Assembly: GCF_030388665.1 (NCBI RefSeq) | Contig: NZ_CP128846.1 | Location: 6,894,501-6,958,500 of the forward strand | DNA length: 64,000 nt | Direction: 5' to 3' | Source: Streptomyces flavofungini | GTDB taxonomy: Bacteria; Actinomycetota; Actinomycetes; Streptomycetales; Streptomycetaceae | In this document: positions 1 through 64,000 of the stretch, in pieces | Layout: each line of letters starts with the position of its first letter | Position numbering within the stretch: position 1 is the stretch's first letter | Program-made: the position numbers and the translations under genes | Notes under the pieces: model-generated | Told to the model about the DNA's origin: nothing | Databases searched by the model: none | What the model saw: only the letters and a program-made list of their open reading frames with translations

Positions 1-240
1 CTCTGCACCCACATCCCGCCGGAGGTGCCCGAGCTGGTGTACGACACGGTGGCGCGCCGCTTCGAGCGGGGCAGTCGCGCGCTCCTCGACGCGATCCGGC
101 GCACCCGGCCGCGGTACGCGCTCTTCGGCCATGTGCACCAGCCGTTGGTCAGCCGGATGCGGATCGGGTCGACCGAGTGCGTGAACGTCGGGCACTTCGC
201 GGGGTCCGGGCGGCCCTGGGCGTTGGCGTGGACGGGGTGA
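1..240 (+). CDS. Metallophosphoesterase family protein, C-terminal end (5' truncated by window)
   Basis: The reading frame is open from the first base of the window and ends at a TGA at 238-240, so only the last 79 residues of a longer protein are visible. The segment FGHVHQP is the C-terminal metal-binding GHxH motif of calcineurin-like metallophosphoesterases, followed by the usual short strand pair ending in ALAWTG. This fits a soluble phosphodiesterase or phosphatase with a dinuclear metal centre, but the substrate cannot be read from this fragment. The catalytic N-terminal motifs (DxH, GDxxD, GNHE) lie outside the window. A short gap separates it from the downstream SRPBCC gene on the same strand. 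Confidence 0.75.
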   Translation, partial: LCTHIPPEVPELVYDTVARRFERGSRALLDAIRRTRPRYALFGHVHQPLVSRMRIGSTECVNVGHFAGSGRPWALAWTG

Positions 241-322
241 CCGTCGCAGGTCGCGTGCGCGGTAGCCTTCAGCGGGCAGACACAAGCCCCCGCACCGGAC
301 CGCATCTGGAGGAGCCACCGCG

Positions 323-760
323 ATGGCGGAATACACCAGCTCGAGCATCACGATCGAGGCGGCACCGGCCGACGTCATGGACGTGATCGCCGACTTCGCC
401 CGCTATCCGGAATGGACCGGCGAGGTCAAGGAGGCCCAGGTCCTCCAGGCCGACGACTCCGGCCGCGCCGAACAGGTCCGGCTCGTCATGGACGCCGGAG
501 CGATCAAGGACGACCAGACCCTCGCGTACACCTGGAGCGGCCCGCACGAGGTGTCCTGGACCCTGGTCAAGTCCCAGATGCTGCGCTCCCTGGACGGCTC
601 CTACCTCCTGAAGCCCGCGGGCACCGGCACCGAGGTCACCTACCAGCTGACCGTCGACGTCAAGATCCCCATGCTCGGCATGATCAAGCGCAAGGCGGAG
701 AAGGTCATCATCGACCGCGCCCTGGCAGGCCTGAAGAAGCGCGTGGAGACCAAGGCCTAG
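323..760 (+). CDS. SRPBCC family protein (polyketide cyclase/dehydrase-like fold)
   Basis: A 145-residue protein starting at an ATG with GGAGGAG about 8 bases upstream. The N-terminus has the typical SRPBCC pattern: a strand (SSSITIEAAPADVMDVIADF), then ARYPEWTGEVKEA, the hallmark of the small ligand-pocket proteins in this superfamily, and a long C-terminal helix. Members bind hydrophobic ligands or lipids; no catalytic residues can be assigned and the ligand is unknown. It stands upstream of the ArsA-like gene on the same strand, 80 bp apart, an arrangement that in Streptomyces leads into glkA. Function beyond the fold is not known to me. Confidence 0.8.
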   Translation: MAEYTSSSITIEAAPADVMDVIADFARYPEWTGEVKEAQVLQADDSGRAEQVRLVMDAGAIKDDQTLAYTWSGPHEVSWTLVKSQMLRSLDGSYLLKPAGTGTEVTYQLTVDVKIPMLGMIKRKAEKVIIDRALAGLKKRVETKA

Positions 761-840
761 CTCGTCGGCGCGGCGTGCGCACCGGCCCGCGGTGAGGGGG
801 GCGGGCCACCCCCGCCCCCGCCGACGTAGAGTCCCACCGC

Positions 841-2013
841 ATGCGCACCCTCCTCCTCACCGGCCCCGGCGGAGCCGGCCGCACCACCCTCGCGGCCGCG
901 ACGGCCCGCACCGCCGCCCGCGAGGGCACCCGCACCCTGCTCCTGTCCGCCGACCGCGCCGACACCCTGGGCGCGGCCCTCGGCACCCCCACCGGGCCCC
1001 GCCCGGTCCAGGTCGCGCCGGGCCTGACCGCCCTGCGCCCGGACCCGGACCCCGGCTTCCGCGCGGGCCTGCTCACCCTCCAGGAGCACGCCCGCCCGGC
1101 CCTGGACCTGCTCGGCGCCGACCGCCTCGACGACGAGGAGCTGACCCCGCTGCCGGGCGCCGAGGACCTCGCCCTCCTGGGTGCCCTGCGCGCGGCCACG
1201 GAGGCGTACGACACCGTCGTCGTCGACCTGCCCGCCGCCCCCCGCGCCCTCGCGCTCCTCGCCCTGCCCGGCCAACTGCGCCGCTACCTGCGCCGGTTGC
1301 TGCCCCGGGAGCGGCGGGCGGCCCGCGCCCTGCGCCCGGTCCTCGGCCGCCTCGCGGGTGTCCCCGTGCCCGCCGGATCGCTGTACGAGGCAGTCGACCG
1401 CTGGGACGCGGCGCTCGCCGCCGCGCAGGCCGTGATCGAGGCCCCGGGGACCAGCGTCCGCCTGGTCGCCGAGCCGGGACCGGCCGGCGCCGAAGCCGTG
1501 GCCCGCACCGCCACGGGCCTCGCCCTGCACGGCCTGGCCCTCGACGCCGTCCTCGCCAACCGCGTCCTGCCCGCGCCCGACGGCCCCGACACGGCACCCT
1601 GGCTCACCGCCCTGCGCGCCCAGCAGCACAAGACGCTCGGCGAGTGGACGCACACGTACCGCACCCACGAGATCCCCCACCTCGGCCCGGACCCCCGCGG
1701 CGCCGACGACCTCGCTGCCCTCGGCGCCCCCGGTCCGGGACCGGCCCCGGACCCGGTCGACTGGCCCGTCACCGACGCGCTCGCCACGGACTCCCTGCTG
1801 CACTGGTCCATCCCGCTGCCCGGTGCCGTCCGCGAGGACCTCGACCTGGTCCGGCGCGGCGACGAACTCGTCATCACCGCGGGAGCGTTCCGGCGGATCG
1901 TTCCGCTGCCCTCCGCGCTGCGCCGCTGCACCGTCACCGGCGCCGCCCTGCGCGACGCCACTCTGCGGATCCGCTTCGCCCCCGACCCGGACCTGTGGCC
2001 CCGGACCCGGTGA
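841..2013 (+). CDS. ArsA/GET3-like ATPase family protein with altered P-loop
   Basis: A 390-residue protein whose N-terminus (MRTLLLTGPGGAGRTTLAAA) occupies the place of the deviant Walker A of ArsA/GET3 proteins (normally GKGGVGKT). Both lysines of that motif are replaced (P and R), so ATP hydrolysis is doubtful. The C-terminus (residues about 315-390, including SIPLPG and ITAGAFRRIVPLPSAL) resembles the ArsA-family beta-rich tail domain. Family members are soluble ATPases for anion transport or tail-anchored protein targeting; I infer only a related fold here. It lies between the SRPBCC gene and the DUF5304-type gene, same strand, probably one transcription unit. The ATG at 841 begins directly with the conserved strand, leaving no room for a later start. 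Confidence 0.75.
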   Translation: MRTLLLTGPGGAGRTTLAAATARTAAREGTRTLLLSADRADTLGAALGTPTGPRPVQVAPGLTALRPDPDPGFRAGLLTLQEHARPALDLLGADRLDDEELTPLPGAEDLALLGALRAATEAYDTVVVDLPAAPRALALLALPGQLRRYLRRLLPRERRAARALRPVLGRLAGVPVPAGSLYEAVDRWDAALAAAQAVIEAPGTSVRLVAEPGPAGAEAVARTATGLALHGLALDAVLANRVLPAPDGPDTAPWLTALRAQQHKTLGEWTHTYRTHEIPHLGPDPRGADDLAALGAPGPGPAPDPVDWPVTDALATDSLLHWSIPLPGAVREDLDLVRRGDELVITAGAFRRIVPLPSALRRCTVTGAALRDATLRIRFAPDPDLWPRTR

Positions 2014-2082
2014 ACGGCCTGCCGCCGTTCGGGTAACGTCGAGAGTACGAATTCGTCGGCCCTGCGCAGGAGTCAGCCCGTC

Positions 2083-2589
2083 ATGAGCGATGCCATCGAG
2101 CGCGACGCGCGCGACGCGTCCGAGCCGGAGCGCCCCGAGCCCGCCCCCGCGGACGCCGACGCGTGGGCCACGGCCTGCGCCGAGGACCTCGCGGCGGAGA
2201 AGGCCCGCCGCCGCGCCCAGTACGGGCCGCCGCCGGGATCCGCCGCCGAGGAGCTGCGCAAGCTCGTCGACGCCGTCTCCGACAAGCTCGCCAGTCTGTC
2301 GGGGGGCCAGTCACCGCTGCTCGGCGCGGTCGCGCAGGGCGCCGTGCAGGAGACGGTGCAGCAGGTCGTCCGGCAGGCGAAGGCCGCCGTCGAGCCCGTC
2401 ATCGAGCGCAACCCCGACGTCTTCGACCATCTCGCGGCGGCCGGCGCGGAGCTGCTCGCCGCCTACCGCAGCGCGGTCACCGGTCAGGAGGCCCGCTGGA
2501 CGCGCGACGGCACCGCCTCCGCCGCCCCGGACGGTCCGGATCGCCGCGACGAGGGCCCCGGACCCGGGGAACACATCGATCTGGACTGA
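2083..2589 (+). CDS. DUF5304-type protein upstream of glkA (SCO2127-like)
   Basis: A 168-residue acidic, Ala/Glu/Arg-rich soluble protein starting at ATG 2083 with AGGAG upstream. The N-terminal 40 residues and C-terminal 40 residues look disordered; the central part (about 45-125, from GPPPGSAAEELRKLVDAVSDKL to the segment before VTGQEARW) is predicted to be helical. It sits 53 bp before glkA on the same strand. In S. coelicolor the gene in this position (SCO2127) has been reported to affect glucose kinase level and carbon catabolite repression; I use position and general composition for the match, not an alignment. No enzymatic motif is visible. Confidence 0.7.
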   Translation: MSDAIERDARDASEPERPEPAPADADAWATACAEDLAAEKARRRAQYGPPPGSAAEELRKLVDAVSDKLASLSGGQSPLLGAVAQGAVQETVQQVVRQAKAAVEPVIERNPDVFDHLAAAGAELLAAYRSAVTGQEARWTRDGTASAAPDGPDRRDEGPGPGEHIDLD

Positions 2590-2642
2590 CCCCCCCTCGG
2601 GTACGGTGGGCCGTAGCGGGGCTCGATCGAACTGAGGGATTC

Positions 2643-3596
2643 ATGGGACTCACCATCGGCGTCGACATCGGCGGCACGAAGATCGCGGCCGGAGTGGTCG
2701 ACGAGGACGGTCACATCCTGTCGACGTTCAAGGTGCCCACCCCCGGCACCTCCGAGGCCATCGTCGACGCGATCGCCTCCGCAGTCGAGGGCGCCCGGGC
2801 CGGGCACGAGATCGTCGGCGTCGGCATCGGCGCCGCCGGATACGTCAACCGGCAGCGCTCCACGGTCTACTTCGCACCGAACATCGACTGGCGCCAGGAA
2901 CCGCTGAAGGACGAGGTCGAGCGGCGCGTGGGCCTGCCGGTCGTCGTCGAGAACGACGCGAACGCGGCGGCCTGGGGCGAGTACAAGTTCGGCGGCGGCA
3001 AGGGCCACCGCAACGTCATCTGCATCACGCTCGGCACCGGCCTCGGCGGCGGCATCATCATCGGCAACAAGCTGCGCCGCGGCCACTTCGGCGTCGCCGC
3101 CGAGTTCGGCCACATCCGGATGGTCCCGGACGGCCTGCTCTGCGGCTGCGGCAGCCAGGGCTGCTGGGAGCAGTACGCGTCGGGCCGCGCCCTCGTGCGA
3201 TACGCCAAGCAGCGCGCCAGCGCCACCCCGGAGAACGCCGAGTACCTGCTCTCGCTCGGCGACGGCACCCCCGACGGCATCGAGGGCAAGCACATCTCGA
3301 TGGCCGCCCGCCAGGGCGACCTGGTCGCCGTGGACTCCTACCGCGAGCTGGCCCGCTGGGTCGGCGCCGGACTCGCCGACCTGGCCTCGCTGTTCGACCC
3401 GTCGGCGTTCATCGTCGGCGGCGGCCTCTCCGACGAGGGCGAGCTCGTGCTCGAACCGATCCGCAAGTCCTTCAAGCGGTGGCTCGTCGGGGCGCAGTGG
3501 CGTCCGCAGGCGGAAGTGATCGCCGCGCGGCTGGGCAACAAGGCGGGCCTGGTCGGCGCGGCCGACCTGGCTCGGGAGCCCGACCCCATCATGTGA
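2643..3596 (+). CDS. glkA: Glucokinase, ROK family
   Basis: Cytoplasmic ATP-dependent glucokinase that makes glucose 6-phosphate and, in Streptomyces, is needed for glucose repression. The 317-residue product begins MGLTIGVDIGGTKIAAGVV, the ROK phosphate-binding DxGGTK loop. Further ROK marks are ENDANAAAWGEY (catalytic Asp region), LGTGLGGGII, GHIRM and the zinc-binding CGCGSQGCWEQYASG with its three cysteines plus the upstream histidine. The length equals the S. coelicolor enzyme. ATG 2643 follows TGAGGGA by a few bases. There is no N-terminal helix-turn-helix, so this is the kinase rather than a ROK repressor. A strong hairpin follows the stop codon. Confidence 0.97.
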   Translation: MGLTIGVDIGGTKIAAGVVDEDGHILSTFKVPTPGTSEAIVDAIASAVEGARAGHEIVGVGIGAAGYVNRQRSTVYFAPNIDWRQEPLKDEVERRVGLPVVVENDANAAAWGEYKFGGGKGHRNVICITLGTGLGGGIIIGNKLRRGHFGVAAEFGHIRMVPDGLLCGCGSQGCWEQYASGRALVRYAKQRASATPENAEYLLSLGDGTPDGIEGKHISMAARQGDLVAVDSYRELARWVGAGLADLASLFDPSAFIVGGGLSDEGELVLEPIRKSFKRWLVGAQWRPQAEVIAARLGNKAGLVGAADLAREPDPIM

Positions 3597-3627
3597 GCTT
3601 CGGCGCGCGGCGCCGACCGGGGACCCA

Positions 3628-3655
3628 GGACGGGCCGGAATCCTCCGGCCCGTCC
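3628..3655 (+). terminator. Intrinsic terminator hairpin after glkA
   Basis: Perfect 11-bp inverted repeat (GGACGGGCCGG at 3628-3638 and its complement at 3645-3655) around a 6-base loop, 31 bases after the glkA stop. There is no long T-run, which is common in Streptomyces terminators. Confidence 0.7.
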
Positions 3656-3679
3656 GGCGTTTCCCGTATCTTGATCGCC

Positions 3680-4438
3680 ATGTCGACCGACCCGACGCGT
3701 ACGCTGCCCAACTCCCGCACCGAACAGGACGGTTCGGCCGTCGTCCGTGTGCTCAGCTACAACATCCGCTCGATGCGCGACGACACCGACGCGCTCGCCC
3801 GCGTCATCGCCGCGTGCGCGCCCGACCTAGTCCTGATCCAGGAGGCGCCCCGGTTCTTCCGGTGGCGCAAGAAGCTGGCCCGGCTCGCCCGCGCCGCCGA
3901 CCTCGTGACGCTCTCCGGCGGCGGGACCGCGGCCGGGCCCGCGCTGCTGTGCTCCCTGCGGGCCACGGTCGAGCGCACCGAGGACGTGCTCCTGCCGCTC
4001 ACGCCCGGCCTGCACCGGCGGGGCTTCGCGACGGCGGTGGTGCGCTTCGGCGGCGCCCGCCTCGGCGTACTGAGCTGCCACTTGAGCCTGCAGAGCCAGG
4101 AGCGCTACGAGCAGAGCGGGATGCTGCTCGACCAGCTCGCCGGGATGGGCGTGGAGCACGCTGTCGCGGGCGGCGACCTCAACGACCGCCCCGACGGCCG
4201 CTCCTTCCGCAGACTCGCCACCGGCCTGCGCGACTGCTGGGCCACCGAGCCCTGGGGCGGGGAGTACACCTCCACCCCGACCGACCCGCACCAGCGCATC
4301 GACGCCATCTTCGCCACCAAGGGCATCGAGATCCTGGGCTGCGGGGTGCCGCTGGGCCAGGAGGGCGTGACGGACGCGGACCTGCGCGCGGCGACGGACC
4401 ACCTGCCGGTGCTGGCGGCGCTACGGGTGCCTGCTTGA
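3680..4438 (+). CDS. Endonuclease/exonuclease/phosphatase family protein
   Basis: A 252-residue protein of the Mg-dependent EEP fold (DNase I, exonuclease III, inositol phosphatases). Visible family marks are VRVLSYNIRSM near the start, DLVLIQEAP (metal-binding Glu), CHLSLQSQERYEQ, VAGGDLNDRPDG (GDLND catalytic loop), QRIDAIFATKGI and the C-terminal ATDHLPVLA (SDH-type His). ATG 3680 is chosen because the upstream frame overlaps the glkA terminator. Substrate (DNA, RNA or a phosphoester) cannot be told from sequence. No signal peptide or membrane segment, so it acts in the cytoplasm. Expression would have to start just downstream of the glkA terminator. Confidence 0.88.
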   Translation: MSTDPTRTLPNSRTEQDGSAVVRVLSYNIRSMRDDTDALARVIAACAPDLVLIQEAPRFFRWRKKLARLARAADLVTLSGGGTAAGPALLCSLRATVERTEDVLLPLTPGLHRRGFATAVVRFGGARLGVLSCHLSLQSQERYEQSGMLLDQLAGMGVEHAVAGGDLNDRPDGRSFRRLATGLRDCWATEPWGGEYTSTPTDPHQRIDAIFATKGIEILGCGVPLGQEGVTDADLRAATDHLPVLAALRVPA

Positions 4439-4454
4439 CGGCGCCCGGCGGAGG

Positions 4455-5081
4455 TCAGACGACGGCTCCCCGCCCGGGGTCGTCGTCCTCTTCGTCGTCG
4501 CCCTTCATACGGATGACCAAGGTGGCGAACCCGCCCAGGAATCCGCCGATGCCGAGTGTCGTCAGCCACCACGTCATCTGCCACCCGAGGAGCACCGCGA
4601 GCAGAAGCAGCAGCGGGCCGCCGATGACGGCGAGCCAGGCGAACTTGGCGGTGACCTCCGCCTCCGGCAGCGGCGGCGGCTCGGGCGGTACGAAGTGGCC
4701 CTCGTCGTCCGGGTCGAAGTCGTCCTCGGACGCCTCGGCCGCGCTGTAGTCGCGCGGGCCCGCGCCGCCCACTCCGGGCGCGAAGGAGATGGAGCTGCCG
4801 AGCGCCTTGCCCGCCCCTTCGTCCCCCTTGTCGGCGGCGTCCTTGCCGCCGCTCCCGGCGCCGTCGGTGTCGCCCTCCGCGGGGCTGTTGGTCTCCGCCT
4901 CCAGGAGCGCCAGGTCCTCCACGGACTTGAACGGCTTGGCGCCGGGCGGGTCCGCGGGCTCCTCGCCGTACCCGGCGACGATGGCGCGCCAGGCGGCGTC
5001 CTCGTCGATCGGCACCGCCTGCTCCTGCGGCTCGCGGCTGTCGTCCTCGCGGCTCTCCTCCGCGTCGTGCTGCTCAGCCAC
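4455..5081 (-). CDS. Hypothetical membrane protein with acidic low-complexity N-terminus
   Basis: A 208-residue protein. Residues 1-145 are strongly acidic and rich in Glu, Asp, Gly and Pro with no recognisable domain; residues about 148-190 form two close transmembrane helices (WLAVIGGPLLLLLAVLLGW and TTLGIGGFLGGFATLVI). The C-terminus is an acidic tail. The start ATG at 5081 overlaps the last codons of the alpha/beta hydrolase gene by 8 bases on the same strand, so the two are very likely translationally coupled. I do not recognise a named family; the topology suggests a membrane-anchored cytoplasmic acidic domain. Confidence 0.75.
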   Translation of the reverse strand: MAEQHDAEESREDDSREPQEQAVPIDEDAAWRAIVAGYGEEPADPPGAKPFKSVEDLALLEAETNSPAEGDTDGAGSGGKDAADKGDEGAGKALGSSISFAPGVGGAGPRDYSAAEASEDDFDPDDEGHFVPPEPPPLPEAEVTAKFAWLAVIGGPLLLLLAVLLGWQMTWWLTTLGIGGFLGGFATLVIRMKGDDEEDDDPGRGAVV

Positions 5082-5853
5082 CGGTGGCCGTCCCTTCTTT
5101 GCCTGCGCTGGGGGCGAGCCGGCCGATGAACGAGAAGCTCTCCTCGAAGATCCGGTCCGCGTCGTGGTCCAACGTCGCGACGTGGTAGCTCTGTTCCAGC
5201 AGGATCTCCGTGACGTCCGTGGACGAGACCCGGCTGAGCACGCGGGCGGAGTCGGCGGGCGGCACGACGTGGTCCTGCGGACTGTGCAGCACCAGCAGCG
5301 GCTGGGTGACCTGCGGCAGTTCGGCGTCGACGACCTGGAAGAAGCGGCGCAGCGAGTGCGCGGCGTGCAGCGGCACCCGGTCGTACCCGATCTCCCGCGA
5401 GCCCGGCTTGGCGATGTCGCTGACGATGCCCTTGGTCGTCGGCACCAGGAAACGGGCCACCGGCAGGGCGTGCGCGGCCAGACCGTGCACCTTGTTCCCG
5501 GGGTTGACGACGACCACGCCGCGCACCGCGTCGCCGTGCCGCGCGGCGAGCCGCAGCGCGAGCGCGCCGCCCATGGACAGGCCGAGGACGAACACCTCCG
5601 CGCACCGCTCCGTCAGGACGCGCAGCTCGCGGTCCACCTCCGCGTACCAGTCCTGCCAGCCCGTGACCTGGAGGTCCTGCCAGCGGGTGCCGTGGCCGGG
5701 CAGCAGCGGCAGCGAGACCGTCAGGCCGCGCTCCGCCAGATGCTCCGCCCAGGGGCGCAGCGACTGCGGGGATCCGGTGAAGCCGTGACACAGCAGGACG
5801 CCGACCTCGCCGCCCTCGTGGCGGTACGGCTCGGCTCCGGGGAGGACCGGCAC
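5074..5853 (-). CDS. Alpha/beta hydrolase (monoacylglycerol lipase/carboxylesterase type)
   Basis: A 259-residue cytoplasmic serine hydrolase. The oxyanion segment LLCHGFTGSPQSL, the nucleophile elbow GLSMGG (Ser), a late acid in HSPQDHVVPP and the catalytic His in QSYHVATLDHD give the full triad. Family members act on short esters or monoglycerides; the natural substrate is unknown. GTG 5853 is preferred over the longer ATG at 5925 because GAAGGAG lies 7 bases before it and the product then begins at the conserved VPVLPGAEP. It is the first gene of a two-gene minus-strand unit with the acidic membrane protein, and is divergent from the acyltransferase gene. Confidence 0.88.
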   Translation of the reverse strand: MPVLPGAEPYRHEGGEVGVLLCHGFTGSPQSLRPWAEHLAERGLTVSLPLLPGHGTRWQDLQVTGWQDWYAEVDRELRVLTERCAEVFVLGLSMGGALALRLAARHGDAVRGVVVVNPGNKVHGLAAHALPVARFLVPTTKGIVSDIAKPGSREIGYDRVPLHAAHSLRRFFQVVDAELPQVTQPLLVLHSPQDHVVPPADSARVLSRVSSTDVTEILLEQSYHVATLDHDADRIFEESFSFIGRLAPSAGKEGTATGG

Positions 5854-6042
5854 CTTCGGTCTCCTTCTCGAGAGAGCTGGGGGTACTTCACCGTACGCGA
5901 CCGGACTGACACCGACCAGGGCCATCGCGCATACCGGACGGGCCCGGCGCCCGCGCCGACCGGGCCGGTCGGCCCCGCTCCGGAAGGAGCGCGGGTCCCA
6001 CTCGGGTTATGGTCTGATCCACAGACACAGGAGGCACTCGGT

Positions 6043-6804
6043 TTGATCTACGGCGCAATGAAGCTGTCCATCGGAGGGCCCCTGAAGCTCGCCTTCAGGC
6101 CCTGGGTGGAAGGCCTCGAGAACATTCCCGCCGAGGGCCCCGCCATTCTGGCAAGCAACCACCTGTCCTTCTCGGACTCCTTCTTCCTGCCCGCGGTCCT
6201 CGACCGCAAGGTCACCTTCATCGCCAAGGCCGAGTACTTCACGACGCCCGGCATCAAGGGCCGGATGACGGCCGCGTTCTTCAAGGGCGTCGGCCAGCTC
6301 CCGGTGGACCGCTCGGGCGCGCGCGGCGCGGGCGAGGCGGCCATCAAGAGCGGCATCGCCGTCCTGGAGAGCGGCGAGTTGTTCGGCATCTACCCGGAGG
6401 GCACCCGGTCGCCCGACGGCCGCCTCTACCGCGGCAAGCCCGGCGGCCTCGCCCGGGTGGCACTGGCCACCGGCGCGCCCGTGATCCCCGTCGCGATGAT
6501 CGACACCGAGAAGATCCAGCCGCCCGGCAAGGTGATGCCGAAGCTGATGCGTCCCGGCATCCGCATCGGCAAGCCCCTGGACTTCAGCCGCTACCAGGGC
6601 ATGGAGCACGACCGCTTCGTCCTGCGGGCCGTGACCGACGAGGTCATGTACGAGATCATGAAGCTCTCCGGCCAGGAGTACGTCGACATCTACGCGACCG
6701 CCGCGAAGCGTCAGCTCAGCGAGGCGGCCAAGGCGGCGAAGGAGGCCGCCAAGAAGGAGGCGGCCAAGAAGGAAGCGGCCGCCAAGGAACGGTCCGGCGC
6801 GTAA
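6043..6804 (+). CDS. Lysophospholipid acyltransferase, PlsC family (1-acylglycerol-3-phosphate acyltransferase)
   Basis: Peripheral membrane enzyme that puts an acyl group on lysophosphatidic acid or a related lipid. The 253-residue protein carries the NHLSFSDS catalytic motif (HX4D), the substrate-binding YPEGTRSPDG and the downstream VIPVAMIDTEKIQP segment. The C-terminal 30 residues are a Lys/Ala/Glu helix (EAAKAAKEAAKKEAAKKE), a likely membrane-interface or disordered tail. The TTG at 6043 is chosen because AGGAGG sits 8 bases before it; the ATG at 6058 is 23 bases away from that site. It precedes macS on the same strand by about 50 bp. Confidence 0.88.
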   Translation: MIYGAMKLSIGGPLKLAFRPWVEGLENIPAEGPAILASNHLSFSDSFFLPAVLDRKVTFIAKAEYFTTPGIKGRMTAAFFKGVGQLPVDRSGARGAGEAAIKSGIAVLESGELFGIYPEGTRSPDGRLYRGKPGGLARVALATGAPVIPVAMIDTEKIQPPGKVMPKLMRPGIRIGKPLDFSRYQGMEHDRFVLRAVTDEVMYEIMKLSGQEYVDIYATAAKRQLSEAAKAAKEAAKKEAAKKEAAAKERSGA

Positions 6805-6853
6805 CGGCGTCCGTGGAGAGGGGCGCACGACGGCGTCCCGTGGGGTGGGGGCA

Positions 6854-8113
6854 GTGGCCAGGCGCGAAAAGGTCATGCGAATGTCGGTCGAGCAGCCGCT
6901 GTGGCGTGCCCTGACCGCGTACCGCGTGCTGACCATGCTGTACGCCATCGGGCTCTTCGTCGCCGCGTACTCCGCGTTCGCCCGCCCCTGGCTCGCCATC
7001 GGCTACTACGCCCTCCTCGCGGCCTGGACCCTCGCCACCGTCCCCAAGGTCTCCGGCGCCGCGAGCTGCACCAAGCGCTTCCTCGCCGTCGACCTCGGGG
7101 TCGCGCTCACCGGCATCCTGCTCACGCCGGTCGCGGTCGAGCACTGGCGGGTCGTCGAGGGCGGGCCGACGCTGCCTTCCATATGGACGGCCGGGTCCGT
7201 GCTCGCCTTCGCGATCAAGGGCGGTTGGCGCTGGGCGGCCTTCGCCTCGCTGCTCGTGGGCGTCGCCAACGTCGTGCAGCGCGGCGCGTTCAGCCGCGAC
7301 ACCGTCCACAACGTCCTGCTCGTCTGCATCGCCTCCATCGCCATCGGCTACGTCGTGGAGGTCGCCCGGGCCTCGGAGCGCACCCTCGCCCGCGCCCTGG
7401 AGATCGAGGCCGCGACCCGCGAGCGCGAGCGCCTCGCCCGCGACATCCACGACAGCGTGCTCCAGGTCCTCGCCATGGTGCAGCGCCGCGGCACCGCCAT
7501 CGGCGGCGAGGCGGCCGAGCTCGGTCGGATGGCGGGCGAGCAGGAGGTCGCCCTGCGCACCCTGGTGGCCGGGGGCCTGATCCCCACCTCGTACGCGTCC
7601 GAGGACGTCTCCCAGGGCGCCGTCGTCCGGCTCGTCGAGGAACCCGACGCCCCCGAGGCGCCCGGCGGCGACGACGCCACCGGCGCGGCGAGCTGCGACC
7701 TGCGCCTGCTCCTCGCGCCCTTCGCCGGGTCGCAGGTGACGCTGTCGGAACCGGGTGCCGCGGTGCCGCTCGCGGCGCGCGCCGCCAGGGAGCTGACCGC
7801 CGCGGTCGGCGCCGCCCTGGACAATGTCCGCAAGCACGCCGGGGCGGACGCCCGCGCCTGGATCCTGGTCGAGGACGAGCCCGACGCCGTCGTCGTGACG
7901 GTGCGCGACGACGGCCCCGGCATCCCGGAGGGGCGGCTCGCCCAGGCCGAGGGGGAGGGGCGGCTCGGAGTCGCGCTGTCCATCAGGGGGCGGCTGCGGG
8001 ACATCGGGGGCACGGCCGAGCTGATCTCGGTGCCGGGCCAGGGCACGGAAGTGGAACTGAGAGTCCCGCGCACCGCGCGGGACGCACGGGGGAAGGCGGA
8101 ATCGGAGCGATGA
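6854..8113 (+). CDS. macS: Sensor histidine kinase MacS
   Basis: Membrane sensor kinase of the MacRS system, which in S. coelicolor controls morphological differentiation. About five to six hydrophobic helices fill residues 20-170. Then comes a HisKA_3 dimerisation segment with the phospho-accepting His in RERLARDIHDSVLQVLA, and a HATPase_c domain with ALDNVRKHAGADARAW (N box) and VRDDGPGIPEG (G1 box). There is an acidic linker at about 250-270. The exact start is uncertain: GTG 6854 (after GGGGTGGGGG) and ATG 6875 are both possible. The TGA overlaps the ATG of macR (ATGA), a classic coupled pair. Confidence 0.88.
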   Translation: MARREKVMRMSVEQPLWRALTAYRVLTMLYAIGLFVAAYSAFARPWLAIGYYALLAAWTLATVPKVSGAASCTKRFLAVDLGVALTGILLTPVAVEHWRVVEGGPTLPSIWTAGSVLAFAIKGGWRWAAFASLLVGVANVVQRGAFSRDTVHNVLLVCIASIAIGYVVEVARASERTLARALEIEAATRERERLARDIHDSVLQVLAMVQRRGTAIGGEAAELGRMAGEQEVALRTLVAGGLIPTSYASEDVSQGAVVRLVEEPDAPEAPGGDDATGAASCDLRLLLAPFAGSQVTLSEPGAAVPLAARAARELTAAVGAALDNVRKHAGADARAWILVEDEPDAVVVTVRDDGPGIPEGRLAQAEGEGRLGVALSIRGRLRDIGGTAELISVPGQGTEVELRVPRTARDARGKAESER

Positions 8114-8859
8114 GCGGTCAGCACGAGCAGCACCAGGAGTCCGCGGCGGGGGCGGCGGCCGGGGGGAGCGGGCCGGACGGCGCCGCGCCGGTCAAGGTCA
8201 TGGTCGTCGACGACCACCCGATGTGGCGCGACGCCGTCGCCAGGGACCTGGCCGAGTCCGGCTTCGACGTGGTGGCGACCGCGGGCGACGGCGAACAGGC
8301 CGTGCGCCGCGCCCAGGCCGCCGCGCCCGACGTCCTCGTCCTCGACCTGAACCTGCCGCTGAAGCCCGGCGTGCAGGTCTGCAAGGAACTCGTCGGCGCC
8401 AACCCCGCCCTGCGCGTCCTGGTCCTGTCGGCCAGCGGCGAGCACGCCGACGTCCTGGAGGCGGTCAAGTCCGGCGCCACCGGCTACCTCCTGAAGTCCG
8501 CGTCCACCGCCGAGCTGATCGACGCCGTGGGCCGCACCGCCGTCGGCGACGCCGTGTTCACCCCCGGCCTCGCGGGCCTGGTCCTCGGCGAGTTCCGGCG
8601 CCTGGCCTCCGAGCCCGCGCCCGCCACCCCCGACGAGCCGGGCGCCCCGCGCCTGACCGACCGCGAGACCGAGGTCCTGCGCCTGGTCGCCAAGGGCCTC
8701 AGCTACAAGCAGATCGCCGAACGCCTGGTCATCTCGCACCGCACGGTGCAGAACCACGTCCAGAACACCCTCGGCAAGCTCCAGCTCCACAACAGGGTGG
8801 AACTCGTGCGGTACGCCATCGAGCGCGGCCTGGACACCGACGACCCCGCCGGGCCCTGA
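8110..8859 (+). CDS. macR: Response regulator MacR, NarL/LuxR type
   Basis: Cytoplasmic transcription factor partner of MacS. The receiver domain (about residues 30-150) shows VMVVDDHPMWRDAV, the phospho-acceptor Asp in VLVLDLNLP, the Ser/Thr switch region (LVLSASGEH) and the conserved Lys in YLLKSAS. The C-terminal LuxR helix-turn-helix spans LTDRETEVLRLVAKGLSYKQ to NHVQNTLGKL. The first 25 residues are a Gly/Ala/Gln-rich leader peculiar to this protein. In S. coelicolor MacR is reported to bind a palindrome of the type TGAGTAC-N2-GTACTCA. The start overlaps the macS stop by four bases. Confidence 0.93.
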   Translation: MSGQHEQHQESAAGAAAGGSGPDGAAPVKVMVVDDHPMWRDAVARDLAESGFDVVATAGDGEQAVRRAQAAAPDVLVLDLNLPLKPGVQVCKELVGANPALRVLVLSASGEHADVLEAVKSGATGYLLKSASTAELIDAVGRTAVGDAVFTPGLAGLVLGEFRRLASEPAPATPDEPGAPRLTDRETEVLRLVAKGLSYKQIAERLVISHRTVQNHVQNTLGKLQLHNRVELVRYAIERGLDTDDPAGP

Positions 8860-9029
8860 CACCGGGGCCCGACGCCGAGGGATGACCTCCTTCGGGTGAA
8901 CCGGATCCCTCCTCTCCACCGCAACTCCCGCACCACGCCCCGGAATTCACGGTTCGTCCCATGCCGAAGTGACGCGGATCACCATTAGCGTGGCCCGCGT
9001 CAGCGCAATCGCGGCGAAGGGACATTTCC

Positions 9030-10058
9030 ATGCGGGTCGGAGTTCTGACCGGAGGCGGCGACTGCCCCGGACTCAATGCCGTCATCCGGGGCGTCGTCCG
9101 CAAGGGCGTGCAGGAGTACGCGTACGACTTCGTGGGCTTCCGCGACGGCTGGCGCGGACCGCTCGAAGGCGACACCGTCCAGCTCGACATCCCCGCCGTC
9201 CGCGGCATCCTGCCGCGCGGCGGCACCATCCTCGGCTCCTCGCGGACCAACCCCCTCAAGGCCGAGAACGGCATCAGGCGGATCAAGGAGAACCTCGCCA
9301 AGTACGAGGTCGAGGCCCTGATCGCGATCGGCGGCGAGGACACCCTCGGCGTCGCCGCCCGCCTCACCGACGAGTACGGCATCAACGTCGTCGGCGTACC
9401 CAAGACCATCGACAACGACCTGTCCGCCACGGACTACACCTTCGGGTTCGACACGGCCGTCGGCATCGCCACCGAGGCCATCGACCGCCTGCACACCACC
9501 GCCGAGTCGCACATGCGCGTCCTCGTCGTCGAGGTCATGGGCCGGCACGCCGGCTGGATCGCGCTGCACTCCGGCCTCGCGGGCGGCGCCAACGTCATCC
9601 TCATCCCCGAGCAGCGCTTCGACCTCGACCAGGTGTGCGCCTGGGTGACCTCGCGCTTCAAGGCCTCGTACGCGCCGATCGTCGTCGTCGCCGAGGGCGC
9701 CATGCCCAAGGACGGCGAGATGGTCCTCAAGGACGGCACCCTCGACTCCTTCGGGCACGTGCGGCTCTCCGGTGTCGGCGAGTGGCTGTCCAAAGAGATC
9801 GAGAAGCGCACCGGCAAGGAGGCCCGCACCACGGTCCTCGGGCACGTCCAGCGGGGCGGCACCCCGAGCGCCTTCGACCGGTGGCTCGCCACCCGCTTCG
9901 GCCTGCACGCGATCGACGCCGTGCGCGACGGCGACTTCGGCAAGATGGTCGCCCTGCGCGGCACGGACATCGTCCGCGTCCCCATCGCCGACGCCACCGC
10001 CAGGCTCAAGACCGTCGAGCCCGCCCTCTACCAGGAGGTGGGCGTCTTCTTCGGCTGA
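9030..10058 (+). CDS. pfkA: 6-phosphofructokinase, actinobacterial group III type
   Basis: Glycolytic enzyme phosphorylating fructose 6-phosphate. The 342-residue protein starts MRVGVLTGGGDCPGLNAV (first phosphate loop) and contains GGEDTLG, PKTIDND (catalytic Asp), MGRHAGW and GHVQRGGTPSAFDR. It is a short, non-duplicated PFK. Residues at the positions that usually separate ATP from pyrophosphate enzymes (Gly104/Gly124 in E. coli) are Asp and Lys here, which is the pyrophosphate pattern, although S. coelicolor PFK activity has been reported as ATP dependent; the donor therefore stays open. AAGGGA at 9017-9022 precedes ATG 9030. It has its own 170-bp upstream region after macR. Confidence 0.95.
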   Translation: MRVGVLTGGGDCPGLNAVIRGVVRKGVQEYAYDFVGFRDGWRGPLEGDTVQLDIPAVRGILPRGGTILGSSRTNPLKAENGIRRIKENLAKYEVEALIAIGGEDTLGVAARLTDEYGINVVGVPKTIDNDLSATDYTFGFDTAVGIATEAIDRLHTTAESHMRVLVVEVMGRHAGWIALHSGLAGGANVILIPEQRFDLDQVCAWVTSRFKASYAPIVVVAEGAMPKDGEMVLKDGTLDSFGHVRLSGVGEWLSKEIEKRTGKEARTTVLGHVQRGGTPSAFDRWLATRFGLHAIDAVRDGDFGKMVALRGTDIVRVPIADATARLKTVEPALYQEVGVFFG

Positions 10059-10079
10059 CCCGCACGACCGGTCTTCTGG

Positions 10080-10118
10080 CCGGCTCGCGCCTTCGGGCGG
10101 CGGGCGCGGCGGCGGGAC
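10080..10118. repeat. Possible intergenic copy of the EGASRP-type mini-repeat
   Basis: This GC-rich stretch between pfkA and the dehydrogenase gene, read on the minus strand in one frame, gives PPRPPPEGASRPED, matching the peptide pattern produced by the opposite strand of the repeats inside the anthranilate synthase gene and murD. At the DNA level the similarity is limited to a core around CCGCCCGAAGGCGCGAG. It is a weaker member than the coding copies. Confidence 0.35.
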
Positions 10119-10166
10119 CGTATATTCGGCGGCGCGGGGGCAACGCACGCGAGACCGGGAGCAACC

Positions 10167-11171
10167 GTGGAGATCCTCGCCTTCGGCGTCCAGGCGGACG
10201 AGCGACCCCTCATCGAGAAGGCCTTCGCGCCGCACCACGACATCCGGTGCCTGGACGTCTTCCTGAACGAGGACACCGCCCCCATCGCCGCCGGATACGA
10301 GATCATCTCGACGAGCGTCAACGCCAGCCTGAACAACCGCGTCCTGCAGACCCTCGCCGCCGGCGGCACGCAGATGATCGCCCAGCGCTCCACCGGCTTC
10401 AACAACATCGACCTCCAGGTCGCCGAGCGCCTGGGCCTGACGGTCGCCCGGGTCTCGTACTACTCGCCGTACTCCGTCGCGGAGTTCGCCTGGACCCTGG
10501 CGACCGCGGTCAACCGCCGCATCGTCCGCGCCGCCAACCGCACCCGCGACTTCGACTTCCGCCTCAACGGCCTGATGGGCCGGGACCTGCGCGGCCGCAC
10601 CGTCGGTGTGCTCGGCACCGGCAAGATCGGCGAGGCCTTCACCCGGATCGCGCACGGCTTCGGGATGAACCTCCTCGGCTGGGACGTCGCCGAGAACCCG
10701 GCGTGCGTCGCGCTCGGCATGAAGTACGTGGCCAAGGAGCAGCTCCTCGCCGAATCCGACGTGATCAGCCTGCACGTACCGCTGCTCCCCGCGACCCACC
10801 ACCTCATCGACGCGAGCGCCCTGCGCACGATGAAGGACGACGCGATCCTGGTGAACTCCAGCCGTGGCGGCCTGATCGACACCGACGCGCTGGTGAGCGA
10901 GTTGCGCGCGGGCCGCTTCACCGGTGTCGGCCTCGACGTGTACGAGGCCGAGGCCGGGCTCTTCTTCCTCGACAAGTCCCTGGAGGCCGTCGAGGACGAC
11001 ACCCTGGCCCGCCTCGTCACGTTCCCGAACGTCGTGGTGACCTCCCACCAGGCTTACTACACGGTCGACGCGGTGGGCCAGATCATCGACACCACCGTCC
11101 AGAACGTCCTCGACTACCAGGCGGGCCGCCGCTCCGAGAACGTCCTGGTGCCCGCCGCGCCCCCCAGCTGA
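10167..11171 (+). CDS. D-isomer-specific 2-hydroxyacid dehydrogenase (D-lactate dehydrogenase-like)
   Basis: A 334-residue NAD-dependent dehydrogenase. The two half-domains of the substrate-binding fold surround a Rossmann domain with GVLGTGKIGEAF (GxGxxG). Catalytic residues of the family are visible: Arg in NSSRGGLIDT, Glu in DVYEAEAG and His in TSHQAYYT. The SxxTxF-like region RSTGFNNIDL and the C-terminal YYTVDA pattern are closest to fermentative D-lactate dehydrogenases (LdhA) rather than phosphoglycerate dehydrogenase. GTG 10167 follows GGGAG. It lies downstream of pfkA; its 3' end overlaps the 3' end of the convergent anthranilate synthase gene by 58 bp. Confidence 0.9.
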   Translation: MEILAFGVQADERPLIEKAFAPHHDIRCLDVFLNEDTAPIAAGYEIISTSVNASLNNRVLQTLAAGGTQMIAQRSTGFNNIDLQVAERLGLTVARVSYYSPYSVAEFAWTLATAVNRRIVRAANRTRDFDFRLNGLMGRDLRGRTVGVLGTGKIGEAFTRIAHGFGMNLLGWDVAENPACVALGMKYVAKEQLLAESDVISLHVPLLPATHHLIDASALRTMKDDAILVNSSRGGLIDTDALVSELRAGRFTGVGLDVYEAEAGLFFLDKSLEAVEDDTLARLVTFPNVVVTSHQAYYTVDAVGQIIDTTVQNVLDYQAGRRSENVLVPAAPPS

Positions 11172-13114
11172 CCGAGGAGTTCCCGCACGATCCGCGCCCC
11201 GCGCAGGGACAGCACCGACTCCGGGTGGAACTGCACCCCCGCGAACCCTCGCCCGCGCAGCGCGTGCACCTCCCCGCTCGCCGGGTCCCGGCTCACCTCG
11301 ATCCCGTGCGCAGCCAGTTCGAGCGCCGCCTCCTCGTCGCAGCGCGCCACGAAGCTGTTGTAGAAGCCGACCGTCTCCGCCCGCCCGAACAGGTCGATCG
11401 TCGCCTGCGCACCCTGGTACGGCACCTCCTTGCGCACGATCTCCAGGCCCAGCTCGGCCGCGATCAGCTCATGGCCGAGGCACACCCCCAGCACCGGGTG
11501 CCGGTGGCCGCGGATCAGCTCTGCCGCGAGCGCCCGCAGGAACCGCATCTTCGGGTCCCCGGAGTCGGCGGGGTCGCCCGGACCGGGGCCGAGGACGACG
11601 GGTCCCGCGTGCGTGAGGGCCGCGTCCGCGAGGCCCGGCTCGTCGTAGCGGCGCACCGATACCGCGAGGCCCGACGAGCGCAGCACGTGCGCGAGCATCG
11701 CCGTGAACGTGTCCTCGCCGTCGACCACGAGGGCGTGCCCGGTCAGCTCCGCCGACTGCTCCTGCATCCGCAGCCAGAACGGGGCGAGCCCGGCCCGCCG
11801 CCCGTCCAGGGCCGCCCGCACCCGGGAGTCGTCGGCGAGGGCGGGCCGCGCGCTCTCGTGCCGCGGCCGCCCCGGCCGGACGCCGAGCGCCGCGAGCACC
11901 CCGGCCGCCTTCGCGTGTGTCTCGGCCACCTCCCCGGCCGGGTCCGAGCCGCGCACCAGGGTCGCGCCGACCGGCACCCGCAGGGTCCCGCGCGCGTCGA
12001 TGTCGGCGGTGCGGATCAGGATCGGCGAGTCCAGGGTCTGCGCCCCGCCCGCGTCGCGGCCGATCAGCGCGAGCGCGCCCGCGTAGTAGCCGCGCCCGCC
12101 CGCCTCGTGCCGCCGGATCACCCGGCAGGCGTTCTGCACGGGCGAGCCGGTGACGGTCGCCGCGAACATCGTCTCCCGCAGCACCTCCCGCACGTCCAGC
12201 GACGAACGGCCCCGCAGCTCGTACTCGGTGTGCGCGAGGTGGGCCATCTCCTTCAGGCGCGGGCCGACGACCACTCCGCCGCGGTCGCCGACGGTGCACA
12301 TCATCTTCAGCTCCTCGTCGACGACCATCGACAGCTCCTCGGCCTCCTTGCCGTCGGCGAGGAAACGCAGCAGGCCGTCGACCGTGGGGCCCTGCTGCGG
12401 ATAGCGGTACGTCCCGCTGATCGGGTTCATGACGACCGTCCCGCCCGCCCGTCTCCCACCACCGCCCTCGACCGAGGGCGCTTCGCGCCCACCCCTGCCT
12501 CCTGACATCCGCACATGCACCTCCGGGCTCGCCCCGACCAGCGTCCTGCCGTCCTCGCCCCCGGTGTGCACGACGAACGTCCAGTACGCCCCGCGCTCAC
12601 CCACGAGCAGCCTGCGGAACAGCGCCAGCGCGTCGGCCCGTGCGAACCCGGGGATCTCGCCCCGGTACGTCCGCCGGATCACGAAGTTCGCGCCCTCACC
12701 GGCGCCGATCTCCTCCCGCAGCACCCGGCCGACGGTCCGCGCGTACGCCTCGTCGCTCACGTCGAAGGCGCCCTCCGTCACGCGCACCTCGTGGTCGGGC
12801 AGCGCCGCGAGGGCCTCGGCGAGCGGCAGCTCGTACGTCTCATCGGGCGTGAGGACGGCGAGCGGCGTGCCGTCGTCGGTCACCTCGAAGCCGCGCTCCC
12901 TGATCTGCCGGAAGGGGATGAGGGCGAGACCTTCGGGCAGGTCGGCGAGGCGTTCGCAGGTGGTGACGGGCCCGCGCAGGACCTCCACCGTGTCGTGGTC
13001 GCGGCCGGGGGTGCGGCGGCGCAGCAGGGCGAAAGGGGTCTGGTCGTGGAGCAGTCGGTCGAGGGCGGTGGGGGGAGACGGACGGTCGTCGGTCAGCGGG
13101 TTCTGCGGATCCAT
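11114..13114 (-). CDS. trpE: Fused anthranilate synthase (TrpE-TrpG; chorismate-binding plus glutamine amidotransferase)
   Basis: Converts chorismate and glutamine to anthranilate, the first step of tryptophan synthesis. The 666-residue protein has an N-terminal anthranilate synthase component I domain (about 1-430; marks NPISGTYRYPQQ, DEELKMM, TVTGSPVQNACRVI, GYYAGALALIG, RTADID) joined to a class I glutamine amidotransferase (about 465-650) with GPGPGDP, nucleophile Cys in VLGVCLGHELIA, and the His/Glu pair in GVQFHPESVL. ATG 13114 is the first codon of the conserved frame. Upstream are trpL and an attenuator hairpin, so tryptophan controls it; this also favours anthranilate synthase over a PhzE-type enzyme. 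An in-frame repeat adds about 20 residues before TVVMNPISG. The 3' end overlaps the convergent dehydrogenase gene. Confidence 0.93.
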   Translation of the reverse strand: MDPQNPLTDDRPSPPTALDRLLHDQTPFALLRRRTPGRDHDTVEVLRGPVTTCERLADLPEGLALIPFRQIRERGFEVTDDGTPLAVLTPDETYELPLAEALAALPDHEVRVTEGAFDVSDEAYARTVGRVLREEIGAGEGANFVIRRTYRGEIPGFARADALALFRRLLVGERGAYWTFVVHTGGEDGRTLVGASPEVHVRMSGGRGGREAPSVEGGGGRRAGGTVVMNPISGTYRYPQQGPTVDGLLRFLADGKEAEELSMVVDEELKMMCTVGDRGGVVVGPRLKEMAHLAHTEYELRGRSSLDVREVLRETMFAATVTGSPVQNACRVIRRHEAGGRGYYAGALALIGRDAGGAQTLDSPILIRTADIDARGTLRVPVGATLVRGSDPAGEVAETHAKAAGVLAALGVRPGRPRHESARPALADDSRVRAALDGRRAGLAPFWLRMQEQSAELTGHALVVDGEDTFTAMLAHVLRSSGLAVSVRRYDEPGLADAALTHAGPVVLGPGPGDPADSGDPKMRFLRALAAELIRGHRHPVLGVCLGHELIAAELGLEIVRKEVPYQGAQATIDLFGRAETVGFYNSFVARCDEEAALELAAHGIEVSRDPASGEVHALRGRGFAGVQFHPESVLSLRGARIVRELLGQLGGAAGTRTFSERRPAW
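12443..12496 (-). repeat. In-frame palindromic mini-repeat inside the anthranilate synthase gene
   Basis: Read in the gene orientation this 54-base segment encodes RGGREAPSVEGGGGRRAG, between ASPEVHVRM and TVVMNPISG, which are normally adjacent in this family. It carries the palindromic core GGGCGCGAAGCGCCC. Aligned codon by codon with murD 53105-53158 it is identical at 43 of 54 positions and lies in the same reading frame relative to the repeat. Confidence 0.75.
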
Positions 13115-13182
13115 GGGGCTGTTCCTTGCTCCGTGAACGGGGTGGGAGAGGAACGGCCGGTCCGGAACGCTGCCGGAAACAC

Positions 13183-13209
13183 CGAAGGCCGCCCCTCGGG
13201 CGGCCTTCG
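13183..13209 (-). terminator. trp attenuator terminator hairpin
   Basis: Perfect 12-bp stem (CGAAGGCCGCCC at 13183-13194, complement at 13198-13209) with a 3-base loop, between the trpL stop and the anthranilate synthase start. On the minus strand it is followed by GTGTTTCC. Its position directly after a Trp-rich leader peptide marks it as the attenuator terminator. Confidence 0.8.
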
Positions 13210-13229
13210 CGATGTCTGGGTACGCGCAG

Positions 13230-13286
13230 TCAGTGGGCCGCCGGAGAAGCGGGCCACCACCAGTTCTGGGTCGAGTGCGCGAACAT
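13230..13286 (-). CDS. trpL: trp leader peptide (three tandem Trp codons)
   Basis: An 18-codon ORF, MFAHSTQNWWWPASPAAH, on the minus strand upstream of the fused anthranilate synthase gene. Three consecutive TGG codons (9-11) are the tryptophan sensor: ribosome stalling there would favour an antiterminator, while fast translation allows the 12-bp terminator hairpin at 13183-13209 to form. The N-terminal MFAHSTQNWWW matches the trp leader peptides known from Streptomyces. The 115-bp spacing to the structural gene start leaves room for the hairpin and a ribosome-binding site. Confidence 0.92.
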   Translation of the reverse strand: MFAHSTQNWWWPASPAAH

Positions 13287-13329
13287 GCCCGCACCCTAGC
13301 GCATCGAGGACCGGGGACGGCGGTGCGTC

Positions 13330-13941
13330 TCAGGGGCGGGTCATCAGCACGTCGAGCGCCTCGTCCAGATAGGCGCCGAACTCGTCCTCGCCGGGCAGCA
13401 CCGAGGGCGCCGCGTGGCCGAGCTGGGCGTGGCCCAGGTAGACCGCGTACGCGAGCAGCCCGCGGCGGCGCGCCTCGGCCGCGGGGAAGCCGAGGGCGGC
13501 GAAGAGCTCGGCGACGTAGGCCACCCGGCGCTCGGTGACCCGCCGCAGGGCCGCGGCGACCTTGGGGTGCGAGGCGGTCGCGAGCAGCGAGACCTCCAGC
13601 GGGTCCGACGACGCCGAGCTGATGGCCTCGGCGAACAGGAGCCGGACCCGGGTGCGGATGTCCGGTTCCGCCTCGACCTCGCTGATGATCCCCTCGGTGT
13701 TGATCTCCGCCCAGCGCTCAAGGGCGGCCTCGATCAGGGCGTCACGGTTCGCGAAGTGCCAGTAGAAGCTGCCCTTGGTGGTGCCGAGTCGGACCGCGAG
13801 GGGCTCCACGGCGACCGCGGCGATGCCGCCCTCGCCGATGGCCGTGAGCGCGGCGTCGGCCCAGTCCTGAGCGGAGAGCCGGGGCTTCGCCGAGGCCTTC
13901 CGCGCGTCCGTAGCCGCCGTCTTCCGCTGCCGTTGCGCCAT
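13330..13941 (-). CDS. TetR family transcriptional regulator
   Basis: A 203-residue repressor-type protein. The first 20 residues are a basic, disordered leader; the helix-turn-helix covers about 25-70 (WADAALTAIGEGGIAAVAVE to LGTTKGSFYWHFANRDALI), followed by an all-helical ligand domain that is not conserved in sequence. It is transcribed away from the SRPBCC/DUF2867-like gene, with 51 bp between the start codons holding two palindromes, so it very likely represses its neighbour and itself. The ligand is unknown. Confidence 0.92.
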   Translation of the reverse strand: MAQRQRKTAATDARKASAKPRLSAQDWADAALTAIGEGGIAAVAVEPLAVRLGTTKGSFYWHFANRDALIEAALERWAEINTEGIISEVEAEPDIRTRVRLLFAEAISSASSDPLEVSLLATASHPKVAAALRRVTERRVAYVAELFAALGFPAAEARRRGLLAYAVYLGHAQLGHAAPSVLPGEDEFGAYLDEALDVLMTRP

Positions 13942-13942
13942 G

Positions 13943-13983
13943 ACCGTACGCTACCGTACGGTTGACCATACGCCAGCGTATGG
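13943..13983. promoter_or_regulatory. Tandem palindromic operators between the TetR and SRPBCC genes
   Basis: Two dyads fill the 51-bp divergent gap. One is ACCGTACGGT (13953-13962), with a partial direct copy ACCGTACG at 13943-13950. The other is CCATACGC-CA-GCGTATGG, a perfect 8-2-8 palindrome at 13966-13983. Both have a C[CA]TACG half-site core, as expected for two binding sites of the adjacent TetR protein. Confidence 0.7.
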
Positions 13984-13992
13984 AGGTACGTC

Positions 13993-16447
<2,455 letters not shown>

Positions 16448-16483
16448 TCGCGGCTGACCTGGGTATTCCCTGGTCGCGCAGGT

Positions 16484-16516
16484 GTGGGGCGCGGATCCAT
16501 GTGATCCGCGCCCCAC
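16484..16516 (+). terminator. Intrinsic terminator after aroH
   Basis: Perfect 14-bp inverted repeat, GTGGGGCGCGGATC at 16484-16497 and its complement at 16503-16516, with a 5-base loop, 37 bases after the aroH stop and just before the iron-controlled bfd promoter region. Confidence 0.75.
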
Positions 16517-16559
16517 GTGCGTATCCCGGGCTTTTGCGCAGCCGAAGGCACGGGTAAGG

Positions 16560-16578
16560 TTAGGTTAGCCTCACCGAT
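16560..16578 (+). promoter_or_regulatory. Iron box (DmdR1/IdeR-type operator) upstream of bfd
   Basis: TTAGGTTAGCCTCACCGAT closely matches the DtxR/IdeR/DmdR consensus TTAGGTTAGGCTCACCTAA; the first nine bases are identical. It lies 50-70 bases before the bfd start, where an iron-loaded DmdR1 repressor would block transcription, so bfd should rise in iron starvation. Confidence 0.8.
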
Positions 16579-16627
16579 CAATCGGGACGGGCGCCCCTTG
16601 TCAGCCAGTCCTCGGGAGGTGAACCGC

Positions 16628-16921
16628 GTGTACGTCTGCAACTGTTTCGGGGTCACCGAAGAGCAGGTGAAGAAGCACGCGGAGGCCGGCGCCTGCACCC
16701 CCCGCCAGATCGCCTCCGCCTCCAAGGCGGGCACGGACTGCGGTTCCTGCGTACGCCGCATTCAGGCGCTGCTCGGCCGGGGCGCGTGCCCGCGGCGTGA
16801 GCTGGTGGACCAGGGCGAGCCGGCGGTGGCGCTGGTCCCTGAGGCGGAGCTGCCGAAGATTCCCGGGATCCCGGCCGCGCCGAAGGCTCCGGAGCGGGAG
16901 GAGCTCCCGGAGGCCGCCTAG
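16628..16921 (+). CDS. bfd: Bacterioferritin-associated ferredoxin
   Basis: Small [2Fe-2S] protein that passes electrons to bacterioferritin to release stored iron. The 97-residue product starts VYVCNCFGVTEEQVKKH and continues to TDCGSCVRRIQALL: the four ligand cysteines of the BFD fold (CxC and CxxC). The last 40 residues are a Pro/Glu/Ala-rich tail beyond the family core. GTG 16628 follows GGGAGGT. An iron box lies upstream, and the bacterioferritin gene is convergent immediately downstream, 17 bp between stop codons. Confidence 0.93.
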   Translation: MYVCNCFGVTEEQVKKHAEAGACTPRQIASASKAGTDCGSCVRRIQALLGRGACPRRELVDQGEPAVALVPEAELPKIPGIPAAPKAPEREELPEAA

Positions 16922-16938
16922 GCGCTCCCGGGCTCGGC

Positions 16939-17418
16939 CTAGCTCTCCGGCTGCTCGATGAGCTGCGCGATGTACAGCGGCTCGCCGAGCTTCTCGACCA
17001 GCTCGAGCTGGGTGTCGAGATAGTCGATGTGGTGTTCCTCGTCCTCGAGGATCGACTCGAAGATGTTCGCGGACGTGATGTCGCCCTTGGCGCGCATCAC
17101 CTCGATGCCGCGCTTGAGGCGGTCGATCGCCTCCACCTCGATCTGGCGGTCCGCCTTGAACATCTCGGTGACGGTCTGGCCCACGCGCACATGGAACAGC
17201 CGCTGGTAGTTGGGCAGACCGTCGAGGAAGAGGATCCGGTCGGTCAGCACCTCCGCGTGCTTCATCTCGTCGATCGACTCGGACCGGGTGTACTTGGCGA
17301 GCTTCGTCCAACCGAAGTTGTCCTGCATCTTGGCGTGCAGGAAGTACTGATTGATCGCGGTCAGCTCGGCGGTCAGCTGCTCGTTGAGAAATTCGATGAC
17401 CTCGGGGTCGCCCTGCAT
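16939..17418 (-). CDS. bfr: Bacterioferritin
   Basis: Heme-containing iron storage protein that forms a 24-mer cage. The 159-residue product has the four-helix ferritin pattern with diiron ligands in LNEQLTAELTAINQYFLHA (Glu), SESIDEMKHAEVLTDRI (Glu and His, plus the heme-ligand Met in DEMKH), VEAIDRLK (Glu) and DEEHHIDYLDTQLELV (Glu, His). ATG 17418 follows GGAAGGAG; the longer frame upstream is not conserved. It pairs with bfd. No iron box was seen in front of bfr, so the two genes may respond differently to iron. Confidence 0.95.
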   Translation of the reverse strand: MQGDPEVIEFLNEQLTAELTAINQYFLHAKMQDNFGWTKLAKYTRSESIDEMKHAEVLTDRILFLDGLPNYQRLFHVRVGQTVTEMFKADRQIEVEAIDRLKRGIEVMRAKGDITSANIFESILEDEEHHIDYLDTQLELVEKLGEPLYIAQLIEQPES

Positions 17419-17572
17419 CGCAGAGGCTCCTTCCAAGCGGGTGACTGGGCAGGTAGCGCGCATCTTTGCATCGGCGTCCGGGGCCGTCCAGTAAGTGCAT
17501 GCTTAGTAGGAGTTGCCCGAATCCACGTATACCTGGTCACGTCCACCGCTCGCCGTCTGTCAGGATGGAGCC

Positions 17573-18205
17573 ATGGGTCAGCCGGTGGGTCGCACATCTC
17601 GAGACGTGGCGGAACCGGATCTTCCGCCGGGGCAGCGGCTGCAGCGCGGCTGGCCGGTCACGCACTACGGCCCTGTGCCCAAGTTCCGCCCCGAGCGCTG
17701 GGAGTTCAGGGTCTTCGGCGCCACCGCCGACGGCGAGAAGCACTGCTGGAACCACGAGGAGTTCTCGGCCCTGCCGTATGCCACGGTGGTCGGGGATCTG
17801 CACTGCGTCACGAAGTTCAGCATGCTCGGCGCCGAATGGGGCGGGGTGCTCGCCCGTGACCTCCTCGCGCTCGCGCCGCCCGCGCCCGAGGCCACCCATG
17901 TCATGGTCTGGGCCGAGTACGGCTTCAGCTCCAATCTGCGCATGGCCGACTTCGCCTCCGAGCGCACGATTTTCGCCACGCACAAGGGCGGCGAACTCCT
18001 CACCGCGGAGCACGGTTTCCCGCTGCGGCTCGTGGTGCCCCAGCTGTACGCCTGGAAGGGCCCGAAGTGGGTCCGCGGCGTCGAGTACATGACGGCCGAC
18101 CGCCGCGGTTTCTGGGAGGAGCGGGGCTACCACAACATCGGCGACCCCTGGCGCGAGCAGCGCTACTCCTACCAGGAGGAACCGGGCGACGGCCCGGAGC
18201 TGTAG
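17573..18205 (+). CDS. Molybdopterin-dependent sulfite oxidase-like oxidoreductase
   Basis: A 210-residue protein made essentially of the oxidoreductase molybdopterin-binding domain alone. The Mo-ligand cysteine lies in VGDLHCVTKFSMLGAEWGG, the family mark; further pocket segments are WAEYGFSSNLRM, EHGFPLRLVVPQLYAWKGPKW and the C-terminal FWEERGYHNIGDPW typical of YedY/MsrP-like and SuoX-like cytosolic forms. No twin-arginine signal is present, so it should act in the cytoplasm. Substrate is unknown. ATG 17573 has GGATGGAG just upstream. It is divergent from bfr. Confidence 0.88.
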   Translation: MGQPVGRTSRDVAEPDLPPGQRLQRGWPVTHYGPVPKFRPERWEFRVFGATADGEKHCWNHEEFSALPYATVVGDLHCVTKFSMLGAEWGGVLARDLLALAPPAPEATHVMVWAEYGFSSNLRMADFASERTIFATHKGGELLTAEHGFPLRLVVPQLYAWKGPKWVRGVEYMTADRRGFWEERGYHNIGDPWREQRYSYQEEPGDGPEL

Positions 18206-18241
18206 CGGCTCCAGGCCCTCGCCCTGCGGTGTCCGGCCGGG

Positions 18242-18796
18242 TCAGTGGTGGTACTGGTGGACCACCGCGTGGCCCTTGCCCCGGCCGATCATCCACTTGT
18301 TGACCGGGGTGGTGATCACGAAGGCGGCGGCGAGCGCGATGGCGAGGACGATCCAGAACATCGCGTCCGCGAGATGGGCGTCCATGGCGCCGGGCCAGAG
18401 CGCGATCACGCTGTTGTCGATCAGCTCCATCACGGCGATGGAGAGGGTGTCCGCGGCGAGCGCGACCCTGATCGCTGTCCGGAAATCGACGCCCGACTTC
18501 AGGATGCCGCGCAGGGTGAGGGCGTAGCCGAAGAAGAACGCGAGGGCGATCGCGAGGATCATCGTCGGCACGTTGCCCCAGCCGAGCGCGGTGCCGATCA
18601 CCATGCCGAGGACCTCGCCGATGGCGCAGCCGGTGAGGCAGTGCAAGGTGGCCTGGGCGGCCATGGACCAGCTGACCTTGCCCATGCCGTGCTGACCGCT
18701 GTGGCTGTGGCCTGCGTGTCCGCCGTGACCGCCGTGACCCTCGTGACCTTCATGGCCATTGGGGCCCTGGTGTCCGGCGTGCGTGTCGTGCTGCAT
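18242..18796 (-). CDS. DUF4396 membrane protein with His-rich N-terminus
   Basis: A 184-residue membrane protein. Residues 1-38 are a metal-binding-looking stretch of His, Gly and Glu (many HxGH units); then four hydrophobic helices follow, beginning WSMAAQATLHCLTGCAIGEV and ending FWIVLAIALAAAFVITTPV, with a short His-containing C-terminus. The helices and TLHCLTGCAIGE match DUF4396, which often sits with copper or heavy-metal genes. A CsoR-type palindrome lies 50 bp before the start codon, so copper or sulfur-species control is likely. Transport of a metal is an inference; the family has no proven function that I know. Confidence 0.85.
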   Translation of the reverse strand: MQHDTHAGHQGPNGHEGHEGHGGHGGHAGHSHSGQHGMGKVSWSMAAQATLHCLTGCAIGEVLGMVIGTALGWGNVPTMILAIALAFFFGYALTLRGILKSGVDFRTAIRVALAADTLSIAVMELIDNSVIALWPGAMDAHLADAMFWIVLAIALAAAFVITTPVNKWMIGRGKGHAVVHQYHH

Positions 18797-18845
18797 GAGA
18801 AATCCCCCAACGTCGAGCAGCGGCTCCTGCCATGACAGGAACCGT

Positions 18846-18862
18846 ATACCCCTAGGGGGTAT
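18846..18862 (-). promoter_or_regulatory. CsoR/RcnR-type operator (ATACCCC-N3-GGGGTAT)
   Basis: A perfect 7-3-7 palindrome 50-66 bases upstream of the DUF4396 gene. The TACCCC...GGGGTA arrangement with a G/C-rich centre is characteristic of CsoR-family operators that respond to Cu(I) or related signals. The His-rich product downstream fits copper control. Confidence 0.7.
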
Positions 18863-18879
18863 TCCTCAAGAGGGGAGGA

Positions 18880-19797
18880 TCATGCGTCCCGCAGCTCCTT
18901 CAGGCGGGCCACGTCGGCCGCGTGTCCGTCCTTGCCGCCCGGGGTCTCGATGATCAGGGGCACGCCCTCGGTCGCCGGGTGGGTCATCAGCTCGCGGAAC
19001 GGGTCGGCGCCGATGTGGCCGGAGCCGATGTTCTCGTGGCGGTCCTTGTGGGCGGCGACGACGTCCTTGGAGTCGTTGGCGTGCACCAGCTTCAGGCGGC
19101 CGGGCCCGACCGTGTCGACGAGCAGGTCGAGGGTCTGCTTCATGCCGCCGGGTCCGGCCAGGTCGTGCCCGGCGGCGAAGATGTGGCAGGTGTCCAGGCA
19201 CACGCCGAGCTTGGGGTGGGCGTCCAGGGCCTCGAAGTACGGCCCGAAGTCCCAGGTGCGCGAGCACAGCGAGGCGCCCTGCCCGGCGGTCGACTCCAGG
19301 AGCAGGAACGGGTCGTCGTCGTGGGTCAGCTCGTCGAGGAGCGGCAGCACCCGCTCCCGCACCTGGCGCAGCGCCACCTTCCGCTCCCGGCCACCGGTCG
19401 CCGAACCGGTGTGCACGACGACCCCGAGCGCGCCGATCTCACGGCCGCGGCGCAGGGAGTGCCGCATCGACTCCACCGACTTCTCCACCGTCGCCTCGGT
19501 GTGCGAGCCGAAGTTGATCAGATAGGGAGCGTGTACGTAGGCGGGGATGCCCTCGGCCGCGCAGACGGCGCGGAACTCCTCGTCCTGCTTCGGGTTCCCG
19601 GGCGGGGTCGCCCAGCCGCGCGGGTTGGCCACGAAGACCTGCACGGTCTCGGCGGCGAGGTCGCGCGCGTAGGCGAGGCCCACGGAGGCGAGGCCGCCCG
19701 CGACGGGGACGTGGCTGCCGACGGGGTTGCGGGGGGCCCGCGCGGTGGGGGCGGACACGGGGGTGCTGGGGGAGTCGGGGGACTTCTCGGTGCTCAC
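18880..19797 (-). CDS. nfo: Deoxyribonuclease IV / AP endonuclease (Nfo, TIM barrel)
   Basis: Base-excision repair endonuclease that cuts DNA at abasic sites. The 305-residue protein has the xylose-isomerase-like TIM barrel with metal-binding segments VGSHVPVAGGL, AYVHAPYLINFGS, VVVHTGS (His), LLLESTAG (Glu), GVCLDTCHIFAAGHDL (Asp, His), KLVHANDSKD, RHENIGSGHIG (His) and LIIETPGGKDG (Glu), all expected for the three-zinc site. The N-terminal 25 residues are Ser/Pro/Thr-rich and not part of the fold, so the true start could be later than GTG 19797. Neighbour of the PASTA kinase gene on the same strand. Confidence 0.92.
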   Translation of the reverse strand: MSTEKSPDSPSTPVSAPTARAPRNPVGSHVPVAGGLASVGLAYARDLAAETVQVFVANPRGWATPPGNPKQDEEFRAVCAAEGIPAYVHAPYLINFGSHTEATVEKSVESMRHSLRRGREIGALGVVVHTGSATGGRERKVALRQVRERVLPLLDELTHDDDPFLLLESTAGQGASLCSRTWDFGPYFEALDAHPKLGVCLDTCHIFAAGHDLAGPGGMKQTLDLLVDTVGPGRLKLVHANDSKDVVAAHKDRHENIGSGHIGADPFRELMTHPATEGVPLIIETPGGKDGHAADVARLKELRDA

Positions 19798-19856
19798 CCG
19801 GTCCAGGGTGGCACGGGGCGGGGGCGGGGCCGGGCGCGGGGCCCCGCCCCCCTGGC

Positions 19857-21893
19857 TCAGCCGATCTTGATGGTGATCGTCGACCCCTTGGGAGCCTTGT
19901 CGCCGCCGTCCACGGACTGGTCCTTCACCTTGTCCGCGAAGATGTCGAGCAGGCCGCGGTCCTCCTTGACCTCGAAGCCGGCCGCCTCCAGCTCGTCCTT
20001 GGCCTCGTCGACGCTCATGCCCTCGACGTCCGGGACCTCCACCAGCGGCGGGCCCTTGGAGATCGTCAGCTCGACCGTGTCGCCCTCGGCGACCGTCTTG
20101 TCCCCGCGCGGGGACTGCTTGACGACCGTGCCCTTGTCCTCGTCGGAGGTGACTCGCTCCGGGGCGATCCGCACCTTCACGCCCGCCTCCTCGAGCTCCG
20201 CGCGGGCGTCGCTCTCCGACTCGCCGGTGACGTCGGGAAGTTCGACCGCGCGGCCCTTGCTGACGACGAGCGCGACGGCCGAGCCCGCCTTGCGGACCTT
20301 CCCGGCGCCCGGGTCCGTGCTGATCACGGCGCCCTTCTCGACGTCCTCGCTGAAGGCCTTCGTGACCATGCCGGCCCCGAGGCCCGCGTCGTCCAGCTCG
20401 TCCTTCGCCTTGTCCAGAGGGGTGCCCTCGAGGTCCGGCACCTTGACGGTCTCCGGGCCGAGGGAGACGGTCAGCGTCACCTTGCCGTTGTGCCGGATGC
20501 GGTCGCCGACACCGGGGTCGGTCGCCATGACCGTGCCGCGCTTGTCGGTGTCGCTGTAGGCGCGCTCGACCTTGCGCACGTCGAGACCGGCGTCGTCGAG
20601 ACGCTTGCGCGCGTCGGCCTCCGTCTTCGCAAGGAGCGCCGGGACCGTCGTGAACTGGCCCGAGTTGATGTACCAGACGCCCGCACCGAGCCCGAGGACC
20701 AGCAGGACGGCGGCCACCGCGACGGTGATCCCGCGACGGGTGTTGAGCTGCCGCCGGAACCGTGCCGCGGGGGAGGCGGGGGCCGCCGACGGGGGCGGCC
20801 CCGGCGGCGGGGTGCGCAGCACGCTGGTGTGGCTGAGGCCGTCCTGCCGGGGGCCGGGTCCCGGCCGCAGGGAGGCGCGGGGGTCCTGCGGCGGCGCGGG
20901 GTGCTCGGGCTCGTCCGCGGTGGGCAGGGGCAGCTGTACGGAGCGTGCCGCGCGCGGGATGACGCTCGTACGGTCCTCGGAGCCGGCGTGGCCGTGCTGC
21001 CCGCCCTCGGAGCCGCGGGCCTGCGGGGGTATCGCGTCCAACTGCGCCTCGGTGAGCGCGAAGCGTGCCTCGCGCAGCTGCCCGAGGAGGGCCACCGCGT
21101 CGTGGGGGCGCAGGTCGGGGTTGCGCGCGGTCGCCGACGCGACCAGTTCGTCGAGTTCGTAGGCGAGGCCGGGAACGGCGGCGGAGGGCGGCGGTACGTC
21201 CTCGTTGAGGTGCTGGTAGAGCACCTGGGCGGGGGAGTCGCCGCCGTGCGGCTTGGCGCCGGTGAGCATCTCGTAGAGGACGACCCCGGAGGCGTACACG
21301 TCGACGCGGGTGTCGGCCGTGCCGTGCTCGATCTGCTCCGGCGCGAGGTAGGAGACCGTGCCGAGGACCGTGCCCGTCGTGTTCGTGACGGAGTCCACGG
21401 CCCGTACGAGCCCGAAGTCGGCGACCTTCACCCGGCCGTCGTCCCCTATGAGGACGTTCTCCGGCTTCATGTCGCGGTGCACGAACCCGGCGCGGTGCGC
21501 GGCGCCGAGGGCGGCGAGCACGGGCTCCAGGATGTCCAGGGCGGCGCGGGGGCGCAGGGCGCCGCGCTCGCGCAGCACGTCGCGGAGCGTGCACCCGGCG
21601 ATGTACTCCATCGCCAGGTACACGTACGGGCCGTCGGTGCCCTGGTCGAAGACCCCGACCACGTTCGGGTGCGCGAGGCGGGCCACCGACTTGGCCTCGC
21701 GGATGAAACGGTCGACGAAGGAGGCGTCGGCCGCCAGCGTCGGGTGCATCACCTTCAGGGCGAGCAGGCGGTCGAGGCGGGTGTCCACGGCCCGGTAGAC
21801 CGTGGCCATCCCGCCGACCGCGATCCGTCCGTCGACGCGATAGCGGCCGTCGAGCACCTGCCCGACGAGGGGGTCCTTGAGGGTCGTGTCCAC
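19857..21893 (-). CDS. Membrane Ser/Thr protein kinase with four PASTA domains
   Basis: A 678-residue PknB-type kinase. Residues 12-275 are the kinase domain: glycine loop GRIAVGGMATVYRA, Lys in ALKVMHP, catalytic HRDMKPENV, DFGLVRA, activation-loop Thr-rich SVTNTTGTVLGTVSYLAPEQ. Residues 280-370 are a Pro-rich linker; one transmembrane helix follows (ITVAVAAVLLVLGLGAGVWYI). Four extracellular PASTA repeats of about 66 residues end the protein; they bind peptidoglycan fragments or lipid II in relatives. Its location between aroH and an Rv2175c-like gene near the dcw cluster parallels M. tuberculosis pknL. It probably phosphorylates division or cell-wall proteins; the target is not shown by sequence. 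Confidence 0.94.
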   Translation of the reverse strand: MDTTLKDPLVGQVLDGRYRVDGRIAVGGMATVYRAVDTRLDRLLALKVMHPTLAADASFVDRFIREAKSVARLAHPNVVGVFDQGTDGPYVYLAMEYIAGCTLRDVLRERGALRPRAALDILEPVLAALGAAHRAGFVHRDMKPENVLIGDDGRVKVADFGLVRAVDSVTNTTGTVLGTVSYLAPEQIEHGTADTRVDVYASGVVLYEMLTGAKPHGGDSPAQVLYQHLNEDVPPPSAAVPGLAYELDELVASATARNPDLRPHDAVALLGQLREARFALTEAQLDAIPPQARGSEGGQHGHAGSEDRTSVIPRAARSVQLPLPTADEPEHPAPPQDPRASLRPGPGPRQDGLSHTSVLRTPPPGPPPSAAPASPAARFRRQLNTRRGITVAVAAVLLVLGLGAGVWYINSGQFTTVPALLAKTEADARKRLDDAGLDVRKVERAYSDTDKRGTVMATDPGVGDRIRHNGKVTLTVSLGPETVKVPDLEGTPLDKAKDELDDAGLGAGMVTKAFSEDVEKGAVISTDPGAGKVRKAGSAVALVVSKGRAVELPDVTGESESDARAELEEAGVKVRIAPERVTSDEDKGTVVKQSPRGDKTVAEGDTVELTISKGPPLVEVPDVEGMSVDEAKDELEAAGFEVKEDRGLLDIFADKVKDQSVDGGDKAPKGSTITIKIG

Positions 21894-22121
21894 GGAGGGA
21901 GTCTACGAGGCGGGGCCTCGGGGCTTGCCCCCGCGGGCGGCGGACCAGCGAGACTGCAGCGCACCTGTGACCGACGCCGGACCACCCCGTGCCCGGGGCG
22001 ACCTCTCCTCCACCTCGGCACCCCCGCGCCCGCCCGTCGCTGACGGCCCCGGCGCGAGGCCGTCCTCCGCGCGCCCCGGGACCACCGTCACGTGTGGGCG
22101 GCTCCGGTCGCCGGGGGCGGG

Positions 22122-24498
<2,377 letters not shown>

Positions 24499-24510
24499 GG
24501 GCGTCCAGCC

Positions 24511-24606
24511 CCTCCCTTCGCCGGCATGACCCGGATCAGGTTCGTACGGTCGGAGGCCGTCCCAGCCTCCCTCTCAGCCCGGTGCGTCCGGGCTCCCGCG
24601 AGTGCT
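24511..24606 (-). promoter_or_regulatory. TPP riboswitch (THI element)
   Basis: On the minus strand, directly before thiO, are the two conserved TPP-sensor segments: GGGCTGAGAGG (pyrimidine-binding side) and CCTGATCCGGGTCATGCCGG continuing into CGAAGGGA. The closing 3' strand contains AGGGAGGGG, which also serves as the thiO ribosome-binding site, so ligand binding would hide the site and stop translation of the thiO-thiS-thiG operon. Confidence 0.95.
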
Positions 24607-24691
24607 CTGCACGGCCAGCGTAGCCCGTCGTCCCGCGGCCGGTTAAGCCCGTCGGGTCCGCGGCCGGTGGCGCGGCCCTACAGTTGATCGG

Positions 24692-25918
24692 GTGAGCGAG
24701 GAGCAGAAGCGGGTGGAGTCGGGGCGGCGCGTCGTGATCGTCGGCGCCGGGATGGCCGGGGTGCAGTCGGCCGTGGCGCTGCGCGAGCAGGGGTTCGCGG
24801 GCACGCTCACGCTGATCGGCGCGGAGCCCCATCAGCCGTACGACAGGCCGCCGCTGTCGAAGGCGGTGCTGCTCGGCAAGGCGGAGGGCTCCGCCTTCGA
24901 CATCGACTTCGACGCCCTCGGCGTCGAGCTGCGGCTCGGCGTCGACGTCACCGGCGTCCGCCCCGCCGACCACGAACTGGACACCGAGGCGGGCCCGGTC
25001 GCGTACGACAGCCTGGTCCTGGCGACCGGCGCCGAACCGATCCGCCTGCCCGGCTCGGACGGCGTCCCCGGCGTGCATCTGCTGCGCACGCTCGACGACG
25101 CGGAGCGGCTGCGGCCCGTACTCGCCGAACAGCACGACGTCGTGGTCGTCGGCGCGGGCTGGATCGGCGCGGAGTTCGCCACGGCGGCGCGGGATGCGGG
25201 CTGCTCGGTGACCGTGGTGGAGGCCGCGGACCGGCCGCTCGCGGGCGCGCTGCCCGCCGAGGTCGCGGCGCCGATGACGGCCTGGTACGCCGACGCCGGG
25301 GTGGAACTGCGCACACACGCGCGCGTGGAGCGCGTCGAGCCCGGCGCGGTCCTCCTCGACGACGGCACCCGGCTGCCCGCGGGCGCCGTCGTCGTCGGTA
25401 TCGGCGCGCGGCCCGCGACGGCGTGGCTCGCGGGCTCCGGCATCGCGCTCGGCGCCCACCGCGAGGTGCTCGCCGACGACCACCTGCGCACGTCCGTGCC
25501 CGACGTGTACGCGGTCGGCGACTGCGCGTCCTTCCCCTCGCGGCGGTACGGGGAGCGGCTGCTCGTGCACCACTGGGACAACGCCGTCCAGGGGCCGCGC
25601 ACGGTCGCGGCCGCCATCGTGGGCGAGAGCCCGGCGGCGTACGACCCCGTCCCGTACTTCTGGTCCGAGCAGTTCGGCCGCTTCGTCCAGTACGCGGGGC
25701 AGCACGCCCCCGGCGACGAGCTGATCTGGCGCGGGGATCCGGCCACGCCCGCCTGGTCGGTCTGCTGGCTCCGGGACGGCGCCCTGAGGGCCCTGCTGGC
25801 GGTGGGCCGCCCGCGCGACCTGGCCCAGGGCCGCAAGCTGATCGAGTCCGGCGCCCGCCTGGACCCGACCCTGACGGCGGACCCGGCCACCCCCCTGAAG
25901 CGCGCCGCCGCCTCCTGA
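24692..25918 (+). CDS. FAD-dependent ferredoxin reductase-like oxidoreductase
   Basis: A 408-residue flavoprotein of the glutathione-reductase fold, rubredoxin/ferredoxin reductase branch. It has two dinucleotide motifs (VVIVGAGMAGVQSAVALRE for FAD at residue 14 and VVVVGAGWIGAEFATAARDA for NAD(P)H), the PYDRPPLSK signature of this branch, LATGAEP, VYAVGDCASFP and a C-terminal reductase domain (VPYFWSEQFGRFVQYAG). Such enzymes pass electrons to small iron-sulfur proteins, for example P450 systems; the partner is not adjacent. It is divergent from the thiO operon. GTG 24692 lies 7 bases after TACAGT, so the message may be leaderless. Confidence 0.9.
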   Translation: MSEEQKRVESGRRVVIVGAGMAGVQSAVALREQGFAGTLTLIGAEPHQPYDRPPLSKAVLLGKAEGSAFDIDFDALGVELRLGVDVTGVRPADHELDTEAGPVAYDSLVLATGAEPIRLPGSDGVPGVHLLRTLDDAERLRPVLAEQHDVVVVGAGWIGAEFATAARDAGCSVTVVEAADRPLAGALPAEVAAPMTAWYADAGVELRTHARVERVEPGAVLLDDGTRLPAGAVVVGIGARPATAWLAGSGIALGAHREVLADDHLRTSVPDVYAVGDCASFPSRRYGERLLVHHWDNAVQGPRTVAAAIVGESPAAYDPVPYFWSEQFGRFVQYAGQHAPGDELIWRGDPATPAWSVCWLRDGALRALLAVGRPRDLAQGRKLIESGARLDPTLTADPATPLKRAAAS

Positions 25919-26118
25919 CCGGGCTCTCTCCCGCCACCGCCTCGTTTCAGCCGTCGAGCGGCTGACGGTCCCGCCCTGGCCCGCCGCTCGGTGATGGCCC
26001 CGGTTCCGGGTCGTCTCAAGGGCCACTCAGGCTGTCAATACCCCCATGGGGCACCGTGGGGCGCACCCGCCCCCCACCCCCGCTACCGGCCCCCGGCCAG
26101 AAATGGCACGCTTGATCC

Positions 26119-26484
26119 GTGACCGAGATTGACGCAAAGACCGATGCTCTCGTCCCCGCCTGGCTGCACCTCCCCGACATCGCAGAGATGCTCGACGTGG
26201 AGGTGACGCGCGTGCGCCAACTGGTCAAGGAGGGCCAGCTGATCGCCGTGCGCCGCGGTGAGAACCGCACGCTGCAGGTGCCCGCCGCCTTCATCGACGG
26301 CGACAAGGTGGTCAAGGGCCTCGTAGGCACCCTGACGCTCCTGCGGGACGACGGCTTCACCGACGAAGAGGCACTGGAGTGGCTCTTCACCCCCGACCCG
26401 ACCCTGCCCGGCACCCCCGCGCAGGCCCTGAGCGAGAATCGCGGGACGGAGGTGAAGCGCCGCGCGCAGGCGCTCGCCGTCTGA
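26119..26484 (+). CDS. Rv2175c family DNA-binding protein
   Basis: A 121-residue winged-helix DNA-binding protein. The N-terminal part has the helix-turn-helix [20 protein letters not shown] with the wing [20 protein letters not shown]; the C-terminal half ([26 protein letters not shown]) is the Rv2175c C-terminal domain. In M. tuberculosis the orthologue is a substrate of the kinase PknL, phosphorylated near its N-terminus; here Thr2 and Thr8 lie in the equivalent region. The PASTA kinase gene is about 4 kb away. GTG 26119 is the start. thiE follows after 64 bp. Confidence 0.9.
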
Positions 26485-26548
26485 CCTGAGACAATCGTCC
26501 GGCGTGCGGGCCGCGGCCCGCACGCCACCGACACGGGGGGACCCCTTC

Positions 26549-27220
26549 ATGGCCACCGACACGGCGGGCGCCTCCGCGCGCGCCCGGCTCGCCGACGCCC
26601 TGCTCTACCTGTGCGTCGACGCGCGCAAGCGCCAGGGGGACCTCCCCGAGTTCCTGGACGCCGTCCTCGCGGGCGGCGTCGACATCGTGCAGCTGCGCGA
26701 CAAGGGCATGGAGGCCGCGGAGGAGCTGGAGCACCTCCAGGTCTTCGCGGACGCGTGCCGCCGCCACGGCAAGCTCCTCGCGGTGAACGACCGCGCGGAC
26801 GTCGCCCACACCGCCGGCGCCGACGTGCTGCACCTGGGCCAGGGCGACCTGCCCGTGCCCGCGGCCCGCGCCATCCTCGGCGCGACCGCCGACGACGTCC
26901 TGATCGGCCGCTCCACGCACGCCGAGCACGAGGCCGCGGCGGCCGCCGTCCAGGAGGGCGTGGACTACTTCTGCACGGGCCCGTGCTGGCCGACGCCCAC
27001 GAAGCCGGGCCGCCACGCCCCGGGCCTCGACCTGGTCCGGTACACGGCCGGGCTCGGCACCGACCGCCCGTGGTTCGCGATCGGCGGCATCGACGCGGGC
27101 AATCTGGACGAGGTCGTCGAGGCGGGCGCGCGCCGGGTGGTGGTCGTCCGCGCCATCACGGAGGCGGACGACCCCGGCGCCGCCGCGGCGGACTTCGCGA
27201 AGCGCCTGCGCACGGCCTGA
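26549..27220 (+). CDS. thiE: Thiamine-phosphate synthase
   Basis: Joins hydroxymethylpyrimidine pyrophosphate and thiazole phosphate to thiamine phosphate. The 223-residue TIM-barrel enzyme has LYLCVDAR at the start, [33 protein letters not shown] ([10 protein letters not shown]), [26 protein letters not shown] (pyrophosphate loop) and [20 protein letters not shown]. Unlike the thiazole genes it has no TPP riboswitch directly in front. A GGGGGGA site precedes ATG 26549. It follows the Rv2175c-like gene on the same strand. Confidence 0.96.
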
Positions 27221-27344
27221 CGGCCGCCCGGCCCGCACTCCTGTGCGCCCACACCCGCATCCGTACTCCTGTTTGAGCAACACCCCCATGGTGTCCGATG
27301 CGTGGACAACAAACCGACTAACGGGACAAATGACCAACGTGCGG

Positions 27345-27373
27345 TTGGGCGACCGTCCCGGCCTGGCTAACCT
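27345..27373 (+). promoter_or_regulatory. Predicted leaderless promoter of metF
   Basis: TTGGGC (27345-27350), a 17-base spacer and TAACCT (27368-27373) fit a housekeeping sigma promoter. The -10 box ends six bases before ATG 27380, so transcription should begin at the start codon itself. There is no ribosome-binding site in front of metF, in agreement. Confidence 0.6.
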
Positions 27374-27379
27374 GCCGGT

Positions 27380-28300
27380 ATGGCCCTAGGCACTGCTTCC
27401 ACCAGGACTGACCGCGCACGCACCGTGCGTGACATGCTCGCGACCGGCAAGACCACGTACTCGTTCGAGTTCTCGGCGCCGAAGACCCCCAAGGGCGAGC
27501 GGATCCTCTGGAACTCGCTGCGCCGGGTCGAGGCCGTCGCACCCAGCTTCGTCTCCGTGACGTACGGCGCCGGCGGCTCCACGCGTGCGGGCACGGTGCG
27601 CGAGACCCAGCAGATCGTCGCCGACTCGACGCTGACGCCCGTCGCCCACCTCACCGCCGTCGACCACTCCGTCGCCGAGCTGCGCAACATCATCGGGCAG
27701 TACGCGGACGCCGGGATCCGCAACATGCTCGCGCTGCGCGGCGACCCGCCCGGCGACCCGATGGGCGAGTGGGTCAAGCACCCCGAGGGGCTGACCTACG
27801 CCGCCGAGCTGGTGCGCCTCATCAAGGAGTCCGGTGACTTCTGCGTGGGCGTCGCCGCCTTCCCCGCGATGCACCCCCGCTCGGACTCCTGGGAGACGGA
27901 CGTCGCGCACTTCGTCGACAAGTGCCGCGCGGGCGCCGACTACGCGATCACCCAGATGTTCTTCCACCCGGAGGAATACCTGCGCCTGCGCGACCGCGTG
28001 GAGGCGGCCGGCTGCGGGACGCCGATCATCCCTGAGATCATGCCGGTGACGAACGTGCGCCAACTGGAGCGTTTGCCGCAGCTCAGCAACGCCGACTTCC
28101 CGCCGGAACTGAAAGAGCGGATCCTCCGGTCCAAAGACGATCCCGCGGCTGTACGCTCCATTGGCATCGAGTTCGCGACGGAGTTCTGTGCGCAGCTGCT
28201 GGCCGAAGGAGTGCCGGGGCTGCACTTCATCACCTTGAACAACTCCACGGCGACGCTGGAGATCTACGAGAACCTGGGCCTGCATCACCAGCAGGCCTGA
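27380..28300 (+). CDS. metF: 5,10-Methylenetetrahydrofolate reductase
   Basis: Flavoenzyme that makes 5-methyltetrahydrofolate for methionine synthesis. The 306-residue TIM barrel shows [14 protein letters not shown] (catalytic Glu), [39 protein letters not shown] (FAD/NADH region), [31 protein letters not shown] and the C-terminal [25 protein letters not shown]. No methionine-type riboswitch was recognised upstream. It starts after a 159-bp gap following thiE, from its own predicted leaderless promoter. Confidence 0.97.
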
Positions 28301-28345
28301 CCGGTCGTACCCCTGGGGCCGCGGCCGCAGGGGAGAGGGGCGTAC

Positions 28346-29260
28346 ATGGGCTGGACGGTCCTCTACATCGCGTTCGGCGGAGTCGCGCTGTGGCTGCTCG
28401 GCGAGGTGCTGTTGCAGTACAAGGCGCGGCTGCGCTGGCGACTCCTTGCGTTCGTCGGCTTCCTGGGTGTCGTTCTCGGCGTCCTGATGCCGTCGGTGGT
28501 GGTCATCGCGATCGGTGCGATCGCGTTCGCCACCGGGCAGACGTACGTGACGCTGTCGTTCCGCCGCGGCTTCTCGACCGGCTGGGCGCTCGGCGGTCAG
28601 CCGGGCGCGAGCAGGCGCCGCAAGAGCGTCTCCCGGGGCGCCCCCGCGGAGCCGACCCTCCAGGTCTCCGACCTGGAGTACGACGCGGCCGCCGCCGAGA
28701 ACGGACCGCCCGCCTCCGACGTTCTCGATCAGCAGCCCACGGGCCCCGGTGTGTTCGAGCCCGAGCCCATGCCCGACGACACCGGGCAGTACGGCGTCTA
28801 CAGCGACACGGCGTACGCCCAGCAGACCGCCGGTGACGGCTACGGCTTCGACGGCTACCCGCCGTACGACCCGCAGGGCGCCCAGGCCCAGCAGGAGCCG
28901 CAGGACCCGCTGCACTTCGCCTACGGAGAGACCGGTGAGCAGCGCTACGCCGCCTACTCCGACCCGTACATCGGCCCGCAGTCCTACGGCGCGCAGCCGG
29001 GCTACGACAGCTACGCCGACCCGCAGCCGTACGCGTCCTACGGGGGCGACACCTACGGCGGCGGCTACCAGGACACTCCGCCCGGCGGCGTCTGGGTCCC
29101 GCACCAGCGCACGAGCGAGCCCGCGCCGCCCTACGGCGCGGAACTCCCGCCCGAGCAGCCCGGCTACCCGCCCTTCCAGGGCGAGGGGCTGCCGCCGGAG
29201 CCCGGGGGGCAGTTCGGCTACGAGCCCGGGGTCAACGGGGAGCAGCAGTACCGGTACTGA
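28346..29260 (+). CDS. Hypothetical membrane protein with long Tyr/Pro/Gln/Gly-rich tail
   Basis: A 304-residue protein. Residues 1-75 hold two to three transmembrane helices (WTVLYIAFGGVALWLLGEVL; LLAFVGFLGVVLGVLMPSVVV; IAIGAIAFATGQ) with a conserved-looking turn between. From residue 95 on the chain is disordered, with repeated YD, YG, YA and Gln/Pro units (for example GQYGVYSDTAYAQQ, GYGFDGYPPYDPQG), about 20 tyrosines in all, which may mediate weak multivalent contacts or phosphorylation. It follows metF by 45 bp on the same strand. Family unknown to me; orthologues occupy the same place in other Streptomyces. Confidence 0.78.
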   Translation: MGWTVLYIAFGGVALWLLGEVLLQYKARLRWRLLAFVGFLGVVLGVLMPSVVVIAIGAIAFATGQTYVTLSFRRGFSTGWALGGQPGASRRRKSVSRGAPAEPTLQVSDLEYDAAAAENGPPASDVLDQQPTGPGVFEPEPMPDDTGQYGVYSDTAYAQQTAGDGYGFDGYPPYDPQGAQAQQEPQDPLHFAYGETGEQRYAAYSDPYIGPQSYGAQPGYDSYADPQPYASYGGDTYGGGYQDTPPGGVWVPHQRTSEPAPPYGAELPPEQPGYPPFQGEGLPPEPGGQFGYEPGVNGEQQYRY

Positions 29261-29320
29261 GGCCGGGCAGGGTGCTGAGTCGGGCCACGGTGCTGACGCG
29301 GCTCGCGATGCTCGGTCCGC

Positions 29321-30835
29321 TCACTGGGAGCCGCGGAAATCCGGTCCTTCCACGATGAGTCCGGCGACCAGCGTGCCCGACATGCCCGCGTGCGGCAGCC
29401 CGCCGCCGGGGTGCGACCAGCCGCCGACCGCGTAGAGCCCCGCCACCGCCGTGCTGTTGGCCGGGTGCAGATGCCGTCCGGCCGCGGCGGCGAGGGCGGG
29501 GGCGGGGACCGCGCCGCCGTCGGCACCCGTCGCCTCGGCGACCCGCGCGGGCGTACGGACCTCCTGCCACAGGAGGCGGCCGTCCAGGCCGGGCACCACC
29601 GCGGCCGCGCGGGCGGTCAGCCGTCGCACGTCCGCGTCGGTGACCTCGGCGCCCGCGGGGACCACGGCGGTCAGCGTCACGGCCTCGTGCTCCGCGTCCG
29701 GCGTGGACGTCGGGTCGTCCGGGCGCAGCACCGTCAGGGTCGGGGCGGCGGGGATGCCGGGGGAGCCGCTGCCGTCGGGGCGCCCGAAGACGTGGTTCAG
29801 CTCGTCCGCGCGGTCCGTGGTGTGCAGCACCGTCTGCTGCGGGGTGCCCTGGGGGCGGGCGCCGCGCAGGGCGAGCAGGACGGTGAGGCGGCTGGGGAGC
29901 CCGGACTGCGGGGGCACGTCCTGGGGAGCGCGGGCGGCCGTGCCGGACAGCATCGCGTCCAGCGCGCGGGGCGGCACCCCGGCCACCACGAAGTCCGCGT
30001 CCACGACGGTCCCGTCCGCCAGCTCGACGCCCGCCGCGCGCCCGTCCTTCGTCACGATCCGCACGACGTCCGACCCGAACGCGAACTCGACCCTGCGCGC
30101 ACGGCACCGCTCGTACACCGCGGTCGCGAGGGCCCGCATGCCGCCGCGTGCGGACCAGGTGCCGAAGGTCTGCTCCAGATACGGCAGGACGGCCGCGCTC
30201 GCCGGGGCCGTGCGCGGATCGAGGCCGCGTATCAGCGCGAAGTGCTCCAGGAGCGCGGTCAGGCGGGGCTCGCCGCCCAGCTCGAACTCGGCGACCTGGG
30301 CGAGCGTGGCAGCGCGCCGCTCACGGCGCAGCAGACGCTTCTCGGCGACCGAGGGGTAGGGCTCGCGCTCCGCGAGCACCTGCCAGTTCGGCCACAGGGG
30401 CTCTTCCAGGAGCGGGCGGCGGGCGCGGTCCCAGGCCTCCCGCGCGCGGTTCATGAACGCCGCCCAGCGCGCGCCCGCGCCCGCCCCGAGCGCGCTGTCC
30501 AGGGCCTCGCCGACGCCCGCGCGGGAGGCGTTCGGCAGGTCCGCCGTGGTGCCGTCGGCGAAGACGTGGCGGACGGCGGGCTCGACCTGGGACAGCTCGA
30601 CGCAGTCCTCCAGGGGCTGCTTGCCCGTCTTCACGAACAGGTCGCGGTAGACCGCGGGCAGGTGCAGCAGGGCCGGGCCCGTGTCGAACCCGAAGCCGTC
30701 GCGCTCCACGCGGCCGAGCGCGCCGCCGTACGTCCCCGCGCGCTCGTGCACCACCACCCGGTGGCCCGCCACGGCCAGCCGGGCGGCGGCCGTCATGGCG
30801 CCCATCCCGGCGCCGATCACCACAATCCGTGCCAT
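29321..30835 (-). CDS. Phytoene desaturase (CrtI)-like FAD-dependent oxidoreductase
   Basis: A 504-residue flavin oxidoreductase. ATG 30835 gives MARIVVIGAGMGAMTAAARL, the FAD-binding GxGxxG. Later marks of the CrtI/retinol-saturase group are YGGALGRVERDGFGFDTGPALLHLP and the C-terminal ANSTAVAGLYAVGGWSHPGGGLPHAGMSG. CrtI enzymes desaturate carotenoids, but no crtB, crtE or crtY gene is near, so a different lipid-like substrate is possible. It follows the DUF4126 gene on the minus strand (85-bp gap) and converges with the preceding membrane protein gene. Confidence 0.88.
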   Translation of the reverse strand: MARIVVIGAGMGAMTAAARLAVAGHRVVVHERAGTYGGALGRVERDGFGFDTGPALLHLPAVYRDLFVKTGKQPLEDCVELSQVEPAVRHVFADGTTADLPNASRAGVGEALDSALGAGAGARWAAFMNRAREAWDRARRPLLEEPLWPNWQVLAEREPYPSVAEKRLLRRERRAATLAQVAEFELGGEPRLTALLEHFALIRGLDPRTAPASAAVLPYLEQTFGTWSARGGMRALATAVYERCRARRVEFAFGSDVVRIVTKDGRAAGVELADGTVVDADFVVAGVPPRALDAMLSGTAARAPQDVPPQSGLPSRLTVLLALRGARPQGTPQQTVLHTTDRADELNHVFGRPDGSGSPGIPAAPTLTVLRPDDPTSTPDAEHEAVTLTAVVPAGAEVTDADVRRLTARAAAVVPGLDGRLLWQEVRTPARVAEATGADGGAVPAPALAAAAGRHLHPANSTAVAGLYAVGGWSHPGGGLPHAGMSGTLVAGLIVEGPDFRGSQ

Positions 30836-30920
30836 GCCAGGGACTTTATCGGCACCCACTGACAGCCGAGTCGGGTGCCCAGGGCGGCCCGGCGGGCGTC
30901 CGGTCCCGCGCGGGCCGGGA

Positions 30921-31529
30921 TCAGTCCGGTGGTCGCCCCGCCGCCATTCTCCGCTCCTCCCGCCGCTGCGCTCTGCGCCGCAGGAACCGTCGGATCCGGT
31001 GCGCGAGGAACAGCAGCAGCACGAGCCCCGCGACGAGCAGCACGGCCGCGATGATCGCCGCGGCCTCGGGGTGGAACATCGCGAAGGTGACGATCCCGCC
31101 GACCCCGAGGTCCTCGGCGGTGCTCAGGACGAGGTTGCTGAACGGTTCGGGGGAGGTGTTGACCGCCATCCGCGTCCCGGCCTTGACGGCGTGGCTCGCG
31201 AGGGCCGTCGACCCGCCGACCGCGCCCGCCGCCACGTCCGAGAGGGAGCCGCTCTGCCCGGCGAGCAGCGCGCCCACCACCGCCCCGGAGGCGGGCCGGA
31301 CGACGGTGTGCACGGCGTCCCACACCGAGTCCACGTAAGGGATCTTGTCGGCGACGGCCTCGCAGCCGAAGAGCACGCCCGCGGTGATGAGGACGCCGGG
31401 GCTCTGCAACGACTCCGGGACCTCGTCGGACAGACCCGTGGCCCCGAAGACGCCGAGGAGCAGGACCACCGCGTAGGCGTTGATCCCGCTGGCCCAGCCA
31501 CTGGTGAACACCAGGGGGAGTACGGACAC
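30921..31529 (-). CDS. DUF4126 family membrane protein
   Basis: A 202-residue protein with about five hydrophobic segments: LPLVFTSGWASGINAYAVVLLLGV, GVLITAGVLFGCEAVADKIPY, the Gly/Ala-rich SGAVVGALLAG and GAVGGSTALASHAVKAGTR, and a C-terminal helix (AAIIAAVLLVAGLVLLLFL) followed by an Arg-rich cytoplasmic tail. The phrases GWASGINAY, DKIPYVDSVWDAVHT and GGSTALASHAVKAG identify DUF4126, a family without known function. GTG 31529 is the start. It may be co-transcribed with the CrtI-like gene. Confidence 0.85.
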   Translation of the reverse strand: MSVLPLVFTSGWASGINAYAVVLLLGVFGATGLSDEVPESLQSPGVLITAGVLFGCEAVADKIPYVDSVWDAVHTVVRPASGAVVGALLAGQSGSLSDVAAGAVGGSTALASHAVKAGTRMAVNTSPEPFSNLVLSTAEDLGVGGIVTFAMFHPEAAAIIAAVLLVAGLVLLLFLAHRIRRFLRRRAQRREERRMAAGRPPD

Positions 31530-31618
31530 GGCGTGATCGTAACCAGCGGGGCGCGATCCGGCCCGGCACGGACGCCCGCCCGGGCACGGACGCCCGCCTG
31601 GGCATGGGCACCCACGTC

Positions 31619-31634
31619 TGAGTATCCGTACCTA
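31619..31634. promoter_or_regulatory. Imperfect match to the MacR-binding palindrome
   Basis: TGAGTATCCGTACCTA agrees at 11 of the 14 defined positions with TGAGTAC-N2-GTACTCA, the motif reported for MacR. It lies about 90 bases upstream of the DUF4126 gene. This is a weak, position-based suggestion. Confidence 0.25.
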
Positions 31635-31845
31635 GGCACGGAGATGAGTACGCGCGCGGATGGGACCCGACCTGCGGGGACGGGAGAGTGAGGGCACGGA
31701 GAAGGGCGCGGCACCGGAACCGCCGACACGGGGCGGCGGAATCGGGCGGCGCCCTTGGCCGCTCCTCCCGCCTCGCCCGTGGCGGGAGCGAGGCACGGGG
31801 GCGACCGGGGGACGACCACGGGGGTCGCGCGGGGGAATGCGACAA

Positions 31846-31894
31846 GCGCCGGTCCGGCGGGGCCTGGGACATCCAGGCTCCACCGGACCGGCGC
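31846..31894 (-). terminator. Long hairpin, probable terminator of the ABC-yhgE-tetR unit
   Basis: A 22-base arm (31846-31867) pairs with 31873-31894 at 20 positions around the 5-base loop GACAT. It lies 144 bases downstream of the TetR stop on the minus strand. The right-arm sequence CCACCGGACCGGCGCCGCGC (31880-31899) is repeated directly at 31907-31926, a second possible pairing partner. Confidence 0.6.
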
Positions 31895-31947
31895 CGCGCG
31901 ACGGGCCCACCGGACCGGCGCCGCGCCACGACTGCGAACGGGTGAAC

Positions 31948-32019
31948 GGGCCCGTGCGGGGACCCGCGGAAGGGCCCGCGAAGGGGCCTGTGGAAGGGCC
32001 CGCGCAGGGACCTGTGGAA
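31948..32019. repeat. Three tandem copies of a 24-bp unit
   Basis: Units at 31948-31971, 31972-31995 and 31996-32019 all start GGGCCCG and end GGAA; units two and three differ at only two positions. They lie in the 508-bp gap between the DUF4126 and TetR genes, downstream of the TetR stop. No gene was recognised in this gap (31530-32037); the rest of it is GC-rich sequence with the hairpin and direct repeats listed separately. Confidence 0.85.
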
Positions 32020-32037
32020 GGCCCGCCATCCGCCCCC

Positions 32038-32688
32038 TCACCCGCCGCCGCTCACCCGCCCCTGCAGCAGCCGCGACAGCGCCGCGTGCACGTCGTCGAG
32101 CGAGCGCTCCGGCTGGAACGACTGCCAGTCGAGGGCCGCCACCAGGACCATCCCGACCAGGGCGGCCGCCGTCAGCGGGATGTCGATCTCCTCGCTGAGC
32201 TCACCGCTCTCCACGCCCCCGCGCAGCACGTCCTCGACCACCGCCACGGCCTGCTGGCGCACCACCATGAGCGTGGACTGCCAGGCGCGGTTCGTGCGCC
32301 ACAGCTCGGCCACGTAGAGCTGGGTGAAGGCCGGATAGCGGTCGATGAAGACGAGGCCCGCGCGGATCATCGCGTCCAGGGCGTCGACCTTGCGGCCCCC
32401 TTCCTGGGTGGCCTCGTCGGCGGCCTGCTTCAGGGATGCGGTGAGCAGGCCCACGCCGTGCCGCAGCAGCTCTTCGAAGAGGACCGATTTGCTGGCGAAG
32501 TTGTAGTAGACCGTGCCTTTCGCGACGCCCGCCCGCTCGGCGATCTCGTCAACTGTCGTGGCGGAGAAACCCTGTTCCGCGATGAGGGTGACGGCGGCCT
32601 CGTAGAGCTTCTGCCGGGTGGCCTCACGCCGCGAGCTGCTCGCACTGCTTTCCATGAGCTTGATTTTCACAGGTTCCGGCGCGTTCAC
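32038..32688 (-). CDS. TetR/AcrR family regulator of the ABC-YhgE operon
   Basis: A 216-residue regulator. The helix-turn-helix lies at about residues 20-65 (REATRQKLYEAAVTLIAEQG, GVAKGTVYYNFASKSVLFEEL); the rest is an all-helical ligand domain with a TetR_C-type dimer interface. GTG 32688 overlaps the yhgE stop (GTGA) and has GGAG eight bases before it, so translation is coupled; ATG 32655 is the alternative start nearer the conserved domain. As the last gene of the ABC-yhgE-tetR unit it probably represses that operon through the 32-bp palindrome at 35631-35662. Confidence 0.92.
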   Translation of the reverse strand: MNAPEPVKIKLMESSASSSRREATRQKLYEAAVTLIAEQGFSATTVDEIAERAGVAKGTVYYNFASKSVLFEELLRHGVGLLTASLKQAADEATQEGGRKVDALDAMIRAGLVFIDRYPAFTQLYVAELWRTNRAWQSTLMVVRQQAVAVVEDVLRGGVESGELSEEIDIPLTAAALVGMVLVAALDWQSFQPERSLDDVHAALSRLLQGRVSGGG

Positions 32689-34769
32689 AGGCTCAGCTCC
32701 GGATGCAGCCGGTCCAGGGTCCACACCTGCTTGCGGCGCGCGGAGACGGCGGTGAGCGCCAGGGCGCCGACGGTGAACGCCACGAGCACCGCGCACGCCG
32801 TCCACACGGGCCCGAGTCCGCCGCCTGTGATGAGCCGCCGCAGGGCGTCCACGACGTGCGTCATCGGCAGGTACGGGTGGATCGCGCCGAAGAACGTCGG
32901 GCTCGTCTGCACCGGATAGGTGCCGCCCGCCGACGTCAACTGGAGCATCAGGAGGGCGAGGACGAGGATGCGTCCGGCCGCCCCGAAGCGTGCGTTCAGC
33001 CACTGCACGATCGCCGCGAAGCAGCCCGTCACCAGGATCAGGAAGCCGATCGTCCCGGCCGCCCGCTCCATCTGCAGGCCGAGACGCCAGTGCAGGACCG
33101 ACATCAGGGCCGCCACTTGCAGGGTGCCGAGGGCGGCGACGGGGAGCCAGCCCGCGAGCGCGATGCGCCAGGCGGGGGCGCCCGCGGCGAGCGCGCGCCG
33201 GTTGAGCGGCTGGATCAGCATGTACGCCACCATCGCGCCGACCCACAGGGACAGCGGGATGAAGTACGGGGCGAAGCCCGTGCCGTAGTTGGGCGCCTTG
33301 TGCAGCGACTGGGAGGCGAGCTGCACGGGGTCGGCCATCACGTCCGTGCGCCGGTCGCGGTCCTGCTTGTCGTAGTCGGGGATCTTCTTGACGCCGTCGT
33401 GCAGGCCGCCCGCGAGCTCCTGGGAGCCGTCGGCCAGCTTGAACATGCCGCCGTCGAGGTCGGTCGCGCCCGTCTTCAGCTTGCCGACGCCCGTGTCCAG
33501 GTCCGCGGCGCCGGTCTTGGCCGTGCCGAGGCCCGTGTGCAGCTTCTTGGCGCCCTTGGCGACGTCTCCGGCGCCCGTGTTGAGCGCGTTGACGTCCCTG
33601 ACGGTCTTCTCCAGGTTCTCGTCCAGGTGCGGAGCGCGGTCGGCGAGACCCTGGGCCTTCTTCTGGAGAGCGGCGAGGTTCGTGTCGAGGGTCTTCAGGT
33701 CGCCGTTCTGGTCCTTGACGAGCGTGTCGACGTCCCCGGCGATGATCGAGACGTCGGCCGCGACCTCCTTGGCCTTCTTCAACTTCGGGCACTGATCGGG
33801 AGCGTCGGCGGCCTGCTGACACAGCTCTTCGTAGAGGCCGTTCAGAGCGGCAGACGACTCCTTGGCTTTGGTCGCCTCCTTCGGGGCCCTCTCGACGAGG
33901 GTCTTCAGGTTGTGCCGCACCGCGCGGGAGGAGTCGGCGACGAGCTGGGCGCTGTCGCCGAGCACCTTGCCGTTGTCCTTCAGGTACGGCCGCACCTTGG
34001 CGGCCTCGCCGTTCACGCGGTCGGCGAGCTTCTGGGTGCCGTCCGCGACCCGGCGCGAGCCGTCCTCCAGGTCGCCCGCGCCGGTGTGCAGCTTCCGCAC
34101 GCCCGAGGCGAGGTCCCCGCTGCCGGTCTTGGCGGTCTTCAGGCCGTCGACGAGGTCCTCGGAGCCCTTCTTCGCCTTGCCGATGCCCCCTTCGAGCTTG
34201 TCGGCGCCCTTGGCGGCCTTCTGCGTCTTTCCGTGGATGTCGGAGAACGAGATGAAGATCTTGTCCAGCATGTTCCGCGACGCCTTCGTGGAGGCGGCCG
34301 TGCGCACCTCGGAGAAGACCGTCCGCGAGATCTGCCCGACGATGTAGTTGTTGGCGTCGTTCGTACGGACCTTCAGGGCGCCCGTCTCCGGGGTGTCACC
34401 GGAACTCGACCCCACCCGCTCGCTGAAGTCCGACGGCATCGTCAGGGACAGGTAGTACGTGCCGTCCTCGACGCCGTCGCGGGCCTCGGCGGCGCTCACC
34501 TCGTGCCAGTCGAAGGTCTTGCTGTCGAGCAGCCGCTCGGCGAGGCCGTCGCCCGCCCTGAGCTTCTTGCCGTCGACGGTGGCGCCCTTGTCGTCGTTCA
34601 CGAGGGCCACGGGGATCTTGTCCAGGCGGCCGTAGGGGTCCCAGAAGGACCACAGGTACAGCGCGCCGTACAGCAGGGGCAGCAGCAGGAGCGCCACGAG
34701 GGCCGCGCGGGGCAGCCGGCCCCTGCCGAAGCGCTTGAGCTCAAGCGCGGCGAGCTTCGGCGACCGCAT
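32685..34769 (-). CDS. YhgE/Pip family membrane protein
   Basis: A 694-residue protein with the typical YhgE/Pip plan: one N-terminal membrane helix (AALVALLLLPLLYGALYLWSF) followed by NDDKGATVDG, a long external region (about residues 50-480) full of helical repeats of the type KLHTGAGDLEDGSRRVADGT and TGAADLDTGVGKLKTGATDL, and a C-terminal ABC-2-type membrane domain with five to six helices (PYFIPLSLWVGAMVAYMLI; TSAGGTYPVQTSPTFF; HPYLPMTHVVDALR). The family includes phage-infection and secretion-associated proteins. ATG 34769 (GGAG upstream) overlaps the ABC gene end by 29 bp. Function is probably transport or envelope-related; partner ATPase is the upstream gene. Confidence 0.9.
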   Translation of the reverse strand: MRSPKLAALELKRFGRGRLPRAALVALLLLPLLYGALYLWSFWDPYGRLDKIPVALVNDDKGATVDGKKLRAGDGLAERLLDSKTFDWHEVSAAEARDGVEDGTYYLSLTMPSDFSERVGSSSGDTPETGALKVRTNDANNYIVGQISRTVFSEVRTAASTKASRNMLDKIFISFSDIHGKTQKAAKGADKLEGGIGKAKKGSEDLVDGLKTAKTGSGDLASGVRKLHTGAGDLEDGSRRVADGTQKLADRVNGEAAKVRPYLKDNGKVLGDSAQLVADSSRAVRHNLKTLVERAPKEATKAKESSAALNGLYEELCQQAADAPDQCPKLKKAKEVAADVSIIAGDVDTLVKDQNGDLKTLDTNLAALQKKAQGLADRAPHLDENLEKTVRDVNALNTGAGDVAKGAKKLHTGLGTAKTGAADLDTGVGKLKTGATDLDGGMFKLADGSQELAGGLHDGVKKIPDYDKQDRDRRTDVMADPVQLASQSLHKAPNYGTGFAPYFIPLSLWVGAMVAYMLIQPLNRRALAAGAPAWRIALAGWLPVAALGTLQVAALMSVLHWRLGLQMERAAGTIGFLILVTGCFAAIVQWLNARFGAAGRILVLALLMLQLTSAGGTYPVQTSPTFFGAIHPYLPMTHVVDALRRLITGGGLGPVWTACAVLVAFTVGALALTAVSARRKQVWTLDRLHPELSL

Positions 34770-35592
34770 CGGCCGTCTCCTTGTCGTCGTCGGTGGGGTG
34801 TCCGTCGCTGTGGTCGACTGTTTCGGCCGCGTCGGCTGTTTCACGTATGCCGGCTGCGTCGTGTACGTCGGCTGTGCCGCGTACGTCCGCGTCCGCGCGC
34901 GGTGCCGTCGATACGACGACCGCGCCCTCGGGGGCCTCGCTGCACACGGCCACGACCGTCGTGCCGTTCGCTGCGATTGACCTCAACAGGTCCCAGGCGG
35001 CCTCCCGTTCGGCGTCCGACAGCTTGAGGTCGGTGTCGTCCACGCCGAGCAGCCGGGGCCGTGCGATCAGGGCGAGCGCCACGGAGAGCCGCAGAACTTC
35101 CAGGCGCTCCAGGTCCCGTACGGAGGTCCGGGAGCCCTTGGGCAGCGCCTCGACGTCGAGCCCCGCGGCCCGCAGCGCGGTGTCGATCCGCAGCCGGGAC
35201 TCGGTCGCCCGCTCCTTGCGCGGCCGCAGGAGCCCGCGCAGCGAGCCCTCGAACCGCCGCTCAAGGAAGGCCCGTTCGCGCAGGTGCTCGGCCACCGTCA
35301 GGGCGGGGTCCAGGTCGGTCACGCCGGGGACGGGGCCGAGCCCGCTGATCCGGCGCACGGCGGCCAGCTGCTTGGGCAGCACATGGCGGCCGACGCGCGC
35401 CGTGCCCTCGGTGGACCGCATCCGTCCGGTGAGGGCGAGCAGCAGACAGGTCCGGCCGGAGCCGGACGGCCCCTCGACCGCGATGAGCGACCCGGGCCCG
35501 GCCTCGACGCCGATGCCGCGGAACGCCCAGCCCCGCGGTCCCTTGAGCCCGAAGTCCGCCGCGCTGACGGCGGCGCCGTGCGGACCGTCCAC
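34741..35592 (-). CDS. ABC transporter ATP-binding-like protein with degenerate ATPase motifs
   Basis: A 283-residue ABC ATPase-like protein. The Walker A position reads GPSGSGRT (Lys replaced by Arg), a Q-loop-like region follows, the signature LSGGQ is not recognisable (RTSVRDLERLEVLRLSVAL takes its place), and the Walker B region RPRLLGVDDTDLKLS has Asp instead of the catalytic Glu. It may bind nucleotide but probably hydrolyses it poorly. The last 60 residues are an acidic Ala/Asp/Thr tail. GTG 35592 follows GAGGAGGG. First gene of the unit with yhgE and tetR, 39 bp behind the operator palindrome. Confidence 0.82.
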   Translation of the reverse strand: MDGPHGAAVSAADFGLKGPRGWAFRGIGVEAGPGSLIAVEGPSGSGRTCLLLALTGRMRSTEGTARVGRHVLPKQLAAVRRISGLGPVPGVTDLDPALTVAEHLRERAFLERRFEGSLRGLLRPRKERATESRLRIDTALRAAGLDVEALPKGSRTSVRDLERLEVLRLSVALALIARPRLLGVDDTDLKLSDAEREAAWDLLRSIAANGTTVVAVCSEAPEGAVVVSTAPRADADVRGTADVHDAAGIRETADAAETVDHSDGHPTDDDKETADAVAEARRA

Positions 35593-35630
35593 GGTCCCTC
35601 CTCGTCCGATTCGCTGAGGCCCGTGGGCCC

Positions 35631-35662
35631 AGTTTTTGAACTGACCAGTCAGTGCAAAAACT
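35631..35662. promoter_or_regulatory. 32-bp TetR-type operator palindrome
   Basis: A near-perfect palindrome centred at 35646/35647: outer arms AGTTTTTG and CAAAAACT, inner arms ACTGAC and GTCAGT around CA; 15 of 16 base pairs match. It lies 39 bases before the ABC gene start, so it should control the ABC-yhgE-tetR operon, most simply by the TetR protein encoded at its end. Its position 115 bp before the HEPN gene leaves open a second, divergent effect. Confidence 0.85.
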
Positions 35663-35776
35663 ATCCCGAACCTTCGATCGAGGCAAAAGTGCAGGTCAGG
35701 GCGGATTGTCAGTGGCGTACTCCACGATGGGCACATACGGCCACTGCGCCGTCACACAGACGACAGGAGGTTCGTC

Positions 35777-36304
35777 ATGGCCAGTTCTCACGCCGCAGCC
35801 GCACACCGGCGCCGCGCCCCCGGCCCTGCCCCCTCACTGACCGGTCCCGCGAGCGACGTCCACCCGGTGCTGCGCCGGGCCTCGGCCCCGCCCGCCGCCC
35901 TCGAACTGCTCGCCCAGGCCCGCGCCGGACTCGACGAGGCGGCCCACCTGGACACGTCGAACGAGCGCTACGCCACCGCCCACCTCGCCGCCCTGCGTAC
36001 CGCGGCCGCGGTCCTCGCCGCCCGCGGCCGCCCCGAGCTGAACCCACGCCGCAGGCAGCGCATCCGGAGCGCCTGGGAAGTGCTCCCCGAGATAGCACCC
36101 GAACTGACCGAGTGGAGCGCCCTGTTCGCCTCCGGCGCCGCCCGCAGGGCCCGCGCCGAAGCGGGCATCGAGGGCGCCGCGACCGTCCGCGACGCCGACG
36201 ACCTGCTGCGGGACGTGGCGATGTTCCTCCGCCTGGTCGAGCGCATGCTCGTCCTCCAGCCCGTGCTGCCCCAGCCGAGGAAGGAGGCGCCGGACATCGG
36301 CTGA
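35777..36304 (+). CDS. SAV_6107 family HEPN domain protein
   Basis: A 175-residue soluble helical protein. Residues 1-45 are disordered; residues about 50-165 are the HEPN-like helix bundle (LELLAQARAGLDEAAHLDTS, NERYATAHLAALRTAAAVLAARGRP, RIRSAWEVLPEIAPELTEWS, DLLRDVAMFLRLVERML), matching the family named after the S. avermitilis gene. HEPN proteins are often RNases or nucleotide-binding partners, but the RxxxxH catalytic motif is not clearly present. ATG 35777 follows AGGAGG. It is divergent from the ABC-yhgE-tetR operon. Confidence 0.85.
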   Translation: MASSHAAAAHRRRAPGPAPSLTGPASDVHPVLRRASAPPAALELLAQARAGLDEAAHLDTSNERYATAHLAALRTAAAVLAARGRPELNPRRRQRIRSAWEVLPEIAPELTEWSALFASGAARRARAEAGIEGAATVRDADDLLRDVAMFLRLVERMLVLQPVLPQPRKEAPDIG

Positions 36305-36366
36305 GCGGAGGCGAGCCCGGGGCCGAAGGGGGGAGGCGGGGGGGCGGAGCCCAGGGGAGGGCGGGT

Positions 36367-36470
36367 GCTGCCCCGTGGGCCCTGACCCGCGCTGCCCCGT
36401 GGGCCCTCACCCCCGCCGACCCGTGGGTCCTCCTCCCCCCCGCCGCCCCGCGGAACCTCACCCCCGCTGA
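36367..36470. repeat. Degenerate 24-26-bp tandem repeat
   Basis: About four to five units of the type GCTGCCCCGTGGGCCCTGACCC follow each other (first two at 36367-36390 and 36391-36414 differ at two positions; the later ones decay). The repeat lies in the 297-bp gap between the HEPN and methyltransferase genes; nothing else was recognised there. Confidence 0.75.
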
Positions 36471-36601
36471 CCCGCGCGGACGCCCCCGGGCCGACCAGTG
36501 GGACGGATGACGGGGCACGGTCGTGAAGGCAATAGGGTGGAGGCGCCCGCACCCGAACAGCCCGCCGACCCAGGCGGAGCCGCGCCGAGGAGTCAACTGC
36601 C

Positions 36602-37462
36602 GTGTCGGACCCGATGCGCCCGCCCGTCTCCCCCCGCCCCACGCAAACGGCGTCGCCGCGCTCCGACCCCCCTCGCCCGGGCGCCTCGCTCCGCACCGCC
36701 GTGGTCTGGGACGTCCTCAAGGACGCCCTCGACCGCCGGCTCAAGGCCACGGGCCAGGGGCCGGACGCCACGGCCGCCCTCGACGTGCTCGACACCGGCG
36801 GCGGCAGCGGCAACTTCGCCGTGCCCGTCGCCCGCCTCGGCCACCGCGTCACCGTCGTCGACCCCAGCCCGAACGCCCTGTTCGCGCTCGAGCGCCGCGC
36901 CGCCGAGGCCGGTGTCGCCGACCGCGTGCGCGGCGTGCAGGGCGATGTGCACGGCCTCTTCGACGTGGTCGAGCGCGGCGGGTACGACGCGGTGCTCTGC
37001 CACGGCGTCCTCGAGTACGTGGACGACCCGGCCGAGGGCGTTCGCAACGCGGTCAGCGCCCTGCGCCCCGGCGGAGTGCTGAGCCTGCTCGCCGCGGGCG
37101 TCGGCGGCGCCGTGCTCGCCCGCGCGCTCGCAGGACACTTCACCGAGGCCCGCCGGGCCCTCGACGACCCGGCCGGACGCTGGGGCGAGGGCGACCCGGT
37201 GCCGCGCCGCTTCACCGCCGACCAGCTGACCGAGCTGGTCCAGGGCGCGGGACTGAGCGTCGGCGCCGTGCACGGTGTGCGCGTCTTCGCCGACCTCGTC
37301 CCCGGCGTCCTCGTGGACACCGAGCCCGGCGCCCTGGAGGCGCTGCTCAAGCTGGAGGCCGCCGCCGCCGAGCTGTCCGCCTTCCACTCCGTGGCCACCC
37401 AGCTGCACGTGCTGGGCGAGACCCAGGGGGCGACAGCGGGCACCGAGGCCGACGAGGCCTGA
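36602..37462 (+). CDS. Class I SAM-dependent methyltransferase
   Basis: A 286-residue methyltransferase. Motif I is LDVLDTGGGSGNFAVPVARLG (AdoMet glycine loop), followed by VTVVDPSPNALFALERRA (acidic ribose ligand), the region of motif II/III YDAVLCHGVLEYVDDPAEGV and RPGGVLSLLA. The first 30 residues are Pro/Arg-rich and disordered; the C-terminal half holds a helical cap. The pattern resembles CmoM/UbiE-type small-molecule or tRNA methyltransferases, but the substrate is not known. GTG 36602 follows GAGGAG. Upstream of the DUF3040 gene on the same strand. Confidence 0.88.
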   Translation: MSDPMRPPVSPRPTQTASPRSDPPRPGASLRTAVVWDVLKDALDRRLKATGQGPDATAALDVLDTGGGSGNFAVPVARLGHRVTVVDPSPNALFALERRAAEAGVADRVRGVQGDVHGLFDVVERGGYDAVLCHGVLEYVDDPAEGVRNAVSALRPGGVLSLLAAGVGGAVLARALAGHFTEARRALDDPAGRWGEGDPVPRRFTADQLTELVQGAGLSVGAVHGVRVFADLVPGVLVDTEPGALEALLKLEAAAAELSAFHSVATQLHVLGETQGATAGTEADEA

Positions 37463-37763
37463 GCGCCGACCGGCGCGTGGGGCCCTTGTGGCGGCTGGGA
37501 TCGGCTCGCTGATCAGCGGCGCAGCCGCACATGGAGTACGCCACAGGCCCCCCGAACGGGCTACCGGCGCCGTATGATCGAGGGACACCGTCCGGCATGA
37601 CGGACCGGCCGCTGGGGAATGCAGGCTTCAGCGAGCCGGAGCGACCTGACGGTCCGGTTTGGCGAAGTTGGCGCAGAGGGGCGGGTTTCACGGGGGCGAT
37701 TCCCTGCCTATCCTGAAGGGGACCCCCCGGTCGCCCCGGCGACTGCACGATGAGGAGGACTCC

Positions 37764-38186
37764 GTGCCGCTCTCGGAGCACGAGCAGCGCATGCTCGAGC
37801 AGATGGAGCGAGCGCTGTACGCCGAAGATCCCAAGTTCGCGACAGCGCTTGAGGGAAGCGGGCTGCGTACGTACACCCGGAAGCGGGTCTACCAAGCGGT
37901 CGCGGGCTTCCTGGTGGGCATTGCCCTTCTCATGGCCGGAATGGTCGCCCAGCTGATCTGGGTGAGCGTAGTGGGCTTCCTCGTCATGCTGGGGTGTGCG
38001 GTGCTCGCCGTCACTGGTTGGCGCAAAGCGCCCAAGCCTGGTGAGCAGGCACCCGGAGCAGCGGCGGCCGCGGGCCCCGGCGCGCCACCCGGCCGCCGAC
38101 AGTCGTCCCGCCAGCGCCGCTCCATGATGGACCGCATCGAACAGCGCTGGCAGCGCCGCAGGGACGAGCAGCAGGGCGGCCAGTAG
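37764..38186 (+). CDS. DUF3040 membrane protein
   Basis: A 140-residue protein beginning VPLSEHEQRMLEQMERALYAEDPKFA, the DUF3040 signature, followed by two transmembrane helices (VYQAVAGFLVGIALLMAGMV and LIWVSVVGFLVMLGCAVLAV) and a basic, Gly/Arg/Gln-rich cytoplasmic tail. GTG 37764 is preceded by GAGGAGGAC. DUF3040 proteins are common in actinobacteria close to division genes; the function is unknown. A 16-bp terminator hairpin lies 90 bp downstream. Confidence 0.9.
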   Translation: MPLSEHEQRMLEQMERALYAEDPKFATALEGSGLRTYTRKRVYQAVAGFLVGIALLMAGMVAQLIWVSVVGFLVMLGCAVLAVTGWRKAPKPGEQAPGAAAAAGPGAPPGRRQSSRQRRSMMDRIEQRWQRRRDEQQGGQ

Positions 38187-38276
38187 CCCGTCCGGCCGCC
38201 TCCTCAGGCGGTACCACCCGCACGGACGCACAGCGCCCCGCGGTAAGCCTTCACGCGCCGACCCCTTCGACATGCA

Positions 38277-38314
38277 TGTGGGGGGTGACCGAAACGCATC
38301 GGTCACCCCCCACA
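38277..38314 (+). terminator. Strong terminator hairpin after the DUF3040 gene
   Basis: Perfect 16-bp stem (TGTGGGGGGTGACCGA at 38277-38292, complement at 38299-38314) with a 6-base loop, in the 309-bp gap between two convergent genes. It can act in both directions. Confidence 0.8.
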
Positions 38315-38389
38315 CGTATGTCCGCGCCCGGCCGCCCGGCCCGACCCGCCCGCGCCCCACCCGGCACGGCCCCGTCAGCACGCAAAGAA

Positions 38390-38418
38390 GCGGCGCCCGG
38401 CCACGGACCGGACGCCGC
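38390..38418 (-). terminator. Terminator of the MoxR-DUF58-TgpA operon
   Basis: An 11-base arm at 38390-38400 pairs with 38408-38418 at 10 positions around a 7-base loop; on the minus strand it is followed by TTCTTTGCG, a short T-rich run. It lies 78 bases after the transglutaminase stop. Confidence 0.65.
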
Positions 38419-38495
38419 TCACCTGCTCACAACACACGCCGGGGTCGCTCACACACGCCGGGATCCGGCCATGTCCGGCCCCCCCGGCCGGAGGC

Positions 38496-40910
38496 CTAGC
38501 CCCCCTGGCGCGCGGGCCTCCGCAAGGCCTCCCAGCGGCCCGCCGCCCACTGCGACCAGCGGGTGGTCAGCGCCGCCCAGCGGTCCGACGCCGCCCACAC
38601 CACCCGGGCGGCCGAACGCGGTGCGAGAGTCGCCCGCAGGCGCGTCGTGCGGCTCGCGGAGGCGCGCAGTCCGTCCCGCAGGCGGCGCACGTCGTCCCCG
38701 AGGCCCGGCGCGGGCTGCGGCCTGGGCGCGTACAGGACCTGCTCCACCGCCGCCGCCACCCGGTGCACCGACTCCGCGGGGCCGGTGCCGAGGCCGCCGA
38801 CCCGCACGATCCGGGCGGCCGCCTTCCGCGGTGTCTGGGACTCGTCCGGGGCGATGCCGTGGTCCCAGGCGGTGTCGGTGACCTCCTGCCAGGCCGCCAG
38901 GGTCCGCGCGGTCGCGTCCGCCGCCGTGCGCCCGCCGCTCCCGAGCCGCACCGCGCGCACCCGGGCCCGCCACAGCATCGGCAGTGCGGGCACCACCAGG
39001 ACGATCAGCGCGAGCAGCGTCCCGCCGACGATCCAGCCGAGCGGCGGCCCGTCGTCGTCGGACCCACCCGCGAGCTGCGGCATCGCGCTCGTGCAGCCGC
39101 CCTGCTGCTGCTGGTCGCGCGGGCAGGCCTGGGACTGCGAGGGCGTCGGCGACGGCGCCGTGGACGCGGACGGCTCGGGCACGGCCGACGAGTCGGAGTC
39201 CTCGGCCGGGGTGTCCGGACGGGTGTACTCGGGCACCGAGCCGCGGTTCGGCGTCGGCTCGAACCGGGTCCAGCCCACCCCCTCGAAGTACAGCTCGGGC
39301 CACGCGTGGGCGTCCCGCAGACCGACCGACATGGTGCCGTTCGCCTGCGCGGAACCCGGCGTGAAGCCCACCGCGACGCGCGCCGGAATGCCGAGCGTGC
39401 GGGCCATCGACGCCATGGCGAAGGAGAAGTGGACGCAGAAGCCCTCCTTCTGGTCCAGGAAGCGGGCGATGGCAGACGGGCCGCTGCCCGCACGGACCTG
39501 CGTGTTGTACGTGAAGCCGCCCTCCGAGGCGAACCAGTCCTGCAGCTTCACCGCCCGCTCGTAGTCGTTCGACGACCCCTCGGTGACCTCCCGCGCGGTG
39601 GACGCCACCACCGACGGCAGCGAGCCGGGCACCTTCGTGAACTCCCGGGCCAGGTCCGCCCGCGGCGCGGGCGCCGACGCCAACTGCTCGGCGGTCGGCT
39701 CCACCACCAGGCTGTTCACGCTGTACTGCGCGCCCCGGGTGGTCTGGCCGCGGTCCCCGACGAGGGCGCGGCCCACCGGCTCGTACCGCCAGCGGCCCTC
39801 GATGCGGACCTGGCTGGCCGGGTAGGGCATCGGCAGCCAGTTCTGCGCGTAGCGGTCGTCGGCCGAGATGTTCGTCTGGATCTCCGTCCTGCGGACCTCG
39901 GGGGACAGGCCCGGCGGGTCCGGGAGACGGGCCGGGACGTCCGAGATGTCGCGGACGGTGGTCCGCCAGGTCGTGCCGTCGAACTTGTCGAGCGAAACGA
40001 TCCGCAGATACAGGTCCTGGGTGTTCTTGGCGTTCGTGCGGTACGAGATGACCTCGCGGTCCTCCGGCTGGTTCAGGCTGTCCTGGAGCGCGACCAGCGG
40101 GTTCACCGCGGAGATCGTGCCGCCCCCGCCCCCGTCGCCGCCCCCGGGCCCGTCCGAGCCGTCGAGCAGGCCCCCGTCCAGGGCGGGCAGCGCGAGCGGC
40201 ACGACCAGGGCGATGCCGAGGGCCACGGCGCCGATGCGGCGGCCCGTGCGGACCGGGGCGATGGCGCCGCCCTCGCTGTCGAGCCCGGCCGAGACCCGCC
40301 CGGGGGCGTGCCCCGAGCCGCCGAAGACCCGGCCCCACTGCGAGAGCCGGTCCCGGCCCTCGGCGAGGAGCAGCAGCAGATACCCGGCCGCCGCGAGCAG
40401 GAACCACAGCCACCCGGCGCCGTCCCCGGAGAGCCCGGCCGCGACCGAGTACAGGGCGAGCAGCGGCAGCCCGGCAGGCGCGGCCGTGCGGAACGTCACC
40501 ACGAGGGCGTCCACCACCAGACCCACCACGAGCACACCGCCGACCACCATCAGGCGGATGCCGTCGGTGAGCGGCGCCGGGATCGCGTACCGCCCCACGT
40601 CGTCGCCGCCCGCCTCGAGCAGCGTGCTGAAGTGCTGGAAGACCTCAGGACCCGGGATCACCCCGGCGATGGCCTGCTCCCGCGCGAACACCAGCGTCAG
40701 GAGCAGCAGCGTCACCAGCGCCTGCAGGGCCACCGTGACCGGCCGCGCCAGCGGGACCCGCCGGGCGAGCGCGCCGACCCCGCTCTGCAGCGCGAGCAGG
40801 ATCGCCGCCTGCACGAGCCAGCCCGACGTGTCGACGAGCGGCAGCAGCGCGCCCGACGCCATCAGCGTGGCGGCGGTGGCACACAGCGCAAGCCGCGTAC
40901 GCCCACTCAT
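38496..40910 (-). CDS. TgpA-type membrane transglutaminase-like protein (DUF3488/DUF4129)
   Basis: An 804-residue membrane protein. Residues 1-240 hold six or more helices (DUF3488-like), residues about 300-590 are an external transglutaminase-like domain with the Cys in QKEGFCVHFSFAMASMARTL, the His in DAHAWPELYFEGVGW and an acidic partner; a Ser/Pro/Thr-rich spacer, one more helix (GWIVGGTLLALIVLVVPALP) and a C-terminal DUF4129 region complete the TgpA plan. Substrate unknown; the family is often encoded with MoxR and DUF58 genes as here. ATG 40910 overlaps the stop of the 37-codon ORF (ATGA). Confidence 0.93.
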   Translation of the reverse strand: MSGRTRLALCATAATLMASGALLPLVDTSGWLVQAAILLALQSGVGALARRVPLARPVTVALQALVTLLLLTLVFAREQAIAGVIPGPEVFQHFSTLLEAGGDDVGRYAIPAPLTDGIRLMVVGGVLVVGLVVDALVVTFRTAAPAGLPLLALYSVAAGLSGDGAGWLWFLLAAAGYLLLLLAEGRDRLSQWGRVFGGSGHAPGRVSAGLDSEGGAIAPVRTGRRIGAVALGIALVVPLALPALDGGLLDGSDGPGGGDGGGGGTISAVNPLVALQDSLNQPEDREVISYRTNAKNTQDLYLRIVSLDKFDGTTWRTTVRDISDVPARLPDPPGLSPEVRRTEIQTNISADDRYAQNWLPMPYPASQVRIEGRWRYEPVGRALVGDRGQTTRGAQYSVNSLVVEPTAEQLASAPAPRADLAREFTKVPGSLPSVVASTAREVTEGSSNDYERAVKLQDWFASEGGFTYNTQVRAGSGPSAIARFLDQKEGFCVHFSFAMASMARTLGIPARVAVGFTPGSAQANGTMSVGLRDAHAWPELYFEGVGWTRFEPTPNRGSVPEYTRPDTPAEDSDSSAVPEPSASTAPSPTPSQSQACPRDQQQQGGCTSAMPQLAGGSDDDGPPLGWIVGGTLLALIVLVVPALPMLWRARVRAVRLGSGGRTAADATARTLAAWQEVTDTAWDHGIAPDESQTPRKAAARIVRVGGLGTGPAESVHRVAAAVEQVLYAPRPQPAPGLGDDVRRLRDGLRASASRTTRLRATLAPRSAARVVWAASDRWAALTTRWSQWAAGRWEALRRPARQGG

Positions 40911-41020
40911 GAAGCACCCCCCGGGCTCACCGAGAACCTCTCGTAGTCGTACCGGCGTCCCCGGGGCCGCACGCCGCCGGAGCCACCCGCGGAGTCACCC
41001 GCTCCCGAACGCCCCCTCAT
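40907..41020 (-). CDS. 37-residue ORF coupled on both sides between DUF58 and TgpA genes
   Basis: A small ORF starting MRGRSGAGDSAGGSG and ending YDYERFSVSPGGAS. Its ATG (41020-41018) overlaps the DUF58 stop as ATGA, and its TGA (40909-40907) overlaps the TgpA ATG as ATGA. Without it the DUF58 and TgpA genes would be 106 bp apart with no coupling. The first half is Gly/Ser/Arg-rich; the second half has the motif RRYDYERF. No membrane segment. I do not recognise a family. The double overlap is the main evidence that it is translated. Confidence 0.6.
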   Translation of the reverse strand: MRGRSGAGDSAGGSGGVRPRGRRYDYERFSVSPGGAS

Positions 41021-42380
41021 GCCCGGCCCCCGGCCGTCGTCCCCGCCGTCGGCGCCGGACCCGCGCTGGTGCGCAGGCGGTCCGCCTGCCGCCACAGGTC
41101 GACCAGGGTCACCCCCGGAGGCACCGCGACCGCCGTCCAGCCCGCCTCGTTGAGCAGCCGCACCGAGTGCTGGGCCGCCGCCGACGGGGTCGGCAGCGGG
41201 CCCTGGGTCCAGGCCGCGCTGTCCAGGACGAAGGCGACCGCGGCGCCGCTGCGCCGGCGCATCTTGGCGATCACCGCGGCCTGCTCGTCGTCCAGGTCGC
41301 CGAGGAAGGCCACGAGCAGGCCCTCGTTCCCGCCGCGCAGCACGTCGTACGCGCGCGAGAGGCCCGCGCCCTCCGAGTGGTCGATCACGGCGAGCGTGTC
41401 CATCATGAGCCCGGCCGCGTCCGCCGACTCCTGGCTCGCGCCCGCGAAGCCGTCCGCGCCCTCACCGGGCAGCGAGTTGCCGGTGTCCGTGAGGAGCCGT
41501 ACGGAAAAGCCCCGTTCGAGCATGTGCACCAGCGCGGAGGCGGTGCCCGCCACCGCCCACTCGAAGGCCGAGTCCGGGCCCGCGCCCTGGTAGGCGACGC
41601 CCCGGGTGTCCAGGAGCACCGTGCAGCGCGAGCGCTGCGGCTGCTCCTCGCGGCGCACCATCAGCTCGCCGTAGCGCGCGGTGGAGCGCCAGTGGACGCG
41701 GCGCAGGTCGTCGCCGTAGCGGTAGCCGCGCGGGATGACGTCGTCCTCCCCGGCGAGGGCCAGCGAGCGGTGCCGTCCGTCGCCGTACCCCTTGGCCTCG
41801 CCCGTGAGCCGCACCGGCGGCAGCGCCTCCACGCGCGGGACGACCGTCAGCGTGTCGTACGTCGAGAAGGAGCGGGTCAGCTCGCACATGCCGAACGGAT
41901 CGGTCAGGCGCAGCTGGAGCGGCCCGAGCGGATAGCGGCCGCGCAGGTCGGAGCGCACCCGGTAGGACACCTCGCGGCGGCCCCCCGCCTCGACCCGGTC
42001 AAGGACGAAGCGCGGGCGCGGCCCGAGGACGTAGGGCACCCGGTCCTGGAGCATCAGCAAGCCCGTGGGCAGCCGCGAGACGTTGTCCATCCGCAGGTGC
42101 ACGCGCGCCTCCGAACCGGCGGGCACGCGCGCGGGGGAGAGGCGGCGGCTGCCCGCGACGCGGTAGCGCGTGCGGTAGAGCACGGCCGCGCACACCAGCG
42201 GGAGCACCGTGAGCAGCAGGCCGACCCGCAGCAGGTCGCTCTGGCCGAGCACATAGGCGCACACGGCGGCGGCTATGCCCGCCGCGAAGAAGGAGCGGCC
42301 CCGGGTGGTCAGTCCGGCGAGCGCCGTACGCAGGCCGCCCCGGTCGTCCTCGGCGCGCGCGGCAGGCCCCCCGGCGGCCA

Positions 42381-42381
<1 letters not shown>
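41017..42381 (-). CDS. DUF58 domain protein (MoxR-associated)
   Basis: A 454-residue protein with two N-terminal membrane helices (RSFFAAGIAAAVCAYVLGQ and LLRVGLLLTVLPLVCAAVLY), a beta-rich external or cytoplasmic part, and the DUF58 core VIPRGYRYGDDLRRVHWRST with GELMVRREEQ, followed by a von Willebrand A-like fold (CTVLLDTRG as the first strand). Such proteins work with MoxR ATPases in assembly or maturation of surface complexes. ATG 42381 overlaps the moxR stop (TGATG); its stop overlaps the start of the small ORF. Confidence 0.92.
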
Positions 42382-43397
<1,016 letters not shown>

Positions 43398-43603
43398 CCG
43401 GCCCTCCTCGGCCCTTCCCCACGCTCGGCAAGGAGCACAGGTTTCTTCTTTTCCCGGGCCGACGCTCGCGTGCGGACCGGCCCACCCCGAAACACGGACG
43501 CCACGCGTGAATGGTTCAGCGCGACGCCACACACGCATTCTTGTTGGGCTTACCGGTTCGTGTCACTCGCCTGCGGACAACTGGCGGCGATATGTCAGGG
43601 CTT

Positions 43604-43648
43604 GTCGCCTTTTGGGTACCGGAGATTGTCCGGTACCCAACAGGCGAC
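43604..43648 (-). terminator. Terminator of the carbonic anhydrase gene
   Basis: Two nested stems: TTGGGTACCGG (43612-43622) with its complement at 43630-43640, and GTCGCC (43604-43609) with GGCGAC (43643-43648). The hairpin begins three bases after the carbonic anhydrase stop. Confidence 0.75.
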
Positions 43649-43650
43649 GG

Positions 43651-44214
43651 TCACGCAGGGTCGATCTCGCGGAGGAGGCCCGTCCGCACGTCGAAGACGA
43701 ATCCACGGACGTCGTCGGAGTGCAGGAGGAAGGGCGAGGTCCGCACCCGCTGCATGGACTGGCGCACGTCCTGGTCGACGTCGCGGAAGGACTCCACCGC
43801 CCACGTCGGCCGCTGCCCGACCTCGTTCTCCAGGTCCTGCCGGAACTCCTCGGTGAGGGATTCGAGGCCGCAGCCGGTGTGGTGGATCAGGACCACGCTG
43901 CGGGTTCCGAGGGCCCGCTGGCTGATGGTCAGGGAGCGGATCACGTCATCGGTGACCACGCCGCCCGCGTTGCGGATGGTGTGGCAGTCGCCGAGGTGGA
44001 GGCCGAGGGCGGCGTGCAGGTCGAGGCGGGCGTCCATGCAGGCGACCACGGCGACGCCGAGGACGGGGCGGGCGTCCATGCCCGGGTCGGTGAATGCGGC
44101 GGCGTAACGTTCGTTGGCCTCGACGAGACGGTCGGTGACCGTACCGTCCTCGCGTGCGGCGCTCGTGGGCATGGCGTCTTCGGAATTCGTGGGGAGTGAT
44201 GCGGAAGTCGTCAT
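43651..44214 (-). CDS. Beta-class carbonic anhydrase
   Basis: Interconverts CO2 and bicarbonate in the cytoplasm. The 187-residue protein has the zinc ligands of beta-carbonic anhydrases: Cys in VAVVACMDARLDLH (with the Asp/Arg dyad), and His and Cys in VVLIHHTGCGLESLTEE; also NAGGVVTDDVIRSL. ATG 44214 has no ribosome-binding site but lies 7 bases after TACGGT on the minus strand, so a leaderless message is likely; ATG 44172 is a second possible start. It is divergent from the dcw operon with 464 bp between start codons. Confidence 0.93.
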   Translation of the reverse strand: MTTSASLPTNSEDAMPTSAAREDGTVTDRLVEANERYAAAFTDPGMDARPVLGVAVVACMDARLDLHAALGLHLGDCHTIRNAGGVVTDDVIRSLTISQRALGTRSVVLIHHTGCGLESLTEEFRQDLENEVGQRPTWAVESFRDVDQDVRQSMQRVRTSPFLLHSDDVRGFVFDVRTGLLREIDPA

Positions 44215-44413
44215 GACTGCGACCGTAGTGGTCACAGCTGATGTGGGCCTGCTGTGAGAGCGGACAAAGAACGTCATTGGGTGTTGTTGTGAGGTAACCC
44301 ACAGGGGTCCTCGGGGTGCCTGCCAACCGGTGACGAGCGGCACGTCCGAACCGGTGACGGCGTCCGGACGGCGGCTTCCCGAGCGGCCGGGCCGCGCCGC
44401 GCAGGCCGGTTGA

Positions 44414-44441
44414 TTGACCGCGAGACAGGGTGGACTAAAGT
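44414..44441 (+). promoter_or_regulatory. Predicted main promoter of the dcw cluster
   Basis: TTGACC (44414-44419), a 16-base spacer and TAAAGT (44436-44441) fit a housekeeping (HrdB) promoter better than any other site between the carbonic anhydrase gene and rsmH. It would leave a 5' untranslated region of about 230 bases. The rest of the 44215-44678 gap holds no convincing gene; mraZ, which often precedes rsmH, is absent. Confidence 0.7.
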
Positions 44442-44678
44442 GACGCGAAGCGGGAGTGGAGTCCGCTTCCCGCTGGACCGGACCGGAGCTTCGCGACCGG
44501 ACCGTTCCGGAGATTTCTTGAGTCCCCACGTGCGCGGCGCGTACGTACGGCTCGGCCTCCTCCCGCTCCCGGTCGGCCGACGCCACTTCCCCGGCGCCGG
44601 CGGGCCGGACTCCCCTTCATGAGCGGGCGGGGACCCGGCTGTGCGTACGGCGTCCGCGCCGGACCCTGAGAGGGTGCA

Positions 44679-45635
44679 TTGAGTTCTGCCCGACATGTCC
44701 CGGTGATGCTCCAGCGGTGCCTGGACCTGTTGGCCCCGGCGCTCGCGGAGCCGGGAGCGGTGGTCGTCGACTGCACCCTCGGTCTCGGCGGCCACAGCGA
44801 GGCGCTGCTCGCCGCCTTCCCCGCGGCCCGCCTCATCGCCCTGGACCGCGACAAGGAGGCGCTGCGCCTGTCCGGTGAGCGGCTCGCCCCCTACGGCGAC
44901 CGCGCCACGCTGGTGCACGCGGTCTACGACGAGCTGCCCGACGTCCTGAAGCGGCTCGGCGTCCCGCGCGTGCAGGGCGTCCTGTTCGACCTCGGGGTCT
45001 CCTCCATGCAGCTCGACGAGGCCGACCGCGGCTTCGCCTACGCCCAGGACGCCCCCCTCGACATGCGCATGGACCAGACGACCGGCATCAGCGCCGCCGA
45101 GGTCCTCAACACCTATCCCGCCGGTGAACTCGTGCGGATCCTGCGGGCGTACGGCGAGGAGAAGCAGGCCAAGCGGATCGTCTCCGCCGTCGTGCGCGAG
45201 CGCGAGAAGGAGCCGTTCAGCAACAGCGCCCGGCTCGTCGAACTGATCCGCGACTCCCTGCCGCAGGCCGCCAAGCGCACCGGCGGCAACCCCGCCAAGC
45301 GCACCTTCCAGGCCCTGCGCATCGAGGTCAACGGCGAGCTGAGCGTCCTGGAGCGGGCCATCCCGGACGCCGTGAAGGCGCTCGCCGTCGGCGGCCGCAT
45401 CGCCGTCCTCTCGTACCACTCGCTGGAGGACCGCCTGGTCAAGCAGGTGTTCGCGGCGGGCGCCGCGACCACGGCGCCGCCCGGCCTGCCGATCGTGCCC
45501 GAGCAGTACCAGCCGCGGCTCAAGCTGCTCACCCGCGGCGCCGAGCTGCCCACCGAGGAAGAGATCGCCGAGAACCGCCGGGCCGCTCCGGCACGGCTGC
45601 GGGGTGCGCAGCGCATCCGCGAGGAAGCCCTGTGA
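44679..45635 (+). CDS. rsmH: 16S rRNA (cytosine1402-N4)-methyltransferase
   Basis: Methylates C1402 of 16S rRNA; first gene of the dcw cluster (also called mraW). The 318-residue protein has [32 protein letters not shown] (AdoMet loop), [61 protein letters not shown] 44679 is supported by GAGAGGG upstream and by the position of HVPVM right after it. ftsL follows after 86 bp containing repeated start-stop-like junctions. Confidence 0.97.
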
Positions 45636-45721
45636 GCGGCCCCGGCGGGCAGGCCCCGTGAACGGCGCCGTGACCGGTCCCACCGAAGAGGCCCCGTGAG
45701 CCGCGTCCGCGAGGAGGCCGT

Positions 45722-46345
45722 ATGAGCAAGAAGCCCGAGCTGCGGGGGAGGGCCGCCCGGCTCGCCCGGCTGCTGCCCGCGGGCCCGGCCCAGGCCGCGC
45801 GCACGCCCTTCGTGCTCCTGGTCGTGCTGCTCCTCGGCGGCGGCCTCATCACGCTCCTGATCCTCAACTCCTCGCTGAACCAGGGGTCGTTCCAGCTGAC
45901 CAAGCTGAAGAAGGAGACCCAGGAGCTCACCGACGAGGAACAGGAGCTCCAGAAGGACGTCGACGAGTACGCCGCCCCGGACGCCCTCCAGCGCCGCGCC
46001 CGCGAGCTCGGCATGGTCCCCGGCGGCGACCCGGCCTTCCTGTTCCCCGACGGCACCGTCCGGGGCAAGCCCGGCGTCGCCCCCGGCTCCGCCCTGCGCG
46101 AGTCCGCGGCCCGCCGCCCCGTCCCGGTCCCCGGCCCCTCGCGCCTGCCGGCCGCCCCGACCTCGGCCGCCCCCGCGCCGGAGCCCGCCGCAGCCACCTC
46201 CCCGAGCGCCCCCGTCGCCCCCGGCACACCCCCCGGCCCGCAGCCCTCGGCCCCCGCCACCGCACCCCCGGCCACCCCGTCCCCCGCACCGCCCCCACCC
46301 CCGGCCGCCCCCGCGGGGCCCGCCCCCACGACCCCCGGCAGGTGA
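45722..46345 (+). CDS. ftsL: Cell division protein FtsL
   Basis: Single-pass septal protein that works with DivIC and the FtsW-FtsI synthase. The 207-residue protein has a basic cytoplasmic N-terminus, one membrane helix (FVLLVVLLLGGGLITLLIL), a short coiled coil (LNQGSFQLTKLKKETQELTD to the region before APDALQRRARELGMVP) and a long Pro/Ala/Ser-rich external tail (residues 130-207), common in Streptomyces. GAGGAGGCCGT precedes ATG 45722. ftsI begins 5 bp after its stop. Confidence 0.92.
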   Translation: MSKKPELRGRAARLARLLPAGPAQAARTPFVLLVVLLLGGGLITLLILNSSLNQGSFQLTKLKKETQELTDEEQELQKDVDEYAAPDALQRRARELGMVPGGDPAFLFPDGTVRGKPGVAPGSALRESAARRPVPVPGPSRLPAAPTSAAPAPEPAAATSPSAPVAPGTPPGPQPSAPATAPPATPSPAPPPPPAAPAGPAPTTPGR

Positions 46346-46350
46346 CGTAA

Positions 46351-48369
46351 GTGACGGACCGCCAACCGCCACCCCCACGCCGCCGGGTCCCCGGCCCGGC
46401 GCGGCCCTCCCGCCCCGGCGGCCGCGGTCGGCCCGGGCCCGGAGCCCGCCCGCCCGCCTCGCGCGGCCCACGCCCGTCCGGGTCGAGGCCGCCCAAGGCG
46501 CCCCAGGCCAAGACGATCCGCCTGGGCAGCCCGCGGCCCCGGCTGCGCATGGTCAGCCTCGGGCTGACCCTGGTGATGCTGGCGTTCGTGGTGCGGCTGT
46601 TCCAGGTGCAGGCCGTGGACGCCGACACCTACACCGCCAAGGCGGAGAAGAACCGGTACTCCACCCACAAGCTGGCCGCCGAACGCGGGGCCATCACCGA
46701 CCGCGGCGGCGTCGAACTCGCCACCAGCGTGGACGCGTACGACATCACCGCCGACCCCACCCTCTTCACGCCGAAGGAGACGAAGACCGGCGACGCTCCC
46801 GAGCAGGCCGCCGGGCTGCTCGCCCCGATCCTCGACGCGGACGCCGGTGAACTCGCCAAGAAGCTCCGGACGCCGAAGACCCGCTTCACGCTCCTGGCCC
46901 GCCGCGAGTCGCCGCAGGTCTGGAAGCAGATCAAGGACCTGCGGTCCGCGCTCGCCGACAAGGCGAGCGCCGACCCCAAGGCGGTCAACGTCCTCGCGGG
47001 CGTCTTCGCCGTGCCCACCAGCAAGCGCGTGTACCCCAACGACGGCCTGGCCGCCGGGATACTGGGCTGGGTCAACGCCGACGGCAAGGGCGGCGGCGGC
47101 ATCGAGCAGCAGCTCGACAAGGAACTCGCGGGCAAGCAGGGCGAGATCCGCTACGCCCAGTCCGGCGGCCGTCAGGTGCCCACTGCCGGCAGCACCGAGA
47201 AGCCCGCGGTGCCCGGCTCGGACGTCGAGCTGACCATCGACCGCGACATCCAGTGGGCGGCCCAGGATGCCATCACCGAGCAGGTGCGCAAGTCCAAGGC
47301 CGACCGCGGCTACGTGCTGGTGCAGGACACCCGCACGGGCGAGGTCCTCGCCATGGCCAACGCGCCCGGCTTCGACCCCAACAACCTGGCCCAAGCGCGC
47401 AGCGCCAGCCTCGGCAACGCCGCCCTCCAGGACGCCTACGAACCCGGCTCCACCGCCAAGGTCATGTCGATGGCCGCCGTCCTGGAGGAGAACGCGGCCA
47501 CCCCGGGCACCCGGGTGATCGTGCCCAACCGCCTGCACCGCGGCGACCGGCTCTTCCAGGACGACATCGACCACCCGACCTGGTACCTCACGCTCAACGG
47601 CGTGCTGGCCAAGTCCAGCAACATCGGCACCATCCTCGCCACCGGCGAACTGGGCAAGACGCAGCGGGAGGTCAACCGGACCCTCTACTCGTACCTGCGG
47701 AAGTTCGGCATCGGCAAGGAGACCGGACTCGGCTTCCCCGGCGAGACCTCCGGCATCCTCGCGCCGCCCGAGAAGTGGTCGACCTCGCAGCAGTTCACGA
47801 TCCCCTTCGGTCAGGGCGTCTCCATCAACGCCATGCAGGCCGCGTCCGTGTACTCGACCATCGCCAACGACGGCGTCCGCGTCGAGCCGACCCTGGTGCG
47901 CGGCACCAAGGGGCCCGACGGCCGCTTCACGCCCGCGCCCGCGCCGAAGAAGACCCGCGTGGTCGGCGCCAAGACCGCGCGGACCGTGGCACGGATGCTG
48001 GAGTCCGTCGTCGACGACCAGGAAGGCACCGGAACCAAGGCCCGCATCCCCGGCTACCGCGTCGCGGGCAAGACCGGCACGGCCAACCGGGTCGACCCGC
48101 AGACCGGCCGCTACCGCGGCTACACCTCGTCCTTCGCGGGCTTCGCACCCGCCGACAAGCCGCGCGTCACCGTCTACTGCGTCATCCAGAACGCCACGAA
48201 GGGCAGCTACTTCGGCGGCCAGATCTGCGGCCCCATCTACAAGAAGGTCATGCAGTTCGCCCTCAAGACGCTCCAGGCCCCGCCCACCGGCAAGGCCCCC
48301 GCACCGCTCCCGGTGACCTACGACCCCGGCAAGCCGGCTCCGCCCGGCCGGCCGGAGAACGGCGGCTAG
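46351..48369 (+). CDS. ftsI: Penicillin-binding protein FtsI (PBP3 class B transpeptidase)
   Basis: Septal peptidoglycan transpeptidase. The 672-residue protein has a Pro/Arg-rich cytoplasmic N-terminus (1-60), one membrane helix (MVSLGLTLVMLAFVVRLFQV), a pedestal domain, and a transpeptidase domain with the active-site Ser in YEPGSTAKVMSM (SxxK), SSN in LAKSSNIGTIL and KTGT in RVAGKTGTANRV. In S. coelicolor FtsI is needed for sporulation septation. The GTG at 46351 follows the ftsL stop by 5 bp. A Pro/Gly-rich tail ends the protein. Confidence 0.97.
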   Translation: MTDRQPPPPRRRVPGPARPSRPGGRGRPGPGARPPASRGPRPSGSRPPKAPQAKTIRLGSPRPRLRMVSLGLTLVMLAFVVRLFQVQAVDADTYTAKAEKNRYSTHKLAAERGAITDRGGVELATSVDAYDITADPTLFTPKETKTGDAPEQAAGLLAPILDADAGELAKKLRTPKTRFTLLARRESPQVWKQIKDLRSALADKASADPKAVNVLAGVFAVPTSKRVYPNDGLAAGILGWVNADGKGGGGIEQQLDKELAGKQGEIRYAQSGGRQVPTAGSTEKPAVPGSDVELTIDRDIQWAAQDAITEQVRKSKADRGYVLVQDTRTGEVLAMANAPGFDPNNLAQARSASLGNAALQDAYEPGSTAKVMSMAAVLEENAATPGTRVIVPNRLHRGDRLFQDDIDHPTWYLTLNGVLAKSSNIGTILATGELGKTQREVNRTLYSYLRKFGIGKETGLGFPGETSGILAPPEKWSTSQQFTIPFGQGVSINAMQAASVYSTIANDGVRVEPTLVRGTKGPDGRFTPAPAPKKTRVVGAKTARTVARMLESVVDDQEGTGTKARIPGYRVAGKTGTANRVDPQTGRYRGYTSSFAGFAPADKPRVTVYCVIQNATKGSYFGGQICGPIYKKVMQFALKTLQAPPTGKAPAPLPVTYDPGKPAPPGRPENGG

Positions 48370-48416
48370 GGGCTGTCCGGCCCATCGAAAAGCCCCTAGC
48401 ACACACAGCCGGACAG
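48366..48416 (+). promoter_or_regulatory. Mutually exclusive stem-loops in the ftsI-murE gap
   Basis: CTAGGGGCT (48366-48374) can pair with AGCCCCTAG (48391-48399); alternatively CTGTCCGG (48373-48380) pairs with CCGGACAG (48409-48416). The two stems share bases and cannot form fully together. The second stem ends beside AGGAA, the likely murE ribosome-binding site, so the pair could tune murE translation. This is structure seen by eye only. Confidence 0.4.
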
Positions 48417-48425
48417 GAACCGCTC

Positions 48426-50138
48426 GTGACGACCATCACCCCGGACCCGGGGAACCGGACAGCGACACACCGTGCCGCCACCCCCGGGCCGCCGTTGCCC
48501 CCGCCCGACCCCGCCGCGTGTGGCCCCCTGCCTTTTGGCCCCAACGGGGGTGCGCCCGGTACGCTCACCGCCGTGCCACACGCTGATCAGTCCCAAACCA
48601 CCCAGAAGGACGCTCCCGTGACCTACCCGGGACCGCCGAGGCCGACCCAGGTCTCCGCCACCCCCCTCGTGGAGCTCGCCGATCAGCTGGGGGCCGCGGT
48701 CCCGGGCACGGACGCCGCCGTCACCGGGATCACCCACGACTCGCGCGCGGTACGCCCCGGCGACATCTACGCGGCCCTGCCCGGCGCCCGCATGCACGGC
48801 GCCGACTTCGTCGCCCAGGCCGCCGACCTCGGCGCCGCCGCGATCCTCACCGACCCGACCGGCGCCGACCGCGCCGCCGCCACGGGGCTTCCGGCGCTCG
48901 TCGTCGCCGACCCGCGCGGCTCCATGGGCGAGCTGGCCGCGACGGTGTACGGCCACCCGGGCCGCGACCTGCTGCAGATCGGCATCACCGGCACCTCGGG
49001 CAAGACCACCACGGCGTACCTCATCGAGGGCGGTCTGAAGGCCGTCCGCGCCACCGGGCTCATCGGCACCGTCGAGACGCGCATCGGCGAGACGCGCATC
49101 AAGTCCGAGCGGACCACGCCCGAAGCCACCGATCTGCAGGCGCTGTTCGCGGTGATGCGCGAGCGCGGCGTCGAGGCGGTCGCGATGGAGGTCTCCAGCC
49201 ACGCGCTGGTGCTCGGCCGGGTCGACGGCTGCGTCTTCGACGTCGCCGTCTTCAACAACCTCAGCCCGGAGCACATGGAGTTCCACTCCGACATGGAGGA
49301 CTACTTCCGGGCCAAGGCGCAGCTGTTCACCAAACGGCGCGCCCGGCTCGGCGTGGTCAACCTCGACGACGAGTACGGCCGCCGCCTCCTCACCGAGTCC
49401 GAGGTCCCCGTCACCAGCTTCTCCGCCGAGGGCCACCCGGACGCCGACTGGCGCGCCGAGGACGTCGAAGTCGGGCCGCTGGACTCCACGTTCACCGCCG
49501 TCGGCCCCAAGGGCGAGCGGATCGCCGCCCGCTCGCCGCTCGCCGGGCCCTTCAACGTCGCCAACACCCTCGCCGCGATCGTGTCGCTCGCCGTCGCCGG
49601 GATCGACCCGCAGCAGGCCGCCGACGGCGTCGCGGCCGTGCCGGGCGTCCCCGGCCGCCTGGAGCGCGTCGACGCCGGCCAGGCCTACCTCGCCGTCGTG
49701 GACTACGCCCACAAGACGGACGCCGTCGAATCGGTCCTGCGCGCGCTGCGCAAGGTCACCGAGGGCAAGCTGCACATCGTGCTCGGCTGCGGCGGCGACC
49801 GCGACCAGACCAAGCGCAGGCCGATGGGCGCGGCCGCGGCCCGGCTCGCCGACACCGCCGTACTGACCTCCGACAACCCCCGCGGCGAGGACCCCCTCGC
49901 CATCCTCGCGACGATGCTCGCGGGCGCCGCCGAGGTGCCCGCCCACGAGCGCGGCGACGTCGCCGTCTTCGAGGACCGCGCCGCCGCCATCCGCGCGGCC
50001 GTCGCCCGCGCCGAGCCCGGGGACACCGTCCTGGTCGCGGGCAAGGGACACGAACAGGGCCAGGACATCGCCGGGGTGGTCCGTCCCTTCGACGACCGCC
50101 TGGTGCTTCGCGAAGCTATCGAGCAAACCCAGGGATGA
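48426..50138 (+). CDS. murE: UDP-MurNAc-tripeptide synthetase MurE
   Basis: Adds the diamino acid to UDP-MurNAc-L-Ala-D-Glu. From GTG 48426 the protein is 570 residues with a 65-residue disordered N-terminal extension; the enzyme core begins near VSATPLVELADQLG. Motifs: ITHDSRAVRPGDIYAAL, ATP loop GITGTSGKTTTAYL, TPEATDLQALF, MEVSSHALVLGRVDG, DYAHKTDAVE and SDNPRGEDP. The DNPR motif is that of diaminopimelate-adding enzymes, in line with LL-DAP in Streptomyces walls. GTG 48618 with GAAGGA before it is an alternative start. Confidence 0.95.
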   Translation: MTTITPDPGNRTATHRAATPGPPLPPPDPAACGPLPFGPNGGAPGTLTAVPHADQSQTTQKDAPVTYPGPPRPTQVSATPLVELADQLGAAVPGTDAAVTGITHDSRAVRPGDIYAALPGARMHGADFVAQAADLGAAAILTDPTGADRAAATGLPALVVADPRGSMGELAATVYGHPGRDLLQIGITGTSGKTTTAYLIEGGLKAVRATGLIGTVETRIGETRIKSERTTPEATDLQALFAVMRERGVEAVAMEVSSHALVLGRVDGCVFDVAVFNNLSPEHMEFHSDMEDYFRAKAQLFTKRRARLGVVNLDDEYGRRLLTESEVPVTSFSAEGHPDADWRAEDVEVGPLDSTFTAVGPKGERIAARSPLAGPFNVANTLAAIVSLAVAGIDPQQAADGVAAVPGVPGRLERVDAGQAYLAVVDYAHKTDAVESVLRALRKVTEGKLHIVLGCGGDRDQTKRRPMGAAAARLADTAVLTSDNPRGEDPLAILATMLAGAAEVPAHERGDVAVFEDRAAAIRAAVARAEPGDTVLVAGKGHEQGQDIAGVVRPFDDRLVLREAIEQTQG

Positions 50139-50142
50139 AGTT

Positions 50143-51570
50143 GTGATCGCCCTCTCCCTCGCCGAGATCGCCACCGTCGTCGGCGGGCAGACGTACGACA
50201 TACCGGATCCGCAGGTCCAGGTGACCGCGCCGGTCGTCCGGGACTCCCGTGAGGTGCAGCCCGGCGGCCTGTTCGCCGCTTTCGTGGGCGAGCGCGTCGA
50301 CGGGCACGACTACGCCGCCCAGGTCGTGGCGGCGGGCGCGGTCGCCGTGCTCGGCTCCCGGCCGTGCGGGGCGCCCGCGATCGTCGTCGACGACGTGCCG
50401 AGAGCGCTCGGCGCCCTCGCCCGGCACGTGGTCGCCCGGCTCGGCGCCACCCTCGTCGCCCTCACGGGATCCGCGGGCAAGACCAGCACCAAGGACCTGA
50501 TCGCCCAGGTCATCGATCGCAAGGCGCCCACAGTGTGGACGCCGGGCTCGCTCAACAACGAGATCGGGCTGCCGCTGACCGCGCTGAGCGCCACCGACGA
50601 GACGAAGTTCCTCGTCCTGGAGATGGGCGCCCGCGGCATCGGCCACATCCGGTACCTGACCGAGCTGACGCCGCCGAGGATCGGCCTCGTCCTGAACGTC
50701 GGCACCGCCCACATCGGCGAGTTCGGCGGCCGCGAGCAGATCGCGCAAGCAAAGGGTGAGCTGGTCGAGGCGCTCCCGGCCGACGGCGCCGCGATCCTCA
50801 ACGCCGACGACCCCCTCGTACGCGCGATGGCCTCCCGCACGAAGGCCCGGGTGCTGCTCTTCGGCGAGTCCGAGGACGCCGACGTACGTGCCGAGAATGT
50901 CCGGCTCACGGAGAACGGCCGCCCGGCCTTCACGCTCACCACACCCACCGGGTGCGGGGACGTGCGGCTGCGCCTGTACGGTGAGCACCACGTGTCGAAC
51001 GCGCTCGCCGCGGCCGCCGTCGCCCATGAGCTGGGCATGTCCGTGGACGAGATCGCCCTCGCGCTCTCCGAGGCGGGCACGCTGTCCCGCTGGCGGATGG
51101 AGGTCACCGAGCGCCCGGACGGCGTGACGGTCGTCAACGACGCCTACAACGCGAACCCCGAGTCCATGCGAGCCGCCCTGCGCGCGCTCGCGGCCATGGG
51201 CAGAGCCGCGCAGGCCGAGGGCGGGCGCACGTGGGCGGTGCTCGGTCACATGGCCGAGCTCGGAGACGACGGGCTCGCCGAGCACGACGCGGTCGGACGC
51301 CTTGCCGTCCGGCTGAACGTGAACAAGCTCGTGGCAGTCGGGGGCAGGGAAGCGTCCTGGCTCCAACTGGGCGCATACAACGAGGGTTCGTGGGGTGAGG
51401 AGTCGGTGCACGTGTCCGACGCACAGGCGGCGATCGACCTGCTGCGCAGCGAGCTGCGCCCAGGAGACGTCGTGCTGGTGAAGGCGTCCAGATCGGTCGG
51501 TCTCGAGCGGGTCGCGCTGGCGCTGCTCGATGACGCCGCCGCTTCGGAGGGGCAGGTCGCCGGCCGATGA
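50143..51570 (+). CDS. murF: UDP-MurNAc-tripeptide:D-Ala-D-Ala ligase MurF
   Basis: Completes the UDP-MurNAc-pentapeptide. The 475-residue Mur ligase starts MIALSLAEIATVVGG and has VRDSREVQPGGLFAAF, ATP loop VALTGSAGKTSTKDL, LNNEIGLPLT, LEMGARGIGHI, NAYNANPESMRAAL and WAVLGHMAELG. GTG 50143 lies 4 bp after the murE stop, and its stop overlaps the mraY ATG (ATGA), so expression is coupled along the cluster. Confidence 0.97.
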   Translation: MIALSLAEIATVVGGQTYDIPDPQVQVTAPVVRDSREVQPGGLFAAFVGERVDGHDYAAQVVAAGAVAVLGSRPCGAPAIVVDDVPRALGALARHVVARLGATLVALTGSAGKTSTKDLIAQVIDRKAPTVWTPGSLNNEIGLPLTALSATDETKFLVLEMGARGIGHIRYLTELTPPRIGLVLNVGTAHIGEFGGREQIAQAKGELVEALPADGAAILNADDPLVRAMASRTKARVLLFGESEDADVRAENVRLTENGRPAFTLTTPTGCGDVRLRLYGEHHVSNALAAAAVAHELGMSVDEIALALSEAGTLSRWRMEVTERPDGVTVVNDAYNANPESMRAALRALAAMGRAAQAEGGRTWAVLGHMAELGDDGLAEHDAVGRLAVRLNVNKLVAVGGREASWLQLGAYNEGSWGEESVHVSDAQAAIDLLRSELRPGDVVLVKASRSVGLERVALALLDDAAASEGQVAGR

Positions 51571-52637
51571 GGCAGATCCTCTTCGCGGGTGTGATCGGGC
51601 TCTTCCTGACCCTGGTCGGTACGCCCCTGCTGATCAAGCTCCTGGCCCGCAAGGGCTACGGCCAGTTCATCCGGGACGACGGCCCGCGCGAGCACCACAG
51701 CAAGCGCGGTACGCCGACGATGGGTGGCATCGCCTTCATCCTGGCCACGCTCATCGCGTACTTCCTCACGAAGGTCATCACCGGCGGCGAGTTCACGCTC
51801 TCCGGCCTGCTGGTGCTCTTCCTGATGGCGGGCATGGGCCTGGTCGGCTTCCTCGACGACTACATCAAGATCGTCAAGCAGCGTTCGCTCGGTCTGCGCG
51901 CCAAGGCCAAGATGGCGGGTCAGCTGATCGTCGGCATCGGCTTCGCCGTGCTCGCCCTGAACTGGCCCGACAACCGCAACCAGACCCCCGCCTCCACCAA
52001 GCTGTCGTTCGTCACGGACTTCGGCTGGTCGATCGGCCCGGTCCTGTTCGTGGTCTGGGCGCTGTTCATGATCCTCGCGATGTCGAACGGCGTGAACCTC
52101 ACCGACGGCCTCGACGGTCTCGCCACCGGCGCCTCCGTGATGGTCTTCGGCGCCTACACCTTCATCGGCGTCTGGCAGTACCAGGAGTCCTGCGCCAACG
52201 CGAACACCCTCACCAACCCGGAGGCGTGTTTCGAGGTCAGAGACCCACTCGACCTCGCGGTCGTGGCCTCCGCGCTGATGGGCGCCTGCTTCGGCTTCCT
52301 GTGGTGGAACACCTCGCCCGCGAAGATCTTCATGGGTGACACCGGCTCCCTCGCCCTCGGCGGCGCGCTCGCCGGACTCGCGATCTGCTCCCGCACGGAG
52401 CTGCTGCTCGCGCTCCTCGGCGGTCTCTTCGTCCTGATCACCATGTCCGTGGTCATCCAGGTCGGCTCCTTCCGCCTCACCGGCAAACGCGTCTTCCGGA
52501 TGGCGCCACTCCAGCACCACTTCGAACTCAAGGGGTGGTCGGAAGTCCTTGTCGTGGTCCGCTTCTGGATCATCCAGGGCATGTGCGTGATCGTCGGACT
52601 CGGACTCTTCTACGCAGGGTGGGCGGCCACCAAGTGA
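51567..52637 (+). CDS. mraY: Phospho-N-acetylmuramoyl-pentapeptide transferase MraY
   Basis: Membrane enzyme that makes lipid I. The 356-residue protein has about ten membrane helices and the family marks REHHSKRGTPTMGGIAFI, FLDDYIKIVKQRS (metal-binding Asp pair), SNGVNLTDGLDGLATG and FMGDTGSLALGGALAG, then RMAPLQHHFEL. ATG 51567 overlaps the murF stop and its stop overlaps the murD GTG (GTGA). Confidence 0.98.
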   Translation: MRQILFAGVIGLFLTLVGTPLLIKLLARKGYGQFIRDDGPREHHSKRGTPTMGGIAFILATLIAYFLTKVITGGEFTLSGLLVLFLMAGMGLVGFLDDYIKIVKQRSLGLRAKAKMAGQLIVGIGFAVLALNWPDNRNQTPASTKLSFVTDFGWSIGPVLFVVWALFMILAMSNGVNLTDGLDGLATGASVMVFGAYTFIGVWQYQESCANANTLTNPEACFEVRDPLDLAVVASALMGACFGFLWWNTSPAKIFMGDTGSLALGGALAGLAICSRTELLLALLGGLFVLITMSVVIQVGSFRLTGKRVFRMAPLQHHFELKGWSEVLVVVRFWIIQGMCVIVGLGLFYAGWAATK

Positions 52638-54145
52638 CCAGCTGGCAGGGCAGGAACGTCACCGTCGCCGGGCTCGGCGTGAGCGGCCTCAGCGCCGCCC
52701 GCGCGCTCGCGGGCCTCGGCGCGGTGGTGACCGTCGTGGACGGCGGCGACGGCGAGGCCCAGCGGGCGCGCGCCGCGGAGCTGGCGGGCACCGGCATCTC
52801 CGTGCGCCTCGGGGACGCCGAGACGCTTCCCGACGGCACCGACCTCGTCGTCACCTCGCCCGGCTGGAAGCCCTCGTCGCCGCTGTTCACGGCCGCCGCC
52901 GACGCGGGCGTGGACGTGGTCGGCGACGTCGAGATCGCCTGGCGCCTGCGCGGCCCCGACGCCGCGCCCTGGCTCGCGATCACCGGCACCAACGGCAAGA
53001 CCACCACCACGCAGATGCTGGCGTCGATCCTGGCCGCGGCCGGGCTGCGCACGGCGGCCGTGGGCAACATCGGCACCCCGATCGTGGACGTGGTCCTCGA
53101 AGACAGGGCGGCGCGCGAAGCGCGTTCGATTGAGGACGGTGGTGGGCGACGGGAGGGAGACGCGTACGACGTCCTCGCCGTCGAGCTGTCCTCCTACCAG
53201 CTGCACTGGGCGCCCTCCCTGCGCGTCCACTCGGCGGCCGTCCTGAACCTGGCGCCCGACCACCTCGACTGGCACGGCTCCATGGAGGCGTACGCCGCCG
53301 ACAAGGGCCGCATCTACGAGGGCAACCAGGTCGCCTGCGTCTACAACGCGGCCGACAAGGCGACGGAGGACCTGGTCCGCGAGGCCGACGTCGAAGAGGG
53401 CTGCCGTGCCATCGGTTTCACACTGACCGCGCCCGCCCCCTCGCAACTGGGCGTCGTGGACGGCATCCTGGTCGACCGTGCCTTCGTGCCGGACCGCCAG
53501 AAGCAGGCCCAGGAGCTCGCCGAGTTCTCCGACTTGCTCCCGCCCGCCGCCCGCCGCCCTTCCGAGGAAGGCGCCTCGCGCCCCTTGAAACCCGCCCCGC
53601 ACACCATCGCCAACGCCCTCGCCGCCGCGGGCCTCGCGCGCGCGTTCGGAGTGGAGGCGGCGGCGGTGCGCGAGGGGCTGCGGGCCTTCCGGCCGGACGC
53701 CCATCGCATCGAGCACGTGGCCGACGTCGAGGACGTCGCCTACATCGACGACTCCAAGGCCACCAACACCCACGCCGCGCAGGCGTCGTTGGCGGCGTAC
53801 GAGTCGATCGTCTGGATCGCCGGTGGCCTCGCCAAGGGCGCCACCTTCGACGAGCTGGTCGCGGGCGCGGCGGGGCGGCTGCGGGGAGTGGTCCTGATCG
53901 GCGCCGACCGCGCGCTGATCCGCGAAGCGCTCGCGCGACACGCGCCCGAAGTACCCGTCGTGGACCTAGACCGGACGGACACTGGGGCGATGTCCGAGGC
54001 CGTACGGCAGGCCGCGCGGCTCGCGCGGCCGGGGGACACCGTCCTGATGGCGCCGGCCTGTGCGTCGATGGACATGTTCACCAACTACAACAAGCGTGGT
54101 GACGCGTTCGCGGCAGCCGTCCGCGAACTCGGCGCGAGCGCCTGA
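52634..54145 (+). CDS. murD: UDP-MurNAc-L-Ala:D-Glu ligase MurD with two in-frame insertions
   Basis: Adds D-Glu to UDP-MurNAc-L-Ala. The 503-residue enzyme has VTVAGLGVSGLSAARAL, VTSPGWKPSSPLF, ATP loop WLAITGTNGKTTTTQML, LSSYQLHWAPSLR, LAPDHLDWHGS, DDSKATNTHAAQASL, VWIAGGLAKG and LMAPACASMDMFTNY. Two segments interrupt usually continuous regions: about 21 residues after GTPIVDVVLE (REARSIEDGGGRR part, DNA 53102-53163) and about 16 residues after LLPPAA (RRPSEEGASRPLKP, DNA 53546-53593). Both come from the same repeat family as the anthranilate synthase insertion, in opposite orientations, and keep the frame. They fall between motifs, so activity is probably retained. GTG 52634 overlaps the mraY stop. 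Confidence 0.96.
   Translation: MTSWQGRNVTVAGLGVSGLSAARALAGLGAVVTVVDGGDGEAQRARAAELAGTGISVRLGDAETLPDGTDLVVTSPGWKPSSPLFTAAADAGVDVVGDVEIAWRLRGPDAAPWLAITGTNGKTTTTQMLASILAAAGLRTAAVGNIGTPIVDVVLEDRAAREARSIEDGGGRREGDAYDVLAVELSSYQLHWAPSLRVHSAAVLNLAPDHLDWHGSMEAYAADKGRIYEGNQVACVYNAADKATEDLVREADVEEGCRAIGFTLTAPAPSQLGVVDGILVDRAFVPDRQKQAQELAEFSDLLPPAARRPSEEGASRPLKPAPHTIANALAAAGLARAFGVEAAAVREGLRAFRPDAHRIEHVADVEDVAYIDDSKATNTHAAQASLAAYESIVWIAGGLAKGATFDELVAGAAGRLRGVVLIGADRALIREALARHAPEVPVVDLDRTDTGAMSEAVRQAARLARPGDTVLMAPACASMDMFTNYNKRGDAFAAAVRELGASA
53105..53158 (+). repeat. In-frame palindromic mini-repeat inside murD, copy 1
   Basis: Encodes RAAREARSIEDGGGRREG in murD. Palindromic core GCGCGAAGCGCG. It aligns codon by codon to the copy in the anthranilate synthase gene with 43 of 54 identical bases, in the same orientation relative to the host gene. 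Confidence 0.75.
53546..53593 (-). repeat. In-frame palindromic mini-repeat inside murD, copy 2 (opposite orientation)
   Basis: Read with murD it encodes ARRPSEEGASRPLKP; read on the opposite strand it gives GREAPSSEGRRAAGG, almost the peptide of the anthranilate synthase copy (GREAPSVEGGGGRRAGG). It is therefore the same element inserted the other way round, also keeping the murD frame. Confidence 0.7.
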
Positions 54146-54286
54146 CGGCGGGCCCAGCGTGGTCCGGGGGCGCCCGGCACCCGAAGGAGGGCACGTGGCA
54201 GCCGTGGGAACGCCGTCGTGGCGGGGGTTTCGTGGCCGGCCGCGCGCCGGCCGGGGACGCGTGCACGCGGGCGCGGGGTGCCGCTG

Positions 54287-55600
54287 ATGGCCGGGCGCGC
54301 CTCCGTGCGCACTCCGCGCACCCCGAAACGACCGGCGCGGCCGCGGGCCACCCCGGCGGTCCGCGAGAGTGGGCTGCGGCGGTTCTACGACCGGGCCCGC
54401 AAGGCCTGGGACCGCCCGCTCACGGCGTACTACCTGATCTTCGGCAGCAGCCTGCTGATCACGGCGCTCGGCCTCGTGATGGTCTACTCGGCGTCGATGA
54501 TCCAGGCGCTGCAGCTGAACCTGCCCGCCTCCTACTTCTTCCGCAAGCAGTTCGTCGCCGCGGTCCTCGGTTCCGCCCTGCTGCTCATCGCCATGCGGAT
54601 GCCGATCAAGCTGCACCGGGCGCTGTCCTACCCGATGCTCGCCGCTTCCGTGTTCCTGATGGCCCTCGTCCAGATCCCCGGAATAGGGCGCAGCGTCAAC
54701 GGGAATCAGAACTGGATCTATTTGGGGGGCCCTTTCCAGCTCCAGCCCAGTGAGTTCGGCAAGCTCGCGCTGGTGCTCTGGGGCGCGGACCTGCTGGCGC
54801 GCAAACAGGACAAACGGCTGCTCGCCCAGTGGAAGCACATGCTGGTGCCACTGGTCCCCGTGACCTTCATGCTGCTCGGCCTGATCATGCTGGGCGGCGA
54901 CATGGGCACGGCCATCATCCTCACCGCGATCCTGTTCGGCCTGCTGTGGCTGGCGGGCGCCCCGACCCGGCTGTTCGCGGGCGTCCTGAGCATCGCGGCC
55001 GTCCTCGGTGTGATCCTCATCAAGACCAGCCCGAACCGGATGGCCCGGCTCGCCTGCATCGGCGCGACCGACCCCGGACCCGGCGACCAGTGCTGGCAGG
55101 CCGTACACGGCATCTACGCCCTGGCCTCCGGCGGATTCTTCGGTTCCGGCCTCGGCGCGAGTGTGGAAAAATGGGGTCAACTTCCCGAACCGCACACCGA
55201 CTTCATCTTCGCCATCACCGGGGAGGAACTCGGTCTGGCGGGGACGCTGTCGGTGCTCGCCCTGTTCGCGGCTCTAGGCTATGCGGGTATCCGCGTGGCC
55301 GGACGCACGGAGGACCCCTTCGTGAGGTACGCAGCGGGAGGCGTGACCACCTGGATCACGGCCCAGGCCGTGATCAACGTCGGTGCGGTGCTCGGTCTGC
55401 TGCCGATCGCCGGTGTTCCGCTCCCGCTGTTCTCCTACGGGGGCTCAGCCCTGCTGCCGACCATGTTCGCCGTGGGACTCCTGATCGCCTTCGCGCGTGA
55501 GGACCCCGCGGCGAAGGCGGCCCTGGCCATGCGGCAGCCTCGGGTGAGATGGAACACGATGCGACGGCGCGTCAAGGCGCGCTCGTCCGGAGAGCGGTGA
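54287..55600 (+). CDS. ftsW: Septal peptidoglycan glycosyltransferase FtsW (SEDS family)
   Basis: Polymerises lipid II at the septum together with FtsI. The 437-residue protein has a basic disordered N-terminus and ten membrane helices; family marks are YYLIFGSSLLITALGLVMVY, FFRKQFVAAVLG, INGNQNW-type region SVNGNQNWIYLGG, QPSEFGKLALVLWGADLLAR, LGGDMGTAIIL, PEPHTDFIFAITGEELG and GLLPIAGVPLPLFSYGGSAL. The start is uncertain: ATG 54287 is used, GTG 54278 or 54218 are in the same frame. murG starts 6 bp after its stop. Confidence 0.96.
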   Translation: MAGRASVRTPRTPKRPARPRATPAVRESGLRRFYDRARKAWDRPLTAYYLIFGSSLLITALGLVMVYSASMIQALQLNLPASYFFRKQFVAAVLGSALLLIAMRMPIKLHRALSYPMLAASVFLMALVQIPGIGRSVNGNQNWIYLGGPFQLQPSEFGKLALVLWGADLLARKQDKRLLAQWKHMLVPLVPVTFMLLGLIMLGGDMGTAIILTAILFGLLWLAGAPTRLFAGVLSIAAVLGVILIKTSPNRMARLACIGATDPGPGDQCWQAVHGIYALASGGFFGSGLGASVEKWGQLPEPHTDFIFAITGEELGLAGTLSVLALFAALGYAGIRVAGRTEDPFVRYAAGGVTTWITAQAVINVGAVLGLLPIAGVPLPLFSYGGSALLPTMFAVGLLIAFAREDPAAKAALAMRQPRVRWNTMRRRVKARSSGER

Positions 55601-55606
55601 ATTTCG

Positions 55607-56701
55607 GTGCATGTCGTACTCGCCGGTGGGGGGACCGCCGGCCACATCGAGCCTGCGCTCGCCCTCGCGGACGCCCTGCGCAGGCAGGACCCGACCGTGG
55701 GGATCACGGCCCTGGGCACGGAGCGCGGCCTCGAGACCCGACTCGTACCCGAGCGGGGCTATGAACTCGCCCTCATCCCCGCCGTGCCGCTGCCGCGCAA
55801 ACCCACCCCCGAGCTGATCACCGTGCCCGGGCGGCTGCGCGGCACCATCAAGGCGGCCGAGCAGGTCCTTGAGCGCACCAAGGCCGACTGCGTGGTGGGC
55901 TTCGGCGGCTACGTGGCGCTGCCGGGCTATCTGGCGGCCAAGCGCGCGGGCGTGCCGATCGTGGTGCACGAGGCCAACGCGCGCCCCGGGCTCGCCAACA
56001 AGATCGGCTCGCGGTACGCCTCGGGGGTCGCGGTCTCCACGCCCGACAGCAAGCTGCGCGGCTCGCGCTACATCGGCATCCCGCTGCGCCGCACCATCGC
56101 GCTGCTCGACCGGGCCCGGGTCCGCCCGGAGGCCCGCGCGGCCTTCAACCTCGACCCGAACCTGCCCACGCTGCTCGTCTCCGGCGGCTCCCAGGGCGCC
56201 CGGCGCCTCAACGAGGTCGTCCAGCAGGTCGCCCCGGTCCTCCAGCGCGCGGGCATCCAGATCCTGCACGCGGTCGGCCCGAAGAACGAAATGCCGTACG
56301 TGGAGAACATGCCCGGGATGCCCCCCTACATCCCGGTACCGTACGTGGACCGGATGGACCTCGCGTACGCCGCGGCCGACATGATGCTCTGCCGCGCGGG
56401 CGCGATGACCGTCGCCGAGCTGTCCGCCGTCGGGCTGCCGGCCGCCTACGTCCCGCTGCCCATCGGCAACGGCGAACAGCGGCTGAACGCCCAGCCGGTG
56501 GTCAAGGCGGGCGGCGGTCTGCTGGTCGACGACGCGGAGCTGACGCCCGAGTGGGTCCAGGGCAACGTCCTGCCCGTGCTCGCCGACCCGCACCGGCTGT
56601 ACGAGATGTCCCGTGCCGCTTCGGAGTTCGGCCGCAGGGACGCCGACGACCTCCTCGTCAACATGGTGTACGAGGCGATTGCGTCACGCCGCGACGCGTG
56701 A
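55607..56701 (+). CDS. murG: UDP-GlcNAc:lipid I GlcNAc transferase MurG
   Basis: Cytoplasmic-face membrane enzyme making lipid II. The 364-residue GT-B protein starts VHVVLAGGGTAGHIEPALAL (first G loop) and has GLETRLVPERGYEL, VVGFGGYVALPGYLAAKR (second G loop), HEANARPGLANKI, LLVSGGSQGARRLNEVV (third G loop), CRAGAMTVAELSAVGLPA and PIGNGEQRLNAQP. GTG 55607 is the start. ftsQ begins 16 bp after its stop. Confidence 0.98.
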   Translation: MHVVLAGGGTAGHIEPALALADALRRQDPTVGITALGTERGLETRLVPERGYELALIPAVPLPRKPTPELITVPGRLRGTIKAAEQVLERTKADCVVGFGGYVALPGYLAAKRAGVPIVVHEANARPGLANKIGSRYASGVAVSTPDSKLRGSRYIGIPLRRTIALLDRARVRPEARAAFNLDPNLPTLLVSGGSQGARRLNEVVQQVAPVLQRAGIQILHAVGPKNEMPYVENMPGMPPYIPVPYVDRMDLAYAAADMMLCRAGAMTVAELSAVGLPAAYVPLPIGNGEQRLNAQPVVKAGGGLLVDDAELTPEWVQGNVLPVLADPHRLYEMSRAASEFGRRDADDLLVNMVYEAIASRRDA

Positions 56702-56717
56702 GAGAAGGCAGGGGACT

Positions 56718-57545
56718 GTGGCCGGACGGGCCGGACCGAAGACCGCCGAACGGCGGGGGGCCGGGTCTGATCCGTCCCGCCCGTCCGGCCCGCGCTCCCG
56801 CCGACCGCGGCTGCCGCGGGCCCCGCGGGCGCCGCGGGTGCGCCTCCTGATCGTCCTGGTGCTCGCCCTCGCCGTGCTCGCCGGGGGCGGCGCCTGGGTG
56901 TTCTACGGCTCGCCGTGGCTGCGGGTGGAGCGGGTGACGACGTCGGGGACGATGGTCCTGAAGCCGGACGAGGTCCGCGACGTCGCGGGCGTGCCGATCG
57001 GGGAACCGCTGATTTCGGTCGATTCCGGGGCCATCGAAGAGCGGCTTAAGAGAAAATTGCCCCGAATTGACTCGGTTGATGTCATCCGCTCCTGGCCCCA
57101 TGGAATCGCACTGAAAGTGACGGAGCGCACGCCGGCTCTGCTCATCGAAAAGGGCGGAAAGTTCATCGAAGTGGACGCGAAGGGTGTCCGTTTCGCCACG
57201 GTCGAGAAGGCACCGAAGGCCACGCCCCTGCTCGACATGGCGACGGACCCCGCCGGCGGCGCCGCCGCGAGCCTGCGCCGCTTCGACGCCGCCCGGCTCC
57301 GCCGCGAGGCCGTCCGCGTGGTCACCGCCCTGCCCGGCGCGGTCGCCGCGGACACCCGGACCGTCAGGGTCCGTTCGTACGACTCGATCTCGCTGCGGTT
57401 GCGCGACGGCCGCACGGTCATGTGGGGGAGCGGTGAGAAGGGCCGCGCAAAGGCCGAGGCGCTCGCCGGGCTCATGAAAGCAGTTCCGAAGGCACGGCAC
57501 TTCGATGTGAGCGTCCCCACCGCCCCTGCGTCATCGACGAGTTGA
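56718..57545 (+). CDS. ftsQ: Cell division protein FtsQ
   Basis: Bitopic septal protein bridging FtsL/DivIC with the divisome. The 275-residue product has a basic, Pro/Arg-rich cytoplasmic part, one membrane helix (LLIVLVLALAVLAGGGAWVFY), a POTRA domain (WLRVERVTTSGTMVLKPDEV to the region ending in IALKVTERTPALLIEKGG) and a C-terminal FtsQ domain. GTG 56718. Base composition falls slightly around 57040-57180, where several AT-rich codons occur. It is followed by the 275-bp ftsZ promoter region. Confidence 0.95.
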   Translation: MAGRAGPKTAERRGAGSDPSRPSGPRSRRPRLPRAPRAPRVRLLIVLVLALAVLAGGGAWVFYGSPWLRVERVTTSGTMVLKPDEVRDVAGVPIGEPLISVDSGAIEERLKRKLPRIDSVDVIRSWPHGIALKVTERTPALLIEKGGKFIEVDAKGVRFATVEKAPKATPLLDMATDPAGGAAASLRRFDAARLRREAVRVVTALPGAVAADTRTVRVRSYDSISLRLRDGRTVMWGSGEKGRAKAEALAGLMKAVPKARHFDVSVPTAPASSTS

Positions 57546-57690
57546 CGTACATCAGCGCAGGCCAGCACCCTGGATGGGCAGGCTTAAGCCTGATCACATA
57601 GGGTGAAAAGAAAAACGGGAGGTTCGGCGTGTTCGTTGAACGTGCGCCACTTGTCGACTTAGTGTCCTGTTCGGAAGAGTCCAGGGAACA

Positions 57691-57794
57691 GACACACTGG
57701 TAACCCTAAACTTCAGCGTTAGGGTTCGGGTCGGCGTTCGGACCGTCCCATTCGGCATCAGTCGTCGTATCGCCGCAGCGCGAGACGGCGACAC
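57691..57794 (+). promoter_or_regulatory. ftsZ upstream control region: GACAC motifs and inverted repeat
   Basis: Two GACAC motifs (57691-57695 and 57790-57794), the recognition word of the sporulation regulator WhiA, flank an 8-bp inverted repeat AACCCTAA (57702-57709) / TTAGGGTT (57719-57726). TAAACT at 57707-57712 is a candidate -10 box inside it. ftsZ of Streptomyces is known to have several promoters here, one used for sporulation. The exact start sites cannot be read from the sequence. Confidence 0.55.
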
Positions 57795-57820
57795 GTAACT
57801 CGAGGCGAGAGGCCTTCGAC

Positions 57821-59047
57821 GTGGCAGCACCGCAGAACTACCTCGCAGTCATCAAAGTCATCGGTGTCGGCGGCGGTGGTGTCAATGCCATCAACCGGAT
57901 GATCGAGGTCGGTCTCAAGGGCGTCGAGTTCATCGCCATCAACACCGACGCGCAAGCCCTGTTGATGAGCGACGCCGACGTCAAGCTCGACGTGGGCCGT
58001 GAACTCACCCGCGGACTCGGCGCAGGAGCCAACCCGGCCGTCGGCCGCAAGGCCGCCGAGGACCACCGCGAGGAGATCGAGGAGGTCCTCAAGGGGGCCG
58101 ACATGGTCTTCGTGACGGCCGGTGAGGGCGGCGGCACCGGCACGGGCGGCGCGCCCGTGGTCGCCAACATCGCGCGTTCCCTCGGCGCCCTGACGATCGG
58201 TGTGGTCACCAGGCCGTTCACCTTCGAGGGCCGCCGCCGCGCGAACCAGGCGGAGGACGGCATCGCCGAGCTCCGCGAAGAGGTCGACACCCTCATCGTC
58301 ATCCCCAACGACCGGCTCCTGTCCATCTCGGACCGCCAGGTCAGCGTGCTCGACGCCTTCAAGTCGGCCGACCAGGTGCTCCTCTCCGGTGTGCAGGGCA
58401 TCACCGACCTCATCACCACGCCCGGTCTGATCAACCTCGACTTCGCCGACGTCAAGTCGGTCATGTCCGAGGCGGGTTCGGCGCTCATGGGCATCGGCTC
58501 GGCCCGCGGCGACGACCGCGCGGTGGCCGCGGCCGAGATGGCGATCTCCTCGCCGCTCCTGGAGGCGTCCATCGACGGCGCCCGGGGCGTCCTGCTCTCC
58601 ATCTCCGGCGGCTCCGACCTCGGCCTCTTCGAGATCAACGAAGCGGCCCAACTGGTCAGCGAGGCCGCGCACCCCGAGGCCAACATCATCTTCGGCGCGG
58701 TCATCGACGACGCGCTCGGCGACGAGGTCCGCGTCACCGTCATCGCGGCCGGCTTCGACGGCGGCCAGCCCCCGTCCAAGCGGGACAACGTCCTCGGCTC
58801 GGCGTCCGCCAAGCGCGAGGAACCGGCGCCCCCGGCCCGGCAGGCCGAACCGTCCCGCCCGGCCCCGGCGTTCGGTGGCCTCGGCAGCGTCACCGCGCGC
58901 GACGAAGCGCCCGCCGCCGAGCAGCCCGAGCCGGTCCAGGCGAGCGAGCCCCCGGCCACCTCGGCGACGCCGCCGCAGGTCCCCTCGACCCGTCTGCACC
59001 AGGACAGCCAGGCCGAAGAGCTGGACGTGCCGGACTTCCTGAAGTGA
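57821..59047 (+). CDS. ftsZ: Tubulin-like cell division protein FtsZ
   Basis: GTPase that forms the division ring and, in Streptomyces, the ladders of sporulation septa. The 408-residue protein starts at GTG 57821 (GAGAGG upstream) with [20 protein letters not shown]; then come [11 protein letters not shown], the tubulin signature [26 protein letters not shown] (T7 synergy loop), and a disordered linker rich in Pro/Ala/Glu (about 320-395) before the conserved C-terminal peptide LDVPDFLK that binds SepF and other partners. Its stop overlaps the pgeF GTG (GTGA). Confidence 0.99.
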
Positions 59048-59784
59048 TAGACAAGCGCTCCGAAACGAGCACCGTGAGCGGCGCCCACTTCGCCTTCACC
59101 GACCGGTGGGGCGGGGTGAGCGCCGTTCCGTACGAGGAGCTCAACCTCGGCGGAGCGGTCGGGGACGACCCCGAAGCCGTACGCCACAACCGCGAGGCCG
59201 TCGCCGGGAACCTCGGCATCGACCCCGCGCGGGTGGTCTGGATGAACCAGGTGCACGGCCGGGACGTCGCCGTGGTCGACGGCCCCTGGCCGGACGACCG
59301 GGAGATCCCGGCGGTCGACGCGGTCGTCACCGCCCGGCGCGGGGTCGCCCTCGCCGTCCTCACCGCCGACTGCACCCCGGTCCTGCTCGCCGACCCGGTC
59401 GCGGGAGTCGCCGCGGCCGCGCACGCGGGCCGGCCCGGAATGCTCGCCGGGGTGGTGCCCGCGGCCGTCGAGGCCATGGTGGCCCTCGGCGCGAGCCCGG
59501 ACCGGATCGTGGCCCGCACCGGGCCCGCCGTCTGCGGGCGTTGTTACGAAGTACCCGCGGACATGCGCGCCGACGTCGCCGCCGTGGAACCCGCGGCGTA
59601 CGCCGAGACGAGCTGGGGCACGCCCGCGGTCGACGTGACCGCCGGGGTGCACGCGCAGCTCGACCGGCTCGGCGTGCGCGACCGGGAGCAGTCGCCGGTG
59701 TGCACGCGGGAGTCGGACGATCACTTCTCGTACCGCCGCGACCGCACCACCGGTCGTCTCGCGGGCTACGTGTGGTTGGACTGA
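59044..59784 (+). CDS. pgeF: Peptidoglycan editing factor PgeF (YlmD/YfiH, polyphenol oxidase fold)
   Basis: In E. coli PgeF corrects misincorporated L-Ser in peptidoglycan precursors. The 246-residue protein shows [36 protein letters not shown]-type [20 protein letters not shown] (metal-binding Cys), [16 protein letters not shown] (His), [13 protein letters not shown] and the C-terminal [17 protein letters not shown] 59044 overlaps the ftsZ stop, so it is co-translated with ftsZ. Confidence 0.92.
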
Positions 59785-59790
59785 TGGGGC

Positions 59791-60510
59791 ATGACGGACC
59801 GTAAGGCGGAACTCGCCGGAAATCTGGCGAAAGTAGAAGAACGCATCGCGGCGGCCTGCGCGGCGGCGGGCCGCAAGCGCGAGGAACTGACCCTGATCGT
59901 GGTCACCAAGACCTACCCCGCGAGCGATGTGCGGTTTCTCTCGGAACTCGGCGTGCGCCACGTCGCCGAGAACCGCGACCAGGACGCGGCGCCGAAGGCC
60001 GCGGACTGCGCCGACCTCCCGCTCAGCTGGCACTTCGTGGGCCAGTTGCAGACCAACAAGGTGCGCTCCGTGGTCGGTTACGCGGACGTGGTGCAGTCGG
60101 TGGACCGGCCCAAGCTGGTCACGGCGCTGTCCGCGGCCGCCGTGCGCGCCGGGCGCGAGGTCGGCTGTCTGCTCCAGGTCGCCCTCGACGCGGAGGTCGA
60201 CGGGCGGGGGGACCGCGGGGGCGTCGGCCCCGGCGGGATCGAGGAGTTGGCCGCGTCCGTGGCCGACGCCCCCGGACTGCGACTCGACGGTCTGATGACC
60301 GTCGCGCCGCTCACCGGGGAATTCGCGGGACGGCAACAGGCGGCTTTCGAGCGGCTGATGGATTTGTCGACTGCCCTGCGCGTGGCCCATCCGGCTGCGA
60401 ACATGGTGTCGGCAGGGATGAGTGCGGACCTCGAACAGGCCGTGGCGGCCGGGGCGACACATGTGCGCGTCGGTACGGCGGTACTCGGAGTCCGACGCGG
60501 GCTCGGGTAA
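59791..60510 (+). CDS. YggS/YlmE-type pyridoxal phosphate-binding protein
   Basis: A 239-residue single-domain alanine-racemase-fold protein that holds PLP and keeps B6 and amino acid pools balanced in other bacteria. The PLP lysine lies in LTLIVVTKTYPASDVR; further marks are HVAENRDQDA, LSWHFVGQLQTNKVR, LQVALDAEVD, DGLMTVAP and the phosphate-binding SAGMSADLEQAVAAGATHVR. It follows pgeF by 6 bp, in the standard ylmD-ylmE-sepF order. Confidence 0.94.
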   Translation: MTDRKAELAGNLAKVEERIAAACAAAGRKREELTLIVVTKTYPASDVRFLSELGVRHVAENRDQDAAPKAADCADLPLSWHFVGQLQTNKVRSVVGYADVVQSVDRPKLVTALSAAAVRAGREVGCLLQVALDAEVDGRGDRGGVGPGGIEELAASVADAPGLRLDGLMTVAPLTGEFAGRQQAAFERLMDLSTALRVAHPAANMVSAGMSADLEQAVAAGATHVRVGTAVLGVRRGLG

Positions 60511-60638
60511 CGTCGCCAGGAAGTCGGACCACAGCAGAAAATATGGTCATTCCCGCAGTTCGGCGGGAGACCACGTGGATCGCGGGCAGTTGATGACGAC
60601 GGACCTCTCGATCCACCACAGAGCGGAGGACTCAGAGC

Positions 60639-61286
60639 ATGGCCGGCGCGATGCGCAAGATGGCGGTCTACCTCGGCCTCGTGGAGGACGACGGTTACGA
60701 CGGTCGGGGCTTCGACCCCGATGACGATTTCGAGCCCGAGCCGGAGCCCGAGCGCGACCGCCGACGGCATGAGCCGTCGCACCAGTCCCACCAGTCCCAC
60801 CTCGCGGACCGGGACTTGGACCGGGACGAATCGGTACGAGTGGTGCAGCCGCCCGCGCCCCGCGAACCGGCGCCGCGCGCCGCTTCGCTTCCCGCTGAAT
60901 CGGGACGTCCGGCGCGAATCGCCCCCGTGGCATCCATCACACCTGAACGCCAGAGCCTGGAGAAGAACGCACCGGTGATCATGCCCAAGGTCGTGTCCGA
61001 GCGTGAGCCCTACCGCATCACCACACTTCACCCCCGGACCTACAACGAAGCCCGTACCATCGGGGAACACTTCCGCGAAGGCACCCCGGTGATCATGAAC
61101 TTGACGGAGATGGACGACACGGATGCGAAGCGACTTGTCGACTTTGCCGCCGGTCTGGTCTTCGGCCTGCATGGCAGTATCGAGCGAGTGACGCAGAAGG
61201 TGTTCCTGTTGTCGCCTGCTAACGTCGATGTCACGGCGGAGGACAAGGCCCGCATCGCAGAGGGCGGGTTCTTCAACCAGAGCTGA
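60639..61286 (+). CDS. sepF: Cell division protein SepF
   Basis: Membrane anchor of FtsZ in Gram-positive bacteria without FtsA. The 215-residue protein starts [18 protein letters not shown], an amphipathic membrane-binding helix, followed by an acidic and His/Arg-rich disordered linker (residues 18-105) and the SepF core domain ([60 protein letters not shown]). The gene lies 128 bp after ylmE with AGCGGAGGA before ATG 60639. Confidence 0.97.
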
Positions 61287-61365
61287 GACGCACGTGCAGT
61301 AGACAGCAGTCATCGGATCGACCGGCACGAACTCGACTGGGAACAGGGGAGAGGGAAACGCGAAC

Positions 61366-61650
61366 ATGGGCGTGGTCTTGCAAGTGATCTACATCGCGCT
61401 GATGTGTTTCCTCATCGTGCTGATCTTCCGGCTGGTCATGGACTACGTCTTCCAGTTCGCCCGCTCATGGCAACCCGGCAAGGCGATGGTGGTCGTTCTG
61501 GAGGCCACCTACACTGTCACCGATCCACCGCTCAAGCTTCTGCGGCGGTTCATTCCGCCGCTGCGTCTCGGGGGCGTGGCGCTCGACCTGTCCTTCTTCG
61601 TGCTGATGATCATCGTCTACATCCTGATCTCCGTCGTGAGCCGGCTGTGA
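61366..61650 (+). CDS. YggT family membrane protein YlmG
   Basis: A 94-residue protein with two membrane helices (LQVIYIALMCFLIVLIFRLV and LDLSFFVLMIIVYILISVV) joined by a loop with the YggT marks ATYTVTDPPLKLLRRFIPPLR. The family is linked to division and membrane organisation in Gram-positive bacteria, cyanobacteria and chloroplasts. GGGGAGAGGG lies upstream of ATG 61366. Standard place between sepF and divIVA. Confidence 0.95.
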   Translation: MGVVLQVIYIALMCFLIVLIFRLVMDYVFQFARSWQPGKAMVVVLEATYTVTDPPLKLLRRFIPPLRLGGVALDLSFFVLMIIVYILISVVSRL

Positions 61651-61705
61651 GCGCGATGTCAACTACGTTCTTGCCGAATGCCGACGACTACGTTGAGGTG
61701 AAGAG

Positions 61706-62842
61706 ATGCCGCTGACCCCCGAGGACGTGCGGAACAAGCAGTTCACGACCGTCCGTCTCCGAGAAGGCTATGACGAGGACGAGGTCGATGCCTTCCTAGA
61801 TGAGGTCGAGGCCGAGCTGACCCGCCTGCTCCGCGAGAACGAGGACCTGCGCGCCAAGCTGGCCGCGGCCACGCGTGCCGCGGCGCAGAACCAGCAGCAG
61901 GGCGGCATGCGCAAGGGCCCCGGCGGTCCCGGTGGCCCCGACGGACCGCAGGACCAGCGAGGTCCCGGTGCTCCCGTGCCCGCCGCAATATCTGGCCCGC
62001 AGCCGGTGCCGCCGCAGCAGCAGCACCCGATGGGCGGCCCGCCCCAGCTGCCGGGCGGCGCTCCGCAGCTTCCCCCGGGCCCCGGCGGCCACGGTCCGCA
62101 GGGTGGCCCGCAGGGGCCTGGCCCCATGGGTCAGGGCCCCGGTCCGATGGGCCAGGGTCAGATGCAGGGACAGATGGGTGGCCCCATGGGCGGCCCGATG
62201 GGCGGTCACGGCCCGCAGCTTCCGCAGCCCGGCCAGGGCCCCGGCGGCGACAGCGCCGCCCGTGTGCTCTCGCTCGCGCAGCAGACCGCCGACCAGGCGA
62301 TCGCGGAGGCCCGTTCCGAGGCCAACAAGATCGTGGGCGAGGCCCGTTCGCGCGCCGAGGGCCTGGAGCGGGACGCCCGCGCCAAGGCCGACGCCCTGGA
62401 GCGGGACGCGCAGGAGAAGCACCGCGTCGCGATGGGCTCCCTGGAGTCCGCCCGCGCCACCCTTGAGCGCAAGGTCGAGGACCTGCGCGGCTTCGAGCGC
62501 GAGTACCGCACGCGGCTGAAGTCCTACCTGGAGTCGCAGCTGCGTCAGCTGGAGACCCAGGCCGACGACTCGCTGGCTCCGCCGCGGACCCCGGCGACCG
62601 CGTCCCTTCCGCCGTCCCCGGCGCCTTCCATGGCCTCGGCCGGCGCGGGTGCCCCGTCCTACGGCGGCAACCAGTCGATGGGTGGCAACCAGCCCGCGGG
62701 CGCGCCGTCCTACGGCGGGCAGCAGCAGATGTCGCCCGCGATGACGCAGCCGATGGCGCCGGTGCGGCCGCAGGGCCAGCAGCCGATGCAGCAGGCTCCG
62801 TCCCCGATGCGGGGATTCCTCATCGACGAGGACGACAACTGA
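61706..62842 (+). CDS. divIVA: Polar growth determinant DivIVA
   Basis: Essential coiled-coil protein marking hyphal tips in Streptomyces. The 378-residue protein has the conserved N-terminal membrane-binding segment (PEDVRNKQFTTVRLREGYDE, FLDEVEAELTRLLRENEDLR), a long Gly/Pro/Gln/Met-rich linker (residues about 65-180) encoded by imperfect repeats (GPMGQGPGPMGQGQMQGQM), a second coiled coil (ADQAIAEARSEANKIVGEAR to RLKSYLESQLRQLETQ) and a Gln/Pro-rich tail. A strong terminator follows. Last gene of the cluster. Confidence 0.98.
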   Translation: MPLTPEDVRNKQFTTVRLREGYDEDEVDAFLDEVEAELTRLLRENEDLRAKLAAATRAAAQNQQQGGMRKGPGGPGGPDGPQDQRGPGAPVPAAISGPQPVPPQQQHPMGGPPQLPGGAPQLPPGPGGHGPQGGPQGPGPMGQGPGPMGQGQMQGQMGGPMGGPMGGHGPQLPQPGQGPGGDSAARVLSLAQQTADQAIAEARSEANKIVGEARSRAEGLERDARAKADALERDAQEKHRVAMGSLESARATLERKVEDLRGFEREYRTRLKSYLESQLRQLETQADDSLAPPRTPATASLPPSPAPSMASAGAGAPSYGGNQSMGGNQPAGAPSYGGQQQMSPAMTQPMAPVRPQGQQPMQQAPSPMRGFLIDEDDN

Positions 62843-62876
62843 CGGGCTTCATCACGCCGTAGGCGTCGGCAGCTGT

Positions 62877-62918
62877 AACAGGGCGAGGCCCCCGGGAATC
62901 CGGGGGCCTCGCCCTGTT
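62877..62918 (+). terminator. Terminator of divIVA
   Basis: Perfect 19-bp stem (62877-62895 with 62900-62918) around the loop GAAT, 34 bases after the divIVA stop, followed by GCGTGCG. It closes the dcw cluster. Confidence 0.9.
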
Positions 62919-62980
62919 GCGTGCGCCGCACCCGTCAGAGCCCGCAGAAACGTTCCGACGTTTGTGCGCGGGCACGCAAC

Positions 62981-63029
62981 GCCGAAGGCCCGGCCCCACC
63001 AAGATCTTTGGTGGGGCCGGGCCTTCGGC
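62981..63029 (-). terminator. Terminator of ileS
   Basis: Perfect 22-bp stem (62981-63002 with 63008-63029) around the loop GATCT, 7 bases after the ileS stop on the minus strand. With the divIVA hairpin it insulates the two convergent genes. Confidence 0.88.
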
Positions 63030-63036
63030 TCGCGTG

Positions 63037-64000
63037 TTACGCCTTGCGGAGGCGGAACGACAGGGAGATCGAGTCGTCCTTGAACGGCTCGCCGTACGTG
63101 TCGTCGGCCTCGCCCTCGGCGAAGTCCGTGGCCAGGACCTCGTCCGCGATGAGGGCGGCGTGGTCGGTCAGGGCCGTGACGACGGCCGGGTCCGTGGACG
63201 TCCAGCGCAGGGCGATCCGGTCGGCGACGTCGAGGCCGCTGTTCTTGCGGGCCTCCTGGATCAGGCGGATCGCGTCCCGGGCCAGGCCCGCGCGGCGCAG
63301 CTCGTCCGTGAGCTCCAGGTCGAGGGCGACCGTGGCGCCGGAGTCGGACGCCACCGACCAGCCTTCGCGCGGGGTCTCGGTGATGATGACCTCGTCCGGG
63401 GCGAGCGTGACCGTCTCCCCGTCGACCTCCACCGAGGCCGTGCCCTCGCGCAGGGCGAGGGACAGCGCGGCCGCGTCGGCCTCCGCGACGGCCTTGGCCA
63501 CCGCCTGCACGCCCTTGCCGAACCGCTTGCCGAGGGCGCGGAAGTTGGCCTTGGCGGTGGTGTCGACCAGGGAGCCGCCCACCTCCGAGAGGGAGGCGAG
63601 GGAGGAGACGTTCAGCTCCTCCGTGATCTGCGTGTGCAGTTCGGGGCTGAGCGCGTCGAAACCGGCCGCGGCGACGAGCGCCCGGGACAGCGGCTGGCGC
63701 GTCTTGACGCCCGACTCGGCGCGCGTGGCGCGGCCGAGCTCGACGAGGCGGCGCACCAGGGCCATCTGCTTGGACAGCTCGGGGTCGACCGCCGACAGGT
63801 CCGCCTCCGGCCAGGTCGCCAGGTGCACCGACTCCGGGGCGTCCGGCGTGACCGGCACGACCAGGTCCTGCCAGACGCGCTCCGCGATGAACGGCGTGAG
63901 CGGGGCGAGCAGGCGCGTGATCGTCTCGACGACCTCGTGCAGGGTGCGCAGCGCGGCCGCGTCGCCCTGCCAGAAGCGGCGCCGCGAACGCCGGACGTAC
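63037..64000 (-). CDS. ileS: Isoleucyl-tRNA synthetase, C-terminal part (5' part outside the window)
   Basis: The frame is open to the right edge of the window, so the last 320 residues or so are visible. At the edge YVRRSRRRFWQGD is the conserved WYVRRSR-type segment that begins the anticodon-binding domain of IleRS, followed by LLAPLTPFIAERVWQDLV. The remaining part (from about SGVKTRQPLSRALVAAAGF to the end) is the long C-terminal domain of eukaryote-like (type 2) bacterial IleRS, with ELTDELRRAGLARDAIRLIQ. ileS lies opposite divIVA, as in S. coelicolor. Confidence 0.95.
   Translation of the reverse strand, partial: YVRRSRRRFWQGDAAALRTLHEVVETITRLLAPLTPFIAERVWQDLVVPVTPDAPESVHLATWPEADLSAVDPELSKQMALVRRLVELGRATRAESGVKTRQPLSRALVAAAGFDALSPELHTQITEELNVSSLASLSEVGGSLVDTTAKANFRALGKRFGKGVQAVAKAVAEADAAALSLALREGTASVEVDGETVTLAPDEVIITETPREGWSVASDSGATVALDLELTDELRRAGLARDAIRLIQEARKNSGLDVADRIALRWTSTDPAVVTALTDHAALIADEVLATDFAEGEADDTYGEPFKDDSISLSFRLRKA

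Follow-up and report, generated by a model that had tools for sequence, protein, structure and literature searches.

Short palindromic elements which reside in frame inside protein-coding genes are best known from Rickettsia. The Rickettsia palindromic elements (RPEs) are repeats of about 105-150 bp with long stem-loops; several families are described, and they are found in frame in conserved genes, sometimes twice in the same gene (PMC3733652, PMC10969869 and PMC2229807). Intragenic REPs have been reported as in-frame insertions in other bacteria, and the CGTC REPs, which include RPE-4 and RPE-6 and are listed for five phyla other than that of Streptomyces, are small hairpins, some of them intragenic, without an associated transposase. 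They are characterized by a terminal CGTC, stems of 8-9 bp which almost always begin with A-T pairs, loops of 4-5 nt and a CCA tail (PMC3733652). None of the three papers mentions Streptomyces in its main text. A search of the literature on Streptomyces repeats, palindromes, MITEs and REP/RAYT systems and on the Rickettsia elements found no description of the family presented here; the coverage of this search was limited, which makes it weak evidence of absence.

The family was met in murD in a window of 64,000 nucleotides of the Streptomyces flavofungini chromosome. In Streptomyces the family is large, its empty sites are clear and its target sites recur; a second genus, where only 3 of 43 fetched copies are located inside genes in frame, serves as a contrast. 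This makes it possible to test how a repeat moves without a known transposase and whether its sequence evolves toward being tolerated inside proteins.

Two inserts in murD

The original prediction was that one palindromic element had entered murD twice, in opposite orientations and each time with a length which keeps the frame. Both peptides are present in the sequence at the places given, the orientations are opposite, and the net lengths, 51 and 48 bp when S. alboflavus, S. aurantiacus and locus L091 are used as reference, preserve the frame (Table 1).

Table 1. Coordinates in the window of murD, its two inserts and two further copies of the element, one of them probable.
Feature	Position	Strand	Remarks
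murD host gene	52637..54145	+	matches solved MurD chains
murD insert 1	53105..53158	+	in frame, 51 bp net; encodes the peptide RAAREARSIEDGGGRREG; ends approximate by a few bases
Insert 1 hairpin CGCGC-GAA-GCGCG	53112..53124	+	from sequence and stem search
Insert 1 conserved G-rich tail	53132..53157	+	2 mismatches to the pattern
murD insert 2	53546..53593	-	in frame, 48 bp net; the element is antisense to murD; murD peptide AARRPSEEGASRPLKP; ends approximate
Insert 2 hairpin GGCGC-GAG-GCGCC	53570..53582	-	from sequence and alignment with the G287 copy; loop departs from GNA
Third in-frame copy, trpE/G fusion gene	12432..12512	-	net 57 bp; hairpin 12476-12490, tail 12444-12469
Probable diverged copy	36617..36670	-	E 0.015

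The murD gene of S. alboflavus, which is 95% identical at the DNA level, is without both inserts. Among 80 other named Streptomyces murD loci 77 are without insert 1 and three carry it (S. apocyni, S. longispororuber JCM 4784 and NRRL B-1347), whereas a comparable insert at nearly the same position as insert 2 is found in one of the 80 (S. pathocidini). Outside the named loci, genome G287 has an antisense copy at the second site. Loci L108, L142 and L156 have 4-5 additional residues at the first site and L135 has three, slightly downstream; L108 and L142 have additional residues at the second site also, and all of these gains look like ordinary loop variation. The alignment of murD genes which had been suggested as a check gives a clean presence or absence among the named loci. 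Three solved MurD sequences are gapped at the position of insert 1. The predicted structure of the protein is weak (mean pLDDT 69, and below 50 for residues 249-322, which contain insert 2); in this model insert 1 would lie at the end of a helix, ahead of a strand.

With insert 1 as query further copies are found in the same genome with E values of 2.5e-8, 1.6e-7 and 6.8e-6. Insert 2 is a weak query on its own, with a best match of 7.2e-6 over 32 bp and a next match of 0.007. We have counted it as a member of the family because the G287 copy at the same site shares with it the stem and linker, GGCGCGARGCGCCTTCCTCGGAAGGG, and has a tail one mismatch from the consensus. Judged by its sequence, insert 2 is a real but eroded member, whose loop is GAG and whose tail has lost the consensus. 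A scan of positions 53000-53700 against Rfam gave a single match, far below the cut-off.

The divergence from S. alboflavus is locally higher in murD at 53057-53105 and 53597-53717, which is the element's 5' side of both inserts. A mutation burst beside the inserts was considered; the divergence is raised, but rare bases are clustered only slightly and we make no claim for it.

Elsewhere in the window, the surroundings of the probable diverged copy contain, by eye, a better-preserved copy in other genomes (loci L243 and L247). A second match in the trpE/G gene (13061-13086, three mismatches) has no stem and probably arose by chance.

Architecture of the element

A copy has AAG(R)GGG as its 5' edge. 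A stem of about 4-6 bp follows, capped by a cGNAg triloop, and a short linker leads from it to a conserved tail near RAGGGYGGTGGYGGGMGACGGGCGGG; the element has a length of about 45 to 60 letters. The search constrained the tail only, and the hairpin upstream of it is thus an independent finding. A perfect stem of at least 4 pairs with a loop of 3 nt is present in 87 of 122 distinct copies (shuffles 18%), and the loop is GNA in 74 of these 87 (shuffles 6%). CGNAG occurs 9-24 nt upstream of the tail in 108 of the 122 copies, against 15 in shuffles; the loops are GAA in 52 cases, GGA in 28, GCA in 22 and GTA in 6. In the second genus the layout is the same, with CGNAG in 36 of 43 fetched copies.

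Changes in one arm of the stem are compensated in the other. In a set of 100 unique arm pairs, stem level 2 is Watson-Crick paired in 92 (shuffled mean 48.7, maximum 63) and level 5 in 78 (shuffled mean 39.9, maximum 54), and levels 2 to 6 all exceed each of 1000 shuffles, the strength of this covariation being somewhat overstated because copies related by descent are not independent. In the same set, pairing at levels 7 and 8 does not rise above the shuffle maximum. The folding energy of single sequences gave no signal in three copies (z of -0.85 and +1.96, and of -0.78 for the copy in trpE); the hairpin is evident only when copies are compared. C-GNA-G loops form unusually stable DNA minihairpins. 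The tail fits G3-N7-G3-N4-G3-N1-G3 and is by this pattern a possible candidate for a quadruplex.

In loci L331, L341, L342, L343, L244 and L081 a longer and different palindrome, GGGGGTCCCC..., replaces the usual hairpin ahead of the same G-rich tail. The parts therefore look modular, suggesting that hairpin modules are exchanged. One site in three genomes (L267, L309 and L385) has three different, mostly well-paired stems, which could be due either to re-insertion or to turnover of the stem.

Size and distribution of the family

The family was searched for with the tail pattern, allowing up to three mismatches, and the reversed pattern served as control. The search of this genome for more copies, also suggested with the original prediction, gave 21 places (reversed pattern 0), of which at least one, the stemless second trpE/G match, is probably due to chance. 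In 295 Streptomyces genomes the pattern has 1140 matches in 251 genomes, from 0 to 26 per genome. The reversed pattern has, by a hand count, about 119 matches in about 92 of the 295 genomes, with at most three in any of them, so that a single match can be chance; of the 1140 matches chance may account for roughly one in ten. In an order-wide sample all ten genomes of the second genus match, at 2 to 27 places each, and none of five genomes from three further genera does.

The 21 matches compare with 9 in S. alboflavus and 4 in S. aurantiacus. They span 23% to 83% of the main contig, and the 26 places in genome G098 span 18% to 90%; a bias away from the chromosome arms is only suggested by this. 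Both strands are used and intergenic copies occur also. Loci L364 (G220), L304 (G199), L448 and L465 contain head-to-tail arrays of two to four copies with a spacing of 44-56 bp.

Empty sites and net lengths

Empty sites were looked for with the joined flanks of 20 copies, for five of which no relative was fetched. Relatives with empty sites were found for trpE/G, an oxyR-like regulator, truB, proB, a HelR-like helicase, an ABC exporter, an amino-acid permease, glnE, an SseB protein and proline dehydrogenase, in which the element is antisense; some of these host gene names scored below curated cut-offs. Of 14 copies tested against S. alboflavus, 12 have an empty site there, 10 of them coding, and two sites are filled (the HelR-like gene and L051). 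That close relatives are without most of the copies tested is most simply explained by recent gain.

The net length is a multiple of three in 12 of 12 coding sites when both murD sites are included: 57 bp in trpE/G; 54 bp in the oxyR-like gene, truB, proB and proline dehydrogenase; 51 bp in the ABC exporter, glnE and pgi; 48 bp in the permease; and 45 bp in SseB. Coding sites of this genome thus range from 45 to 57 bp. The HelR-like site has a net length of 48 bp relative to S. aurantiacus. Of the remaining two empty sites, that of the intergenic L056 copy gives 54 bp, and that of L042, at the end of a gene, a difference of 76 bp, which is not a multiple of three. No clear target-site duplication is seen by eye when the 12 copies and the two murD sites are compared with S. 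alboflavus, where junction bases have diverged; the junctions are imperfect and bases differ near the ends. By eye the empty sites are G-rich on the tail side, which may reflect tolerant loops of Gly, Asp and Glu.

Reading frame and position in genes

From the 1140 Streptomyces matches 158 distinct copies were fetched, and their position was analyzed with a classifier based on GC content at codon positions, with control positions drawn from the same loci; copies at the same site in several species were counted separately. For fifty copies, 39 sense and 11 antisense, both flanks belong to one gene and share its open frame; among the controls this is so for 1204 of 3060 positions. A further 60 copies have a call on one side only and 33 on neither. 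Coding flanks in different frames were found for 15 copies (controls 60 of 3060); no clear frame-shifting copy is seen, because 14 of the 15 are at the ends or starts of neighbouring genes and the last one (L300) abuts a run of N.

The frame which reads GGGGRRAG is used by 32 of the 39 sense copies and the other frames by 5 and 2, a bias which is partly trivial because one of the other frames often meets TGA in the linker; the third frame is open, yet still rare. The original prediction spoke of an element selected or designed to be read through. The preferred use of one frame and the near-random occupancy of coding sequence give this only indirect support.

In the second genus the 3 in-frame copies inside genes compare with 293 of 820 controls; in the rest the frames differ in 4, 14 are called on one side and 22 are uncalled. 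In that genus the behaviour of the element is closer to that of an ordinary intergenic REP.

In nine antisense copies, spread over six sites, the distance from the beginning of the copy to the first base of a probable start codon is 4 or 7 nt; several of these copies lie at ATGA-type overlaps, and they are read as an N-terminal extension. Antisense copies just past the start codon, extending the N-terminus of a protein which by eye is PurQ-like, are seen in L387 (S. apocyni) and L392 (S. longispororuber). In L321 (genome G030) a gene which by eye is nadB-like has an internal sense copy and two antisense copies in an apparent N-terminal extension, and is a second case of repeated insertion into one conserved gene. 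Between the inverted pair in this locus the frames look by eye like panC and nadB, and no transposase was seen.

Models for the spread of the element

Copies of the family are dispersed over the genome, present or absent at given sites, covarying in structure and resident in frame in conserved genes. We consider it likely that both inserts in murD are copies from a family of short, non-autonomous palindromic repeats of Streptomyces, which would move as single strands and be subject to selection for keeping the frame. According to this model the element moves as folded single-stranded DNA, and a factor supplied in trans would recognize it by the hairpin and the G-rich tail; recognition as a folded single strand is suggested because the hairpin covaries while the tail is constant. 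The element would join by preference where the target is G-rich and similar to its own 3' end, as suggested by the G-rich tail side of the empty sites together with the tandem arrays. Purifying selection would then retain only the lengths which preserve the frame, in tolerant loops or just past start codons, where the tail would usually be translated as a flexible GGGGRRAG linker, and alleles with inserts may pass between species by homologous recombination.

The insertions could also be old and now immobile, their patchiness being the result of interspecies homologous recombination or loss without any current transposition. In the murD tree the window strain groups with S. alboflavus (0.88) and S. 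aurantiacus (0.99), both without inserts, and the carriers of insert 1 (the window strain, S. apocyni, and S. longispororuber with NRRL B-1347) do not form a single clade, some nodes being weak (0.10); both re-insertion and transfer of alleles by recombination are therefore possible. For copies at the same site 39 pairs remained of 42, after removal of one self pair and two pairs from one genome reached twice, and their identity is 0.73 to 0.97 with a mean of 0.83, against 0.72 (sd 0.05) for copies at different sites. This likeness, the decayed state of the insert 1 copy in S. longispororuber and the raised divergence beside both murD inserts agree with immobility. On the other hand, the absence of 12 of the 14 tested copies from a single close relative demands many transfers or losses, 10 of the 39 same-site pairs do not exceed the upper 5% limit for different-site pairs (0.797), and the number of matches varies from 0 to 26 between genomes. 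High same-site identity fits common descent or transfer and low identity fits re-insertion, and probably both act; complete immobility we regard as possible, though less probable than a mobile family. The claim that each murD copy transposed separately into this lineage is not established, because the scattered carriers of insert 1 and the likeness at the same site also fit recombination; the two copies in both orientations stand.

A mobile family of REP elements could also be moved by an IS200/IS605-type Y1 transposase (RAYT), lost by the strain or acting in trans, as GTAG REPs elsewhere are thought to be RAYT-moved (PMC3733652). The number of matches is slightly higher in genomes with Y1 genes (mean 4.6 vs 3.5, p 0.03), but this genome (G000) has no Y1 match, Y1 is absent in 8 of the 13 genomes with at least 12 matches, and no element tail with up to three mismatches was found within 1.5 kb on each side of Y1 genes at 30 loci. 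A terminal GTAG tag is not seen by eye either, and we find this mechanism unlikely. It is highly improbable that no mobile element is involved and that the inserts arose by local GC-rich codon expansion or slippage in variable loops: the GC-rich sequence and the abundance of Gly, Asp and Glu in the host loops would agree with this, but one sequence occurs at many unrelated loci, on both strands and between genes, the control pattern is absent from this genome, and the shared sequence and the covarying stem contradict such an origin. A more far-reaching form of the single-strand model can be put forward tentatively, in which a still-active actinobacterial element would use the cGNAg minihairpin and the G-rich, possibly quadruplex-forming tail as signal for an undescribed factor other than Y1, its frame being shaped to let it land in essential genes as a harmless linker.

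Comparison with known systems

Classical MITEs have terminal inverted repeats; the ends of the Streptomyces element, AAG(R)GGG and GGGCGGG, are by eye not of this kind. MIRUs are mycobacterial, and thus actinobacterial, repeats at overlapping stop and start codons; they are intergenic and longer, and the nine antisense copies near likely start codons resemble them, MIRUs being compared by description only. The GTAG REPs with RAYT share with the Streptomyces element the dispersed small hairpins, and differ from it by the terminal GTAG, judged by eye, and the linked Y1 transposase. The likeness to the CGTC REPs consists of small hairpins, some of them intragenic, and no associated transposase. 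However, CGTC in the Streptomyces element is on the C-rich strand, internal and far from the stem, the loops have 3 nt, and no copy layout is found in which a terminal CGTC adjoins a stem of 8-9 bp with A-T at the first two pairs and a loop of 4-5 nt.

The resemblance to the Rickettsia elements which had been pointed out originally holds in kind, by description. Two marks of a protein-coding palindromic element, dispersal in the genome and in-frame insertion with empty orthologues, are found, the reading frames of the host genes are intact, and like the RPEs the Streptomyces element is palindromic, dispersed and in frame in conserved genes. It differs in its net length of 45-57 bp, its short cGNAg hairpin, its G-rich tail and its phylum, the comparison being by description only. 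The structural marks that were tested for CGTC REPs and GTAG REPs are not seen in the Streptomyces family, and it works like the RPEs and the intragenic REPs.
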